In this document: positions 1 to 53,784 of the stretch, one piece after another
Layout of the letters: every line of letters starts with the position of its first letter
Position numbering within the stretch: the first letter of the stretch is position 1
Assembly: GCA_015069325.1 (NCBI GenBank)
Contig: SVIV01000004.1
Span: 1 to 53,784, forward strand
DNA from: Clostridiales bacterium
Lineage (GTDB): Bacteria > Bacillota > Clostridia > Christensenellales > UBA1242
Length of the DNA: 53,784 nucleotides
Direction of reading: 5' to 3'
The notes under the pieces: generated by a model
What the model was told of the DNA's origin: nothing
The model's database searches: none
Seen by the model: only the letters and a program-made list of their open reading frames with translations
Position numbers and translations under genes: made by a program

Positions 1-29
1 ATTATTTACTATTCAATTGTCATTGTTCT

Positions 30-51
30 CTAACTCGGCTTTCCAAGTTAG
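30..51 (-). other. Hairpin in the leader of a transcript leaving the left edge
   Basis: On the minus strand a 9-bp stem (CTAACTTGG / CCGAGTTAG, one G-U pair) closes an AAAG loop just after a strong promoter. The following bases (29 to 1) are AT-rich and resemble the spacer and leader sequences found next to rRNA and tRNA genes in Clostridia. That likeness is from memory, and the gene itself lies outside the window. Confidence 0.4.
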
Positions 52-58
52 CGAGTTT

Positions 59-88
59 ATTCTATCACAATATATATATCCTTGTCAA
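59..88 (-). promoter_or_regulatory. Strong sigma-A-type promoter reading out of the left edge
   Basis: TTGACA (83-88) and TAGAAT (59-64) on the minus strand are separated by 18 bp. Transcription would run left, away from cmk. Bases 89-175 are AT-rich and hold no gene I can see. Confidence 0.6.
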
Positions 89-175
89 CACTTTTTTAAA
101 AATTTTTTATTTTTTTGCAACTTTTTTCGCCTTTCCTGCGATACTCCCGAAGCGGTTGTATATCCTGATATAAAA

Positions 176-206
176 AATAGCGATTAGGACAAGCCTAATC
201 ACTATT
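176..206 (-). terminator. Terminator of cmk
   Basis: The stem GATTAGG/CCTAATC is extended by AATAG/CTATT with one mismatch, has a 5-nt loop, and is followed on the minus strand by a T run. The hairpin begins in the cmk stop codon. Confidence 0.75.
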
Positions 207-885
207 CTTTTTCACTCATTTGAATCCTATTTGTCACAATTTCAACACCCTTTTCTATGGTTTCTTGTAAGGTTAAATGAGTGTTATCCAAAATAATCGC
301 ATCTTTTGTTATTACCAGTGGGCCTTCTTCTCTATGCTCATCGCGGTAATCCCTTTCTTGTAAGTCAGCCAAAACTTCTTCAAAAGTTGTTTTTGATTTC
401 TCTTCTAAAGGCAATTCATTAAATCTACGTTCCGCACGGGCCTTCGCGTCTGCGGTAATGAAAATTTTAACATCTGCATTTGGCAAAACGTGACTTGTAA
501 TATCCCGCCCTTCCATAACAACATCATTTTTTTCAGCAAAATCTCGTTGAACAGATAGCACTTTATCTCTTAAAACCTTATATGGAGAAATTACTGAAGT
601 AAAAGAAGAAATCTCTTCCAACCTTAAATATGGAGTATAAGACTTGCCATTTACATAAACAACTTGTTTTCCTTCTTCAAACTTAACTTCCACGTTGAGC
701 TTAGATACAAATCTAGCAATCCTTTCCTCGTTAGGTTCTCCGAGTCTATTATACTTATACGCACAAGCAATCGCTCTGTAAATTTCGCCTGTGTTTAAAT
801 GATAAAATCCAAGCTCTTTTGCAAGCCCTTTTGCAAAACTTGATTTACCGCTTCCTGAATGTCCATCAACTGCAATTTGATACAT
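202..885 (-). CDS. cmk: Cytidylate kinase
   Basis: This 227-aa cytosolic enzyme phosphorylates CMP/dCMP to the diphosphates in pyrimidine nucleotide recycling. The P-loop GHSGSGKSS lies at residues 8-16 and NTGEIYRA follows at the substrate-binding region. EGRDITSHVLP (about 125-135) and the AERRFNEL lid with its arginines are the other family hallmarks. Length is normal. The ATG is preceded by GGAG at good spacing. In many Firmicutes cmk sits directly beside plsC and the S1-domain gene; here it is separated from them by two small unknown genes and tRNA-Thr, so it is probably transcribed separately. It ends in its own terminator. Confidence 0.93.
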   Translation of the reverse strand: MYQIAVDGHSGSGKSSFAKGLAKELGFYHLNTGEIYRAIACAYKYNRLGEPNEERIARFVSKLNVEVKFEEGKQVVYVNGKSYTPYLRLEEISSFTSVISPYKVLRDKVLSVQRDFAEKNDVVMEGRDITSHVLPNADVKIFITADAKARAERRFNELPLEEKSKTTFEEVLADLQERDYRDEHREEGPLVITKDAIILDNTHLTLQETIEKGVEIVTNRIQMSEKE

Positions 886-967
886 AACTTTCTCCTTATT
901 TACATTTTACTATAACAAAAAAACTTTGTCAAAGGATTATTAACACCAAAACAGAAAAAGTCTATTA

Positions 968-1348
968 TCAAAATAGACGTTGAAATTCTTCTAATGCTTG
1001 TTGGCTTTCTGGAAACTTCTTTCTTAATAATTTTTCTAATTCTGTTAAATACTTGTCAACCAATGGATTATTACATTTGTATGCATATAAACCATTGAAA
1101 AGTTTTTTATATTCAAAGGATTTATTTAATAAAACAACCAACCTTTCTCTTTTTTCCCCTTTCAATTCATCTAAAAGATAAATAATCGCACAGCCTAGTT
1201 TATTATATCTTATTGATTTTGTGGCCCTCATATTGTTGAATATATGCCATAATTCCCCGTGTTCTAAATCATAGTTGTTTTCAATCATATATTCAATTAA
1301 ATCATCATAACGACTAAAACTATATCTCTTTTTTATATCAATTTTCAT
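968..1348 (-). CDS. Unrecognised 126-aa protein
   Basis: I do not recognise this family. The protein is soluble, basic and mostly helical, with no signal peptide or membrane span and only two cysteines (LGCAI and YKCNN). It starts at an ATG preceded by AGGTGAG, a good ribosome site, so it is probably a real gene. The C-terminus (LTELEKLLRKKFPESQQ) looks like an amphipathic helix. It lies between cmk and another small unknown gene and may be a lineage-specific insertion in the usual cmk neighbourhood. Confidence 0.6.
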   Translation of the reverse strand: MKIDIKKRYSFSRYDDLIEYMIENNYDLEHGELWHIFNNMRATKSIRYNKLGCAIIYLLDELKGEKRERLVVLLNKSFEYKKLFNGLYAYKCNNPLVDKYLTELEKLLRKKFPESQQALEEFQRLF

Positions 1349-1446
1349 AATTTCTCACCTGTATTATATTTTTATTTTAACGCCTTCTTTAAATAGCTTC
1401 TTTTACACCTGGTAAAATGGCTTTTTTTCATTAACCATAGAGACAG

Positions 1447-1809
1447 TCATCTTATCATACTTATTTCATTTAAACTTTCAAGAAACTCGTTTTTTCTATC
1501 TGTTGATTTGTTATCAAAAGTTTTGTTGATATACTTCCTTAAATCAGCAATATATTGTGCTCCAAACTTTCTAGCCATAGCTAGTTGCCATTTTTTGTCA
1601 AGGTATGAACACCACATATGTTTACTACCAAAATCAACATAAAAGTCTCTCACTAATAAAGAAGAATACCCTTCTCCTATTTTATAATAAACTTTAAACC
1701 CTTCTGTTCCTTGTCTTATAATAACATTAGAAGCGTTCCACTTCTTACGCAAAAAATCTCCAACACTGTTTCTTACAAATAATAAATCTATATCGTTAAT
1801 ATATTTCAA
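1447..1809 (-). CDS. Unrecognised 120-aa protein, TTG start
   Basis: No family is recognised. The longest frame opens upstream at 1842, but a perfect extended -10 element (TGGTATAAT) and an AGGAGAGG ribosome site lie inside that extension. The supported start is therefore the TTG at 1807-1809, giving LKYINDIDLLFVRNSVGDF as the N-terminus. The protein is soluble, tryptophan- and tyrosine-rich and basic, without membrane spans. A promoter of its own sits just after the tRNA-Thr terminator, so it is a separate transcription unit. Confidence 0.6.
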   Translation of the reverse strand: MKYINDIDLLFVRNSVGDFLRKKWNASNVIIRQGTEGFKVYYKIGEGYSSLLVRDFYVDFGSKHMWCSYLDKKWQLAMARKFGAQYIADLRKYINKTFDNKSTDRKNEFLESLNEISMIR

Positions 1810-1830
1810 CTGGCCTCTCCTATAATCAAT

Positions 1831-1858
1831 ATTATACCACATATTTTATTTATTTCAA
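1831..1858 (-). promoter_or_regulatory. Promoter of the 120-aa gene
   Basis: TTGAAA (1853-1858), a 16-bp spacer and an extended -10 TGGTATAAT (TATAAT at 1831-1836) on the minus strand. It lies between the tRNA terminator and the TTG start at 1809. Confidence 0.65.
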
Positions 1859-1867
1859 GATGAAATT

Positions 1868-1897
1868 AAAAATCTCACCTTTACAGATGAGATTTTT
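1868..1897 (-). terminator. Terminator of tRNA-Thr
   Basis: Perfect 10-bp stem AAAAATCTCA/TGAGATTTTT with a 10-nt loop, starting just after the encoded CCA. T-rich on both strands, so it could act in either direction. Confidence 0.8.
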
Positions 1898-1899
1898 TT

Positions 1900-1976
1900 T
1901 GGAGCTGAAGGTGGGACTCGAACCCACGACCTACGCATTACGAATGCGTCGCTCTAGCCAGCTGAGCTACGTCAGC
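1900..1976 (-). tRNA. tRNA-Thr (anticodon CGU)
   Basis: A full cloverleaf can be folded by eye. The acceptor GCTGACG pairs with CTTCAGC (one mismatch), the D arm reads GCTCAGCTGGCTAGAGC, and the anticodon stem ACGCA/TGCGT encloses loop TTCGTAA. Anticodon CGT is at 1940-1942, and the T arm is GTGGG-TTCGAGT-CCCAC. The 3' CCA is encoded. It decodes the threonine codon ACG. The gene has its own promoter near 2119-2146 and a terminator directly downstream. Confidence 0.95.
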
Positions 1977-1980
1977 AGAA

Positions 1981-2037
1981 AACTTAGTTTAATCACTTCT
2001 TAACTGTTACATAATATCTCGCAAATCAAACTAAGTT
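1981..2037. repeat. Inverted repeat in the tRNA-Thr leader
   Basis: AACTTAGTTT (1981-1990) and AAACTAAGTT (2028-2037) form a perfect 10-bp inverted repeat with a 37-nt loop. It lies inside the predicted transcribed leader, 4 nt before the mature tRNA 5' end. Confidence 0.6.
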
Positions 2038-2118
2038 AATGTTCTTTGTTAATTCCTGTTGTATTCATTCATAAATTGTTAAGATGTTTTTTTTGAAAAA
2101 ACCATACTACCACAATAT

Positions 2119-2146
2119 ATTATAGATCGTATGCAAATTTAATCAA
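2119..2146 (-). promoter_or_regulatory. Promoter of tRNA-Thr
   Basis: TTGATT (2141-2146), a 16-bp spacer and TATAAT (2119-2124) on the minus strand. It starts immediately after the stop codon of the S1-domain gene, giving a leader of about 135 nt before the tRNA. Confidence 0.55.
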
Positions 2147-3175
2147 CTATTTGATCAATTTAAATGAGACTCTTTCATTTTCAGCATCTAGATCAATTAC
2201 TTCAACTTCAACCTTTTGGTCAAGTTTTACTATTTCGTAAATTTGACGATTGTTCTCACTTGTTGCGTTTTTAATGTGAAGTAATCCGCTTGCACCATTA
2301 TCAAGTTTAATAATTGCTCCAAACTGCAATATTTTAACAACTTCTCCATTATACGCATCACCAATAACAAGAGATTTAATAGCTTTTGTTTTAGGACTCT
2401 CTTCAAGCGCTTTAAGACTTAATGCAACTTTTTTGTTTTCTCTATCAACTTCAATGACTTTGAATGTATATTCTTGTCCTTCTGCTATTACTTCGCTAGG
2501 GCTTGCAATTCTATTATAACTTACATTTGAAATGTGAAGGAAACAATCAATTCCCCCTACTTCAACGAATGCACCGTAATCAAAAATCTTCTTAATCTTT
2601 CCTTGAACTATTTTATTAATAAAAATTGAGCTCCAGAAAAGATTTTCGTTATATTCCTTTGTTTGCTTTTCAAGCATTTTAATGCTTGCAATGATTTTTC
2701 TTTCAATTCTATCAATTTCAGTAACAACTGCTTCAAATTGAACACCAACCGCTTTACGACAATCTCTTGTTTTTTCAGAAATTTCTTCATATGGCACAAA
2801 AACCGAATATTCTCCCATTTTTGAATATAATCCGTTGTTATTTCCTTCAGTAGGCACAAAAGTAAATCTGCTTCCTAATTTCAATTTTAAAGCACTTTGA
2901 GTGGCTACCACTTGACTATCTGCCAAAGATTTTGAAACTTCAAGCATACCGTCTTCATTTTTTGGATTAATGATGATAACTTTAAATCTATCTCCTATTT
3001 TTAAATCATCATAATCTTCTACTTCATTTTTTGAAAGAAACGCATCGTTCTTCCCACCAATATTAAAGATGCAACCATCTTCTCGTTTGATCACAACAAC
3101 GCCATCAAACATTTGTCCTTTTTTATAATTTGTAAATGTTTTGTCAATCACATCTAAGTTGAATTCTTCGTTCAT
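2147..3175 (-). CDS. S1 RNA-binding domain protein (ribosomal S1-like)
   Basis: This 342-aa cytosolic protein has four consecutive S1/OB-fold domains at about residues 12-85, 90-165, 185-255 and 267-342. Domain 3 is the most canonical (VQGKIKKIFDYGAFVEVGG, CFLHISN), and domain 4 has LQFGAIIKL and GLLHI. Such proteins bind mRNA and may assist translation. In Firmicutes the S1 homologue is shorter than the six-domain E. coli S1 and is often encoded next to plsC and cmk, as it nearly is here. A good AGGAAC site precedes the ATG. The ispH gene that often lies just upstream is absent. I see no clear terminator before the tRNA promoter. Confidence 0.88.
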   Translation of the reverse strand: MNEEFNLDVIDKTFTNYKKGQMFDGVVVIKREDGCIFNIGGKNDAFLSKNEVEDYDDLKIGDRFKVIIINPKNEDGMLEVSKSLADSQVVATQSALKLKLGSRFTFVPTEGNNNGLYSKMGEYSVFVPYEEISEKTRDCRKAVGVQFEAVVTEIDRIERKIIASIKMLEKQTKEYNENLFWSSIFINKIVQGKIKKIFDYGAFVEVGGIDCFLHISNVSYNRIASPSEVIAEGQEYTFKVIEVDRENKKVALSLKALEESPKTKAIKSLVIGDAYNGEVVKILQFGAIIKLDNGASGLLHIKNATSENNRQIYEIVKLDQKVEVEVIDLDAENERVSFKLIK

Positions 3176-3213
3176 ATCTAGTTCCTTTTATCTTATGTCC
3201 AAATTGTAACAAA

Positions 3214-3822
3214 TTACTTCTTTTTTGTCAAAGATTTCATTGCAAATTTTCTAAGTTCGTTTATCTTTTCTTCAACAATTTTGCTTGCCTGTGCCATTTC
3301 TTCACTGCCGAGTCTTTTCCCATAAAAATCACTTAGTTCGAAAGGTTCACCAAAAAAAACCTTGTTTCGTCTCCAAAATTTTGGTTTATTCAAAATAAAC
3401 ATTGGCACAATTGGCACTTTACCTTTTATTGCAAGCATTGCAGTGCCTTGTTTTACTTCGCCCAGTTCCATATTCTCATTATTTTGCCTTGTTCCTTCTG
3501 GGAAAATAACAAGTTTTTTATTATTTTTCAATGTTTTTAAACATTCTTTAATGGCAACAACATCATTTCCTGCCCTATCAATAGGAATCCCACCCCATTT
3601 TTTCGCAAAAAAAGCCACAAATTTGTTTTTAAACAATTCTTTCTTTGCTAAATAATACTTTTTCTCCCAAGTATGAACAGCCAGTAATGGAACATCAAGA
3701 TTCGATGTGTGATTACTTGCAATTACACACGCACCTGTAGTAATCATCTTTTTCCCAATAAACTTAGTAGGGAAAAAGAATCTTATAAAAGGCGCTGCGA
3801 TTATTTGACAAAAATGAAACAT
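3214..3822 (-). CDS. plsC: 1-acyl-sn-glycerol-3-phosphate acyltransferase
   Basis: This 202-aa membrane-associated enzyme transfers the second acyl chain to lysophosphatidic acid to make phosphatidic acid. It has the acyltransferase motifs in order: NHTSNLD (HX4D, about residues 37-43), GGIPIDR, the FPEGTRQ block (about 108-114) and VPIVPMF. A short hydrophobic N-terminus (FCQIIAAPFIRFFF) can attach it to the membrane. Length is normal for PlsC. AAGGAG precedes the ATG. It lies 9 bp after the flavoprotein gene in the gpr-to-S1 operon. Confidence 0.9.
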   Translation of the reverse strand: MFHFCQIIAAPFIRFFFPTKFIGKKMITTGACVIASNHTSNLDVPLLAVHTWEKKYYLAKKELFKNKFVAFFAKKWGGIPIDRAGNDVVAIKECLKTLKNNKKLVIFPEGTRQNNENMELGEVKQGTAMLAIKGKVPIVPMFILNKPKFWRRNKVFFGEPFELSDFYGKRLGSEEMAQASKIVEEKINELRKFAMKSLTKKK

Positions 3823-3831
3823 AATTTCTCC

Positions 3832-5031
3832 TTAATTTAAATTTTTCGCACAAGCCACTGCGGTAGAGAAAGCAACTTGCAAATTAAAACCACCTGTTAA
3901 ACAATCAACATCAAGCACTTCTCCAATAAAATATACGCCTTTCACAAGTTTACTTTCCATTGTTTTAGGATTTATTTCTTTTAAATTCACTCCACCACTA
4001 GTAATGATACCTGCTTCGATTGGATAAAGGCCATTATATTCAAGTGGAAAATGTTTTAATAATTGCACTATGTTTTTTCTCATTAATGACGTAACTGCAT
4101 TTACTTTTGTTTGCCCATCAATTTCCGCTCTATTTAAGAAAATATCAACAAGCCTATTTGGCAACAAGCCTTTGATTATATACGAAACATTTTTATTTAA
4201 ATTGTTTTCAAAATCTCGCAAAATGCGTTTCTCTAGCATTTCTTCATTAAGTGCTGGTTTAAAATCTATAGTAAGTTCTACTGATTTTGCGTTGCCGATG
4301 AAACTTGACAAAGACAAGGCTATTGGTCCAGAAATCGCATCAGCAGTAAACAGCATCTCACCAAACAATTTTTTGTCTTTTCCGTCAATGTTTGCCCGCA
4401 ACTCAACGTTTTTGAGCGAAAGGCCTTCTAATGCTGAAACAAATTTATTTTTAATTTTGATTGGCGCCAACGCAGGTTTTGGTTCAATGATGCTATGACC
4501 AAGCATCTTTGCAAACTTATAACCATCTCCTGTGCTTCCTGTGCCAGGATAACTTTTTCCGCCAGTTGCAATTACCACTCTATCAAAATAGTAGTCATCG
4601 TCTTGCGTTTTCACAAGAAATCCATCATCAGTTTTAACTATTGCAAGCACTTTTTCTTCAAGCTTGATTTCGCAGTTTTCAGCATGTTTGACAAGTGCTT
4701 TAATCACATCGCTTGATTTATCTGATGCAGGAAAAACTCTATTCCCGCGTTCGGTTTTCAAATCCAAGCCATAACCTTCAAATAATGCCATAGTATCAGT
4801 GCTATCAAAAGCATTGATGGCAGACATCATAAATTTTTGCCCCTTTATTACATTGTTTAAAAATTCTTCCTTGTCGCAATTGTTGGTAAGGTTGCACCTG
4901 CCTTTCCCTGTAATGAATAGTTTTTTGCCAACCTTTTCATTTCCATCAAAGATTAGCACTTCATTGCTATCAGCCAAAAATCCGCCAGCCATAAGTCCTG
5001 ACGCTCCGCCACCTATAATTGCTATTCTCAC
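3832..5031 (-). CDS. HI0933-type NAD(P)/FAD-dependent oxidoreductase (BaiN-like)
   Basis: This 399-aa flavoprotein of the HI0933/YhiN/BaiN family has the N-terminal FAD-binding GGGASGLMAG (7-16), the family signature GKGRCNLTN (about 42-50), VIATGGKSYPGTGSTGDGY (about 150-170) and the C-terminal block TGGFNLQVAFSTA. The physiological substrate of most family members is unknown; one is linked to bile-acid dehydroxylation, but nothing here shows that role. The start is GTG at 5029-5031, overlapping the rluB stop as GTGA, which suggests translational coupling. This gene commonly neighbours rluB and cmk in Clostridia. Confidence 0.88.
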   Translation of the reverse strand: MRIAIIGGGASGLMAGGFLADSNEVLIFDGNEKVGKKLFITGKGRCNLTNNCDKEEFLNNVIKGQKFMMSAINAFDSTDTMALFEGYGLDLKTERGNRVFPASDKSSDVIKALVKHAENCEIKLEEKVLAIVKTDDGFLVKTQDDDYYFDRVVIATGGKSYPGTGSTGDGYKFAKMLGHSIIEPKPALAPIKIKNKFVSALEGLSLKNVELRANIDGKDKKLFGEMLFTADAISGPIALSLSSFIGNAKSVELTIDFKPALNEEMLEKRILRDFENNLNKNVSYIIKGLLPNRLVDIFLNRAEIDGQTKVNAVTSLMRKNIVQLLKHFPLEYNGLYPIEAGIITSGGVNLKEINPKTMESKLVKGVYFIGEVLDVDCLTGGFNLQVAFSTAVACAKNLN

Positions 5032-5735
5032 TTACCCCTCACAAGACTATTAAGTTCTTCTTCAGTAAGGTCTTTATATTCGCCTCGACTAAGTCCGCCA
5101 AGTTTAACAGTGCCAATTCTCACTCTTTTTAAAAGTTTAATTGCGTGTCCAATTGCTTCAAACATACGACGAACCTGTCTGTTTTGTCCTTCATTTATCA
5201 CTACAGACAACTTAGTAAATCCGTTTTCAAAAGATAGCCATTCCACTTTCGCACATGGCATTCTTTCCCCATCAACTACAACACCCTTTCTCATAACAGC
5301 AAGTTCACTTTCCTTAATCTCACCTTCAGCAGTTACACGATATTCTTTTTCCATCTCATAACGTGGATGTGCAACTTGATTTGCAAAATCCCCATCATTT
5401 GTAAGAATGATAAGGCCTTCTGTGTCATAGTCAAGTCTGCCGATTGAGAAAAGTCTTTCACTGCAATCAACAAGGTCATATATTGTTTTTCGGCCCTTTT
5501 CATCACTTGCAGTGCAAGCATATCCTTTTGGCTTGTTTAATTTAATATACACAAAAGAAGAAGGCAATTGGATTGCTTTGCCCTCTACGGTAATTTTGTC
5601 CTTCTTTTCGTTTATATTGATTCCAAGTTCAGTAATGACTTTTCCATTTACCGAAACTTTTCCTGATGCTATAATGTCATCACATTTTCTTCGCGAAGCA
5701 ACTCCGCTGTTTGATAAAAATTTATTTAATCTCAT
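5028..5735 (-). CDS. rluB: 23S rRNA pseudouridine synthase, RluB/RsuA family
   Basis: This 235-aa cytosolic enzyme isomerises a uridine in 23S rRNA to pseudouridine. An S4 RNA-binding domain (MRLNKFLSNSGVASRRKCD, about residues 1-60) is followed by the catalytic domain, with the family motif GRLDYDTEGLIILTNDG whose first Asp is catalytic (about 98-114). The C-terminal EGQNRQVRRMFEAIGH is the RsuA-type signature. It overlaps the flavoprotein gene by 4 bp and lies 6 bp after dacF. rluB and dacF are neighbours in many spore formers. Confidence 0.93.
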   Translation of the reverse strand: MRLNKFLSNSGVASRRKCDDIIASGKVSVNGKVITELGININEKKDKITVEGKAIQLPSSFVYIKLNKPKGYACTASDEKGRKTIYDLVDCSERLFSIGRLDYDTEGLIILTNDGDFANQVAHPRYEMEKEYRVTAEGEIKESELAVMRKGVVVDGERMPCAKVEWLSFENGFTKLSVVINEGQNRQVRRMFEAIGHAIKLLKRVRIGTVKLGGLSRGEYKDLTEEELNSLVRGK

Positions 5736-5741
5736 TTGTTT

Positions 5742-6899
5742 TTACCATCTATTGACAAAATCCTTTATCTTTTGCCAAATAGAATTTCTCCTTACATTTT
5801 CAATTGTATATATTTTTTCACAAAAATGCAAGTCATTATTGATAAAAATTTTAACTTCTCCTACTTCAGTTCCTTTATCTACCGGCGCAGTTATACTTTT
5901 TTGAAGATTTATTTGATATTTAACCCCGTCAAACTCCTTTTCAGTCAATGGATAAGAAAATTCTCCATTTAATTTTATCCTTACCTTATCTTGTCTGCCT
6001 TCATCTACTTGAATCGTTTGCGGAATATTTAAATTATTAATCAAATTGTAAAGTTTATAGTCTTCAAAAGCCTTTTCAAGCAAAATTTTGCTTTCTTCAA
6101 ACATTGGTCCGCAATTTAACACCACTGCCACCACTCTCATTCCGTCTCGTTCGCAGGCTGACACAAGGCATCTGCCGGCATCATTAGTAAAGCCTGTTTT
6201 TACGCCACAACAACCTTCCAGACTTGAAAGAAGCTTATTCTTATTTTTTAAATATCTCACTTTCCCGTCTGAATTTGTTATCTTAATATTTGACGTTGAT
6301 ACAATTTCACGAAAGGTATCATTTTCTAATGCATAACTTGTAATTAACGCTAAGTCTTTCGCTGTTGTGTAATGAGTTTGACTGTCGAGACCGTGAGTAT
6401 TATCAAAATGTGTGTCATATGCGCCTATTTTGCTTGCAAGGCTGTTCATCAATGCCACAAAAGTTTTTGTGCTTCCGCCAACGTGTTCGGCCAAAGCAAC
6501 TGACGCATCATTGCCTGAAACCAACATAAGTCCATACAAAAGGTCTCTTGTTGACATAACTTCCTCTTTCCTAAGATAAATGCTTGTTCCGCTTATTCCC
6601 ACCGATTTAGGAGAAATCTCAAAGGTTTTGTCAAGATCCTTACAATTTTCAATTGCGGTTATGGCTGTCATAATTTTTGTAGTGCTTGCCATTGGCAGAT
6701 GCAGATTCTCATTTTTACTTTCTAAAACCCGCTTTGACGAAGTTTCCATCACACACATTGACTTTGCACTTGTTGCGCTTTCTGCAAACACGCAACTTTT
6801 GACAGAAAAAAACGCTTGCAATCCGCTTGCAAAAATAGAAAAAACAAAGGCAATAGCAAACAAAAGACAAACAAAAGAGATTATCTTATTTTTTTTCAT
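5742..6899 (-). CDS. dacF: D-alanyl-D-alanine carboxypeptidase (DacF-like PBP)
   Basis: This 385-aa low-molecular-weight penicillin-binding protein trims the terminal D-Ala of peptidoglycan stem peptides outside the membrane. A hydrophobic signal or anchor lies at about residues 8-32, followed by the three active-site motifs: STTK (SxxK, about 72), SGND (SxN, about 133) and KTG (in GVKTGFT, about 237). A C-terminal amphipathic helix (SIWQKIKDFVNRW) can hold it to the membrane. Its place between gerW and rluB matches dacF of spore formers, where it acts in the forespore. The start overlaps the gerW stop by 14 bp. Confidence 0.9.
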   Translation of the reverse strand: MKKNKIISFVCLLFAIAFVFSIFASGLQAFFSVKSCVFAESATSAKSMCVMETSSKRVLESKNENLHLPMASTTKIMTAITAIENCKDLDKTFEISPKSVGISGTSIYLRKEEVMSTRDLLYGLMLVSGNDASVALAEHVGGSTKTFVALMNSLASKIGAYDTHFDNTHGLDSQTHYTTAKDLALITSYALENDTFREIVSTSNIKITNSDGKVRYLKNKNKLLSSLEGCCGVKTGFTNDAGRCLVSACERDGMRVVAVVLNCGPMFEESKILLEKAFEDYKLYNLINNLNIPQTIQVDEGRQDKVRIKLNGEFSYPLTEKEFDGVKYQINLQKSITAPVDKGTEVGEVKIFINNDLHFCEKIYTIENVRRNSIWQKIKDFVNRW

Positions 6900-7290
6900 C
6901 TTCTTGCCCTTCCTTTTCTTGAATCTTATTCAAAAGAGCATTAAACATATTTAGAATAGTTTGATATAAGGATTTATTTTCAACATTGACAAACGTTACA
7001 CTGCCTTGCGATGAAATAACTAAAAATCCTATTGGCGACATACTCATTCCACCACTTGAAGCCCCTGCCATCGGATAGTGATTCGCAACTCGCCTTGAAG
7101 AAAGGTCAGCATACTCTCCTCCACCAACAACATAACCAACGCTTACCTTTGAAATAGGGATTATTGTTGTCCCGTCTTCCGTTTTTACTTGTTCGCCAAT
7201 TACAGTGCTTGTATCAACGATAGTTTTAATCTTATCCATAGCCCCATCAATCATTTTGTTGATATTATCATTGTTTGTAAAATATTTCAT
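6886..7290 (-). CDS. gerW: Spore protein GerW/YtfJ family
   Basis: This 134-aa protein matches the YtfJ/GerW family: the conserved core GTTIIPISKVSVGYVVGGG (about residues 40-58) and a glycine-rich GGASSGGMSMSPIGFLVI (about 75-92). Family members are spore proteins needed for germination receptor function in Bacillus. It starts at an ATG preceded by AGGAG, overlaps the DUF2953 stop by 4 bp (ATGA) and runs 14 bp into dacF, so the four genes form one operon. The C-terminus is lysine/glutamate-rich. Confidence 0.88.
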   Translation of the reverse strand: MKYFTNNDNINKMIDGAMDKIKTIVDTSTVIGEQVKTEDGTTIIPISKVSVGYVVGGGEYADLSSRRVANHYPMAGASSGGMSMSPIGFLVISSQGSVTFVNVENKSLYQTILNMFNALLNKIQEKEGQEDEKK

Positions 7291-7850
7291 ACCTTCTCCT
7301 TGCTATTTAATAATTTTGTTGCTTTCTTAGTTAGAATAACCGAACGAAGCAAAGAATATACAATATCAAATAAAGAAATAGATATTTTCATATTTACCGC
7401 AAACGTGCAAACCATTTTATTGAATGAAATGCTATCGCAAACCCCAAGTGAAGCTGTCGGTTTATAATTTTTAATTGAAACAAGTCCTGCATACAATAGT
7501 GCATTAATATGTCCCGCAATCATTGAAGTGGTGAATGCATCGCCAATGCCTAAATTATACATAATAAACAGTTCTTGAAATCTTGTTTTGTCTTTTATCT
7601 CTCCAAGAAACATTTTGATAAAAATAAGTCGCGATTGATTCAACTCAACTTCTTGTTCTTCGCTTGCAACAAGCCAAATGATTTCGCGTTTTTGAATTTT
7701 AAACCGCTGACGAGCAATTTTAAATTTATATAAAAATACACCTACTGCACCTGACAAAGCCAATGCATTAAATGATGCCCTGCCTTCAAGTTTGATTGGA
7801 ATAAACAACAATATAATGAAAAATAAGGGTATAAAGAGATAGTAATTCAT
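7287..7850 (-). CDS. DUF2953 family membrane-anchored protein
   Basis: This 187-aa protein has an N-terminal membrane segment (YYLFIPLFFIILLFIPI, about 3-19) followed by a mostly beta and then helical region ending in YNLGIGDAFTTSMIAG and the GVCDSISFN block. That pattern fits DUF2953, a family that commonly sits next to gerW in spore formers. Its molecular role is unknown. It overlaps both neighbours by 4 bp (ATGA), suggesting coupled translation with gpr upstream and gerW downstream. Confidence 0.75.
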   Translation of the reverse strand: MNYYLFIPLFFIILLFIPIKLEGRASFNALALSGAVGVFLYKFKIARQRFKIQKREIIWLVASEEQEVELNQSRLIFIKMFLGEIKDKTRFQELFIMYNLGIGDAFTTSMIAGHINALLYAGLVSIKNYKPTASLGVCDSISFNKMVCTFAVNMKISISLFDIVYSLLRSVILTKKATKLLNSKEKV

Positions 7851-8605
7851 AACAGCACCTTATTTATTGCATCTGCTATCACTTTTCCCGCACAACTAAT
7901 GTTTTGCGAAATGTCTTTAGGCACTAATATCACTTCTCTCTCATCTTCGTTTAATGCTTTTGAATTAATCATAAATGGCACTCCTATGGTTATACACTTT
8001 GCGCCTATATCTTTTTCTTCAATCGCTTTACCAAAACGATTCATTCCACTTCCTGGCGTCATACCACCACTAGAAAGTTGAAAACTAATGCCCAAACGAT
8101 TGATATTCGCACTTAATAAAGAATCAATAATTATCACACATTTAATTGAAAGCTGTTTCACCAAAAGTTTAATTAGCTGGGCAGTTTCAATCCCTGTATA
8201 AAGAAAAATATTAGGGCAAAACTTAAATATGTTATTTTTTTGTTTTAAAGTGCTTATTTCAACCCTATCAAAAACTTCCTTGCCAAGTCTATCCCCTTCA
8301 ATATCAAAATTGCCTAAACAGGCAATCAAAACATTATCTCTCTTTTTTATCCCCTGCTTTTTTAAAAGTTCTTCTAACTTCAAAGCAATGAGTTTTGAAA
8401 GATATTCTTCGTTGTTTTTTCCTAGACTATAAAGAAAGGGGCTGTTTATAATGTAATAATCCCCTTTTTGAAGTCCAAGTTGCTGGCTTTTTATGTTGCT
8501 ATTTATTTTTAATGAAGCAACAGAAATGCCATAGCGACTACACTTTTTCTCGCTATACCCAAACATTTTTAAGTCTTTTCCACATTCATCAATAAGGTCA
8601 AACAT
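7847..8605 (-). CDS. gpr: GPR-type spore endopeptidase, short form
   Basis: This 252-aa protein resembles the germination protease that degrades small acid-soluble spore proteins. The family blocks are present: CLGNFDIEGDRLG (about 95-107), where the Asp matches the first catalytic Asp, and IIIDSLLSANINRLG with the second Asp, then GGMTPGSGMNRFG and ITIGVPFMI. It is clearly shorter than the 320-370 residues usual for Gpr, lacking much of the N-terminal region. The conserved SDTG before the PGSG motif reads SSGG here. No good ribosome site precedes the ATG, so the start or its regulation is unusual. It heads the spore operon. Confidence 0.75.
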   Translation of the reverse strand: MFDLIDECGKDLKMFGYSEKKCSRYGISVASLKINSNIKSQQLGLQKGDYYIINSPFLYSLGKNNEEYLSKLIALKLEELLKKQGIKKRDNVLIACLGNFDIEGDRLGKEVFDRVEISTLKQKNNIFKFCPNIFLYTGIETAQLIKLLVKQLSIKCVIIIDSLLSANINRLGISFQLSSGGMTPGSGMNRFGKAIEEKDIGAKCITIGVPFMINSKALNEDEREVILVPKDISQNISCAGKVIADAINKVLL

Positions 8606-8646
8606 ACATTTATTTTAAGGAATTTTAAAAAAAATATTTATTTTAC

Positions 8647-8675
8647 TTGATTTTTCTTTTTTAGTATGCTATACT
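8647..8675 (+). promoter_or_regulatory. Promoter of rpsT
   Basis: TTGATT (8647-8652), a 17-bp spacer and extended -10 TGCTATACT (TATACT 8670-8675), followed by ribosome site AAAGGAG at 8691-8697. Confidence 0.7.
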
Positions 8676-8703
8676 TGAGTAGAAATTTTGAAAGGAGAAG
8701 AAT

Positions 8704-8976
8704 ATGCCTAACATTAAATCAGCAAAGAAAAGAGTTTTAGTTATTGAAAAGAAAACAGAAGAAAACAAAGCAATCAAATCAAGAATTGCTACTTTTGCTA
8801 AGAAATTTAAAGCTGCTGTTGCCGAAGGAAACACAGAAAACGCAACTGCACTTTACAATGAAGTTGTTGCTCTTATGGATAAGGCTGCTTGCGACAATGT
8901 TATTCACAAAAACTATGCAAACAGAAAAAAAGCACACTTCTGCAAAATGCTTGACAATCTTAAAAAAGCAAACTAA
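8704..8976 (+). CDS. rpsT: Small ribosomal subunit protein bS20
   Basis: This 90-aa basic, helical protein of the 30S subunit binds 16S rRNA. It opens with the typical MPNIKSAKKRV and continues with long lysine- and alanine-rich helices, ending in the conserved segment HKNYANRKKAHFCKML. Length is normal. It is a single-gene unit with its own promoter, a strong AAAGGAGAAG ribosome site and double terminators. It diverges from the gpr operon; rpsT beside gpr is a recurrent Firmicutes arrangement. Confidence 0.95.
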   Translation: MPNIKSAKKRVLVIEKKTEENKAIKSRIATFAKKFKAAVAEGNTENATALYNEVVALMDKAACDNVIHKNYANRKKAHFCKMLDNLKKAN

Positions 8977-9026
8977 GGGTATATTACCCTTTCTTTTATG
9001 CCAATAATCGTTGGCATTTTTTATTG
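8976..9026 (+). terminator. Double terminator of rpsT
   Basis: Two hairpins in series: AGGGTA/TACCCT (8976-8990) followed by TTTCTTTT, then ATGCCAA/TTGGCAT (8998-9017) followed by TTTTTT. The first starts at the last base of the rpsT stop codon. Confidence 0.8.
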
Positions 9027-9067
9027 CAAAGATTTATACTTTTTTCAGGCAACAAGACAACAAAAAA

Positions 9068-9093
9068 AAAAGATGCAAAATTGCATCTTTTTT
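9068..9093 (-). terminator. Terminator of the small BspA-like gene
   Basis: Stem AAAGATGCAA/TTGCATCTTT with a 2-nt loop and A/T runs on both sides, so it can act in both directions. Confidence 0.7.
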
Positions 9094-9094
9094 A

Positions 9095-10483
9095 TTATTT
9101 TAAAGTCAAATATCCTGTTTCCCAGTTTGCCATTGTGTAGTCAACCTTATCCCAATCATACTCCACAGCTCCAACAAGATTACCACACCCATCAAACATC
9201 TCGCTGCCATTTGTAACACTTGCTGTTGACCAAAGAGTGCTTACGTAAATAGTGAAAAAAGGGCATACAAAACCATTCTCATCAACAGCAAACATATATG
9301 ACATATCTGTTACGCTTGATGTATCAAACTTTGATAAATCTAAAGTTGCAAAATACCAATCTCGACCATTTGAATGTTCTCCTGTCATAAACATATATGA
9401 CATATTAGTTACATTTGACGTGTCAATATTATTAAACGTCAAACCTTGTAAGTTTGCATAACGGGCATCCCACCAATCTCCGTCTGCATCATAACTAGGG
9501 TCATCACTCATAGGGCCACCATGATCAAAGTTGTAAAACAAATACGATGAGTCTGCAGGCAAAGCAATTGTATCTTTTGACAAAATATAAACTGTAGTTC
9601 CAACTTTGCAAGCCCAAATACTGCCATCTCCTGCTTCAGAAAGATCTGTGCCTGTTTTTGAATAAGTTGGATGATTTTGAATATAATCAAACACTAAATA
9701 CGAATTAGATAGTGGAGAGTTTATTATATGATCTTCGTATTCGTCTTCCCAATAATCTTCCCCTTCAATATAAGCATAAGATAGCAATTTACTTTTACTT
9801 AGTGTCGAAACATTTTGTTCTTTTTCACTGTAGTAAAGACCTAAAGATAAGTCCCCTTCAATTGTGGCTGGTTTGTTTGTGTCTTTTACTGCAATTTCAA
9901 CACGAATAATTTTTACACCACGACCTGAAACATTGTCATATTGTTTGTTTGCATAAGCAGCATTCGAAACTGTTGACGCTGATGATGAAGACGTAAATGC
10001 ACTAGTATTATAATATTTTGTTGTTACTGATATATTTTGTTGTTGATAATCTTCACCTAAGATAACTTGAATATATCCATTTTCAAGTTCGCTGCAAATG
10101 GTGAAATAAAAATATACCTTTGGTGTTTGTGGAGAAAGTTTTAAATTGCCTATTTCAACTGACTTTTCGCTAGAATCTTCACCTGCACCAAAATGAACAT
10201 AACCATCTTCTTCCGTTACCGTGTCACCCGCTTCGTTTGTAGTAACAGTGATTGCTCCGTCTTGATAACCGTCGCCATCACTATCCAAGTTTGGAATAAA
10301 ATATTCTGTGCGGACTTTGGCTGCAACATTGTCGCCTACTGAATAACTTACGTTGAACCCTGCTTTATAGTTTTGAGTAGTTGCTGCCCATACACCGATT
10401 ACAGCACCAACAACCATGAAAAAGCCTAAGCACATTGAAATAACGGTAGTTTTAAATTTTCTGCTTGAAATTTGTTTTTCCAT
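9095..10483 (-). CDS. BspA-like surface protein with short DUF285 region
   Basis: This 462-aa predicted exported protein has a basic N-terminus and hydrophobic segment (about residues 12-34, ending near VWAATTQNY). A beta-rich domain follows, and the C-terminus carries BspA-type DUF285 leucine-rich repeats with the signatures FNNIDTSNVTNMSYMF and FDTSSVTDMSYMF. The last residues (ETGYLTLK) match the end of the large BspA-like protein at 49669-52710, so the two share a C-terminal architecture. The first about 60 residues (signal segment, then FNVSYSVGDNVAAKV) recall SipW-dependent TasA/CalY-like exports; that is a weak likeness. No LPXTG sorting motif is present. It has its own promoter and terminator. 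Confidence 0.7.
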   Translation of the reverse strand: MEKQISSRKFKTTVISMCLGFFMVVGAVIGVWAATTQNYKAGFNVSYSVGDNVAAKVRTEYFIPNLDSDGDGYQDGAITVTTNEAGDTVTEEDGYVHFGAGEDSSEKSVEIGNLKLSPQTPKVYFYFTICSELENGYIQVILGEDYQQQNISVTTKYYNTSAFTSSSSASTVSNAAYANKQYDNVSGRGVKIIRVEIAVKDTNKPATIEGDLSLGLYYSEKEQNVSTLSKSKLLSYAYIEGEDYWEDEYEDHIINSPLSNSYLVFDYIQNHPTYSKTGTDLSEAGDGSIWACKVGTTVYILSKDTIALPADSSYLFYNFDHGGPMSDDPSYDADGDWWDARYANLQGLTFNNIDTSNVTNMSYMFMTGEHSNGRDWYFATLDLSKFDTSSVTDMSYMFAVDENGFVCPFFTIYVSTLWSTASVTNGSEMFDGCGNLVGAVEYDWDKVDYTMANWETGYLTLK

Positions 10484-10504
10484 TTTTAATTTCCTTTTAA
10501 TTTT

Positions 10505-10533
10505 TTAAAGTTAACACTTTCTTATCTGTCAAC
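10505..10533 (-). promoter_or_regulatory. Possible promoter of the small BspA-like gene
   Basis: TTGACA (10528-10533), a 17-bp spacer and a poor -10 TTTAAA (10505-10510) on the minus strand. The -35 is perfect and the -10 weak, so the gene may need an activator or another sigma factor. Confidence 0.4.
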
Positions 10534-10634
10534 TTCATTATTGGTATTTTAACAAATTTTTCGTTGATGAAGCAAACAATTTCAAGTGATTTTTATAAAA
10601 AATTATATTCTAAACAAATTTTTTACTAAATGCA

Positions 10635-10660
10635 AATAAAAAAAACGGCTTAATTGCCGT
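10635..10660 (-). terminator. Terminator of hpf
   Basis: Stem ACGGC/GCCGT (10645-10660) with a 6-nt loop, followed on the minus strand by a run of eight T. It lies just downstream of the hpf stop. Confidence 0.75.
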
Positions 10661-10668
10661 CTTTTTTA

Positions 10669-11205
10669 TTAGTAAACAAGGTCAATAAGACCAAACTTGC
10701 CGTCTTTTCTTCTATAAAGAATGTTGACTTTTCCTGTCTCTGCATTTAAGAAAACAAAGAAGTCATGTCCTAATCTTTCAATTGCAAATCTTGCATCATC
10801 GACAAGCATAGGATCAAGTTCGAATGTTTTCTTTTTATAAACACTTGGAAGTGCTTCTGGCTTTTCTTCAATAAATTCAAATGGCAAGAAGTTTTCTTGC
10901 TTACTGCCTTTAGCCTTCTTTTCCTTTTTCTTTTCATTATTACGAACAATTTGTTTTTCAAGTTTTGGAAGTGCAAAGTCGATGTTGTTATACATATTTT
11001 CCCCTACAACTTCTGCCCTATATAAAACACCTTTGCTTGTAACAGTGATTTCAAGTTTTTCTTGTTTTGCAAGTTTGCTGCAAACAACTTTTACATTTAC
11101 TTCATCATCAAAATATTTTTCAAGCTTTTCAAGTTTTTCATTTAAAATCCTTTCAAGCCTTTGTGCTACTTTATAGCCACTTCTTTCTAAAATATCAATT
11201 TTCAT
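10669..11205 (-). CDS. hpf: Ribosome hibernation-promoting factor, long form
   Basis: This 178-aa protein joins an N-terminal HPF/YfiA domain (about 1-100; VKVVCSKLAKQEKLEITVTS) to the C-terminal dimerisation domain of long HPF (about 125-178; DDARFAIERLGHDFFVFLN, YRRKDGKFGLIDL). A lysine-rich linker separates them. Long HPF joins 70S ribosomes into inactive 100S dimers in stationary phase or spores. AGGAGGGG gives a strong ribosome site. It follows clpC, and I see no terminator between them, so it may be partly co-transcribed with the stress operon as well as from its own promoter. Confidence 0.92.
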   Translation of the reverse strand: MKIDILERSGYKVAQRLERILNEKLEKLEKYFDDEVNVKVVCSKLAKQEKLEITVTSKGVLYRAEVVGENMYNNIDFALPKLEKQIVRNNEKKKEKKAKGSKQENFLPFEFIEEKPEALPSVYKKKTFELDPMLVDDARFAIERLGHDFFVFLNAETGKVNILYRRKDGKFGLIDLVY

Positions 11206-11227
11206 AGTTTTCCCCTCCTATACTTAT

Positions 11228-11256
11228 ATATTAACAAAAAATCCTTAAATTTCCAA
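11228..11256 (-). promoter_or_regulatory. Possible promoter of hpf
   Basis: TTGGAA (11251-11256), a 17-bp spacer and TAATAT (11228-11233) on the minus strand in the clpC-hpf gap. Confidence 0.45.
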
Positions 11257-11266
11257 ACAAATTTTA

Positions 11267-13714
11267 TTAATTATTAAATGTTAATTTACCTTCTTTTTCA
11301 TCAATAATAATTTCGCCTTCATTTGAAAGAACGCCCATTAAGATTTTTTCCGCAATTTGATCTTCAACTTCTTGCTGAATATATCGCTTTAATGGCCTTG
11401 CACCATATTCCATATCTGAGCCTTTTTCTACTATGAAAGCAAGTGCCCCTGCAGTCATTTTCAACGACAAATTTTTCTCTTTTAATCTATTATTGATATT
11501 TTTAATAAGAATTTTAGCAATCTTGACCAAATCTTCTTTTGAAAGTGGGTCAAATATGCAAACAACATCAATTCGATTGATAAATTCAGGTTTAAATTTG
11601 CTTTTTAGGGCTTCCATATAAATCTTTTTGCTGTCAATTTCTTCTTTTTCACTGCCAAAACCAAGTCTCGCTTTATGATCCTTAACTTCCCTTGCGCCAA
11701 GATTGCTTGTCATAATAATGATTGTATTTTTAAATGACACCGTCCTGCCTTGCCCATCTGTCAATCTACCATCATCTAATATCTGCAATAATGCATTAAA
11801 AATATCTGGATGTGCTTTTTCAATTTCATCAAATAAAACAACGCTGTATGGTCTTCTTCGAACAGCTTCGGTTAGTTGTCCGCCTTCATCATAACCAACA
11901 TACCCCGGTGGCGAGCCTATCAATTTTGAAACGCTATGCCCTTCCATAAACTCACTCATATCTATTCTGATAATATTGTTTTCATCGTCAAACATAGCTT
12001 CTGCAATAGCCTTACTGAGTTCTGTTTTCCCAACACCTGTTTGCCCCATAAATAAGAATGATCCTATTGGTTTTCTCTCGTCTTGCAAGCCTATTCTTGA
12101 CCTTCTGATTGCCCTTGCAACCGCATCAACAGCTTCAGATTGTCCAACAACTCGTTTATGCAAAATTTCTTCCAAATGAACAAGTTTTTCTTTCTCTGTT
12201 TCAGTAATTTTTGTTACAGGTATTCCCGTCCATTTTGCAACAACCTGTGCAATTTCATTTTCGCCTATTTTGTCAACAGACTCTTTCCCTTTTAAAGAAT
12301 CAAAGCTTTCTCTTTTCTTTTGCAAGTCATTTTCTAAATTAATGATTTCAGATTGCAATTTTGCTGCTTTTTCATAATTTCTTTGCAAACTTGCTTCATC
12401 TCTGCTTGAAGAAAGCGACTTGATTTTTTCTTCAATTGCCCGCACTTCTTGTGGTTTTACTGTAAAGTTTACCTTCGCCTTACTGCTTGCTTCATCAATA
12501 AGGTCGATTGCCTTGTCTGGCAAGCTTCTATCTGTAATATACCTATCTGAAAGCACTGCTGCAGCTTCAATTGCTTCATCTGTTATCTTGATTTTGTGAA
12601 ATGCCTCATAACTATCCTTCAATCCTTTTAGAATTTGAATTGTTTGCTCAACCGATGGCGGATTAACCATAATAGGCTGAAATCTACGCTCTAATGCCTT
12701 GTCTTTTTCAATATATTTTCTGTATTCATCAGTAGTTGTCGCTCCGATAGTTTGCATTTCTCCCCTTGCAAGATATGGCTTAAGCATATCTGCAGGAGAA
12801 GTTTCTCCTTTTTCAGAACCTGCTTGAACTAAAGTGTGAATTTCATCAATAAACACAATGATGTTTTTGCTTTCTGTGATTGTTTCGATTGCACTTTTTA
12901 GTTTTTCTTCCATTGCACCGCGATATTTAGTGCCAGCCATAAGACCACCGATTTCTAATGAAAAAATGACTTTATCTTTGAGTATTTCCGGCACATCGCC
13001 TGCAACAATTGCTTGAGCAAGTCCTTCTACTACTGCCGTTTTCCCAACCCCCGCTTCCCCGATAAGAACAGGGTTGTTTTTCGTTTTTCTACACAGAATT
13101 TCAACAAGACGTTGAATTTCATTTTCTCTCCCTATTACCGGATCAAGCTTGTGCTGTTTTGCCTTTAATGTGATGTCTGTGCCTATTTCCAACAAATTCT
13201 CAGGCAAACTGCTTCCTTCTTGGGCTTTGTTTTCACTATCTTTTGCTCCTTCTTTTTCTTTATTTGCAGGTGTTAACGCACGCAGTAACTTCCCACGCAA
13301 AACTTCAATATTCACGTCATATTGCCCTACTAAAATGCGATATGCTACCGAACCTGAGCTTGACAAAAGTGCAAGCAAAAGATGCTCAGTGCCGATAAAA
13401 GAATGGCTGAATTGAAGAGCAATTCCCTGTGCCATTCTAAAAAGGTCTTTTGTCCTTGGCGTCATTTCAACATCAGAAGAAATACCAAAAAACGCGTCAA
13501 AGCTTACATTCGCTTCAAAAAAGTCAAATAGGCTTGCATCTGTAACCCCATCTTCAGCTAAAAATTTCGATGCTAAACTATCCTTTACGGAAGCAAGTCC
13601 ATACAAAATGTGTTCACTTCCGATTAAATTTGAGCCAAATTTTAATGCAAATTTACTCGCGTTTTTGATTACCTTTTGTATATTATCTGAATATGACGAT
13701 GTTTGATAATTCAA
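11267..13714 (-). CDS. clpC: ATP-dependent Clp protease ATPase ClpC
   Basis: This 815-aa HSP100 unfoldase feeds substrates, including McsB-phosphoarginine-tagged proteins, to ClpP. A Clp N-domain double repeat (about 1-150; SEHILYGLA, TEHLLLALL) is followed by AAA module 1 with Walker A GEAGVGKT (about 220), a UVR-containing middle region (LQRNYEKAAKLQSEIINLE) typical of ClpC, and AAA module 2 with GQTGVGKT (about 555). The C-terminal D2-small domain ends at GARPLKRYIQ. The start is a TTG at 13712-13714 with AGGAGG eight bases ahead, inside the mcsB tail. It lies 3 bp after mcsB. Confidence 0.95.
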   Translation of the reverse strand: MNYQTSSYSDNIQKVIKNASKFALKFGSNLIGSEHILYGLASVKDSLASKFLAEDGVTDASLFDFFEANVSFDAFFGISSDVEMTPRTKDLFRMAQGIALQFSHSFIGTEHLLLALLSSSGSVAYRILVGQYDVNIEVLRGKLLRALTPANKEKEGAKDSENKAQEGSSLPENLLEIGTDITLKAKQHKLDPVIGRENEIQRLVEILCRKTKNNPVLIGEAGVGKTAVVEGLAQAIVAGDVPEILKDKVIFSLEIGGLMAGTKYRGAMEEKLKSAIETITESKNIIVFIDEIHTLVQAGSEKGETSPADMLKPYLARGEMQTIGATTTDEYRKYIEKDKALERRFQPIMVNPPSVEQTIQILKGLKDSYEAFHKIKITDEAIEAAAVLSDRYITDRSLPDKAIDLIDEASSKAKVNFTVKPQEVRAIEEKIKSLSSSRDEASLQRNYEKAAKLQSEIINLENDLQKKRESFDSLKGKESVDKIGENEIAQVVAKWTGIPVTKITETEKEKLVHLEEILHKRVVGQSEAVDAVARAIRRSRIGLQDERKPIGSFLFMGQTGVGKTELSKAIAEAMFDDENNIIRIDMSEFMEGHSVSKLIGSPPGYVGYDEGGQLTEAVRRRPYSVVLFDEIEKAHPDIFNALLQILDDGRLTDGQGRTVSFKNTIIIMTSNLGAREVKDHKARLGFGSEKEEIDSKKIYMEALKSKFKPEFINRIDVVCIFDPLSKEDLVKIAKILIKNINNRLKEKNLSLKMTAGALAFIVEKGSDMEYGARPLKRYIQQEVEDQIAEKILMGVLSNEGEIIIDEKEGKLTFNN

Positions 13715-13717
13715 TCC

Positions 13718-14725
13718 TTACCTCCTATGAACTAATGATTTTACTTTATTAGAAATATACTCTGCCCTTATAATGTTTTCCTTTTTTTGCTGAGAAAATT
13801 CAAAAATTAATTTTAGGTTTGCTTCCGCGCCTTCAAAAAACAGTTTTTGAAATTTATCATCATTTTCTATATCTAAAAATCCTAAAACTTGACCAAGTTT
13901 TACCTTTGCAAGAAGTTCCATCATCTCCCCTTCTTCCAAAACATAACAATTTGTCAAGATTCCATAAGCACGAAGTGCCATATCTTTATAAAATTCTCTA
14001 TTATTTTCAAGCAAAAAGTCTCTTGCTTGTTTTTCTAAATTGCAAACCGAATAAATAAATTCGCTTACTTTATCTATAATTTCATTTTCATCTAAACCAA
14101 ACGAATTTTGATTTGAAATTTGATAAAAATATCCTATCGCCTTGCTTCCTTCGCCATAACCACCACGAATAGTCAGCCCGTTTTCTTTTGCCATAGCAAA
14201 AATGTCTTCTATTTGCCCAGAAAACACACAGGCCGGCAAAAACAGCATAACCGATGCTCTCATTCCGGTGCCAAGATTGGCTGGACTTGCAGTGATAAAA
14301 CCAAGTTCATCATTATATGCAATTGGAAGTGAAGATAAAATTTCTTCATCAATTTTAATAAGTCTTCGGTATGGCTTATATAAATTAAAGCCCTTCTCAA
14401 TACACTGCTCTCTTATATGGTCTTCTTCATTTATCATCACAATAAACTTTTCATCTTCGCTTATTGCAATCCCTGAGATATCCTTATTTTCAATGAGTTC
14501 TTTGCTAATTAAATGCTGTTCGAAAAGAGCATTGCATTCATTTAAGGATAGTTCCTTTAACGACAAAAAATTGAAAACTTCAAATTTTTCAAGAGTTTTC
14601 ATAACAGAGCCAGTGATGTATTTTGCATCAACATCACTATCAAGTTTTGTATAAAATTTTATTCCTTCAACATTTCTTGCAAGCCTTATGCGAGAAGAAA
14701 TGGCTATATTATCATATATTTCCAC
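13718..14725 (-). CDS. mcsB: Protein arginine kinase McsB
   Basis: This guanido-kinase-fold enzyme phosphorylates arginines on damaged proteins and so marks them for ClpCP. SSRIRLARN (near residue 10 of this model) and the glycine-rich NLGTGMRASVMLFLP are the nucleotide/arginine-binding hallmarks; RGGYGEGSKA is also typical. The start is a judgement: the frame stays open to a TTG at 14782, but a GTG at 14723-14725 has a GGGAGAAGGG ribosome site, reduces the overlap with mcsA to 14 bp and gives a 335-aa product. The TTG form would be 354 aa. It precedes clpC by 3 bp. Confidence 0.9.
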   Translation of the reverse strand: MEIYDNIAISSRIRLARNVEGIKFYTKLDSDVDAKYITGSVMKTLEKFEVFNFLSLKELSLNECNALFEQHLISKELIENKDISGIAISEDEKFIVMINEEDHIREQCIEKGFNLYKPYRRLIKIDEEILSSLPIAYNDELGFITASPANLGTGMRASVMLFLPACVFSGQIEDIFAMAKENGLTIRGGYGEGSKAIGYFYQISNQNSFGLDENEIIDKVSEFIYSVCNLEKQARDFLLENNREFYKDMALRAYGILTNCYVLEEGEMMELLAKVKLGQVLGFLDIENDDKFQKLFFEGAEANLKLIFEFSQQKKENIIRAEYISNKVKSLVHRR

Positions 14726-14879
14726 CCTTTGCCCTTCTCCCTTTATAAGTCTTTCCTTGATGAAGATTGTTGATGTTTTCAATCAACGGCTCAATTTCAC
14801 TATAACATCGACTACACCCGACAAAGCCTGTTTGCAATATTTCACTATATGTTGTATTGCAATATGGACATCTGTTCAT
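14712..14879 (-). CDS. mcsA: Truncated McsA-like zinc protein (55 aa)
   Basis: A short frame just upstream of mcsB encodes 55 residues starting MNRCPYCNTTYSEILQTG. It carries two CxxC pairs (CPYC and CSRC, about residues 4-7 and 22-25), as in the first zinc module of McsA, the activator of the McsB kinase. The usual McsA is roughly three times longer, with a second zinc module and a C-terminal UVR motif; both are absent here. AAGGAG precedes the ATG, and the reading frame overlaps mcsB by 14 bp. No ctsR repressor gene lies upstream, where tex is found instead. Confidence 0.75.
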   Translation of the reverse strand: MNRCPYCNTTYSEILQTGFVGCSRCYSEIEPLIENINNLHQGKTYKGRRAKGGNI

Positions 14880-14900
14880 AAAACTCCTTATTTGACAAGA

Positions 14901-14924
14901 AAAAGGAATATCGCTATTCCTTTT
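14901..14924 (-). terminator. Terminator of tex
   Basis: Perfect stem AAAAGGAATA/TATTCCTTTT closing a 4-nt loop. It begins inside the last codons of tex and ends only about 20 bp before the mcsA start, so the mcsA-mcsB-clpC promoter must lie within tex or depend on readthrough. Confidence 0.75.
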
Positions 14925-17064
14925 CGATTCCTTTCATAGTAAGAGAAATTCTCTTTTTATTTAAGTCAACGCTTAATATTTTTACATCAACTCGTTGCCC
15001 TACTTTCAAAAGTTCTGATGGGTGTTTTACAAATGCGTCTGAAATTTGACTGATATGCACAAGTCCATCTTGGTGAACACCAATATCGACAAACGCACCA
15101 AAGTCAATAACATTTCGCACAACACCGCTAAAAATCATACCTTCTTTAAGGTCTTCCATAGTGATCACATCACTTCTTAAAACTGGTTTTGGCATACTTT
15201 CACGAATATCTCTACCCGGTTTAAGAAGTTCTTTTACAATATCGTTAAGTGTTGGCACGCCAACTTCACATTCCCTAGCAACATTTTCTTCGCCCTTTAA
15301 CGCAATAAGCTGTGGAAGATTTGAAATATTTCCATTTTTCACATCTTCTTCTGTTAAATTAAATAGCGCAAGAAGTTTTTTAGTTGCCCCATAACTTTCT
15401 GGGTGAACACCAGTATTATCAAGTATATTGTTTCCATCAACAACTCTTAAGAATCCTGCACATTGTTCGTAAGCCTTTGGTCCAAGTTTAGAAACTTCTA
15501 AAAGTTCTTCTCTATTCTTAATTCCCTTTGCTTTAGCCCTATATGCAACAATATTTTTTGCAATTGACATATTAAGACCAGAAACATAGCTTAAAAGTGA
15601 TGGGCTGGCAGTGTTAAGGTCAACCCCTACACTATTTACACAGTCTTCAACAACGCCGGTAAGCACTTCTGTAAGTCTATTTTGTGGCATATCGTGCTGA
15701 TATTGTCCTACTCCAATTGATTTTACATCAATTTTAATAAGTTCTGCCAACGGATCTTGAAGTCTTCTTGCAATTGATACTGCACTTCTAAGAGAAACAT
15801 CATAATCTGGGAATTCTTCCGCACCCAGTTTTGATGCTGAGTAAACTGAAGCACCTGCTTCACTTACAACTGCATAACTTACAGGACGAGAAACGTGTTT
15901 AATAAGTTCTGCAACAAATATTTCTGCTTCTTTTGATGCTGTTCCATTACCGATTGAAACGATATCTACTCTATATTTTTCAATGAGTTTCTTTAATTTT
16001 TCAATTGATTCTTCTGTCTTTGATTGTGGTGGTGTTGGATAAATAACAGTAGTGTCAAGCACATTCCCATTCACATCGATGACTGCAATCTTGCAACCTG
16101 TTCTGTAGGCTGGGTCAAGACCTAAAATAATATTGTTTTTAAGTGGGGCTTCCATAAGAAGTGGTTTTAAGTTAAGTTCAAACATCTTAATTGCTTGTTC
16201 ATCTGCCCTATCAGTAAGGTCATTTCTGCATTCTCTTTCAAGAGATGGGAATAAGAGTCTATCATAAGCATCTTCAATCGTTTCAGCCATTAATGCATCT
16301 GTGTCTTCATTATTTTTCTTAAATTCCTTGTTGATGAAACCAAGAGCAAGTTCTCTATTAACAATAATATCCACTTTCAAGCATTTTTCCTTTTCTCCGC
16401 GGTTGATAGCTAAAATTCTATGACTTGGGATATTTTTAATTTCTTGCTTGAAATTAGCATATGTTTCATAAGTTGCGCTATTTTCGTTTTCTTGCAAAGC
16501 ACATTCAATAGTTGCTTTATCTTCAAGAAGTTTTCTTAACGCTTTTCTTAAATCCGCACTATCAGATATGCGTTCGGCAATAATATCTTTTGCACCAGCA
16601 ATAGCATCTTTGACAGTTGCAACTTCTTCTGTGATAAACTTTTCTGCTTCTTGTTCGATTTTATATGCACTAGACTGCATTTGCAAAATGTCTGCAAGTG
16701 GCTCAAGGCCCCTAGCAATCGCAACAGATGCTCTTGTTTTTCTCTTAGGTTTATATGGTCTGTAAATATCTTCAACTTCAGTAAGCGTCATTGCATTTGC
16801 AAGGGCTACAGCAAGTTCGTCAGTCCATTTGCCTTGTTCTGTAATAGTCTTTTCTACCTTTGCTTTTTCTTCATTTAAGTTTCTTAAATACTTAAGTCTG
16901 TCCGCAAAAGCACGAAGTGTTTGATCGTCACAAGTGCCATGCATTTCCTTTCTGTATCTGGCAATGAAAGGGATTGTGCACCCTTCATCTAAAAGGTTGA
17001 TAATATTTTGTGAGTATTCTTGTTTCAACCCAAATTCCTGAGCAAGTAAGTCTTTGATTTCCAT
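14914..17064 (-). CDS. tex: Tex family RNA-binding transcription accessory protein
   Basis: This 716-aa cytosolic protein has the full Tex layout: an N-terminal helical region with CTIPFIARYRKE (about 29-40), a YqgF/RNase H-like domain (ILGLDPAYRTGCKIAVID, about 320-337), helix-hairpin-helix repeats (NTASPSLLSYVSGL) and a C-terminal S1 domain (FSGVVRNVIDFGAFVDIG, GLVHISQ). Tex binds nucleic acids and acts with RNA polymerase. Length is normal. It begins one base into the stop of the upstream amidohydrolase-like gene (TAATG), implying coupling. A terminator covers its stop codon. Confidence 0.94.
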   Translation of the reverse strand: MEIKDLLAQEFGLKQEYSQNIINLLDEGCTIPFIARYRKEMHGTCDDQTLRAFADRLKYLRNLNEEKAKVEKTITEQGKWTDELAVALANAMTLTEVEDIYRPYKPKRKTRASVAIARGLEPLADILQMQSSAYKIEQEAEKFITEEVATVKDAIAGAKDIIAERISDSADLRKALRKLLEDKATIECALQENENSATYETYANFKQEIKNIPSHRILAINRGEKEKCLKVDIIVNRELALGFINKEFKKNNEDTDALMAETIEDAYDRLLFPSLERECRNDLTDRADEQAIKMFELNLKPLLMEAPLKNNIILGLDPAYRTGCKIAVIDVNGNVLDTTVIYPTPPQSKTEESIEKLKKLIEKYRVDIVSIGNGTASKEAEIFVAELIKHVSRPVSYAVVSEAGASVYSASKLGAEEFPDYDVSLRSAVSIARRLQDPLAELIKIDVKSIGVGQYQHDMPQNRLTEVLTGVVEDCVNSVGVDLNTASPSLLSYVSGLNMSIAKNIVAYRAKAKGIKNREELLEVSKLGPKAYEQCAGFLRVVDGNNILDNTGVHPESYGATKKLLALFNLTEEDVKNGNISNLPQLIALKGEENVARECEVGVPTLNDIVKELLKPGRDIRESMPKPVLRSDVITMEDLKEGMIFSGVVRNVIDFGAFVDIGVHQDGLVHISQISDAFVKHPSELLKVGQRVDVKILSVDLNKKRISLTMKGIEKE

Positions 17065-18026
17065 TAGTTTTCTCCTTTAAGTCTGTTAATAATTGTTTTT
17101 ATCTTATTTTCAAGTTCATTTTTAATCTTGCAAATTTCATCATTTTCCAGTCTCGCACTTTCTTCAAATATACAAGAGAATTTTTTGTCTTGATCAAAAT
17201 CAATTTCTAGACTTCCTTTCTCACTCTGAAGCGCATCAAGAACAATGTTTTCATCAACAAGCCGGCCTTTGTTCATAAGATTGTTTGTGTTTAAAATTGC
17301 GATATAGCCTTCTTTAAACATATCTATATTATAACATTTCCCGCTTGAAAAGCAAAACTTTAAGCGGTGATAAATCAAATTATATAAATTTATTGCCCCT
17401 TTCCCTTCTTCTCCATCGCTTTTTGGAGACAAAATCAATGTCGGATTATAATTTGACAGCAATATTTGATCATCTTTGTCGATATAGTTCATTCCATATA
17501 AATAGCATTCTCTGTCCAAAAATCCATAATCTTCAAGTAGTGATGCCGGCGACAAACCAAATTTCCCCACTATTTGCCCTACACTTTCTAAACTTTGCCC
17601 AAACCTTACAACTATGGGAGTTTCTGTCGTAGCACAAAAGCTTGAAATATCACTTAAGGCAATCCCGTTATAATCATTCAAATCTTCAATTTCAAGCATA
17701 TACCGCTCGCCAATCAAGTCTTTCGTTGAAAGATTGTTGACATACCCAGCCTCAAGGATTTCACGTCCATTTAAGCCATATTTTTCAAGAAATTTAACGC
17801 CAACTCCTATAACCGGCACTTTTAAATTGACTTCTCCTACACCAGCAATAAGGTTTTTTAAAACCGCATAATGCGAAATTAGTTGAATGTCTTCGCGTGT
17901 CATTTTTTTTAAAATGTCATTGTAATTCCTGCCGCTGATATCCAAATACTCCCCAAGCCCGCAATAAATCACATCACAATAAGCATTTTTAAATTTTTTA
18001 AGTTTCAATACGTTCTCTTTTTGCAT
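17064..18026 (-). CDS. Degenerate amidohydrolase-like protein (probable pseudoenzyme)
   Basis: This 320-aa cytosolic protein looks like an SsnA/MtaD-type amidohydrolase whose metal site has eroded. Several stretches follow that family by eye: MTREDIQLISHYAVLKNLIAG (near 43-63; compare the TxEDxY...EMLRSGxT helix), VRFGQSLESVGQIVGKFG (where enzymes have HxSE), LYGMNYIDKDDQILL (HC... in enzymes), LSPKSD and a final NIDMFKEGYIAILNTNN (NNLDMFxE in enzymes). The HxH, the third His, the fourth His and the GTD Asp all appear replaced. The N-terminal metal-site region is missing. It is the first gene of the tex operon, overlapping tex by one base. The remote homology is my inference. Confidence 0.5.
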   Translation of the reverse strand: MQKENVLKLKKFKNAYCDVIYCGLGEYLDISGRNYNDILKKMTREDIQLISHYAVLKNLIAGVGEVNLKVPVIGVGVKFLEKYGLNGREILEAGYVNNLSTKDLIGERYMLEIEDLNDYNGIALSDISSFCATTETPIVVRFGQSLESVGQIVGKFGLSPASLLEDYGFLDRECYLYGMNYIDKDDQILLSNYNPTLILSPKSDGEEGKGAINLYNLIYHRLKFCFSSGKCYNIDMFKEGYIAILNTNNLMNKGRLVDENIVLDALQSEKGSLEIDFDQDKKFSCIFEESARLENDEICKIKNELENKIKTIINRLKGEN

Positions 18027-18046
18027 AATTCCCCGTTTTCTTACCT

Positions 18047-18075
18047 ATTATACTAAAATGAGAAAAATAAATCAA
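18047..18075 (-). promoter_or_regulatory. Promoter of the amidohydrolase-like/tex operon
   Basis: TTGATT (18070-18075), a 17-bp spacer and TATAAT (18047-18052) on the minus strand. The -10 overlaps a plus-strand TATACT (18049-18054), and the -35 lies inside the start of the divergent polymerase gene. Confidence 0.6.
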
Positions 18076-19266
18076 ACAAATGAAAGGGTTATTTTGCACG
18101 CAGATGCAAATAATTTTTTTGCTTCCTGCGAATGCTTAACAAGACCAGAGTTAAAAAACAAGCCTGTCGCAGTAACAGGCAATCCAAAGAAAAGAACGGG
18201 CATCATTCTAGCAAAAAATGAGATTGCCAAAAAATTGGGGGTTGCTACCGGTCAAACAATCGGCGAGGCCTTAGCACTTTGCCCTGAACTTGTGTGTTTG
18301 CCTCCACATTATGATAAATACGAAGAAATAAGTTCTCTTCTTCACAACATATATCTTGACTATTCTCCCCTTGTTGAACCTTTAGGATTAGACGAATGCT
18401 GGATTGACATTACCGGCTGTGAAAAATATCTAAATAAAACCGGCATTCAAGTGGCAGACGAATTAAGGCAAAGAGTAAAAAAAGAAATCGGCATAACTAT
18501 TTCAGTCGGTGTATCCTTTTGTAAAATCTATGCAAAACTAGGCTCCGACTTAAAAAAACCTGACGCAACAACAGTTATTCCTTATAAACATTTAAAAGAG
18601 ATCGCGTATCCCCTACCCTTAAATTCAATAGTTGGGATTGGAAGGCGATTAGACAAAAAGTTTAAAGCGATTTCTATAAACACAATTGGCGACTTTGTAA
18701 AACTTGATGATTCGTTTTTAAATGCAATTATGGGCATTAACGGCACAAATTTAAAAAGCGATTTACTCGGCGAACGAATAACCCCCGTTGCAAACTATTA
18801 CACTCTTCCGCCACCTAAAAGCATAGGCAATGGAACCACCGCCACTTCTGATTTAACTAAGCGACATGAAATAAAAAAGTTAATTTTTTTCTTGGCGCAA
18901 AAAATATCTGCAAGACTCATCAATCATCATGTGAAAGGGCAAACGTTATCTCTGACCATAAAGCTTAAAACATTAAAAACTATTCATAAATCAAAAAAAA
19001 TATTACCTACAAACACTATTAATGATATTGCAACCCAAGCTCTTATAATATTCGATGAAATTTATAAATATAATTATCCTATAAGAGCCTTACGCATTAA
19101 ACTTTCTTCTCTAATAAGCGACAACTACCAACAATTATCTCTCTTTGATCCAGTCAAACAAGATTATAGCCAAACCATTAATGAAATCAATTCAAAATAT
19201 GGCAAAATATTTCTCGCATCGAATACTGCTTCATTCATCAACCCAACCACCCATCCACAAGAATAA
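18058..19266 (+). CDS. dinB: Y-family translesion DNA polymerase (DinB/UmuC type)
   Basis: This 402-aa error-prone polymerase bypasses damaged template bases. The palm carries LHADANNFFASCE (about 13-25; the Asp is catalytic) and the second acidic pair in LDECWIDITG (about 109-118). The fingers, thumb and little-finger domains follow at normal length. Near the C-terminus QQLSLFD is a beta-clamp-binding motif. The start is uncertain: the ATG at 18058 has no ribosome site and lies 3 bp after a -10 element, whereas a TTG at about 18094 is preceded by GAAAGGG at good spacing. It diverges from the tex operon over overlapping promoters. Confidence 0.88.
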   Translation: MRKINQTNERVILHADANNFFASCECLTRPELKNKPVAVTGNPKKRTGIILAKNEIAKKLGVATGQTIGEALALCPELVCLPPHYDKYEEISSLLHNIYLDYSPLVEPLGLDECWIDITGCEKYLNKTGIQVADELRQRVKKEIGITISVGVSFCKIYAKLGSDLKKPDATTVIPYKHLKEIAYPLPLNSIVGIGRRLDKKFKAISINTIGDFVKLDDSFLNAIMGINGTNLKSDLLGERITPVANYYTLPPPKSIGNGTTATSDLTKRHEIKKLIFFLAQKISARLINHHVKGQTLSLTIKLKTLKTIHKSKKILPTNTINDIATQALIIFDEIYKYNYPIRALRIKLSSLISDNYQQLSLFDPVKQDYSQTINEINSKYGKIFLASNTASFINPTTHPQE

Positions 19267-19311
19267 ATCGACATTTTTTTTATAATTTTGCATTTATCTA
19301 CCGTTGATCGT

Positions 19312-19340
19312 TTGGAAAAATCAACTAGATATTATATACT
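19312..19340 (+). promoter_or_regulatory. Promoter of the degV-family gene
   Basis: TTGGAA (19312-19317), 17-bp spacer, TATACT (19335-19340). The transcribed leader carries a short GTTGG/CCAAC hairpin at about 19348-19361. Confidence 0.5.
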
Positions 19341-19384
19341 AATTTTAGTTGGTAGTCCAACAAGTTTAAACAATTGGAGAAAAT

Positions 19385-20221
19385 ATGAAAAAATTTCAAA
19401 TATTAGTAGATAGCGCATCTGACCTATCAAACTCATATCTTCAAGGTGAAGATATACCATTTAAAGTAATCCCTTTAACAATCCTTGCAAACAACAAAGA
19501 ATATATTGATGATGACAATATCGACATTGACGCAATGTTAACCGATATGCATAAATGCAAGAAAAATACTTCTGCTTGCCCTGCACCACAAAGCTTTTTA
19601 CAAGAATTCGAAAACGCAGAATACACTTTTATTGTAACAATCACATCAAAACTTTCTGGTTGCTATAATGCTGCGGTAGTTGCTAAAAACTCTCATTCAA
19701 AACCAGAAAATATTTTTGTTGTTGACTCCAAGGCAACGTGCGGAACAGAAATATTAATTATTGACAAACTCGTAAAACTTATCAAAGAAGGATTATCTTA
19801 TGAAGAGATATGTGAAAAAATTGTCGCATACCGAGACAAAAAATCGCTTTTCTTCATTTTACAGAAATTTGATAATCTAATCAACAACGGAAGAATGAGC
19901 AAAATTGCCGGACTTATCGCAAGCACACTTGTTATTCGCCCTATCTGCATTGCAAAAGAAGGCGAAATTGCAATGCTTAAAAAAGTAATTGGCATTAAAA
20001 ACGCATTTTCAAAACTTATTCAGTTAATCAAAGACCGTTTCCACGAAGAGCCCGAAAACAGAGAAAAACTTATTATTACTCACTGCAAAAATGAACAAGA
20101 CGCAAATTACTTAAAAGACGAAATCGCTAAAGTTTGCGACTTTAAAGAAATCGAAGTCAGACCAATGAAAGGCCTTTGCAGTTTCTACGCACTTGAAAAA
20201 GGACTTATCCTTTGCCACTAG
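19385..20221 (+). CDS. DegV family fatty-acid-binding protein
   Basis: This 278-aa cytosolic protein matches the DegV/FakB family, which hold a fatty acid for phosphorylation by the FakA kinase. It opens with ILVDSASDLSNSYL, where Ser residues cradle the carboxylate, and has the conserved TITSKLSGCYNAA (about 80-92) and the NNGRMSKIAGLIAS block (about 165-178), ending in GLCSFYALEKG. Length is typical. GGAG precedes the ATG. No fakA is in the window. It ends at a bidirectional terminator shared with trxB. Confidence 0.88.
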   Translation: MKKFQILVDSASDLSNSYLQGEDIPFKVIPLTILANNKEYIDDDNIDIDAMLTDMHKCKKNTSACPAPQSFLQEFENAEYTFIVTITSKLSGCYNAAVVAKNSHSKPENIFVVDSKATCGTEILIIDKLVKLIKEGLSYEEICEKIVAYRDKKSLFFILQKFDNLINNGRMSKIAGLIASTLVIRPICIAKEGEIAMLKKVIGIKNAFSKLIQLIKDRFHEEPENREKLIITHCKNEQDANYLKDEIAKVCDFKEIEVRPMKGLCSFYALEKGLILCH

Positions 20222-20313
20222 AAGACTAACACTTCCGTGATTTCTCTATAACATAAATAGATTGTTTCACATCAAAAATTGATTATATAAAGAAAGCACA
20301 TAAGACACAAAAA

Positions 20314-20331
20314 GACACTCAATAGAGTGCC
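20314..20331. terminator. Bidirectional terminator between degV-family gene and trxB
   Basis: Stem GACACTC/GAGTGCC (one G-U pair) with a 4-nt loop. T-rich on the plus side (TTTTATTTTTT) and A-rich on the other, so it serves both converging genes. Confidence 0.7.
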
Positions 20332-20333
20332 TT

Positions 20334-21251
20334 TTATTTTTTACTATAAATTTGTCTCAATACATATTTTGATGCTTCTGTCCCTGCAATAGCTCCATCT
20401 CCTACCGCTGTGGCTATTTGCTGAATATTGCCTTCACGAACATCTCCGCATACAAAGACGCCCTCTTTGCTTGTTTGCATTTTTGCGTCTGAGAAAATAT
20501 ACCCCTTTTCATCAACATCTACAAGTCCCTTTAAATTTTCAGTATCAGGTCTTCTTCCGATTGCAACAAACACTCCATCAACTTCGATTTGTTCTTCTTT
20601 TTCATCTTTTAAATAGGTCAATGTTTGCACACTTTCTTCTCCAGATATTTTTGTAGAGATTGCCCCCTTTAAAACCGAAATGTTTGAATATTTGTCAAGT
20701 TCATTTTCTGCATAATTATGCAATTTTAATTTTTGTTTTGTAAGCACATAAACTTTTTCACAAAGTGAAGCTAAGTAAATTGCATCAGAATAAGCACTAT
20801 CGCCCGAGCCTACAACAGCGACGCTTTTCCCCTTAAAAAAGTTGCCATCACAAAGGGCACAATAACTTACGCCCCTACCTTTAAATTCCTGTTCTCCATC
20901 AATGCCAAGTTCTCTTGTATGACAGCCAAGTGCCAAGACGACTGCTTTTGCACTATATTCCCCTTTGCGTCCTTTGACGATTTTCTCTTCACCAGAGAAA
21001 TCATATTCCACTGCCATATCCATAATAAAAGGTATGTTTAAATTTTTAGCGTGCTCATACATTTCATAGGCAAGAGCACTTCCTACAATCTTTTTAAAAC
21101 CAGTATAATTTTCAATTTCCCCTATTACATTCAGTTGTCCACCTGGAACATATTTTTCAATAATCGCAACATTTCGACCTGCTCTTTTTGCATAAATCGC
21201 ACTTGTGATTCCTGCTGGACCGCCACCTATAATTAAAACATCATAAAGCAT
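20334..21251 (-). CDS. trxB: Thioredoxin reductase
   Basis: This 305-aa flavoprotein uses NADPH to reduce thioredoxin. FAD-binding GGGPAGITSA (9-18) is at the N-terminus, the redox-active disulphide is CALC (in SYCALCDGNFF, about 128-140), and the NADPH-binding GSGDSAYSDAIYLA follows (about 150-163). FVCGDVREGNIQQIATAVGDGAIAG (as two adjoining blocks near 265-290) is the family end motif. AGGAGAG precedes the ATG. It is probably a single-gene unit with a promoter that abuts the rpsI terminator. Confidence 0.92.
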   Translation of the reverse strand: MLYDVLIIGGGPAGITSAIYAKRAGRNVAIIEKYVPGGQLNVIGEIENYTGFKKIVGSALAYEMYEHAKNLNIPFIMDMAVEYDFSGEEKIVKGRKGEYSAKAVVLALGCHTRELGIDGEQEFKGRGVSYCALCDGNFFKGKSVAVVGSGDSAYSDAIYLASLCEKVYVLTKQKLKLHNYAENELDKYSNISVLKGAISTKISGEESVQTLTYLKDEKEEQIEVDGVFVAIGRRPDTENLKGLVDVDEKGYIFSDAKMQTSKEGVFVCGDVREGNIQQIATAVGDGAIAGTEASKYVLRQIYSKK

Positions 21252-21271
21252 TTGTTTTCTCTCCTAATATT

Positions 21272-21299
21272 AGTTTATCACAAATTTAATAAAAGTCAA
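21272..21299 (-). promoter_or_regulatory. Possible promoter of trxB
   Basis: TTGACT (21294-21299), a 16-bp spacer and TAAACT (21272-21277) on the minus strand. The -35 overlaps the T-run of the rpsI terminator. Confidence 0.45.
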
Positions 21300-21326
21300 A
21301 AAAAGATTGGACATAAATCCAATCTT
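21297..21326 (-). terminator. Terminator of rplM-rpsI
   Basis: Stem AAAAGATTGGA/TCCAATCTTTT with a short loop and a T run on the minus strand, 12 bp after the rpsI stop. Confidence 0.8.
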
Positions 21327-21337
21327 TTTTGACAATC

Positions 21338-21748
21338 TTAACGTTTTGAGAATTGAGATGCTTTTCTTGCTTTCTTAAGACCGTATTTCTTTCTTTCCTT
21401 CATTCTAGAATCTCTAGTAAGAAGTCCTGCTTTCTTAATTTCAGCTTTAAGTATTTCGTCTGCACGAACAAGTGCTCTTGCAATACCATGAGATAATGCA
21501 CCAGCTTGTCCTGCAACTCCACCACCGTTTACTCTTGCAACGATATCATATTTATCTGCTGTATGAGTAAGGTCAAGTGGTTGACGAGCAACCATTAAAA
21601 GAATGTCAGTTTGAAGATATTCTTTCATTTCCCTGCCATTTACAATGAACTTTCCTGTTCCTGGCATAAGTCTAACTCTTGCAATTGATTTTTTTCTTCT
21701 TCCTGTTGAAATAACAACTTGAGCGTTTTTAGTTTCCTTCTTTGCCAT
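21338..21748 (-). CDS. rpsI: Small ribosomal subunit protein uS9
   Basis: This 136-aa protein of the 30S head reaches the P site with its C-terminal tail. [15 protein letters not shown] (about 16-30) and the basic C-terminal [19 protein letters not shown]...KR are diagnostic, the final KR contacting tRNA. Its ATG overlaps the rplM stop by one base (TAATG), the standard rplM-rpsI coupling. Confidence 0.96.
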
Positions 21749-22191
21749 TAGTTTCTAACTCCTTTTACTTCAACTTTTTCAGGTTTTTGTGCGATTTGTT
21801 TGTGGTCTGCATCTTTGTAGATGTGAAGTCTTGTGATTTGTTTTCTTCCTAAAGATGTTTTTGGAAGCATTCCTTTAACTGCTGTATGGATAGCTTTTGG
21901 AGAATCCTTAGCCATTAAAGTGCCATAATCAACTTCTTTAAGTCCACCAATGTAACCTGTGTGCCATCTAAGTTTCTTATCTGTAAGTTTTTTACCTGTA
22001 AGAACTGTTTGGTCTGAATTGATAACAATTACATAATCTCCACAGTCAACGTTTGGAGTGTAAATTGTTTTTGTTTTTCCTGTTAAAATATCAGCAACAG
22101 TTGTAGCCACTCTACCAAGTGGAAGTCCTGCTGCATCTACAACGAACCATTTTCTTTCAATGTCCGCTGGTTTTGCCATATATGTTTTCAT
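21748..22191 (-). CDS. rplM: Large ribosomal subunit protein uL13
   Basis: This 147-aa early-assembly 50S protein binds 23S rRNA. It has the family motifs [17 protein letters not shown] (about 14-30), [10 protein letters not shown] and [11 protein letters not shown]-like [11 protein letters not shown] (about 107-117), then LHIYKDADH. Length is normal. A perfect GGAGG site precedes the ATG. It leads the rplM-rpsI operon, with a promoter and a structured leader upstream. Confidence 0.96.
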
Positions 22192-22224
22192 TTATTCCTC
22201 CGAAAATTAATCTCTGTGATGAGC

Positions 22225-22248
22225 CACTTTTAGTCCGCGGGGCTAGTG
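22225..22248 (-). promoter_or_regulatory. Hairpin in the rplM leader (possible L13 leader element)
   Basis: On the minus strand CACTAG and CTA..GTG arms can pair around a GC-rich CCCCGCGGA core, between the promoter and the rplM ribosome site. Firmicutes are known to have an L13 leader RNA that controls rplM; whether this is that element would need a covariance-model search. Confidence 0.4.
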
Positions 22249-22252
22249 CAAA

Positions 22253-22279
22253 CAAAAAACGTCTCAAATTAAAGACGTT
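22253..22279 (-). terminator. Terminator-like hairpin between the 214-aa gene and rplM
   Basis: Stem AACGTCT/AGACGTT with an 8-nt loop followed by TTTTTTG on the minus strand. It can end transcripts of the 22345-22989 gene. Transcripts from the rplM promoter would start inside its first arm and so could not form it. Confidence 0.6.
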
Positions 22280-22282
22280 TAT

Positions 22283-22311
22283 ATTTTATATAATTAATAC
22301 CTGTTTGTCAA
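22283..22311 (-). promoter_or_regulatory. Promoter of rplM-rpsI
   Basis: TTGACA (22306-22311), a 17-bp spacer and TAAAAT (22283-22288) on the minus strand. The predicted start near 22276 falls within the terminator-like hairpin. Confidence 0.65.
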
Positions 22312-22344
22312 GTGTTTTTTGTTATTTTTTTAATTTTTTTTGAT

Positions 22345-22989
22345 TTATGCAGTTTGTGTTTCTTCTTCCGTTGAGTTTTCTGCCTGCTCACGACGAACAA
22401 GCTCAATATTCGCATACATCTTTACAATATTGTCAATGCTGTTGAAAAAGTATTCTCTTTGAGATGCAATTGTCTTTTTGGCAAGCGCATTAAGGTAACC
22501 TTTCATTACCATAACTCCTTCTGGCCCTTTTGTTGCCCTAACCATATCCATCATATTAGATGCAGTCTTCGCTTCTTCTTCAAATTGTTCCATATCCGCC
22601 TTATATGTCGCTTGATCGGAAATAGTTATGTTTTTAGACTCTTTATATCCATTTTTCACTGCAATTTCAACTGTTTTAGCAATTAAGTCTGCAAGCGCAC
22701 CTTCCATATCATCACCAATAAGCCCAAAGCCCTTAATAAGCTCTTTAGGGAAAGACTTTAAATATGAAAGAACATCAATTGTTTCTTCCTTCAGAGCATA
22801 TTCTCTGTATGTTGCACTATTAAGCATAACCCTTTCGTAAAGGTCTGTTTCTTGTTTAGTGCCTGTTGCTTTTCGATATATTGTAAGCAAAGCATCAAGG
22901 ACAGCAAAAACTTCACCTTCATCAACCTTTCCAGTCCTAGCTTTGTCACATAATTCTTTTTCAATCATCTGTTTTTCTTTAGCATTCAT
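22345..22989 (-). CDS. Unrecognised 214-aa helical protein
   Basis: I do not recognise this family. The protein is soluble, acidic and mostly helical, with no membrane span or signal. It has one cysteine (ELCDKA), a block PKELIKGFGLIGDDMEG near the middle and a C-terminal tail rich in Glu and Thr. AGAGGAA precedes the ATG, and a good promoter with an extended -10 lies at 23011-23039. It is divergent from the 23352-33235 surface cassette and upstream of rplM, but nothing in the sequence ties it to either. Confidence 0.65.
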   Translation of the reverse strand: MNAKEKQMIEKELCDKARTGKVDEGEVFAVLDALLTIYRKATGTKQETDLYERVMLNSATYREYALKEETIDVLSYLKSFPKELIKGFGLIGDDMEGALADLIAKTVEIAVKNGYKESKNITISDQATYKADMEQFEEEAKTASNMMDMVRATKGPEGVMVMKGYLNALAKKTIASQREYFFNSIDNIVKMYANIELVRREQAENSTEEETQTA

Positions 22990-23010
22990 ACATTCCTCTC
23001 AGTTTCAAAT

Positions 23011-23039
23011 ATTATAGCACATCACCAAAATATTTGCAA
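23011..23039 (-). promoter_or_regulatory. Promoter of the 214-aa gene
   Basis: TTGCAA (23034-23039), 17-bp spacer and extended -10 TGCTATAAT (TATAAT 23011-23016) on the minus strand. Confidence 0.65.
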
Positions 23040-23104
23040 ACGATTTTTAATGAATAAATATTCATTTTATCGCAAGTATATAACTATACTTTTTTTGATA
23101 TTTT

Positions 23105-23134
23105 TTGACAAGATTTTTTTAAAAACGGTATAAT
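23105..23134 (+). promoter_or_regulatory. Upstream promoter of the giant-protein cassette
   Basis: Consensus TTGACA (23105-23110), 18-bp spacer and TATAAT (23129-23134). It is the first of two consensus promoters in tandem. Confidence 0.65.
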
Positions 23135-23138
23135 TCCC

Positions 23139-23167
23139 TTGACAATTGTATTTATATATTATATAAT
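23139..23167 (+). promoter_or_regulatory. Downstream promoter of the giant-protein cassette
   Basis: Perfect consensus TTGACA (23139-23144), 17-bp spacer and TATAAT (23162-23167). Transcription would start near 23174 and leave a leader of about 178 nt before the 23352 start codon. Confidence 0.8.
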
Positions 23168-23197
23168 ACAAATAAATTAATACTCTTATTAATTAAA

Positions 23198-23335
23198 TCG
23201 GGGCATCTAATAATGATGCTGAACGTCTTACTATAAAGCAAACTAAGTCCCCTTAAACGACTCGTCCGTATTAAAGTGAATTTTTTCTCACACGTGAACA
23301 TATGCACAACTTAAGATTTGCGTTATTAATGCCCC
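23198..23335 (+). ncRNA. Structured 5' leader of the giant-protein cassette
   Basis: The 362-bp gap 22990-23351 holds promoters and this leader. GGGGCAT (about 23200-23206) can pair with ATGCCCC (about 23329-23335), closing a domain of roughly 135 nt. Inside it, GCATC-TAATAAT-GATGC (23203-23219) is a local hairpin, and the GGGG could instead pair with the CCCC at about 23251. These are mutually exclusive pairings, as in a switch. I recognise no known riboswitch or ribozyme class, so the class and function are open. Confidence 0.4.
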
Positions 23336-23351
23336 AATAAAAGGGATAAAG

Positions 23352-24392
23352 ATGGAAAAAGAAAATAAACAAAACGCTATAAGCGAAGAAATAGAAATTA
23401 TAAAAATCGAAAACACAGACTCCACTACTGATGGAGTTATTTTTGATGATAAAAGTAAGAGCAAGAAAAAGAAGCCTAAAAAAGTTTATAAAAAAACAAC
23501 TTTCAAACACAAAATGAAAGTTATGGGAGTGCTCACCTTACTTGGAATGTTTACAGGTTGCGGACTTGGTGTTTGGTATTTCAACACCGCCCTTCAATCT
23601 CCTGACTATGCATCTTTAAACGTCGCAGATTATATCGGTAATGTTGATGATAGTTTTGCTACGATTGGGGTAACAAAAGGAAGCAATTGGGTAGCCGATG
23701 CAAAAAACAAAGGACTAACACCTGCTGACATAGCAGTTGCAGACAATATTTTGCTTTGTGAATACAATGCAATGCAAGCAACTTCTTACTCAATGATTGG
23801 CACAGGTGCAGTTTATTGTATGGGAACAAGCCAATCTGTTTATAGCGCAAGAAAATTTGATGGCAACGCCTACACTTTTGAAAGTTTAAGTAAAGGGATA
23901 CTTACAGTTGCAACTTGCGACCATATGGTAGAAGGTGGCACAACCGTAACTACCTATCAAGGCACTGACCTTACAGACACAGGAGCAACTTGGATTACAC
24001 CTGAAACTGTAAGCACTAACGAATTTCAAGAAACTGTCGGAGTATTACCAAACTCGCTTTCTCCTTACATTATTTCTGAAAAAACTATTGAAGAAGCAAG
24101 CGAAATCAGTTATAATGATGAAACTGGAACTTATTCTTTTACGGTTTCTTTAAAAACTATCGAAAGTGTTCTTTTCTATTACAAGCAAGTAAAACGCAGT
24201 GGCGGACTTGAAGCCAGTCCAGAATTCTATTCAATCCAGATTACTTTTACTATAAATGCTGATTGGGAATTTGTATCGACTGATATTGTTGAAACATACA
24301 AAGCCGTTAAATTTGGGTTGCCAGTTACTTGCGAAGGAACGCTTCTTACAAATTATGTGTTTGACGGCGAAGTTACACTTCCTATAGCCTAA
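23352..24392 (+). CDS. Membrane-anchored 346-aa protein, partner of the giant protein
   Basis: No named family is recognised. A lysine-rich cytosolic tail (1-54) precedes one membrane span (about 55-77, GVLTLLGMFTGCGLGVWYF) and an outside domain of about 270 residues. The C-terminal third alternates strands such as YSIQITFTINADWEFVSTDI and VTCEGTLLTNYVFDGEVTLP, which resembles LolA/LprG-like folds of Gram-positive lipoproteins; that is an inference. A glutamate/serine region precedes it. It is first in the cassette, with an AAAGGG site 5 bp before the ATG, and is followed after 11 bp by the giant gene, so the two are surely co-transcribed. Confidence 0.7.
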   Translation: MEKENKQNAISEEIEIIKIENTDSTTDGVIFDDKSKSKKKKPKKVYKKTTFKHKMKVMGVLTLLGMFTGCGLGVWYFNTALQSPDYASLNVADYIGNVDDSFATIGVTKGSNWVADAKNKGLTPADIAVADNILLCEYNAMQATSYSMIGTGAVYCMGTSQSVYSARKFDGNAYTFESLSKGILTVATCDHMVEGGTTVTTYQGTDLTDTGATWITPETVSTNEFQETVGVLPNSLSPYIISEKTIEEASEISYNDETGTYSFTVSLKTIESVLFYYKQVKRSGGLEASPEFYSIQITFTINADWEFVSTDIVETYKAVKFGLPVTCEGTLLTNYVFDGEVTLPIA

Positions 24393-24403
24393 AAGGAGTA
24401 AAA

Positions 24404-27400
24404 ATGTATAGATTTAGAAAATTTATTAAATATTTGGGTTATTCGTTTGTATATATTTTGATATCATTAGCTTCAACGTATGGAGTTATTAATTTGTCAA
24501 TCTCATATGTCAAAGGAGAAACGCAAACTGGTGCAGGCGGAGCAATCCCCGTCCAAATATCAACAATGGTTGACAATTTTGCATCAGCAAATGCATTAGA
24601 GTTAAACCTTTCCGCATTGATTTCAACGGAAAGCGATAGCTACGATATTAATATCGATGCAATCCTTGACCTTTCACAAGGCTTTGAAAATCTTAACCTT
24701 CAAGGACAAATTGAAGCATTTATCAATTCAAACGCGTTATCTGGCGCTCAACAATTAAATCAGGGAAGTTCATCTGAGCTGGAACCTATAATTATTGATT
24801 TCGCATTTGTTGAGGGAAATATCTATCTTGACGCTTTGGAAGGAAAGATAATGATGCCTACTGACAACTTAATGGAAAGTGTTTCAGGCATTCTCTCTCT
24901 TGCAAATATAAACTTTGACGACTTAGGCGTTGGCGATATACTTAATATGCCACTCAATGATATGCTTGGAATGTTTAGCAACATTAAAGAAGAAATCATT
25001 GATGAAGAAAAAAACATTATAACATTAGTTGTTGCTCTTCCTATGGTAGGCGATGTGAGTTTGATTTTTGATACTGACTACCGCCTTCAAGGGCTATATT
25101 CTAATATGGCAATGGACGGCATTGAAATTGAAATTGATGGCGGAATCAAATATCCAGAAGCTGTAATGGTAGAAGCGAAAAACGAAGATGAATATATCAA
25201 CGCCCACAACCTTTTAGATGTAATTAAACCTGCTTTGAATTTTGCAAACAACACTCAATTTGCTGTTGATATTCAACTTAACAAAGATTCGTCTGAACTT
25301 GCAAACGGAAAATTATATTTAGACTTAGAAAGCAAACAAGCTAAATTCTTAGTTAATGCTTTCGGTCAAGATGTATCTCTTTATTTTATAAACAACGTAA
25401 TTTATATTGAATATCAAAATATTTTTGCAAAATTTGACATTAACGATATTACAAAAGTTCAACAATTCCTTGCAGATAGTTTTGATATCACCCTTCCACA
25501 AGATTCCATTGATATGATTTTAGGCCTTTTAAATGGCGAAAATGTTGCTTTACCTGAAATGAATTTAGACCTTTCATCAATTAGCCTTGCTTTCATAGAA
25601 AATGTTGATGTAGATGGCGATAAAACTATCATCACTTTAAAAGATATCGGCACTATAACTCTTTCTGCACAAGAAGATGACTTGGCTTATTTGGCTTACA
25701 ATGGATTTGGATTTGATATTGAAGCAGATATCGTTAAATTTGAAAATATCAATCTTAGTGAAGAATCTAATTGCTATATTAATCTCGCAACCTTTATTCC
25801 TACAATCGAAAACACTATTGATATTCTTAGACACAATACTTTAGAAGGAAGCATTGAAATTTCTATTGATAATCAACAATACACTATCAATTATACTTAC
25901 GACCACTCTCAAAATATCGCACTTGCAACAACTGAAATATTTGATATTAACTTTACTATTCAATATGCAAATAATTGTGTTTATTTAGATATCGCAGATA
26001 AGTTTAAGTTTGTTGCAGATTGCGACACGGTTATTGAAAACGTGGTAGGTTTTATCCAAAATATAGGTATTGCACTTCCTGAAATTGACCTCACTTCAAT
26101 TATCGAATCTGTATTGACAATATTCGATAAAACTATCAATCCACTTTTAATCACAGGTTTAACAGAAATTGACAACGGCTTTATTATTACACTTTTAAAT
26201 CAATTCGCTTGTCAAGTTGAAAATGGAGAAAGTTCATTAACTCTTTCTACTAGTATTGACAATATTAAATTAACTGCTATCCTAAATGGAACTGAAAATA
26301 AATTGAATGCCGACAATATTGAATATGATGCTTATACAAACGTAACAACAATTCTTGAATTAGCAGAAAAAGTTTATAATAGCGGGCTTCTCAACCTTAT
26401 TTCTCCAGCATTAAACATTGTGGAATCTGATGCAATAGGATTAAACATTAACGCGACAATTGACAATATTACCCTTCCTATCGAAGCAAATATTTCTCTT
26501 GCTAAGAAGAAACTATCTCTTACTACTTCACTTTACGGATTAGATTTTGCTTTATTCTATCAAAAAGAGACCTTCTATGTAGAAGCCGGAAACATTTATA
26601 TATCCTTTGCTCTTACAGATTTTGACAAGTTTGAAACTTTCCTTGCCGACAACTTTAATATAACTCTTCCTAGTGAAATTATTGATATGCTAATCAATGT
26701 TGTTACAGGCAAGCAAATGAATATTAAAGACTTGTTGAAAACTATTGACTTCGACCTTGCTTCAATCGACCTGTCAATCTTTGACAACATTCACGCAAAC
26801 GAAGAAAGTGCTACAATCACTCTTGGGGAAACGATTATTACCCTAAACTATTCCGAAGAATCATTTACAAGTATTGACATTAGCGGAATTATTGATGCAT
26901 CAATTCAATTTGTTGAATATCAAGCAAAATCACTTTCATTAGATAAATCAAATTATATTGATGCTACTGCACTGTTCCCTACTATTCAAAACGTCATTGC
27001 AATTGCAAATGCAGATAAGTTATACGCAAAAGCCATTGTAGTTTTAGATGACGAAAGAATTGAAGCGACCTTAACTTATGATATTGCAAACAAACTTCTT
27101 GCTGCAAACGCACAAGTTTTGGGATATAATGTTGACGTTGCTATGACAGATGATAAAATTTATATTTCAGTTGCAGACAAAGTGAAATTAATGGCTGATA
27201 CCACAGCAATGATAAGCGATCTTCAATCATTCTTGACGGAAATGGACATTGCTATTGAAATGCCTGAAATAGAACAAATTATTACTATCATTACAAACAT
27301 ACTTTCACCTAAAGAAAATCCTTTGCTTATAAAATCATTTAAGCAAACAGCAAATGGCCTTATAGTTAAATTGTTTAACGATTTTACTTTTGCACTAACT

Positions 27401-30400
27401 AATGGCTCAAGCGAAATTGCAGTGAATTCAGCATTTAATAACGGCTCAATATTTATCGCTATAAAAGCAACAAAACAAGAAATTATACTTCCTGAAATTG
27501 TTGAAAGTGAATATATCAACATAAATACTATCCTTAATCTTGTTTCAACTGCTTACAACAAAGGACTTGTCAATTTAATTCAACCTGCAATGAATACTTT
27601 TGCTAGCGGAAATATTGCCCTTGACATTAATATCCTTGTTGGACAATTCAATCTACCTGCTCAATTCTATCTCTCATTTGCAGATAAATCACTTGCTATT
27701 AATTCCAAAATCAACAACATCGATCTTAACATTTTCTATCAAGATGAAATCTTCTTTGTAGAATTTGGCAACCTTTACTTACAATTCGCGCTTGACTCAT
27801 TCGATGAACTTGTTGCTTTCCTTGAAAACAACTTTGGCATTACTCTTCCTAGCGACATTATTGCTACAGCAATTGAATTCATTACTGCTGAAAATATCTC
27901 TATCGAAGATATGATAGACAGCTTTGACTTTAACCTTACTCAAATTGTTAACAGCTTTGACCTTGCTTTCTTTGACAAGATTACTGTAACTGAAAACAAA
28001 GCTACTATCAATCTTGACCGTAATATTATTGAAATTGCATACACTTCTGAAAATCTTGTTAGTATCAAATTCAACGACATTACTGCAGATTTCATTGAAT
28101 TTGAACAAAAGACGCTCTCAACAGATATTACTAATTACATTAACGTTACTTCTTTCTTACCTACTATCCAAAATGTAATGAACATTCTTAAAAGCAATGT
28201 AATCTCTGGTTATATCAATGCGACTATCGAAGAAACAGATTACCAAATCGCTTTCGCTTACTCTCAAGTAGATAACACTGCCCTTGTTTCAACGCAAATT
28301 ATGGGACTTGATATTAACTTCTATCTTGCTAACAACAAAGTATTTGTTAATGTTCAAGATAAATTTAAGCTTGTTGCTAATCTCAATACTTTCATTGATG
28401 ACATATCTTCTTTCCTTACTGAAATGAATATTGAAATGAATGTTGACGCAAATGAAATCTTAGCAGAAGTTGCAAACATTTTAAATCCTGCGCTTAACAC
28501 TCTTCTCATTAAAAACTTTATTGAAAATGAAGATGACCTAACTATTACACTTTTCAATGACATTACTATCCATATTACAAACGATGAAAATGCAATTGTA
28601 GTTGCAAGTGAAATTGAAAATATTCCTGTTGAAATTTCAGTTGGCGCTTCAAATGAAACACTTATTCTCGCCGAAATTGTAGAAAACGAATACATCGATC
28701 TTAACACAATCTTAAATATTGTTTCTACAGCTTACAACAAAGGATTGTTTAATCTTGTTCAACCTGCAATCAATACTTTTGCTAGCGGAGAAATTGCACT
28801 TGACATTAATGTAACTATTGAAAATATGGTTATTCCTGCCGAGCTCAATCTTTCAATTGCAAATAAAACTCTTGCTCTTTCTAGTGAATTTAACAACACT
28901 GCATTCAATTTATTCTATCAAGATGAAACATTCTTCGTTGAATACGGCAACCTTTACTTGCAAGTAGCACTTGACTCTTACACTGAAATTGAAGCGTTCC
29001 TTGCAGAAAACTTCGGTGTTACCCTTCCTAGTGAGCTTATTGGCAAAGCAATTGAATTAATTACTGCTGAAAACATTTCAATTGAAGATATGCTTAACAA
29101 CTTTGACTTCAACTTAACTCAACTCGTAAATAGTTTCGATCTTGCAATCTTCGACTGCATTACAGTAACAGATGACCAAGTTACAATTGGTATAGACGGA
29201 TATAACATTAAAGTTGGATACAACAAAGACAACTTTACTTCTATTAAATTCAGCGACATCTTAAGTGCAAACTTTATTGAATTTAAGGAAACTACCCTTT
29301 CAACAGATAAAGCAAATTACATTGACGTTGTTGCATTCTTGCCTACTATTCAAAATGTAATGAATATTTTAGAAAGTGATGTAATCTCTGGTTCAATCAA
29401 TACTACTATTGAAGACCAAAACATTGAAATTGCTTTCACTTATGACCAAGCAAACTCTACTGCACTTGTTTCAACTCAAGTCCTTGGATTTAATTTAACT
29501 GCTACTCTTCTGGGCAACAAAGTATATGTTAATCTTCACGACAAACTTAAGCTTGCTGCCAATGTAAACACATTTGTTGACGACATTACTGCATTCCTTG
29601 CTGAAATGGATATTGAAATAAATGTTGACGCAAATGAAATCTTAGCAGAAGTTGCAAACATTTTAAATCCTGCACTTAACACTCTTCTCATTAAAAACTT
29701 TATTGAAAATGAAGATGACCTGACCATTACACTTTTCAATGACATTACAATCCATATTACAAACGATGAAAATGCAATTGTAGTTGCAAGTGAAATTGAA
29801 AATATTCCTGTTGAAATTTTAGTTGGAGCAACAACTCAAGAATTAACTCTTCCAGAAATCAACGAAAGTGAATACACAGACCTTAACGTATTATTCAACT
29901 TAATTGCAGCGACTTATGAAAGCGGACTTACAAATCTTCTCGCCCCTGCCCTTAACACACTTTCTTCTGGACAATTAGGTGCAACATTTACATTCGCTTA
30001 TGACGAACTGCAAGTTGAAGGACACCTTTCAATTGACGTCAACACATTAAGCGTAGGAATTAATGTTAATGTTAGAGGAATTGATGTAAACATTATTATT
30101 CTTTCTGACAATGTTGTTTACGTTGAATTTGGAAACTTAAACGTTAAATTCTCACTTAATGACTTAACTGAAATTGGCGACTTACTTGAAAAGCATTTTG
30201 ATATTACAATTCCTTTCGGTGATATTTTAGAAATTATTGATAATTTAAGAACAGGAAATATTGACATAATTGAAATGCTTAAAAAATTCGATATAACAAT
30301 TGACCTTAATGCTATTGACCTTGCTTTCTTTGATACAATTACTAATGAAAACGGAGTTTATTCAATTCCTGTTGAAAATGTAGGCGACTTCACAATTGAA

Positions 30401-33235
30401 GCCGATGAAGAAAATCTTCTTGGATTTGGTTATGAAGGATTTGGAATTAAAGCTATGGGACAATTAAGTCAATATAAAGTATTTGACTTAAAACTTCTTA
30501 AAGAAGAATATGTAAACCTTGTTGATTTCCTTCCTACTATCGACAATATAATTGGAATGATAAACAACGCTTGCTTCAGCGGACAAATTACAATTTATGA
30601 CAGCGAACTTGATTTAAATGTTCCTATCGACTATGTTGTAACAACAGGCGATGAACTTTATGTTAACTTTACTACTAGCATTTACGGAGCTCACTTAAGC
30701 GGACAATATTATAAAGATAAGATTTATCTTGAATTTGCTGAAAGCGTAAAAATTGTAGTTGACGTAACTAAACTTCCTAAAGCAATACAAGAAGTTTTAG
30801 AAAGCGCTGGCAAAAACTTACCACAAAGTGAAACTACTGGTATGCTTGACAACATATTTAATGTGCTTATGAAGGGAGATACAAGTTCACTCGTTTCAAC
30901 TTCTGTGGGACTATTTGATGCGGTTAAATCAGTTTTTGACTCATCTGCAATTGAACAGTTGATCAAATCATTCGCTAAAACACAAAATGGCTTCGCTATG
31001 ACATTATTCAACGATATGCCAATTACCCTTACAAACGGCAATTCACAAGTTGCCCTTGCAACAAGCATTGATAATATTTCAATCAACCTTTCGGTTAAAG
31101 GCTCACAAGATGCAATCACTATTCCTACAATCAAAGACAGCGATTACATTCCTGTTGAAAATCTGTTGGAACTTGTTAAAGCATTCTTAAATATGACTCA
31201 CAAAGACGACTTTAACATTAAAGGAAACCTTGATATTGTCGGCTCTCTTGTTGGAATTAACATCAATATGACTGTTGGATTGGACGCTCAAGTGAAGATT
31301 ACTGATGGAAAAGTTCAATTCCAAGCAGTGTTAGGCGAAATTCCTGCAATCGTAGGCGTAAACAATGACGTTCCTTACAAATTTGGGGATACCGAAAGCG
31401 GAAGCGACAGATATGTTTACCTTTACTTTGATGGCGAAGACTTATATATTTACAGAAGCGAATATGTTGACATCGTGTTTGGAGCGAGCAAACGTCATTA
31501 TGAAAAATGCACAAAGATTAGTGCTGATACTCTTCTTAGTGACATAATGTATTACCTTCAATATATGATTGGATTTACTGATACAATTATGGGCGAAATA
31601 GAAAAAGCAATGACTCTTGCACAAAACAGAGAACAACCTATTGACCTTAACAATGTAGTCAACAATGTAGCTTGCGATGGAAATAGATTTGACCTTTCTC
31701 TCAACCTTAAAGAAATTGCAAACAACCCACTCATGGGCGACCTTGCACTCAACTTACTTCTTAATAAAGATGCCGATCTCAAGAGTTATTTATATCAACT
31801 TGGATTAAACGTTTATATGCCTCTTGCAGATATATTCAAACTCACACTTTCTTCAGATGATATTACTATTGTCAATTATGGTTCTACCGTTGACCTTTCA
31901 AGACTTCAAGATTATGTAACAAACTATAAATATGGTTATGGCGAAGAATGGGAAGCAAGCAATGGCGAATGGGGTAAAGCTGCAGACAAACAATACACTA
32001 TCTACTTTGAAGAAAATGGTGGCGATGAAAAGGCAAACATTACAGGAATTTACGGTGCTCCTATTACCCTTCCAACTTATACAAACTCAATCACAACAGA
32101 TGACGGAATTACGAAAACAGTAGCAACGTTTGATGGCTGGTGGACTACTTCAAACTTCAAAGAAGGGACTAGGTTTACTGATACAACTATGCCAAAACGA
32201 GACATTACTCTTTACGCAAAGTGGAATAAGACAAGCCAATATTACCGCACGATTAAGTTTGTCACTAATTCAACAGATGTCGTAAATAGCATCACTCAAC
32301 TTGAAGGAACTACCGTTGTTGTGCCATATCTTAATACTAAACAAGAAACTGTTGGCGACGAAACAACAACATACTCATTTGGTGGTTGGTATAAAGATTC
32401 TACTTGCACAGAAAAATTTACTGATTATAAGATGCCAAGCCAAAGCATAGTTCTTTACGCAAAATGGGATTTTGTTAAGACTGAAACTACTAAGACATTT
32501 ACTCTCATTCACAACGGAAATACCCTTTACTCTTACAGAATCAAAACTGGCAATGAAATTGACTTGTCTTCAGTAAGTGGAATTACTCTTACAGGTAGCA
32601 AACCAACATTATTCTATACTGACGCGGCAAGAACAAACTTATATACTGGCGACTGGACAATGCCTGAACAAGATTTAACGCTTTATGTTAAAAATGCTTA
32701 TACATTGACTGCTACGAGCAAATTTGGCAATACTGCAACCGCAACATATCATTTATATGAAGGCGATTCTCTCACGCTTCCAACTCAATCTAATTATGTA
32801 AATGATGACGGAAATACAAGAAAAACTTACACTTTCTTAGGTTACAGCGAAAACATTACAAAAATGCCAAGCGAAAACAAAACAGTTTCAGCAAACTGGA
32901 ATGAAGATATTAAGTATTACTACACTATTTCATTTGACACATCACTTAGATATATTCCTAAGTCTTGTGCAGCAGGCTGCACTTATAAAACTGCACCTGG
33001 AAGCATTGCTCCTATGAAATTACTTGAAGGAACTGTAATTGATTTGACTCAAAGTAAATATCAATTAACTTGTCAAGTTTGGTCAACCGCTATTTCGTGG
33101 GGAATTAGTTATAAATACAAATCTACAACTTGGATGACTTCTGTTCCATCAGATTACTCAAATGGTGGAAGCGGACTTAAGTCTTATACAGTGACAGGCA
33201 ACGCAACATTGTATCCTTTCTGGGAAAAACAATAA
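24404..33235 (+). CDS. Giant 2,943-aa exported repeat protein with InlB-like C-terminal repeats
   Basis: One membrane segment (about 10-31, YSFVYILISLASTYGVINL) anchors or exports a huge acidic outside region. From about 265 to 2500 it repeats a module of roughly 200 residues. Each begins with Tyr and an amphipathic helix (FLPTIQN at about 457, 851, 1245, 1639 and 2036, or LxxVSTAYNKGL at about 641, 1037, 1430 and 1824), followed by alternating beta strands ending near a NKVYVxxxDK- or ETFFVExGNLY-type turn. Modules alternate A/B with a period of about 393 residues. The last about 410 residues (2529-2943) are about five InlB/Flg_new-type repeats (GWW, GGWYKD, LYAKW). No LPXTG motif. AAGGAG precedes the ATG. 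Function is unknown; adhesin or envelope-spanning fibre are both possible. Confidence 0.85.
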   Translation: MYRFRKFIKYLGYSFVYILISLASTYGVINLSISYVKGETQTGAGGAIPVQISTMVDNFASANALELNLSALISTESDSYDINIDAILDLSQGFENLNLQGQIEAFINSNALSGAQQLNQGSSSELEPIIIDFAFVEGNIYLDALEGKIMMPTDNLMESVSGILSLANINFDDLGVGDILNMPLNDMLGMFSNIKEEIIDEEKNIITLVVALPMVGDVSLIFDTDYRLQGLYSNMAMDGIEIEIDGGIKYPEAVMVEAKNEDEYINAHNLLDVIKPALNFANNTQFAVDIQLNKDSSELANGKLYLDLESKQAKFLVNAFGQDVSLYFINNVIYIEYQNIFAKFDINDITKVQQFLADSFDITLPQDSIDMILGLLNGENVALPEMNLDLSSISLAFIENVDVDGDKTIITLKDIGTITLSAQEDDLAYLAYNGFGFDIEADIVKFENINLSEESNCYINLATFIPTIENTIDILRHNTLEGSIEISIDNQQYTINYTYDHSQNIALATTEIFDINFTIQYANNCVYLDIADKFKFVADCDTVIENVVGFIQNIGIALPEIDLTSIIESVLTIFDKTINPLLITGLTEIDNGFIITLLNQFACQVENGESSLTLSTSIDNIKLTAILNGTENKLNADNIEYDAYTNVTTILELAEKVYNSGLLNLISPALNIVESDAIGLNINATIDNITLPIEANISLAKKKLSLTTSLYGLDFALFYQKETFYVEAGNIYISFALTDFDKFETFLADNFNITLPSEIIDMLINVVTGKQMNIKDLLKTIDFDLASIDLSIFDNIHANEESATITLGETIITLNYSEESFTSIDISGIIDASIQFVEYQAKSLSLDKSNYIDATALFPTIQNVIAIANADKLYAKAIVVLDDERIEATLTYDIANKLLAANAQVLGYNVDVAMTDDKIYISVADKVKLMADTTAMISDLQSFLTEMDIAIEMPEIEQIITIITNILSPKENPLLIKSFKQTANGLIVKLFNDFTFALTNGSSEIAVNSAFNNGSIFIAIKATKQEIILPEIVESEYININTILNLVSTAYNKGLVNLIQPAMNTFASGNIALDINILVGQFNLPAQFYLSFADKSLAINSKINNIDLNIFYQDEIFFVEFGNLYLQFALDSFDELVAFLENNFGITLPSDIIATAIEFITAENISIEDMIDSFDFNLTQIVNSFDLAFFDKITVTENKATINLDRNIIEIAYTSENLVSIKFNDITADFIEFEQKTLSTDITNYINVTSFLPTIQNVMNILKSNVISGYINATIEETDYQIAFAYSQVDNTALVSTQIMGLDINFYLANNKVFVNVQDKFKLVANLNTFIDDISSFLTEMNIEMNVDANEILAEVANILNPALNTLLIKNFIENEDDLTITLFNDITIHITNDENAIVVASEIENIPVEISVGASNETLILAEIVENEYIDLNTILNIVSTAYNKGLFNLVQPAINTFASGEIALDINVTIENMVIPAELNLSIANKTLALSSEFNNTAFNLFYQDETFFVEYGNLYLQVALDSYTEIEAFLAENFGVTLPSELIGKAIELITAENISIEDMLNNFDFNLTQLVNSFDLAIFDCITVTDDQVTIGIDGYNIKVGYNKDNFTSIKFSDILSANFIEFKETTLSTDKANYIDVVAFLPTIQNVMNILESDVISGSINTTIEDQNIEIAFTYDQANSTALVSTQVLGFNLTATLLGNKVYVNLHDKLKLAANVNTFVDDITAFLAEMDIEINVDANEILAEVANILNPALNTLLIKNFIENEDDLTITLFNDITIHITNDENAIVVASEIENIPVEILVGATTQELTLPEINESEYTDLNVLFNLIAATYESGLTNLLAPALNTLSSGQLGATFTFAYDELQVEGHLSIDVNTLSVGINVNVRGIDVNIIILSDNVVYVEFGNLNVKFSLNDLTEIGDLLEKHFDITIPFGDILEIIDNLRTGNIDIIEMLKKFDITIDLNAIDLAFFDTITNENGVYSIPVENVGDFTIEADEENLLGFGYEGFGIKAMGQLSQYKVFDLKLLKEEYVNLVDFLPTIDNIIGMINNACFSGQITIYDSELDLNVPIDYVVTTGDELYVNFTTSIYGAHLSGQYYKDKIYLEFAESVKIVVDVTKLPKAIQEVLESAGKNLPQSETTGMLDNIFNVLMKGDTSSLVSTSVGLFDAVKSVFDSSAIEQLIKSFAKTQNGFAMTLFNDMPITLTNGNSQVALATSIDNISINLSVKGSQDAITIPTIKDSDYIPVENLLELVKAFLNMTHKDDFNIKGNLDIVGSLVGININMTVGLDAQVKITDGKVQFQAVLGEIPAIVGVNNDVPYKFGDTESGSDRYVYLYFDGEDLYIYRSEYVDIVFGASKRHYEKCTKISADTLLSDIMYYLQYMIGFTDTIMGEIEKAMTLAQNREQPIDLNNVVNNVACDGNRFDLSLNLKEIANNPLMGDLALNLLLNKDADLKSYLYQLGLNVYMPLADIFKLTLSSDDITIVNYGSTVDLSRLQDYVTNYKYGYGEEWEASNGEWGKAADKQYTIYFEENGGDEKANITGIYGAPITLPTYTNSITTDDGITKTVATFDGWWTTSNFKEGTRFTDTTMPKRDITLYAKWNKTSQYYRTIKFVTNSTDVVNSITQLEGTTVVVPYLNTKQETVGDETTTYSFGGWYKDSTCTEKFTDYKMPSQSIVLYAKWDFVKTETTKTFTLIHNGNTLYSYRIKTGNEIDLSSVSGITLTGSKPTLFYTDAARTNLYTGDWTMPEQDLTLYVKNAYTLTATSKFGNTATATYHLYEGDSLTLPTQSNYVNDDGNTRKTYTFLGYSENITKMPSENKTVSANWNEDIKYYYTISFDTSLRYIPKSCAAGCTYKTAPGSIAPMKLLEGTVIDLTQSKYQLTCQVWSTAISWGISYKYKSTTWMTSVPSDYSNGGSGLKSYTVTGNATLYPFWEKQ
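28439..28644 (+). repeat. 206-bp near-identical repeat, copy 1
   Basis: Matches 29621-29826 at an offset of 1,182 bp (exactly 394 codons) with only about five differences counted by eye. It lies in module B-to-A of the giant gene and indicates a recent duplication or gene conversion between modules. Confidence 0.85.
29621..29826 (+). repeat. 206-bp near-identical repeat, copy 2
   Basis: Second copy of 28439-28644. The flanking module sequence is far more diverged, so identity is confined to this block. Confidence 0.85.
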
Positions 33236-33240
33236 ATAAA

Positions 33241-33267
33241 AAAAAGATGAGAAATCTCTCATCTTTT
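33241..33267. terminator. Bidirectional terminator after the giant gene
   Basis: Stem AAAAGATGAGA/TCTCATCTTTT around a 4-nt loop, with T runs on both strands. It serves the giant gene (plus) and the minE-like gene (minus). Confidence 0.8.
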
Positions 33268-33269
33268 TT

Positions 33270-33506
33270 TTATTTTGGAATATACCCAAACGGTTTTATT
33301 CTATCTGCTTCAAATTCTACAAAAAATATGTTTTTATCTCCATTTTTTCGAAAACGCACCTTAAATTCTTTATTTAAGCAAATATAATTTTCAACAATTG
33401 GCTTAATTTCATCTTCAAGCACAGTGCAAACAGTTTGTGGATTGCACATTTTGTCGCTATCTGTTATGTTAAAAATTCTTTCAGTTATTTGATAATTCAT
33501 CTTCAT
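33270..33506 (-). CDS. MinE-like 78-aa protein
   Basis: This short protein directly follows minD, overlapping its stop by 4 bp (ATGA). Its middle, LEDEIKPIVENYICLNKEF and then VRFRKNGDKNIFFVEFE, matches the MinE topological-specificity domain pattern (ILEVIxKYVxID...VxLExxGDxSxLELxV). The N-terminal MinD-binding part is short and not clearly recognisable. In Min systems MinE drives MinD off the membrane to position division at mid-cell. No minC is seen upstream or downstream. The identification rests mostly on context and is tentative. Confidence 0.5.
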   Translation of the reverse strand: MKMNYQITERIFNITDSDKMCNPQTVCTVLEDEIKPIVENYICLNKEFKVRFRKNGDKNIFFVEFEADRIKPFGYIPK

Positions 33507-34294
33507 ACCCTTTTTTTCAAATTTCTTCGCACATATCCCATAAATCCACGATATTTATATGTGCAATCATATATTTTTTTCGAGCCGTTGTGAATATTTT
33601 CGCTCAATAATGTAAATGCCCTTGCACTTTCTCCTGACTGCAATCTTCCCCCAACAGAACAAGTTGAACCTATTTGATCATCTTCTGGGATAACTCCAAG
33701 CAAAGGGATGTTTAATGACTTTACTATAGTTTGAATGTTTAATAAATCGCCATTCAAAAGCATATCTCCACGCATTCTATTTATAATAAGACCTTTACTT
33801 TCAATATTATATTCATCAAGCAATGCCACAACCTTACCTGCATCTTTAATCGACGATAGATGCGGCGTTACCACAATTAACGCTTCATTTGCAGGAAAAA
33901 CAGCCCTGTGAAAGCCTGCATCAACTCCCGCAGGACAATCTATTAAAATATAATCAAAACTGCTTTCAAACATTGTAAGCACATTTTTTATATGCTCTCC
34001 TAAAATATTGATGTTATTATACGAATGGGCAGACGGAAGAAAGTATAGCGAAGAAATCTTTTTGTCTTGCACTAGGGCTTGTTTTGCTCGGCATTTACCC
34101 ATAATTACATCAGTTATATCAAAGACCACTTGATCTTCAATTCCCATCACAACATCAAGATTATTTAAACCTATATCAACATCAATAACAACCACTCTAA
34201 ACCCTAATTTTGCCAGATTAATGCCTAAGTTTGCACAAACTGTTGTTTTCCCCACGCCGCCTTTACCACTTGTTAAAACGATTTTCCTTGCCAT
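33503..34294 (-). CDS. minD: Septum site-determining ATPase MinD
   Basis: This 263-aa ParA/MinD-family ATPase cycles between cytosol and membrane. A deviant Walker A TSGKGGVGKTT lies at about 7-17, Walker B-like VVIDVDIGLNNLDVVMG follows, and VTPHLSSIKDA lies at about 150-160. The C-terminal GFMGYVRRNLKKRV is an amphipathic membrane-targeting helix like that of MinD. The frame can open at a TTG (34321), but the ATG at 34292-34294 is preceded by AAAGGAG and gives the expected N-terminus MARKIVLTSGKGG. minC is missing. It lies downstream of an MreB-like gene, across a terminator-like hairpin. Confidence 0.92.
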   Translation of the reverse strand: MARKIVLTSGKGGVGKTTVCANLGINLAKLGFRVVVIDVDIGLNNLDVVMGIEDQVVFDITDVIMGKCRAKQALVQDKKISSLYFLPSAHSYNNINILGEHIKNVLTMFESSFDYILIDCPAGVDAGFHRAVFPANEALIVVTPHLSSIKDAGKVVALLDEYNIESKGLIINRMRGDMLLNGDLLNIQTIVKSLNIPLLGVIPEDDQIGSTCSVGGRLQSGESARAFTLLSENIHNGSKKIYDCTYKYRGFMGYVRRNLKKRV

Positions 34295-34339
34295 AGAAAC
34301 TCCTTTAAACAATTCTAACAAATTGCATTTAAAAACAAA

Positions 34340-34367
34340 AAAGGAAGAAATGTCGATTTCTTCCTTT
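34340..34367 (-). terminator. Terminator between mreB-like gene and minD
   Basis: Perfect 12-bp stem AAAGGAAGAAAT/ATTTCTTCCTTT with a 4-nt loop, followed on the minus strand by TTTTTTGTTTTT. Confidence 0.8.
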
Positions 34368-34387
34368 AATTGTCTTATATGGTCTAA

Positions 34388-35389
34388 TTAAGTGTTCTCC
34401 AAAATCTTCTTTAAAAGTTTTTCATCGCTTAAAAGTTTTCCTGCTCCCAAAATTGAAACATTTTCTGCATCTTCCACAATTTTGAATGGATATTTAAAGT
34501 TTTTCTTTAAATAATATTCCAATCCAAACACATTGCTCATTCCGCCTGTAAAGTGCACTCCGGAAATTATTATATCACGGGCAATTTCTGGTGGAAGTGA
34601 TGATATTGTAACGTCTAAACATCGCACGATTTCTTCAAAGAATGGCTCTAAAACCTTTGCTAAATCTTTCGCACTTATGATATAAGATCGTGGCATTTTT
34701 GTTTCAACGTCAACCCCTGTTACTTCCATATTCAACGTATCGTTTGGATAAAGGCTTCCTACTTCGATTTTTAATTGTTCTCCGCTAGCGACACCTATAA
34801 TAATACCTTCATTATAAGCAATTGTATTGGCTATTGCCACATCTACTGCCTTGCCGCCAAGTCCAACAGTTGCACCTTTTACAATGTTATTTAAGTTGAC
34901 TACCGCAATATCTGTATTAGCACCACCAATATTTACAACCAAATTTGTTTTTGTAGAGCTAATGTTTTTACCCGCTCCATAAAGCGAACACAATACTGTT
35001 GGAACAAGTTCTACATCTCTAAAGCCTATCTCGTGCATAAGGTTTAAAAAGTTTTCTCTTTCATTTTCGCCTATTCCACAATTCACAAGAACGATAACGC
35101 TATCAACCTTCTTTTTGAAATCCACCTTATCAAAGAAGTATATAAGCAACTGTTTTAGATATTCATAATTAATTATTTTCCCATTTGAAATAGGACTAAA
35201 GATTTCGGTGCTATCATTTGTTTTCCCAATCATATCCTTTGCTTTTTGTCCCATTGCAATAATTTGATATCCATCTGCAGTTGCTTCTGCGCTGACTAAA
35301 GTTGGCTCGCATAGAACAAACCCTTCATCTTTGACATATATTTTTGTATAACACCCGCCTATTTCAATGGCATATTTAAATTTATTCAT
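34388..35389 (-). CDS. Divergent MreB-like actin homologue
   Basis: This 333-aa protein follows MreB along its length: YVKDEGFVLCEPTLVSA (about 15-31), DMIGKTND, NIGGANTDIAVVNLNNIVKG (about 150-170), the VGLGGKAVDVAI helix, KIEVGSLYP and FTGGMS near the C-terminus. The ATP-binding loops are altered compared with MreB (DLGT becomes EIGG, DIGGGT becomes NIGGAN, LTGGGA becomes FTGGMS), so it may bind nucleotide differently. MreB organises cell-wall synthesis. The ATG at 35387-35389 has AAGGAG ahead and replaces an upstream TTG (35407). No mreC/mreD is nearby. Confidence 0.8.
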   Translation of the reverse strand: MNKFKYAIEIGGCYTKIYVKDEGFVLCEPTLVSAEATADGYQIIAMGQKAKDMIGKTNDSTEIFSPISNGKIINYEYLKQLLIYFFDKVDFKKKVDSVIVLVNCGIGENERENFLNLMHEIGFRDVELVPTVLCSLYGAGKNISSTKTNLVVNIGGANTDIAVVNLNNIVKGATVGLGGKAVDVAIANTIAYNEGIIIGVASGEQLKIEVGSLYPNDTLNMEVTGVDVETKMPRSYIISAKDLAKVLEPFFEEIVRCLDVTISSLPPEIARDIIISGVHFTGGMSNVFGLEYYLKKNFKYPFKIVEDAENVSILGAGKLLSDEKLLKKILENT

Positions 35390-35430
35390 TTGTTTTTCTC
35401 CTTGCAAAATTTAAAGCAAGACGATGTGAG

Positions 35431-36723
35431 TTATAATAAAATTTGTGCTGTTTTTGACATACCAAAACTGCCTGTATAATAAACTGTAATAGTTTCCCCA
35501 TTATTTACACTTAGTAGGAAATAAATGAAATCATTTCTATCTTTTATTTTCCACACATTACCATAAGCATCTTTGCAAGACGTTATTGTGCCTAAAATTG
35601 ATTTAAATGGCGATGAAGTTGATGTTTTTAATATTAAATACCCTTCTTCACTATGTTTAAATTGATTAGAATAACTTGATGCAGAATAAAACTCTCCATT
35701 AAGATAATAGCTAACAACACCATTCTTTAAAGTAGTCACAGTGCTTGATACACTTGCTTCATATGCATCAATTCCATAGACACCGCAATTTGCAAGAGTA
35801 TAAATAGTGTTTGTTTCGCCTACTTCGTTATTTTCAATAAGCCTATCTAAAATTTTCATAACAGGATAAATTGCAACCATTCCGTTCATTTGATTTCCTG
35901 CTGTTACACTTTCGCTTGTTCCTAACGTTGTAAGCCCGATTAAATAACCATTTTCATCAAAACAACCACCACCTGAGTTTCCTGAAGTTATTCCTACCGC
36001 AATATCAACAACATCTTCATACATATTTGACATTACCATTGAGTTTCCCACAACTTCTGCCGTATACATAGTAAGTACATCATTTGTCGCAATATTTCCT
36101 AAAGTGAGACGATTTAAATAATCTTTTTCATCAAGTGGACAGCCAATTGCAAATACCGGTTGATAGTCAAACCTGTCTTTTTCTTCACAGTCGATGATGA
36201 TATCCTTCATTGAAATGTAATTTAAATTATATGCATCACAGTAAAGCACAGCAACATCTAAATTCTCATTAGCCCAAAGTAGAGTGCAAGGGTATGAGTT
36301 TTCAGCTTCAGTGATTATTTCAATAGACGTATTTGTATAATCATTGCTGTCTGCCATATCTACAACGTGATGATTTGTAACGATATAGCTTCCCTTATTT
36401 GCTACTAGTGAACTGCTTCCCATTTTTATGTTTGTTGCATAACCTTTCGATGCTACACAAACCCCACTTCCTAAAGATGAGTAAATCGTGCCTGATGCAC
36501 TTTCCTGCCCATACACCTTCACTGCAACAGTTGCATCACCATCTCGATATAGTTTAGCGATATCATAAATATCCATATCTGATGTAACTTGATCTGTAAG
36601 GCAATTTGTTTGTGAATAAGTCCTAAGTGAAGAAAAAAGGCGTGGGCCAAAGTAGTTTATCCCCATAGCAATCAGCACAACAGCTACTAATGTTGATACA
36701 ACAGCGCTCCACGTCCTTTTCAT
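35431..36723 (-). CDS. Membrane-anchored trypsin-like serine protease
   Basis: This 430-aa protein has an N-terminal anchor (about 6-27, STLVAVVLIAMGINYFG) and an outside trypsin-like domain with the catalytic triad: His in NHHVV (about 118), Asp in ENLDVAVLYC (about 155) and Ser in TSGNSGGGC (about 252). It has no PDZ domain, unlike HtrA/DegP. The region after the protease (about 320-430) is a beta-rich module. It is probably an envelope protease of the HtrA type. It lies 13 bp downstream of the Ppx-like gene and 42 bp before the MreB-like gene, so it probably belongs to the same operon. Confidence 0.88.
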   Translation of the reverse strand: MKRTWSAVVSTLVAVVLIAMGINYFGPRLFSSLRTYSQTNCLTDQVTSDMDIYDIAKLYRDGDATVAVKVYGQESASGTIYSSLGSGVCVASKGYATNIKMGSSSLVANKGSYIVTNHHVVDMADSNDYTNTSIEIITEAENSYPCTLLWANENLDVAVLYCDAYNLNYISMKDIIIDCEEKDRFDYQPVFAIGCPLDEKDYLNRLTLGNIATNDVLTMYTAEVVGNSMVMSNMYEDVVDIAVGITSGNSGGGCFDENGYLIGLTTLGTSESVTAGNQMNGMVAIYPVMKILDRLIENNEVGETNTIYTLANCGVYGIDAYEASVSSTVTTLKNGVVSYYLNGEFYSASSYSNQFKHSEEGYLILKTSTSSPFKSILGTITSCKDAYGNVWKIKDRNDFIYFLLSVNNGETITVYYTGSFGMSKTAQILL

Positions 36724-36735
36724 TTTTTCTCCTTT

Positions 36736-38223
36736 TTAAATAATTTGCAAACTCTTTTTGTATACTTTTCTGTAATCTTGAGCAACTTTCATTCCTTCAA
36801 GAATTTCATAGCTTGCATCACCTTCAACCACTGTTTTCATAATGATTGATTCTCCCAATATATCGCATACGATATCTTGAACAATTGGTTTATGCGAAGC
36901 ATTAAGTGCCACTGCAAGTTTTACAATTACACCTAATTTACGCACTGCATCTAAATCTTCTTCAGTAAGTATATCTTTATATTTTATCCATTCATTCAAA
37001 GAAAATTCATCTAAATCTTGACAAGTGCAAATAAATCCTGCAAGTAACAATTCTCTATGACTTACTCCATTGATACCTGAATATAAAATTTTATTAAAAC
37101 CGTGCTTAATATAATCTTCTGAATTGATTGATTTTCCGCTATCAAACATAAAAGATGCAATTCTAAGCGGTTTGACATAATATCTTGGCAATTTGTGCAT
37201 AACTTTAAGTTGCTTAAATAAAATGATTGCCATATTATAAACTAAATCATTTACTGAAAACTCTGTTTTATTAAACTCATAATAATTTTCTAGAGAATTT
37301 GTAAGTAAATCAGAAAATCTTTCTTGACAATTAAGCACTACATTTTGGAAAAATACACCATTTCTGATGTTTGCATCTGTAATGCATACTTCTTGCGCAT
37401 TTAAAGCTTCATATATTGCTTTAATAGCCACAAGACCGCCTGCTATTTTATCAGCATCGTCATAACTTACACCCTTGATTTTGCGGATTTTATCAAGTTC
37501 CAACCCCTTAATGAAGTTGTAAGTCGCATCAAGTCCTTCTTTTGTTACTACATAGTTGTTGTCGATATCTAAAGGATATCTTGCAATCTTTTTATGAATT
37601 TTTCCAAGTGAAAGGAATGCATTTCCCGCACCAACATAGTTGATTTCGTCTTCGCTATCCCCAACAATATCCTTGAAATTAATCTTCTTCTTAATATTTT
37701 TAAGTGAAGCGTCTAAATCCCCTTGTTCGTCCACCGAATTATAGCTACCAAAAGGAAGCACCACACTTGAAAGGATTGCCCTTCTATTATATTTCACAAC
37801 ATAAGAGTTGTAGTTGCCTACATATATAAACACACCTTTTGGACTGTCAATTGAATTTACAACCGAATTAAATAAATATTTAATTTGATCTTCATCATTC
37901 ATAATGATAAGATTTATTGCAGTATTATTATAAATCTCGTCAATAAATCCACGATAATTTCTTGCTTTAACGAGAATGTTTGATGAAACTGCGATGATTT
38001 TGCTCACCCCATACGCTTCAATCATTTTTCTGTAAACTTTAAGTATGTTTAATATGTCGTTTTTAGTTTGTGGACTTAAAAGTTCGGCAACTTCAATCTC
38101 TTTGCCCAAAGCAAAAGGCTGAGATTGAGTAAGCACAATACTATTCTTTGCCCCTTCTACTTTATATATTGTAAGTTTTAATGCATTTTCATTAAGTTCT
38201 ATAATCGCTATTTTTTCCACCAT
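36736..38223 (-). CDS. Ppx/GppA-like protein with eroded catalytic and HD motifs
   Basis: This 495-aa cytosolic protein has the two-domain layout of Ppx/GppA exopolyphosphatases plus a C-terminal HD-like domain (about 325-440). The catalytic loops differ: the first (IDIGSNS in enzymes) reads IELNENA, the catalytic-Glu loop is IIMNDEDQ, and the second phosphate loop (DIGGGS) reads YVGNYNS. The HD region reads LRIASFMFDSGKSI where enzymes have a His before Asp. It may therefore bind rather than cleave (p)ppGpp or polyphosphate, but that is inference. It follows the ferredoxin gene by 8 bp. Confidence 0.7.
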   Translation of the reverse strand: MVEKIAIIELNENALKLTIYKVEGAKNSIVLTQSQPFALGKEIEVAELLSPQTKNDILNILKVYRKMIEAYGVSKIIAVSSNILVKARNYRGFIDEIYNNTAINLIIMNDEDQIKYLFNSVVNSIDSPKGVFIYVGNYNSYVVKYNRRAILSSVVLPFGSYNSVDEQGDLDASLKNIKKKINFKDIVGDSEDEINYVGAGNAFLSLGKIHKKIARYPLDIDNNYVVTKEGLDATYNFIKGLELDKIRKIKGVSYDDADKIAGGLVAIKAIYEALNAQEVCITDANIRNGVFFQNVVLNCQERFSDLLTNSLENYYEFNKTEFSVNDLVYNMAIILFKQLKVMHKLPRYYVKPLRIASFMFDSGKSINSEDYIKHGFNKILYSGINGVSHRELLLAGFICTCQDLDEFSLNEWIKYKDILTEEDLDAVRKLGVIVKLAVALNASHKPIVQDIVCDILGESIIMKTVVEGDASYEILEGMKVAQDYRKVYKKSLQII

Positions 38224-38231
38224 ACACCTAC

Positions 38232-38444
38232 TTATCTGTTAATTTTAATTGCTTCAACTGGACAACTCGCTTGACAAGCCCCGCATCTGATACATTTTTC
38301 GTTGTCAATTTGTGCTTTGCCATTATCGTCAAACACAATTGCTTCAACTGGACATATAGCCACACAAGTGCCACAACCTATACAGCATTTTTTATCAACT
38401 GGCCCTTGTAAATTATTTTCTTGCAATTTCTTGTTTTCAGCCAT
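38232..38444 (-). CDS. 2[4Fe-4S] ferredoxin
   Basis: This 70-aa cytosolic electron carrier has two classical clusters, CIGCGTCVAICP (about 22-33) and CIRCGACQASCP (about 50-61). The N-terminal about 15 residues are extra. GGAGG precedes the ATG, and a promoter lies at 38464-38492. It heads the operon containing the Ppx-like and protease genes, which is an odd partner set. Ferredoxins of this kind serve anaerobic metabolism. Confidence 0.93.
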   Translation of the reverse strand: MAENKKLQENNLQGPVDKKCCIGCGTCVAICPVEAIVFDDNGKAQIDNEKCIRCGACQASCPVEAIKINR

Positions 38445-38463
38445 AAATTCCTCCGTTAGCGAT

Positions 38464-38492
38464 ATTTTAGCATATTTTTCAAAAAATGTAAA
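38464..38492 (-). promoter_or_regulatory. Promoter of the ferredoxin operon
   Basis: TTTACA (38487-38492), 17-bp spacer and extended -10 TGCTAAAAT (TAAAAT 38464-38469) on the minus strand. Confidence 0.6.
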
Positions 38493-38511
38493 CTGTATTT
38501 AATAATATAAT

Positions 38512-38883
38512 TTAATTTTTTATAATTTTAACTATTTGAAAAAACGATAAAACGCATAAGAACGCACCAAAGATTCGTCTTAAAACGCCTGCTTCTACAT
38601 AATGCACAATAAATGCTCCTAAAAGCGAAAAAATCACTCCAAAAATCATTACAATAAGCGTCCCTTTTACTTTTACAAAACCATTTTTGAAATGAATTAT
38701 CAAACTCACAATTGCCATCGCTAAAAAGGACAATAAATTTATCCCTTGGGCAAGTTTTTGCTTGGTATTCAAAAAAATAGAAAGTAGCGGAATCAAAAGC
38801 GTTCCGCCACCCATACCAAGTCCACCAAAAACACCAGAAATCAAACCAAAAACTACGTTTAAAATGATTGTTAATATACTCAT
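38512..38883 (-). CDS. Half-size TauE/SafE-like membrane protein (second of pair)
   Basis: This 123-aa protein has three or four membrane spans and the glycine-rich SGVFGGLGMGGGTLLIPLL (about 16-34) that begins each half of TauE/SafE (DUF81) anion permeases. Full family members are about 250 aa with two such halves. Here each half is a separate gene, joined by a 4-bp ATGA overlap, so they probably form a heterodimer. The transported anion cannot be read from sequence. Confidence 0.8.
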   Translation of the reverse strand: MSILTIILNVVFGLISGVFGGLGMGGGTLLIPLLSIFLNTKQKLAQGINLLSFLAMAIVSLIIHFKNGFVKVKGTLIVMIFGVIFSLLGAFIVHYVEAGVLRRIFGAFLCVLSFFQIVKIIKN

Positions 38884-39356
38884 ATTATCAGTTTTATCCC
38901 CCCTGCAAACATTATAATTGCAAATATAATTCTTACTGTTTTAGGTGGCAACCACTTTAATGCAAATGAACCTACAATTCCACCAACAAAAACACCCAAT
39001 CCAACAGTTAGGACGGGATAAAATTCAATATAACCATTAAGTAAATAAATCGTTGCAGAAATAAGACTTAACGGAAAAATCACCATAATAGCCGTGGCGT
39101 GCGACTCTTTTGTATTTAAACGTAATATTTTTTGCAATAAAGGGACACAAACCATACCCCCACCGCCACCAAAAAATCCGTTTAAAAAACCAACTAAACT
39201 CCCAGCTAAAGCAAGTATCGTTTTTGCTTTTCTTGAAATGTGTTCATCTTTATTAGATACAAAAAAATAGGCTTTGCACACATTACTTCCACACAAAACA
39301 CATCGAATGGACGAGTTGGGCATTTTTATTAAAACTTTTGTCTTTTTTTGATTCAA
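38880..39356 (-). CDS. Half-size TauE/SafE-like membrane protein (first of pair), cysteine-bearing N-tail
   Basis: This 158-aa protein has the TauE/SafE half-motif FLNGFFGGGGGMVCVPLL at about 62-79 and three or four membrane spans. The start is uncertain: a TTG at 39354-39356 follows AAAAGGAG, whereas the longest frame begins at a TTG (39404) without a ribosome site. An in-frame ATG lies about 11 codons further in. The cytosolic tail before the first span contains CVLCGSNVC, an unusual Cys cluster that could bind metal. It overlaps its partner gene by 4 bp. Confidence 0.75.
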   Translation of the reverse strand: MNQKKTKVLIKMPNSSIRCVLCGSNVCKAYFFVSNKDEHISRKAKTILALAGSLVGFLNGFFGGGGGMVCVPLLQKILRLNTKESHATAIMVIFPLSLISATIYLLNGYIEFYPVLTVGLGVFVGGIVGSFALKWLPPKTVRIIFAIIMFAGGIKLII

Positions 39357-39441
39357 TTTGACTATTTTTCTCCTTTTTCTTATATCTTCTGCAAAACTAC
39401 TCAAGTTATACTTAGCTTACTATTATGTATTTTGCTGATAA

Positions 39442-39470
39442 AATCTATTTTTTATATAAATATTTGTCAA
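39442..39470 (-). promoter_or_regulatory. Promoter of the TauE/SafE-like pair
   Basis: TTGACA (39465-39470), 17-bp spacer and TAGATT (39442-39447) on the minus strand. It lies back to back with the promoter of the surface-protein gene. Confidence 0.55.
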
Positions 39471-39477
39471 AAAAAGA

Positions 39478-39506
39478 TTGATTGTTTATGAAAAATGTTG
39501 TATAAT
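39478..39506 (+). promoter_or_regulatory. Promoter of the 1,107-aa surface protein
   Basis: TTGATT (39478-39483), 17-bp spacer and TATAAT (39501-39506), followed by AAAGGA before the ATG at 39531. Confidence 0.7.
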
Positions 39507-39530
39507 ATCTAAGTATTAAAAGGACGGATT

Positions 39531-42500
39531 ATGAAGAAAACTAGAAATATTGGAAAATCATACTTAAAATTAGCGTCATTATGCTTACTTCCTTGTGCTC
39601 TTTTTGTGGGCGGTAGTCTAGCAAAAGCATCATCTAATGCTTATGCTGAAGAAAAATCTTATTCTTACAGCACAGGGTGCACAGAAAATGTAAATGTTAC
39701 AAATCCTTCTTTTGCATCAGGTTCATCTCCTTATGCAACAGGACCTTCTCTCTCTGGCTGGAATGCTGTTGTCTCAGGAAGCAAAGCAAAAGGAATGATT
39801 ATTAATGTGGGCGATTATGTTGAATCTGACGACGGCACAATTGAAAGTGCTACTTTTGCGAAATACAAAAGCACATACCTTCTTGACAGCAACCCAATGA
39901 CTAAAGACAAATCTGACACAAGAATTTTGATGATCAACTCTAAATCATCAAACAAGCAACAGAATGTGCAAGAAAAACAAGGATATCAATCAAGCACTCT
40001 TACGCTTAAAGCTAATTCATATTATGTGTTCAGCGTTTCTGCACTCACAATGCTTAATGGAGACAACTTTGCAGAATGTTCTATCTACCTTTCAGGTCTT
40101 GTAGATGAAAATGGCAAGAAGTTTGACCTAGGATATGAAAAAATCTCTCCAACGTCTTGGACAGATTATTATTTCTTTGTAGCCACAGGCAATCAAGATC
40201 AAGAAGTCAGCCTTCAACTTTATTTGGGAAGTAAAACTACAGCAAGTGAAGGTGTGGCATTGTTTGACGGAACAAGCGCTTATCGTTATAGTGAAAATGA
40301 ATTTTTCAACCTTTGTTATGATGTGCACGGATATAATGCAAGTGCAGATGAAAAGCAAATCTCTGACGGTGAAAAAATCTTTATGATTAAAAAGCTTAAA
40401 TCCGAAGTAAACTCTGTTGAAGATATTGCAACATACAACTTTGACTTTGAATCAACAAGTGCATCTCTTGCTGACAACTGGTCTGTTATTGCCCACCCTA
40501 ACGGGACTGCATCTATTATCAATTATGCAGATTTCGAATCGGTAACTAGCCTTCCTAGAATTGGTAATGACCTTTCTTACAACAATAATAAAGCACTTGT
40601 AATGCAAACTACACAAAATGAATACTCATCTTCGTATATTGGGCTTAAATCAAAACAAATTGAAATCAAACCACACGCATCATATAAAGTAAGTTTAAAA
40701 CTTAAAATTGCTGAAATGGAAAGTGGTTCATTCTTCTTAAAACTTACAGAAAATGATTATATTTATGAAGTATATTCATCTTTAATTAGTGAAGATGAAA
40801 ACGACGACAACTACTTAGCGTTATCAAGTGGAAAAACAAGCGGTTATACTTCAAACACAACTGATCAATGGACAAATGATTATCAAACTGTTGACTTTTA
40901 TGTAAAAGGTCATTCACTTTATACTTCTTTCGTGAATGTCGAGTTATGGCTTGGCGATAAGGATACAAGTGCGGTAGGCTGCGTTGTAATTGATGATATT
41001 AATGTTGAAACTATTGCAGATAGCGAATTAAACAGTGCTAATTGTCTTACACTTAACTCAAATACTACTCAAGGAAGCATTGAAAATTCATCTTTTGACA
41101 CAGCAACAAGCACAAGCAATTCACTTGAATATCCTTTAAACGCTACTGGTTGGACTGCGAATAAAGAAAATGACGTAAAATGCGAAAGTGGTGTTGTTTA
41201 TCTTGATAAAAACACATATGCTGGACTTTCTGACAAAAATATTTATGATACTATGTATGAAGGCAAACATGATTGGGCAGGAATCAACCCAGGAAATAGC
41301 GATAAATCAAACTCACCAGCAAATGTTTATATGATGTTTAATAGACAAAACTCATATCAATCACTTCAATCACCTTATTTCACTTTAAGTGGAAATGAAT
41401 ACTACAAAGTTTCTTTTGACTATTATAATCAGTTGTTTTCAACTACAAATCCATCTCAATTTAAGGTAGAACTTGTTGATGACAACGGAATTACACTTTT
41501 CTCTCAAGACAAAATTCAATCTCTTGACGAATGGAAAAATATGGAAATTTACTTCAAAACTAACTCTTCAAAATCACACAAGATCTATGCAAAAATTTAT
41601 TTTGGAGAACAAGGAAATGAAGTTGGCGGAATGCTTTATTTAGACAATTTTGATTTTGCTTCTTCCACTCAAGAAGATTATGCAAATGCACTTTACTCAA
41701 CAGATACTACAGGTTTTTACACAAAACTTGACTCAAACTTAGATGGAACAAAAGTCGTTTCATCAACTGCTTACTCATTTAGTGCAACTTCTCTTGATTC
41801 AAACTATGCAAATAACGAAGTTGCATTCGGCGGAATTGCTAGCGGAACAAATAATGCTTACGATATTACAAACGAAAAAGATAATCTTTTAGTAGTTACA
41901 ACAACCGCCCCTGCAAAAGCAAGTTTAAAATCTAAGTTTAACCTTGATTTTAAAGCAAACACTTACTACAAACTTACATTTGACCTTGCAACAATCTTCA
42001 ATGAAGGTGCAGACAAAGCAAACTCAGACGAACATACTTGCAACTATGGAGCATCAATCTTACTTGATAATTTTGAAGAGATATCTGGACTTATTTCTGA
42101 TGGTTCTCTCAATAGTTATACAATTTATTTCAAAACAAAGGATATCGATTCTACCCCTACACTTCAATTTATTTTAAATTCTGATTGTGACGAAACTACA
42201 GGAACTGCTGTTCTTACCAACTTAGAACTCACTACTTCAGATGAAGATACTTATGTTTACGCACAAACTCAAGCATCTTTCAACAAATCTGTATTTGCTT
42301 CTGAATATGTTGAACAAGAAGTTGAAGATGAAAAGCCTGATGAAGAACTTCCTGAAGACGAACAAGCACCTGTAGAATCAAATCCTACTACCGGCTGGAT
42401 GGTTGCTTCTGGTCTTATTACAGGAATTGCAGTATTAATTGCAATAATCGGTCTTATTTTCAAAAATGTAAAGATTAAAAAGATTGAAAAAGTTAAATCT

Positions 42501-42854
42501 GAAGCTTATGACAGAAGAATAAACAAAAATCACGAACTTATTATGGCGGAAGCTCAAAAATTACGTGACAACGAACTTCAAGATTTAATTCAAGCAAGGG
42601 ATTCTATTCAAAAGCAAAAAGATGAACTTGAAGCATCTCATAAAGAATATATGAAATCTATAAGAGATGAAAAACAAGGTAAAATCTCTAAAGCTGTTGA
42701 AAAAGAATTTAAAAAATACACTTCAATGGTTGCTACTCTTAATGAAAAAATCAATATCATTAAAGAAAAAATGGACTACACTATGTCTGCAGACCATTTA
42801 ATCGAACTTGAAAGAAAAGTTGTTATGCAACAAGAAGCATCTAAAAAGATTTAA
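39531..42854 (+). CDS. Receptor-like surface protein: jelly-roll-like modules, one span, cytosolic coiled coil
   Basis: This 1,107-aa protein starts with a signal peptide (about 1-37, cut near NAYA-EE). Three or four repeated modules of about 200 residues follow, with starts such as NPSFASGSSPYATG, FDFESTSASLADNW and ENSSFDTATSTSN, each ending in a VALFDG- or VVIDDI-like strand. That pattern resembles CBM4/9-type jelly rolls. A proline/glutamate linker leads to one membrane span (about 955-977) and then a charged, about 130-residue cytosolic coiled coil rich in Glu, Lys and Gln. The order implies an outside-to-inside link. AAAGGA precedes the ATG. No family name is claimed. Confidence 0.75.
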   Translation: MKKTRNIGKSYLKLASLCLLPCALFVGGSLAKASSNAYAEEKSYSYSTGCTENVNVTNPSFASGSSPYATGPSLSGWNAVVSGSKAKGMIINVGDYVESDDGTIESATFAKYKSTYLLDSNPMTKDKSDTRILMINSKSSNKQQNVQEKQGYQSSTLTLKANSYYVFSVSALTMLNGDNFAECSIYLSGLVDENGKKFDLGYEKISPTSWTDYYFFVATGNQDQEVSLQLYLGSKTTASEGVALFDGTSAYRYSENEFFNLCYDVHGYNASADEKQISDGEKIFMIKKLKSEVNSVEDIATYNFDFESTSASLADNWSVIAHPNGTASIINYADFESVTSLPRIGNDLSYNNNKALVMQTTQNEYSSSYIGLKSKQIEIKPHASYKVSLKLKIAEMESGSFFLKLTENDYIYEVYSSLISEDENDDNYLALSSGKTSGYTSNTTDQWTNDYQTVDFYVKGHSLYTSFVNVELWLGDKDTSAVGCVVIDDINVETIADSELNSANCLTLNSNTTQGSIENSSFDTATSTSNSLEYPLNATGWTANKENDVKCESGVVYLDKNTYAGLSDKNIYDTMYEGKHDWAGINPGNSDKSNSPANVYMMFNRQNSYQSLQSPYFTLSGNEYYKVSFDYYNQLFSTTNPSQFKVELVDDNGITLFSQDKIQSLDEWKNMEIYFKTNSSKSHKIYAKIYFGEQGNEVGGMLYLDNFDFASSTQEDYANALYSTDTTGFYTKLDSNLDGTKVVSSTAYSFSATSLDSNYANNEVAFGGIASGTNNAYDITNEKDNLLVVTTTAPAKASLKSKFNLDFKANTYYKLTFDLATIFNEGADKANSDEHTCNYGASILLDNFEEISGLISDGSLNSYTIYFKTKDIDSTPTLQFILNSDCDETTGTAVLTNLELTTSDEDTYVYAQTQASFNKSVFASEYVEQEVEDEKPDEELPEDEQAPVESNPTTGWMVASGLITGIAVLIAIIGLIFKNVKIKKIEKVKSEAYDRRINKNHELIMAEAQKLRDNELQDLIQARDSIQKQKDELEASHKEYMKSIRDEKQGKISKAVEKEFKKYTSMVATLNEKINIIKEKMDYTMSADHLIELERKVVMQQEASKKI

Positions 42855-42862
42855 CAAATAAA

Positions 42863-42887
42863 AAATCACTAGTTTTCTAGTGATTTT
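42863..42887. terminator. Bidirectional terminator between the surface protein and the zinc-ribbon gene
   Basis: Stem AATCACTAG/CTAGTGATT around TTTT, with A and T runs on either side. It serves converging genes. Confidence 0.8.
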
Positions 42888-42897
42888 TTTATTTCAA

Positions 42898-43425
42898 TTA
42901 ATCTTCGTCGTCAAAGTCTTCGTCATCATCTTCGTCGTCTTCATCATATACAAAATCGTCATCATCATCTTCATCATCTTCATCTTCGTCGTCTTCGTCA
43001 TCATCTTCATCAAAATCTTCATCAAAATCAATGGCGTCAGTATCGTCAAAGTCAAGGTCGGCTCCCATATCGTCATCGTCAAGCAAACTAGATTTTGTAA
43101 TATCATTAACAGATGTCATTTCACCCATTTCTTCATCCATCGTCATAACATCGTCATCATCTTCACGATTCATATAATCGTCCCAATCAGTTGTCAATTC
43201 CCCGTCTTCGTTTCTATGTTCTTTTAAGCAATTTGCACACATAATTTCATCTGGTTGAATGTAATTTGTTTTACAAATTGGGCAAAGTTCAAGATCATCA
43301 ATATCATCAATATAGTCCTTCTTTGCTTCCATTTCAGATTTACATACACAACAATATTTATCCTTCTTTTGAATATAATTAAGTTCACATCTTGGGCATC
43401 TTATATATACAGGTTTTTTACTCAT
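42898..43425 (-). CDS. Double zinc-ribbon protein with long acidic tail
   Basis: This 175-aa protein has CPRC with CCVC (about 11-14 and 26-29), then CPIC with CANC (about 49-52 and 64-67), two treble-clef or zinc-ribbon pairs. The rest is very acidic, and the C-terminal about 60 residues are almost only Asp and Glu. Acidic tails of this kind recall the RNA polymerase delta subunit, but no RpoE domain is present. The ATG at 43423-43425 has AAAGGAG ahead; an ATG 8 codons upstream is less likely. A promoter lies at 43462-43490. Confidence 0.7.
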   Translation of the reverse strand: MSKKPVYIRCPRCELNYIQKKDKYCCVCKSEMEAKKDYIDDIDDLELCPICKTNYIQPDEIMCANCLKEHRNEDGELTTDWDDYMNREDDDDVMTMDEEMGEMTSVNDITKSSLLDDDDMGADLDFDDTDAIDFDEDFDEDDDEDDEDEDDEDDDDDFVYDEDDEDDDEDFDDED

Positions 43426-43461
43426 TTGGTTTCTCCTTTTTAAATCCATTTTTCTAATGAC

Positions 43462-43490
43462 ATTATACTAATATAATCATAAAAAGTCTA
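43462..43490 (-). promoter_or_regulatory. Promoter of the zinc-ribbon gene
   Basis: TAGACT (43485-43490), 17-bp spacer and TATAAT (43462-43467) on the minus strand. Confidence 0.5.
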
Positions 43491-43500
43491 TTAAATTTAA

Positions 43501-44145
43501 CTATATTTTTGATTTTTTTAAATTTTCTTCTTTTCCTTCTTCTGCTTGGCTTTTCCTTATATATAAAGGGCTTAATTCTTCTGCAGAAACAAGCTTATCA
43601 AGAGAATATTTTTCTGTTGCAAGTTGCAATAAGTCTTGTGGAGATGGCTCAATTAAAATGTTACCCACCCCTTCTTCTTGTAATGAAATTTTGTTTAATT
43701 TAATACTCTCGTATTCTTCTTTTGTAATCATTTTTTCGATATCTTGCTTTTTTCCTTTGCTGTTATACTTGCAAACAAAATATCTTCCACTTAGCGCATT
43801 GATAACACAAATGAAATCATCAACAACCTTAAAATTTTTAATATAAGTATATGCCATAAGATCAAAAGTAGTGATTGGAAGAATATTCTTACCTCTTTCG
43901 CCTGCAAGCAGCCCTTTTACAAGCGCTGTAGCTATCCTTAACCCGGTAAATGAGCCAGGCCCTATTACTACTGCAAACGCATCGTTTTCTGAGAGATTTC
44001 TACCTGTTTCTTGAAGCAATTCATCAAGTGTTAACAATAAATTTTCAGAGTGTTGACAATTTGCATCTAATCTTTTATACGCCTGCACTCCATTAATATT
44101 TAAAGCTATTAGAGCTTCCCTATACGCTGTTGAAATTGCGATCAT
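43501..44145 (-). CDS. tsaB: tRNA t6A modification factor TsaB
   Basis: This 214-aa cytosolic protein is the TsaB partner in threonylcarbamoyl-adenosine (t6A) synthesis with TsaC, TsaD and TsaE. The N-terminal half has STAYREALIAL (about 5-15) and QHSENLLLTLDELL, and the signature GPGSFTGLRIATALVKGL (about 65-82) is diagnostic. It overlaps tsaE by 4 bp (ATGA). TsaD and TsaC are not in this window. Confidence 0.93.
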   Translation of the reverse strand: MIAISTAYREALIALNINGVQAYKRLDANCQHSENLLLTLDELLQETGRNLSENDAFAVVIGPGSFTGLRIATALVKGLLAGERGKNILPITTFDLMAYTYIKNFKVVDDFICVINALSGRYFVCKYNSKGKKQDIEKMITKEEYESIKLNKISLQEEGVGNILIEPSPQDLLQLATEKYSLDKLVSAEELSPLYIRKSQAEEGKEENLKKSKI

Positions 44146-44594
44146 TGATCTTCTCCCACTATACTAGAAAGAGTTATTTTTCTTTGTTCTTCCTGCAATT
44201 TTTCAATTTTAATTTCGATATGCGAACACTTTATTAATCCTTCCACTTGACTTGGCCATTCTACAAGAACTACACCGTCTAAAGAATCAAGATCAAAATA
44301 TTCATTAAATCCAAGTTCTTCTGCTTCTTCTAAAGAATTTAGCCTATACATATCAAAGTGATACACAGGAAACTTACCACCTTCATACACATTAAGCAAA
44401 GTAAATGTTGGGCTTGTAACAAGTTCATCACAATCAAGTCCCTTCACAAATCCTTTTACAAAATGCGTTTTTCCAGCACCTAAATCGCCTACTAAAGTAA
44501 AAACCACTCCTTTGCCAACAGTTTTTGCCAGCGACGCTCCTACTGCCATGGTTTCTTTTTCATTCTTAGTTATCACTGAAAAAAGTTCATTCAT
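44142..44594 (-). CDS. tsaE: tRNA t6A modification ATPase TsaE
   Basis: This 150-aa P-loop ATPase drives the TsaBDE complex in t6A formation. The Walker A GDLGAGKTHFVKG lies at about 37-49, SPTFTLLNVYEG at about 60-71 and the YHFDMYRL block and VLVEWP (about 110-115) follow, as in TsaE. It overlaps both neighbours by 4 bp. AAAGGAGAG is about 15 nt before the ATG, inside the PAP2 gene. Confidence 0.93.
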   Translation of the reverse strand: MNELFSVITKNEKETMAVGASLAKTVGKGVVFTLVGDLGAGKTHFVKGFVKGLDCDELVTSPTFTLLNVYEGGKFPVYHFDMYRLNSLEEAEELGFNEYFDLDSLDGVVLVEWPSQVEGLIKCSHIEIKIEKLQEEQRKITLSSIVGEDQ

Positions 44595-45169
44595 AATTTT
44601 TGTCTTTCTCTCCTTTCCCGACTTTTTCTTATGCAGATATTATACACACAAATACAAAGAATTGCAACAATTATTCCAACAATTATTCCAACAATTATAT
44701 CTGACAAATAATGAACTCCTAAAACCATTCTTGAAAAGGCGATGAGTATTGTTAATAGTAATAACCCGCTGACACCAAAAATACGAGTCCAGTTGTCTTT
44801 TATTTCACAAAATAAATGATAGGTTAAAAACGTAGCAAAAAGCCCCGCACATACGCTGTGCCCAGACGGAAAACTAAAACCATCTTCATTTGCGTAATTG
44901 TGAATAAAACTGAAATGTTCAAATGGTCTAGTTCTTTGAATAACCCTTTTTAGCAAGGTATTGCCTATGCACGCAACACAAAACGCAAAAGCAAAAACAA
45001 TACTTAATTTCCGATTTTTAATAAATAAAATAAAAAAAGTTATAAAAAAACCTAGAAAACTTCCAAGCATTGATATCGCTTGAAAAAAAGTTATCCAATT
45101 TGTCGAAGCACAAGACTGCAAAATTTTAATTATATATACTTCAAATCCCATATATTTATAATGCTTCAA
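44591..45169 (-). CDS. PAP2-type membrane phosphatase
   Basis: This 192-aa protein has about five or six membrane spans and the three phosphatidic-acid phosphatase motifs: KRVIQRTRP (about 74-82), FPSGHS (about 99-104) and SRMVLGVHYLSD (about 145-156). Such enzymes dephosphorylate lipids such as undecaprenyl pyrophosphate or phosphatidic acid; the substrate cannot be told from sequence. The annotated start is a TTG at 45169 with no clear ribosome site, and an ATG lies 6 codons in. It is placed directly after the terminator of the upstream gene. It overlaps tsaE by 4 bp. Confidence 0.85.
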   Translation of the reverse strand: MKHYKYMGFEVYIIKILQSCASTNWITFFQAISMLGSFLGFFITFFILFIKNRKLSIVFAFAFCVACIGNTLLKRVIQRTRPFEHFSFIHNYANEDGFSFPSGHSVCAGLFATFLTYHLFCEIKDNWTRIFGVSGLLLLTILIAFSRMVLGVHYLSDIIVGIIVGIIVAILCICVYNICIRKSRERRERQKL

Positions 45170-45184
45170 TCAACTCAAAAAAAA

Positions 45185-45208
45185 CAACAGATTTATCATT
45201 TTCTGTTG
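45185..45208 (-). terminator. Terminator of the methyltransferase gene
   Basis: Stem CAACAGA/TCTGTTG with a 10-nt loop, followed on the minus strand by a run of eight T. Confidence 0.7.
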
Positions 45209-45210
45209 CT

Positions 45211-45807
45211 TTATTTTATTTTTTGAATTATTGCGTATCCATCATCAATATCAAAAATCTCAGTATTTAAGCTTGTATCTGTTTTAACGGCTGTTAAAAA
45301 TGCTTGCATATTTCTTACCATTGTTCTATTTTTATGATTTACTTTTTCGCTATCCGCCACCAAGCCCAAAAGCCCAACATTATCAGCAAAGATGATTCCG
45401 CCATCATTTAACATTTTTAAAATCACAGGAAGATATCTGATATACTGTCCCTTTGGACCATCTAAAAATACAAAATCAAACATTTCGCCTTCTTCATTAA
45501 GCCCATTAAGAACGTCTAATGCGTCTCCTTCTAAAAGTTTCACCCTTTCTTCTACCAACGCTTGTTTAAAGTTTGACTGTGCTTGTCTTGCCCTATCTTC
45601 ATTTTTTTCTATCGTAACAATATCCCCATCACATCTTGCAAGCATATTCAATGCGGAATATCCAACAGCAGTGCCTATCTCTAGTATTCGTTTAGGTTGA
45701 GTCTTTTCAATCAATTCAAGCATTACGTCAAGAGTGTTATCTCGCACAATTGGGACAAAGTTTTCCTTTGCAGAAGCCTTAATGCTGCATATTATTTCGT
45801 TAATCAT
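45211..45807 (-). CDS. trmR: SAM-dependent O-methyltransferase, TrmR-like
   Basis: This 198-aa class I methyltransferase has the SAM-binding ILEIGTAVGYSALNML (about 40-55), FDFVFLDGPKGQY (about 112-124) and IIFADNVGLLG (about 140-150). This is the OMT3 family, which includes TrmR (YrrM), the enzyme that methylates 5-hydroxyuridine in tRNA wobble positions. In B. subtilis that gene lies near greA, as it does here at 48585, but the trhP genes that usually lie between are absent. The start is 2 bp from the RNase J stop. Confidence 0.75.
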   Translation of the reverse strand: MINEIICSIKASAKENFVPIVRDNTLDVMLELIEKTQPKRILEIGTAVGYSALNMLARCDGDIVTIEKNEDRARQAQSNFKQALVEERVKLLEGDALDVLNGLNEEGEMFDFVFLDGPKGQYIRYLPVILKMLNDGGIIFADNVGLLGLVADSEKVNHKNRTMVRNMQAFLTAVKTDTSLNTEIFDIDDGYAIIQKIK

Positions 45808-45809
45808 AC

Positions 45810-47465
45810 CTAGTCCAAAGTAACAATAGTAAGAATCATTGGGCGGCGTTTTGTGCGTCTAAAAATAAAGTTTGATACATTTCTTCTCAGAGAGTTTCTT
45901 ATCATTGCTGGATCAACGCCACGAAGATCCGCTTCTTTTAACGATGCAATAATGCAAGCTTTAGCATCTTGAACAAAACTTTCTTGTTCATCTGTATAAA
46001 CAACACCACGAGTAATTATAAATGGATCTCCTGTAATTTCCCCTTCAATATTATTTATGCTTACGCATACAACGCAGAACCCGTCTTCAGAAAGTTGTTT
46101 ACGTTCTCTTAAAACGTTGCTATCCATATCTCCAATGCCATATCCGTCAACAAGTCTTTGCCCTGCTTTAACATAACCCACTTCTTTGATTGAATTAGGC
46201 CCCACTTCAATTTGAACACCAATACTTGGAAGATATACATTTCTCTCTTCCATTCCTAAACTTACCGCAAGCTCTTTATGAGTCTTCATATGGCGATATT
46301 CTCCGTGAACAGGAATAAAGAATTTTGGCTTTACAAGGCTATGCATAAGTTTTAACTCTTCTTGACAAGCGTGTCCTGAAGTATGCACATCTGCAAGTTC
46401 ATCATAAATTACATCTGCACCAAGTTTATAAAGTGCATTTATTACATTATATACATTTTTCTCATTGCCAGGAATTGGAGAAGCTGACAAAATTACCAGA
46501 TCATTTTCTTTAATCTTAAGGTTTTTGAATTCCCCTGAAGCCATACGAGTAAGGGCACTCATAGGTTCGCCTTGACTTCCAGTTGTCATTATAAGGACTT
46601 CTTTATCATCCATTTTATCAACTTTTTCAATATCGATAATATTTTCTCGATTAAACTTAAGTTCGCCAAGTTTAAGTGCAACTTCACTGACATTTACCAT
46701 ACTTCTACCAGTGAAGGCAATCTTTCTGCCATACTTTTCTGCTATATCCATAATTTGTTGCATTCTATGAATGTTTGATGCAAAAGTAGCGACAATAATT
46801 CTTTGGCTTGAATGGTTTTTAATAATTTCATCAAGTGCTCTTCCTACGCTTTTTTCACTCATTGAATAGCCTTTTCTACAAACATTTGTGCTTTCGCAGA
46901 GCAATAATTGCACCCCTTTTCTGCCTATTTCGCCAAGTCTTGGCAGATCGGTCATTTGCCCATCAATTGGTTCATAATCGATTTTAAAGTCGCCTGTGTG
47001 CAGAATTGTCCCAACCGGCGAAGTAATTGAAAGGGCCAGCGCACCAGCAATTGAGTGGCTTACTTTAATGAATTCAATCACATAAGGTCCTAGCTTTAAT
47101 ACATTACGTGGTTTAACTGCAATACCTTTAAACTTAAGCTTTGGGTGTTCTTTAAGTTTATTTTCTACCAAAGCAAGCGTTAGTCTTGAGCCATACACAG
47201 GAACATTTATTTGTTCAAGCAAAAAAGGAACTGCTCCTATATGGTCTTCGTGTCCGTGCGTAAGTAATAATGCTTTAATTTTGCTCTTATTTTCAACTAA
47301 ATAAGACATATCAGGAATAACAAGGTCAATTCCCGGAAGTTCATCTCCAGGGAAAGTTAATCCTGCGTCAATAATGATTATTTCATCATTATATTCAAGG
47401 GCGGTCATATTTTTACCGATTTCCCCTACACCACCTAAGAAGGTGATTTTTAATTTGTTGTTCAT
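45810..47465 (-). CDS. rnj: Ribonuclease J
   Basis: This 551-aa metallo-beta-lactamase RNase degrades and matures mRNA in Firmicutes, with 5' exo- and endonuclease activity. It has HGHEDHIG (about 70-77), the HTGDF Asp/His metal region, the beta-CASP block FASNIHRMQQIMD, and HGEYRHMKTH near residue 380 before the C-terminal domain. Length is normal for RNase J1. AAAGGAG precedes the ATG. It has its own promoter, nested in the upstream gene's stop, and a leader with a strong hairpin. Confidence 0.95.
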   Translation of the reverse strand: MNNKLKITFLGGVGEIGKNMTALEYNDEIIIIDAGLTFPGDELPGIDLVIPDMSYLVENKSKIKALLLTHGHEDHIGAVPFLLEQINVPVYGSRLTLALVENKLKEHPKLKFKGIAVKPRNVLKLGPYVIEFIKVSHSIAGALALSITSPVGTILHTGDFKIDYEPIDGQMTDLPRLGEIGRKGVQLLLCESTNVCRKGYSMSEKSVGRALDEIIKNHSSQRIIVATFASNIHRMQQIMDIAEKYGRKIAFTGRSMVNVSEVALKLGELKFNRENIIDIEKVDKMDDKEVLIMTTGSQGEPMSALTRMASGEFKNLKIKENDLVILSASPIPGNEKNVYNVINALYKLGADVIYDELADVHTSGHACQEELKLMHSLVKPKFFIPVHGEYRHMKTHKELAVSLGMEERNVYLPSIGVQIEVGPNSIKEVGYVKAGQRLVDGYGIGDMDSNVLRERKQLSEDGFCVVCVSINNIEGEITGDPFIITRGVVYTDEQESFVQDAKACIIASLKEADLRGVDPAMIRNSLRRNVSNFIFRRTKRRPMILTIVTLD

Positions 47466-47501
47466 ATTATCTCCTTTTAAAATTCATTTCAACACAAAAG
47501 C

Positions 47502-47541
47502 AAGTGCATACTCCACTAAAATTTCGTGGAAATTTGCACTT
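47502..47541 (-). promoter_or_regulatory. Hairpin in the rnj leader
   Basis: AAGTGCA/TGCACTT (7 bp) enclosing TCCAC/GTGGA (5 bp) with a 9-nt loop, on the minus strand between the rnj promoter and its ribosome site. The minus-strand run after it is only weakly T-rich, so a leader structure fits better than a terminator of the membrane-protein gene. On the plus strand it is followed by TTTTTT. Confidence 0.5.
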
Positions 47542-47566
47542 TTTTGTTGTTTATTGTCTATTTAAG

Positions 47567-47593
47567 ATTATAACAAATATTTTATATCGTCAA
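47567..47593 (-). promoter_or_regulatory. Promoter of rnj
   Basis: TTGACG (47588-47593), a short 15-bp spacer and extended -10 TGTTATAAT (TATAAT 47567-47572) on the minus strand. The -10 overlaps the stop codon of the membrane-protein gene. Confidence 0.5.
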
Positions 47594-48494
47594 TTTTATC
47601 GTTTTCTTCGAGTCTTTTTGGCGAAACGATTGTTTGACTATCTACATAATATCTCATCCCTTGGCTTTGGAAAAACGCAGTCATTTCAAAAATATGAAAT
47701 AATGGTGAAATTAACGGCAAAATAATAATTAAAGAATAAATTCCCGTAACCATTGAGAGAACTATAGCAAGAATGAAAATTACAAAAGCTGTTGAAAATA
47801 TCGATTCCCATTTTCTTAAAACTGCCCTAAATCCTATTCTAAATGATTTAAAAGTGCCACAATTGTAAACAACTTGTGCTGGTGCCCAACCTACATTAAA
47901 GATTTCTTTAAAAGCACATAAGACAGCAACGGCAAACACAAAAACAAATGGAAACAAAATTTCAAGTCCTGTAAAATTTAATCTTGTAAGACCATAAACA
48001 CAAAATAGCGTAATAAAATTAAATGGGATGACATAAAGCAATTTAATTAAAGCATAAGGTAAAGATACTTTTAATGTTTTAAGTAATGTCCCCGTAAAAC
48101 TTTGTTTTTGACAGGCTGACATATACCCATAAGCAAGTTCACACGTAACAACTTTGCCTATATTTAAAAGCAATGGCAATAAAACAAAAATAATAATACA
48201 GAAGAATATTCCTATCCCTATACTTGAATCAAACATTATTCTAAAAAATGCTAACGCAAAATTTACAATTGTTGTCAATGCGCCCGCAAAGCTCGAGCCG
48301 TATAATGTGCCTTGTTCTAACACAGAAGGCAATTCCACTTCACTTGATGCTAAATTTACATATTCAACATATTGAACGCCAAAAATAGCCAAAAAACCAA
48401 AACAAAGCGCAAACGACAAAATATGGTAAACAAGAAGTTTCCACACTTGGTCAAAATTTGTGCATAAAAGTTTTAAAGAATTTTTAAATGTCAT
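47568..48494 (-). CDS. Polytopic membrane protein, unknown function
   Basis: This 308-aa protein has about six predicted membrane spans: near 18-38, 75-90, 98-115, 150-170, 178-195 and 235-262. The N-terminus (KNSLKLLCTNFDQVWKLL) and GFRAVLRKWESIF look like amphipathic membrane-entry helices, a pattern seen in DUF975-like and related membrane domains, but I cannot assign a family. It has its own promoter (48527-48555), whose -35 lies inside the greA terminator. It is followed closely by the rnj promoter. Confidence 0.75.
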   Translation of the reverse strand: MTFKNSLKLLCTNFDQVWKLLVYHILSFALCFGFLAIFGVQYVEYVNLASSEVELPSVLEQGTLYGSSFAGALTTIVNFALAFFRIMFDSSIGIGIFFCIIIFVLLPLLLNIGKVVTCELAYGYMSACQKQSFTGTLLKTLKVSLPYALIKLLYVIPFNFITLFCVYGLTRLNFTGLEILFPFVFVFAVAVLCAFKEIFNVGWAPAQVVYNCGTFKSFRIGFRAVLRKWESIFSTAFVIFILAIVLSMVTGIYSLIIILPLISPLFHIFEMTAFFQSQGMRYYVDSQTIVSPKRLEENDKIDDIKYLL

Positions 48495-48526
48495 ATTTTT
48501 TATCCCAATAATGTTTCGCTATAGGT

Positions 48527-48555
48527 ATTATACACTATAAAAAAAAATTTGGCAA
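48527..48555 (-). promoter_or_regulatory. Promoter of the polytopic membrane-protein gene
   Basis: TTGCCA (48550-48555), 17-bp spacer and TATAAT (48527-48532) on the minus strand. The -35 is made from the 3' arm of the greA terminator. Confidence 0.65.
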
Positions 48556-48572
48556 GAGATTTTTATGCCAAA
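48548..48572 (-). terminator. Terminator of greA
   Basis: Stem TTTGGCA/TGCCAAA with an 11-nt loop, followed by nine T on the minus strand. Confidence 0.75.
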
Positions 48573-48584
48573 TTTTGATATTAT

Positions 48585-49046
48585 TTATTTTACTTCAAGA
48601 ATTTTGTAAGTAATATCACCGTGTTCCATCTTAATAGTAACCTTTTCCCCTGCTTTATGCCCCAAAAGAGCTGTTCCTACTGGAGAATAGTTGCTGATGA
48701 TTCCTTTAACTGGATCACTTTCTGTTGAGCCGAGAATTTTAAGAGTAAGTTCTTCATCAAATTCTTCGTCATATACTTTGATAGTAGAACCAATGCTAAT
48801 TACACCTTCTTCAATTGAACCTTCAATAATCTTGCAATTAAGCAAAATATCTTCCATTTGCTTAATTTCTGCTTCGATTTGTCCTTGTTCTTCCTTAGCA
48901 GCATCATATTCTGCATTTTCAGACAGGTCACCAAATTCTCTTGCAATTGCGATCTTTTTGCTTACTTCTACTCTCTTTGTTGATTTATAATAACTTAGTT
49001 TTTCTTCTAATTGTTTCTTCCCTTCTGCCGTTAAAAAATGTGTCAT
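48585..49046 (-). CDS. greA: Transcription elongation factor GreA
   Basis: This 153-aa factor rescues backtracked RNA polymerase. A coiled-coil domain (about 1-75) with the conserved acidic tip GDLSENAEYDAAKEEQ (about 40-55) inserts into the polymerase channel. The C-terminal FKBP-like domain contains ILGSTESDPVKGIISNYSPVG (as SDPVKG...SPVG) and ALLGHKAGE. Length is normal. AAAGGAGAG precedes the ATG, and a good promoter lies at 49070-49098. Confidence 0.96.
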   Translation of the reverse strand: MTHFLTAEGKKQLEEKLSYYKSTKRVEVSKKIAIAREFGDLSENAEYDAAKEEQGQIEAEIKQMEDILLNCKIIEGSIEEGVISIGSTIKVYDEEFDEELTLKILGSTESDPVKGIISNYSPVGTALLGHKAGEKVTIKMEHGDITYKILEVK

Positions 49047-49069
49047 TTTCCTCTCCTTTTTAAAACCAT

Positions 49070-49098
49070 ATTATATTCATTTGATTTTATAAAGTCAA
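49070..49098 (-). promoter_or_regulatory. Promoter of greA
   Basis: TTGACT (49093-49098), 17-bp spacer and TATAAT (49070-49075) on the minus strand. Confidence 0.65.
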
Positions 49099-49163
49099 CT
49101 AAAATTCAAAACTTTTTGCATATTTTTAACTCATTTGCAAATTACTATAAAAAGGAGTTTTTT

Positions 49164-49562
49164 ATGTTGACAATAATTTCATTTTTTCTTACCATTCTAG
49201 GCGGTATAAATTGGCTTATGATCGGGCTTTTACAATACGATTTCGTTGCTGGGATTTTTGGATTCCAAGCAAGTATTTTTTCAAGAATCATTTATATTAT
49301 TATAGGTGCCGCTGGCGCTTTCTTAGTTTTTAAACTTATCAAAGGAAAAGGGACTCTGCCCATATGGACGAAACGCAATAAAAAAGATTTGTCTAAAACA
49401 ATTGAAAAAATCACGCATAAAAGTGAGCCTAAATTTTCTCAAAATGTTGAAGGCGGAGAAGAGCTTGATTTAAGCAGATATAATGAAAATGATTTGAATT
49501 CGATTGATACTCCCCACCCCCAAGGGCTATTTGACGAACATTTTGACGAGACTCGAAGATGA
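49164..49562 (+). CDS. DUF378 membrane protein with C-terminal extension
   Basis: This 132-aa protein opens with the DUF378 pattern: ISFFLTILGGINWLMIGL, then a second span (IIYIIIGAAGAFLVFKLI, about 42-59). After about 62 a hydrophilic tail of about 70 residues, rich in Lys then Asp/Glu, is added; typical DUF378 proteins are about 60-80 aa. The function of the family is unknown. AAAGGAG lies 7 nt before the ATG at 49164; a longer frame upstream is not supported. Its stop overlaps the start of the 27-aa peptide. Confidence 0.8.
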   Translation: MLTIISFFLTILGGINWLMIGLLQYDFVAGIFGFQASIFSRIIYIIIGAAGAFLVFKLIKGKGTLPIWTKRNKKDLSKTIEKITHKSEPKFSQNVEGGEELDLSRYNENDLNSIDTPHPQGLFDEHFDETRR

Positions 49563-49642
49563 CAAGACACTTACCACTAATTCTTTTAGCCATATTATTT
49601 GGGGGATACTTATTTGGCTTATTATTTTTTAATTTAATATAA
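49559..49642 (+). CDS. 27-aa hydrophobic peptide coupled to the DUF378 gene
   Basis: The frame starts inside the stop codon of the DUF378 gene (ATGA, 49559-49562) and ends at TAA 49640-49642. The 27 residues start MTRHLPL and contain a glycine-punctuated hydrophobic stretch (LILLAILFGGYLFGLLFF) that would span the membrane once. The start overlap and the terminator immediately downstream favour a real translated peptide, but it has no ribosome site of its own and may depend on reinitiation. I know no family for it. Confidence 0.5.
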   Translation: MTRHLPLILLAILFGGYLFGLLFFNLI

Positions 49643-49666
49643 AAAACAGCAAAATTTTGCTGTTTT
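49643..49666. terminator. Bidirectional terminator after the DUF378 unit
   Basis: Stem AAAACAGCAAAA/TTTTGCTGTTTT with essentially no loop, between converging genes. Confidence 0.75.
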
Positions 49667-49668
49667 TT

Positions 49669-52600
49669 TTAAGCAACATATGCTTTATATGTCAAATAGC
49701 CAGGAGTTTCAGGAGTGTCTACAACTGCGTATGTTTTATTTATATAGGAAGAATTATACACCGTTCCATTTCCACCTACTAAAGATTTACAATTATAAAA
49801 CATTTTCCAACTAGCCCCCAATGTAACCCCTTCTGTATTCCAACCATCTCCAACATATATAGTTTTCAACTTAGAACATTCTTCAAACATGCCTACCATT
49901 GCCGAAGCAGAAGAATTGCCTTTAACATTACTTGTATTAAAGCTACTTAAATCTAACTCTGTTAAACCTGAGCATCCACTAAACATATATATCATAGATG
50001 TAACTTTACTTGTGTTAAAATTAGATAAATCTATGCTTGTCAATTTTGAACAATCTCTAAACATATACGCCATAGCATCTACATTGCTTGTTACAAAAGT
50101 ATCTGAATCTAAACCAATAATTTTTGTTAAACCTAAACATCCGCCAAACATCGAAGACATAGCTGTTACATTTACTGTATTAAATTTGCTTATATCTAAT
50201 TCGGTTAAACTTGAACAGCCGTTAAACATACTTGACATATCAACAACACTACTTGTATCGATGTTCCCCCAATTAATACTTGTCAAACCAGAGCAAAACT
50301 CAAAAAGAGCACTCATATTTGTTACTTTGCTTGTGTTAATTCTTGATAAATCTATACTGGTTAATTTTGAACAACCATAAAACATTCTTGACATATCAAC
50401 AACACTACTTGTATCGATATTCCCCCAATTAATACTTGTCAAACCAGAGCAATACTCAAAAAGAGCACTCATATTTGTAACACCGTCTGTGTGAAAGTTG
50501 TTCAAAACAAGATTGTTCATCGCTGTTCTATATTTAAACAAGTTTAAACAATTATCTATTTCTATATCTCCATTAGACAAGAAATATGCTTGTGTCTTGT
50601 CTGCGTTTATATAACGGTATATCCCTGTTTTCACCTCTGTAATTTCATAGTTTGATGCATTGTTAATTACAGATGACTGATTAAACGAATAATCAAATGT
50701 TATGCTTGTGACGTCTATTGGCAACATTTGTATATTATGTAACCAACTATCTGCAGAAGAAAAATAGCCATCAACTGTTGACGTGTTTATTTTTGCATAT
50801 GTCAAATCTGTGTAATTTGAATCATATTTAAAATCAAGCTCGCCAACTAAATTAGAACAGAGATTAAACATACTGTCTGAAGACTGAACGTTACCAGTAT
50901 CCCAGTTTTCGTTAACAAAAATTGAATACAACTGACGACAACCAGAAAACATAGAACTCATAAATTTTACATTAGAGACATCAAATCCACCAATATCCAA
51001 CACTCTCAATGCTGAACATTGGGCAAACATATAATTCATATTCGTTACTTTTGCTGTATCATAATAGTCAAATCTAGCCCAAACAAAACGGCTACAACCA
51101 TAAAACATAAAACTCATATCCGTCACATTACCTGTGTCAAAGTTATCATACATTGTTCCCAAATTCTGACAATTATAAAACATATATCTCATATTCGTTA
51201 CGTCAGCTGTATCAAAGTTTGTTAAATCTAAACTTCTTAAACTTGAACAATTTCGAAACATAGATTCCATATTTGTCACTTCACCGGTATCAAAGCTCCC
51301 CAAATCTAAGCTTGTTAAACCTGAACAGTTATCAAACATAGAAGACATATTAGTTACTTGAGCGGTATTAAAGCCAGAAACATCTAAGCTTGTTAAACCT
51401 GAACATGTATCAAACATATAAGAAATATTGGTTACTTTAGCCGTATTAAAACCAGAAACATCTAAGCTTGTTAAACCTGAACATGTATCAAACATAGCAG
51501 ACATATTGGTTACTTGAGCCGTATTAAAGCCAGAAACATCTAAGCTTGTTAAACCTGAACATGTATCAAACATATAAGACATATTGGTTACTTTAGCCGT
51601 ATTAAAACCAGAAACATCTAAGCTTGTTAAACCTGAACATGTATCAAACATAGCAGACATATTGGTTACTTGAGCCGTATTAAAGCCAGAAACATCTAAG
51701 CTTGTAAGACTTGAACATGTATTAAACATATAAGACATATTGGTTACTTTAGCCGTATTAAAACCAGAAACATCTAAGCTTGTAAGAGACGAACAATTAC
51801 GAAACATCTGAGACATGTCTGTTACTGAGCTAGTGCTAAAACCACTAACATCTAAACTTGTAAGACTTGAACAATAGCCAAACATACCTGACATATCCGG
51901 CGCTTTACTTGTATCAAAATTACTTACATCTAAACTTGTAAGAGACGAACAACGAAAAAACATAGCTTTAAAACCTTCAATTGTGATATATGAAAGACTT
52001 TTTATTTGACTTGTATTAAAACCGCTTACATCTAATTCCGTTACTTTTTCACAACCAAAAAACATATAACTCATATTCGTTACATTACTTGTATCAAAAG
52101 AAGAAACATCTAAACTTGTAAGAGACGAACAATTATGAAACATATATGACATATCTGTAACATTTGTTGTATCAACGCCTGTTAATTTTAATGTTTGCAA
52201 TGATGAACAGCCCCTAAACATTGAATACATATCTGTAACATTTGTTGTATAAACATTATTGAGTTCGATACGTGTTAAATTTGCATAGTTTGCATTTGTG
52301 GTAGTAGAAAACATATTCCTGCAACTTTTAGGAAACTCAATCTGTGTTGGCGACATAACATAAAGAGACGTGCCTATATGATAAGCATCAATTCCTGCGT
52401 ATCCGTCGTCATCGACTTTGACAGCTGATGCCCCTGCCAAAACATTTTTACCTGTTTCATCTATGTATGATTTATCAAAAACACTGGTATATTTGTCAAA
52501 AATTATTTCAGTAACATCTGAATAATCTTTAAATAGTGAAGTAAATGTTGACTGTGTGATAACAGGCAAATTTGCAGCTTCATAATAAATATTAATATAG

Positions 52601-52710
52601 CCGTTTACACTTCCGCTAGAGAGAGCAAAAATCCCCATCCCCATACAAATGGCAATAAGACTGCAATACAAAAATGTATATATAATTTTTCTTGTTTTTT
52701 CCCATATCAT
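49669..52710 (-). CDS. Large BspA-like surface protein with DUF285 leucine-rich repeats
   Basis: This 1,013-aa protein has one N-terminal hydrophobic signal segment (about 8-30, FLYCSLIAICMGMGIFAL) and then an outside array of about 25-residue DUF285 repeats, SLDVSGFNTSxVTNMSYMFxxCS, from about 140 to 975. The array is interrupted near 610-690 by a non-repeat segment. Repeats near 300-460 alternate two sub-forms at the DNA level (see the repeat feature). BspA-type proteins are known adhesins of anaerobes; here that is a family inference. No LPXTG motif; it ends in PGYLTYKAYVA. Its ATG has no ribosome site but follows an extended -10 by five bases, so the message may be leaderless. Confidence 0.85.
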   Translation of the reverse strand: MIWEKTRKIIYTFLYCSLIAICMGMGIFALSSGSVNGYINIYYEAANLPVITQSTFTSLFKDYSDVTEIIFDKYTSVFDKSYIDETGKNVLAGASAVKVDDDGYAGIDAYHIGTSLYVMSPTQIEFPKSCRNMFSTTTNANYANLTRIELNNVYTTNVTDMYSMFRGCSSLQTLKLTGVDTTNVTDMSYMFHNCSSLTSLDVSSFDTSNVTNMSYMFFGCEKVTELDVSGFNTSQIKSLSYITIEGFKAMFFRCSSLTSLDVSNFDTSKAPDMSGMFGYCSSLTSLDVSGFSTSSVTDMSQMFRNCSSLTSLDVSGFNTAKVTNMSYMFNTCSSLTSLDVSGFNTAQVTNMSAMFDTCSGLTSLDVSGFNTAKVTNMSYMFDTCSGLTSLDVSGFNTAQVTNMSAMFDTCSGLTSLDVSGFNTAKVTNISYMFDTCSGLTSLDVSGFNTAQVTNMSSMFDNCSGLTSLDLGSFDTGEVTNMESMFRNCSSLRSLDLTNFDTADVTNMRYMFYNCQNLGTMYDNFDTGNVTDMSFMFYGCSRFVWARFDYYDTAKVTNMNYMFAQCSALRVLDIGGFDVSNVKFMSSMFSGCRQLYSIFVNENWDTGNVQSSDSMFNLCSNLVGELDFKYDSNYTDLTYAKINTSTVDGYFSSADSWLHNIQMLPIDVTSITFDYSFNQSSVINNASNYEITEVKTGIYRYINADKTQAYFLSNGDIEIDNCLNLFKYRTAMNNLVLNNFHTDGVTNMSALFEYCSGLTSINWGNIDTSSVVDMSRMFYGCSKLTSIDLSRINTSKVTNMSALFEFCSGLTSINWGNIDTSSVVDMSSMFNGCSSLTELDISKFNTVNVTAMSSMFGGCLGLTKIIGLDSDTFVTSNVDAMAYMFRDCSKLTSIDLSNFNTSKVTSMIYMFSGCSGLTELDLSSFNTSNVKGNSSASAMVGMFEECSKLKTIYVGDGWNTEGVTLGASWKMFYNCKSLVGGNGTVYNSSYINKTYAVVDTPETPGYLTYKAYVA
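51330..51790 (-). repeat. 75-bp tandem repeats in a 150-bp higher-order pattern
   Basis: About six 75-bp (25-aa) units alternate between an AKVTNMSYMFDTCSG form and an AQVTNMSAMFDTCSG form, making a 150-bp super-repeat with almost identical DNA. The flanking repeats are much more diverged. Boundaries are approximate. Confidence 0.8.
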
Positions 52711-52715
52711 ATTCT

Positions 52716-52724
52716 ATTATATCA
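52716..52724 (-). promoter_or_regulatory. Extended -10 promoter of the large BspA-like gene
   Basis: TGATATAAT (TATAAT 52716-52721, TG at 52723-52724) on the minus strand, five bases before the ATG. No good -35 is visible, as is usual for extended -10 promoters. Transcription would start at or next to the start codon. Confidence 0.55.
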
Positions 52725-52813
52725 CACATTTTTCATTTTGTATCACTAATTTTCACCCACAATCATTTTTTCCTTGATTTTGCGTGCATTATATACCAAT
52801 CGAAACATTTTTT

Positions 52814-52900
52814 GACACCTACAGACACCTACAAACACTACCCTTCATTTGTAGAGCGTGGACATTTCGTGGACACGTTTTTTTTTGCAAAAGTGTCCAC
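52814..52900. repeat. Short direct and inverted repeats upstream of the right-edge gene
   Basis: Two tandem copies of GACACCTACA (52814-52833), two copies of CGTGGACA at an 11-bp step (52857-52864 and 52868-52875) and a perfect 8-bp inverted repeat GTGGACAC/GTGTCCAC (52869-52876 and 52893-52900). This dense repeat field fills much of the about 300-bp gap 52711-53009, which otherwise holds only the BspA promoter and a ribosome site. It could be an operator, a recombination or replication site, or the relic of one. Confidence 0.55.
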
Positions 52901-53009
52901 CACCTCTGCAAGAATTTTTCCTAATTTTGAGATATTTTCGCACCAGACGGCAATATTTAAACACTAAATTTCTTAAAACCAACAAAAAGGAGGTGAAATA
53001 GATAACGCA

Positions 53010-53784
53010 ATGACTTTGTGCTTAATAATACTTATATTATTTTATATCACTGAGGTAATTTTGTCAAACAAGATTGGTATTAAGGCAAAAGAATATGACA
53101 AACGAAGAATTACTAATCCAACCTTACAATATGAAACAAGTTGCTCTATTATTAGAGAAATGGCAAACGATTATAGATGTTATGTATCCACGTTAAGCTT
53201 TGAAGAATTTTTTGAAGAAGATTATCTGAAACGAATAGAAGATATAACCGAACTCGAACACAAGTGGATATGTTGTGTCCTAGATATCTATAATCTATCT
53301 ATTGATAACGTGTCATTAAAATTGATTTATGGAGAAGGCGGAATTTGGTATGCTATACCACTCACCTATTCAAAAGAATTTTTTATTAATTGGAAAGAGA
53401 AAAATAACAGTTCATATTCTGACCAAACAACCTCTCTCAAACTCAAAAAAATTATAGAACTAAAAAATCTTATTTTATCCGATAAGGATAATAACAGCTA
53501 TAGTGGATACAAAAACAAAAAGGCAATTGACTATGTGGCAAAAAAATTCAACCTGCCATCTAATGAAGAATATAAGAAAGTATATTGCAAGCCATATGAA
53601 TCTATAGCACATCTTTGTAGAGTCTACATGCGAAGATTTGCAAAACAAAATAATTTCAAATACATTCCATTAAATATGATTTGTGAAAACCCTACGGAAG
53701 AACAAAAACAAATACAATATCAAAAAACATCTGAAGATGAGCAAATATTTAAAGGAATAAAAGACCAATCTGAAATTATAAAAA
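53010..53784 (+). CDS. Unrecognised protein, partial (runs off the right edge)
   Basis: An open frame runs from the ATG at 53010 to the window end without a stop, at least 258 residues. A strong AAGGAGGTGA site lies at 52987-52996, 13-14 bp before the ATG, which supports the start. The N-terminus MTLCLIILILFYITEVILS is a membrane anchor or signal, and the rest is hydrophilic, rich in Lys, Asn and Tyr, with several cysteines (HKWICCVLD, YCKPYES). I do not recognise a family. Base use is slightly more AT-rich than that of its neighbours. Confidence 0.7.
   Translation, partial: MTLCLIILILFYITEVILSNKIGIKAKEYDKRRITNPTLQYETSCSIIREMANDYRCYVSTLSFEEFFEEDYLKRIEDITELEHKWICCVLDIYNLSIDNVSLKLIYGEGGIWYAIPLTYSKEFFINWKEKNNSSYSDQTTSLKLKKIIELKNLILSDKDNNSYSGYKNKKAIDYVAKKFNLPSNEEYKKVYCKPYESIAHLCRVYMRRFAKQNNFKYIPLNMICENPTEEQKQIQYQKTSEDEQIFKGIKDQSEIIK

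Follow-up and report, generated by a model that had tools for sequence, protein, structure and literature searches.

A giant membrane-anchored chain of predicted LolA/LppX-fold domains in Clostridia, a candidate system for lipid acquisition

Introduction

The DNA analysed here, a stretch of 53,784 nucleotides referred to below as the window, encodes a giant exported repeat protein and thereby raises the question of what such a long chain is built from and what it does for the cell. Most of what is known about transenvelope lipid transport comes from diderm bacteria. For monoderm gut bacteria that depend on fatty acids, the route of acyl chains across the wall is, to our knowledge, an open question. 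LppX, LprG and LprF are mycobacterial lipid-carrier lipoproteins, each consisting of a single domain on a lipidated cysteine. Bridge-like lipid transfer proteins are constructed differently, from repeating beta-groove units that build one gutter. MCE proteins have yet another fold, form rings and occur in diderm or mycobacterial envelopes.

In this study, we describe the giant protein, its membrane partner and their relatives. Modules of the giant and the partner are predicted to belong to the LolA/LppX fold, and we consider lipid acquisition as a role of the chain against a stalk, an exporter and a sensor.

Results

The giant protein is an array of twelve modules

The giant gene (24404..33235, forward strand, as are all features of the window given below) is an open reading frame of 2,943 aa. 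It starts with a membrane span at about residues 15-33 (24446..24502). Residues 1-60 hold no cysteine and hence no lipobox. A crude hydropathy scan also flagged residues 204-224, which lie inside module A0 and which we take to be strands. Between residues 60 and 2400 the protein is acidic, nearly without Arg, and composed to 48% of I/L/V/F/Y/A/M.

Self-BLAST of the giant revealed no repeats, which were defined instead by a lag test and by HMMs. When residues 51-2500 were compared with themselves using BLOSUM62 and lags 20-1299 were scored, lag 393 stood out as a sharp peak (0.06 versus a mean of -0.77, SD 0.07). Module HMMs were seeded with the A and B modules of the window and iterated over 23 proteins, i.e. 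the window's own and 22 relatives. They divide the giant into A0 at residues 55-207, with only 28 bits, followed by five B-A pairs within residues 270-2238. A further module, T, was detected by profile comparison (T-A 90% probability, E 1.7e-6; T-B 57%; A0-A 98.7%; A-B 99.2%) and is present in split and fused giants. Because both T and A0 are linked to A in this way, we count twelve modules.

Their boundaries are as follows. A0 comprises 24545..25177 (residues 48-258) and B1 25175..25756 (residues 258-451). The segmentation then gives A1 at 25757..26323 (residues 452-640), B2 at 26324..26935 (residues 641-844), A2 at 26936..27502 (residues 845-1033), B3 at 27503..28117 (residues 1034-1238) and A3 at 28118..28684 (residues 1239-1427). 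B4 (28685..29299, residues 1428-1632), A4 (between B4 and B5) and B5 (29858..30490, residues 1819-2029) were chosen for modelling. A5 (30491..31129, residues 2030-2242) and the conserved, probably LolA-like terminal module T (31142..31771, residues 2247-2456) complete the array. The number of HMM-detected modules per giant differs between species, from 3 to at least 13. Two stretches of 300 nt, 28333-28632 and 29515-29814, lie 1,182 nt or one repeat pair apart and are 92% identical in DNA, which points to a recent module duplication or gene conversion.

Residues 2531-2943 (31994..33232) consist of List_Bact_rpt/Flg_new repeats (PF09479, E 5.4e-13, 49.3 bits versus a cut-off of 27; TIGR02543), and the PF09479 match is restricted to this C-terminal part. 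These repeats are missing from some relatives, several of which end shortly past T.

The initial annotation had described an exported 2,943-aa repeat protein with a single N-terminal span and an A/B period of 393 residues, and frame, span and lag peak bear this out. Its array of about eleven alternating modules of some 200 residues was right as to the modular plan but one short in number, T having been added. The roughly five InlB-like repeats proposed for the C-terminus are recognised by PF09479; only two stretches pass singly, and by eye five repeat ends are discernible.

Modelled modules adopt a predicted LolA/LppX fold

When B4, A4 and B5 were modelled as one joined stretch with AlphaFold2, the pLDDT reached 84.8, and the linkers between the modules are predicted to be ordered. 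According to DSSP, each of the three modules in the model has six strands, a helical lid and five strands. Structure comparison of the module model was performed as a second look (VIA) at Foldseek's top 1000; 48 of the 50 PDB entries listed carry names of the LppX/LprG/LolA/RseB/ependymin type, with loose fits (rmsd 4-5). The LolA-fold superfamily (CATH 2.50.20) is characterised by an 11-stranded antiparallel sheet in which strands 1-6 are followed by a lid and strands 7-11 (PMC6363788). The modelled modules show this topology as well as a structural match to solved members. Among the matches listed for modules and partner, LppX, LprG and LprF have the closest folds, and RseB and MucB are also found there. 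Bridge-like families are not among the fold matches listed, an absence that excludes nothing.

Apolar and polar residues alternate in the modelled strands beyond chance: the mean difference is 4.04, compared to 1.94 (SD 0.25) after shuffling residues within strands, for 31 of 33 strands, two 3-residue strands being left out. Each of the three modelled modules thus combines one apolar strand face with a lid. A plain packed core would also be expected to give amphipathic strands. One helical lid per modelled module is as compatible with separate pockets as with a shared groove, if not more so.

No Pfam or NCBIfam family was found for the modules or the partner. PF07161 (LppX_LprAFG) matched none of the 53 module rows or 17 partner rows (E 0.05), nor the whole giant (E 1), and the LolA-type Pfam family (PF03548 and relatives) was not among the matches for giant, module rows or partner rows. 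Weak isolated family matches (Asp, DUF4330, Plant_vir_prot and other one- or two-row ones) were put down to chance, as was DUF3855 (E 1.1e-6 in one of 53 module rows).

With good confidence, modules B4, A4 and B5 and the partner are assigned to the LolA/LppX fold by prediction, and we consider the fold and architecture of the giant system described here very likely to be correct. The earlier guess of LolA/LprG-like half-barrels is backed by the confident model and the structure comparison, and the hydrophobic alternation claimed for the strands was recovered against the shuffled control. The long continuous groove or stiff fibre and the lipid role suggested along with it are hypothetical. Model and structure comparison do not support an Ig-like or beta-helix adhesin body. 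For the modules, neither such a fold nor a strong match to a characterised family, the two outcomes that had been named as speaking against the guess, emerged from model, comparison or family searches.

A membrane partner precedes the giant

The partner gene (23352..24392, 346 aa) ends 11 nt upstream of the giant gene. Its product is predicted to begin with a disordered segment, to cross the membrane once (helix 51-80) and to end in a LolA-like ectodomain (about residues 121-346), in which six strands and a short helix are followed by six further strands, including two very short ones of 3-4 residues. LolA-type matches of the partner score only 2 Z units above PcoB, an unrelated barrel. An adjoining membrane partner had been suspected before, and this protein, with its one span and a predicted LolA-like domain like those of the modules, confirms it. 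Profile comparison detects no sequence similarity between partner and modules, for which reason we reject that they are recent duplicates.

In all 26 loci selected for holding both genes the partner directly precedes the giant, in 23 of them at a distance of at most 72 nt or with overlap. Seven further giants of the window's family (f1) have no partner in view (L024, L026, L031, L032, L035, L042, L109), the contig ending before the giant's start in each case. Thirty-seven genomes of the genus were scored for both genes: 27 have both and eight neither, G031 has the giant alone (the giant runs off the contig) and G023 only a weak match to the membrane span. A partner match without a module match in G092 of the genus and in G371 and G431 of the window's family argues against strict pairing.

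Other families of the order encode the partner-type domain (P) and the modules in one chain, in the order membrane span, P, modules, in eight of nine loci; in the ninth (L106) P is present and no module was detected. A usable partner-type match was obtained in 103 of 396 genomes of the order, after 13 of 116 genomes with a partner match (G023, G170, G189, G220, G246, G269, G335, G354, G373, G391, G399, G458, G478) had been excluded for matching the profile in its membrane-span part alone. Frames with a partner-type match reach 800 aa or more in 68 of 71 genomes of families f13, f15, f19, f20 and f32 together, compared to none of 16 in the window's family and none of 16 in f6; the longest has 6,238 aa. 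The fusion in other families is good evidence that partner and giant act as one unit with P nearest to the membrane.

Two fused giants of family f15, L125:2-18550 (at least 6,183 aa) and L124:3808-18000 (at least 4,731 aa), have one membrane span, a partner-type domain and many modules. Family f6 (e.g. G206, G222, G248) has relatives of the partner domain in frames of 309-445 aa in 16 genomes, for which no module matches are listed.

Promoters and leader of the operon

Two tandem consensus sigma-70 promoters, both 12/12, lie upstream of the operon (23105..23167). A sigma-70 promoter of 11-12/12 precedes the partner in 22 of 26 loci, window included, against a background of 0-0.1 per mononucleotide-shuffled upstream region. 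The 5' leader (23172..23351, about 180 nt) folds somewhat better than its shuffles (z -2.1; 6 of 200 shuffles equal or better).

Seven relatives, picked from 14 aligned ones for sharing the motif, have a structured leader that is 58% conserved and has three paired elements (L120:6331-6537, L123:11980-12187, L029:13294-13499, L038:12842-13030, L043:2844-3056, L027:4194-4399, L033:11391-11577). Among its 18 predicted pairs, two show changes in both bases, with a small covariation term. The leader stretch CTCCTTAA could pair with either of two elements, an AAGGGG further upstream and the ribosome-binding site; this choice suggests control at the level of translation. The conserved leader of these relatives is a possible cis-regulatory RNA, and window positions 23172-23351 show a weaker version of the layout. 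Neither the window nor its two closest relatives yielded the hairpin motif. A known riboswitch was dismissed, as Rfam gave no match for window positions 23100-23500 (up to E 5) or for the loci of six relatives (at the gathering cut-off).

Genomic surroundings and distribution

No lipid permease or lipase was recognised among the neighbouring ORFs scanned, which are part of the ORFs present. A mobile element is unlikely, since 16 fetched loci also carry a homologue of the flanking rplM and 17 one of the flanking minD. The window also encodes a 1,107-aa protein (39531-42854) whose N-terminus is signal-like and whose charged C-terminal tail is preceded by a hydrophobic stretch; it has no Pfam (E up to 1) or NCBIfam match, and homologues occur in seven fetched loci. 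A 1,013-aa protein at 49669-52710 carries PARCEL repeats (TIGR02167, E 5.6e-204, 21 stretches).

The module profiles match 85 of 112 genomes of the genus and 61 of 396 genomes of the order, the latter in 15 of 142 genera. At the level of the phylum they match two of 398 genomes, namely the window's own and a marginal one (E 6e-4). Clostridia MAGs of deer gut are the nearest public relatives. The window's own genome measures 987 kb and is 96% complete. Omp85 was not found in it, the control being positive in 7 of 14 genomes; we therefore take the host to be probably a single-membrane bacterium and consider an outer-membrane function of the giant unlikely.

The genus probably depends on external fatty acids

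Using ketoacyl synthase PF00109, the FASII condensing enzyme, as the sole FASII enzyme searched for, we found no match in any of 112 genomes of the genus, while all 14 control genomes were positive. FakA-like_C is present in 111 of 112 genomes, clearly so in 106; the other five matches (G027, G095, G113, G120, G130) are weak and lie in roughly DegV-sized frames. PlsY is found in 106 of 112. Because PF00109 is absent and FakA and PlsY are kept, the genus probably depends on outside fatty acids. A DegV-family gene, which we take to be of the FakB type, is located 3 kb from the giant locus and has homologues in 11 fetched loci.

Outside the genus, PF00109 is absent from 65 of 80 genomes checked, a chosen and non-random set. 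It is lacking in 15 of 20 representatives of the order's other families, one of the positives (G051) being weak, and present in 10 of 50 giant-bearing genomes, two of which (G432, G472) match only in unusual 800-aa frames. Since 10 of 50 giant-bearers compare to 5 of 20 representatives, synthase loss appears as a common background trait of the order and not as a correlate of the giant, and the idea that the giant tracks FASII loss is unsupported. Twenty-seven of the 112 genomes of the genus have no detected giant, yet they too lack PF00109. The probable fatty-acid dependence makes lipid capture by the giant plausible without proving it.

Discussion

The fold of the modules is established. To the extent of our searches, an array that repeats it in tandem beside a membrane partner of the same fold is undescribed: no paper on tandem LolA-type domains was listed in the full-text literature searched, including the available part of PMC13078400; subscription journals and preprints lie largely outside this literature. 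Unlike the single-domain lipoproteins LppX, LprG and LprF, the giant strings twelve domains behind a membrane span and has a partner in addition; it gives no PF07161 match, and its first 60 residues hold the span in place of the lipobox cysteine of the LppX_LprAFG type. With LolA and LolB the giant system would have the fold superfamily in common. Whereas LolA, a single soluble domain, and LolB, a lipoprotein, both serve the outer membrane, the giant is a chain and not a shuttle, in a genome without Omp85. VPS13/ATG2 and the bacterial TamB/AsmA-type proteins are likewise long, made of many repeats and rich in hydrophobic alternating strands, and they possibly do the same job; in contrast to their continuous gutter, each modelled module of the giant forms a half-barrel that has a strand set and a lid to itself. 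MCE/LetB-type tunnels place repeated lipid-handling domains across an envelope, as we propose for the giant. Gram-positive InlB-like/List_Bact surface proteins resemble the giant in the repeats at its C-terminal tip and differ from it in the body, the modelled part of which is a LolA-fold array and neither Ig-like nor a beta-helix.

We propose that the products of the operon form a chain of LolA/LppX-fold domains that is anchored in the membrane and displayed on the outside of a probably single-membrane cell. The partner, with its span and one LolA-like domain, would be the membrane-proximal unit, and the giant would contribute a second span, the modules A0-(B-A)x5-T and adhesive-type repeats at the far end. 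Each module may hold an acyl chain beneath its lid. LolA-type domains measure about 4 nm, so the chain would be long enough to cross the wall, and we infer that it does. Lipids or fatty acids caught outside would be held near the membrane or passed from module to module towards it, where the partner domain might hand them over for FakA/PlsY-dependent phospholipid synthesis. It is somewhat more likely than not that the modules bind hydrophobic ligands. As a whole, a lipid-acquiring chain of this kind is the best explanation we have, held tentatively and at somewhat less than an even chance; that lipid acquisition is the main role is slightly more tentative still. More doubtful is the specific version of a bucket brigade, in which up to a dozen or more carriers of the LolA/LprG type, covalently linked and spanning the wall, would relay environmental lipids lid to lid to a membrane-seated LolA-like receiver. 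LolA folds also serve as enzymes or peptide sensors (VioE, RseB; PMC6363788), which speaks against a lipid role.

The main rival is a passive stalk, followed by export and then by an RseB-like sensor. As a structural or adhesive stalk, ligand-free LolA-like modules would act as stiff spacers that push the List_Bact repeats through the wall towards mucin, fibre or other cells. The exported giant with such repeats at its tip, the ordered linkers of the model and a module number that varies between species, as in adhesin stalks, agree with this. Arguing against mere spacers are the apolar strand face and lid in each of the three modelled modules, the LolA-like membrane partner beside the giant wherever loci hold both, and the retention of T in some relatives that lack the List_Bact repeats; we regard a stalk as unlikely.

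Were the chain to work in the opposite direction, it would move lipids, glycolipids or acylated proteins outwards, from the membrane to or into the wall or capsule, by analogy with LprG and Rv1410 or with LolA and LolCDE. The rank of LppX, LprG and LprF as closest folds among the matches listed favours this, and so does the outward movement of triacylglycerides by LprG with Rv1410, according to the accessible text of PMC10576003. Export is nevertheless rather improbable, because the neighbours scanned include no recognisable exporter, the genome without Omp85 does not point to an outer membrane in need of supply, and the probable fatty-acid auxotrophy argues for an inward need. A sensor array like RseB/MucB, whose modules would bind lipids, peptides or misfolded proteins and pass a signal across the membrane via the spans, could call on RseB and MucB among the structural matches listed and on the single N-terminal span of both giant and partner. 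With a cytoplasmic tail of only about 14 residues in the giant, and a tail in the partner that is predicted to be disordered and in which no Pfam domain exceeds the cut-off, it appears very unlikely.

The giant shows LolA-type domains used as tandem repeats. A chain of LolA-fold domains with a membrane partner of the same fold is a concrete candidate for the supply of acyl chains across the wall of monoderm bacteria. If the relay of lipids along the modules is true, it would feed cells without a FASII condensing enzyme and would be, as far as known, the first system spanning a cell wall to parallel the transenvelope lipid bridges of diderms. The giant could give single-membrane bacteria a new means of capturing lipids or handing them on.
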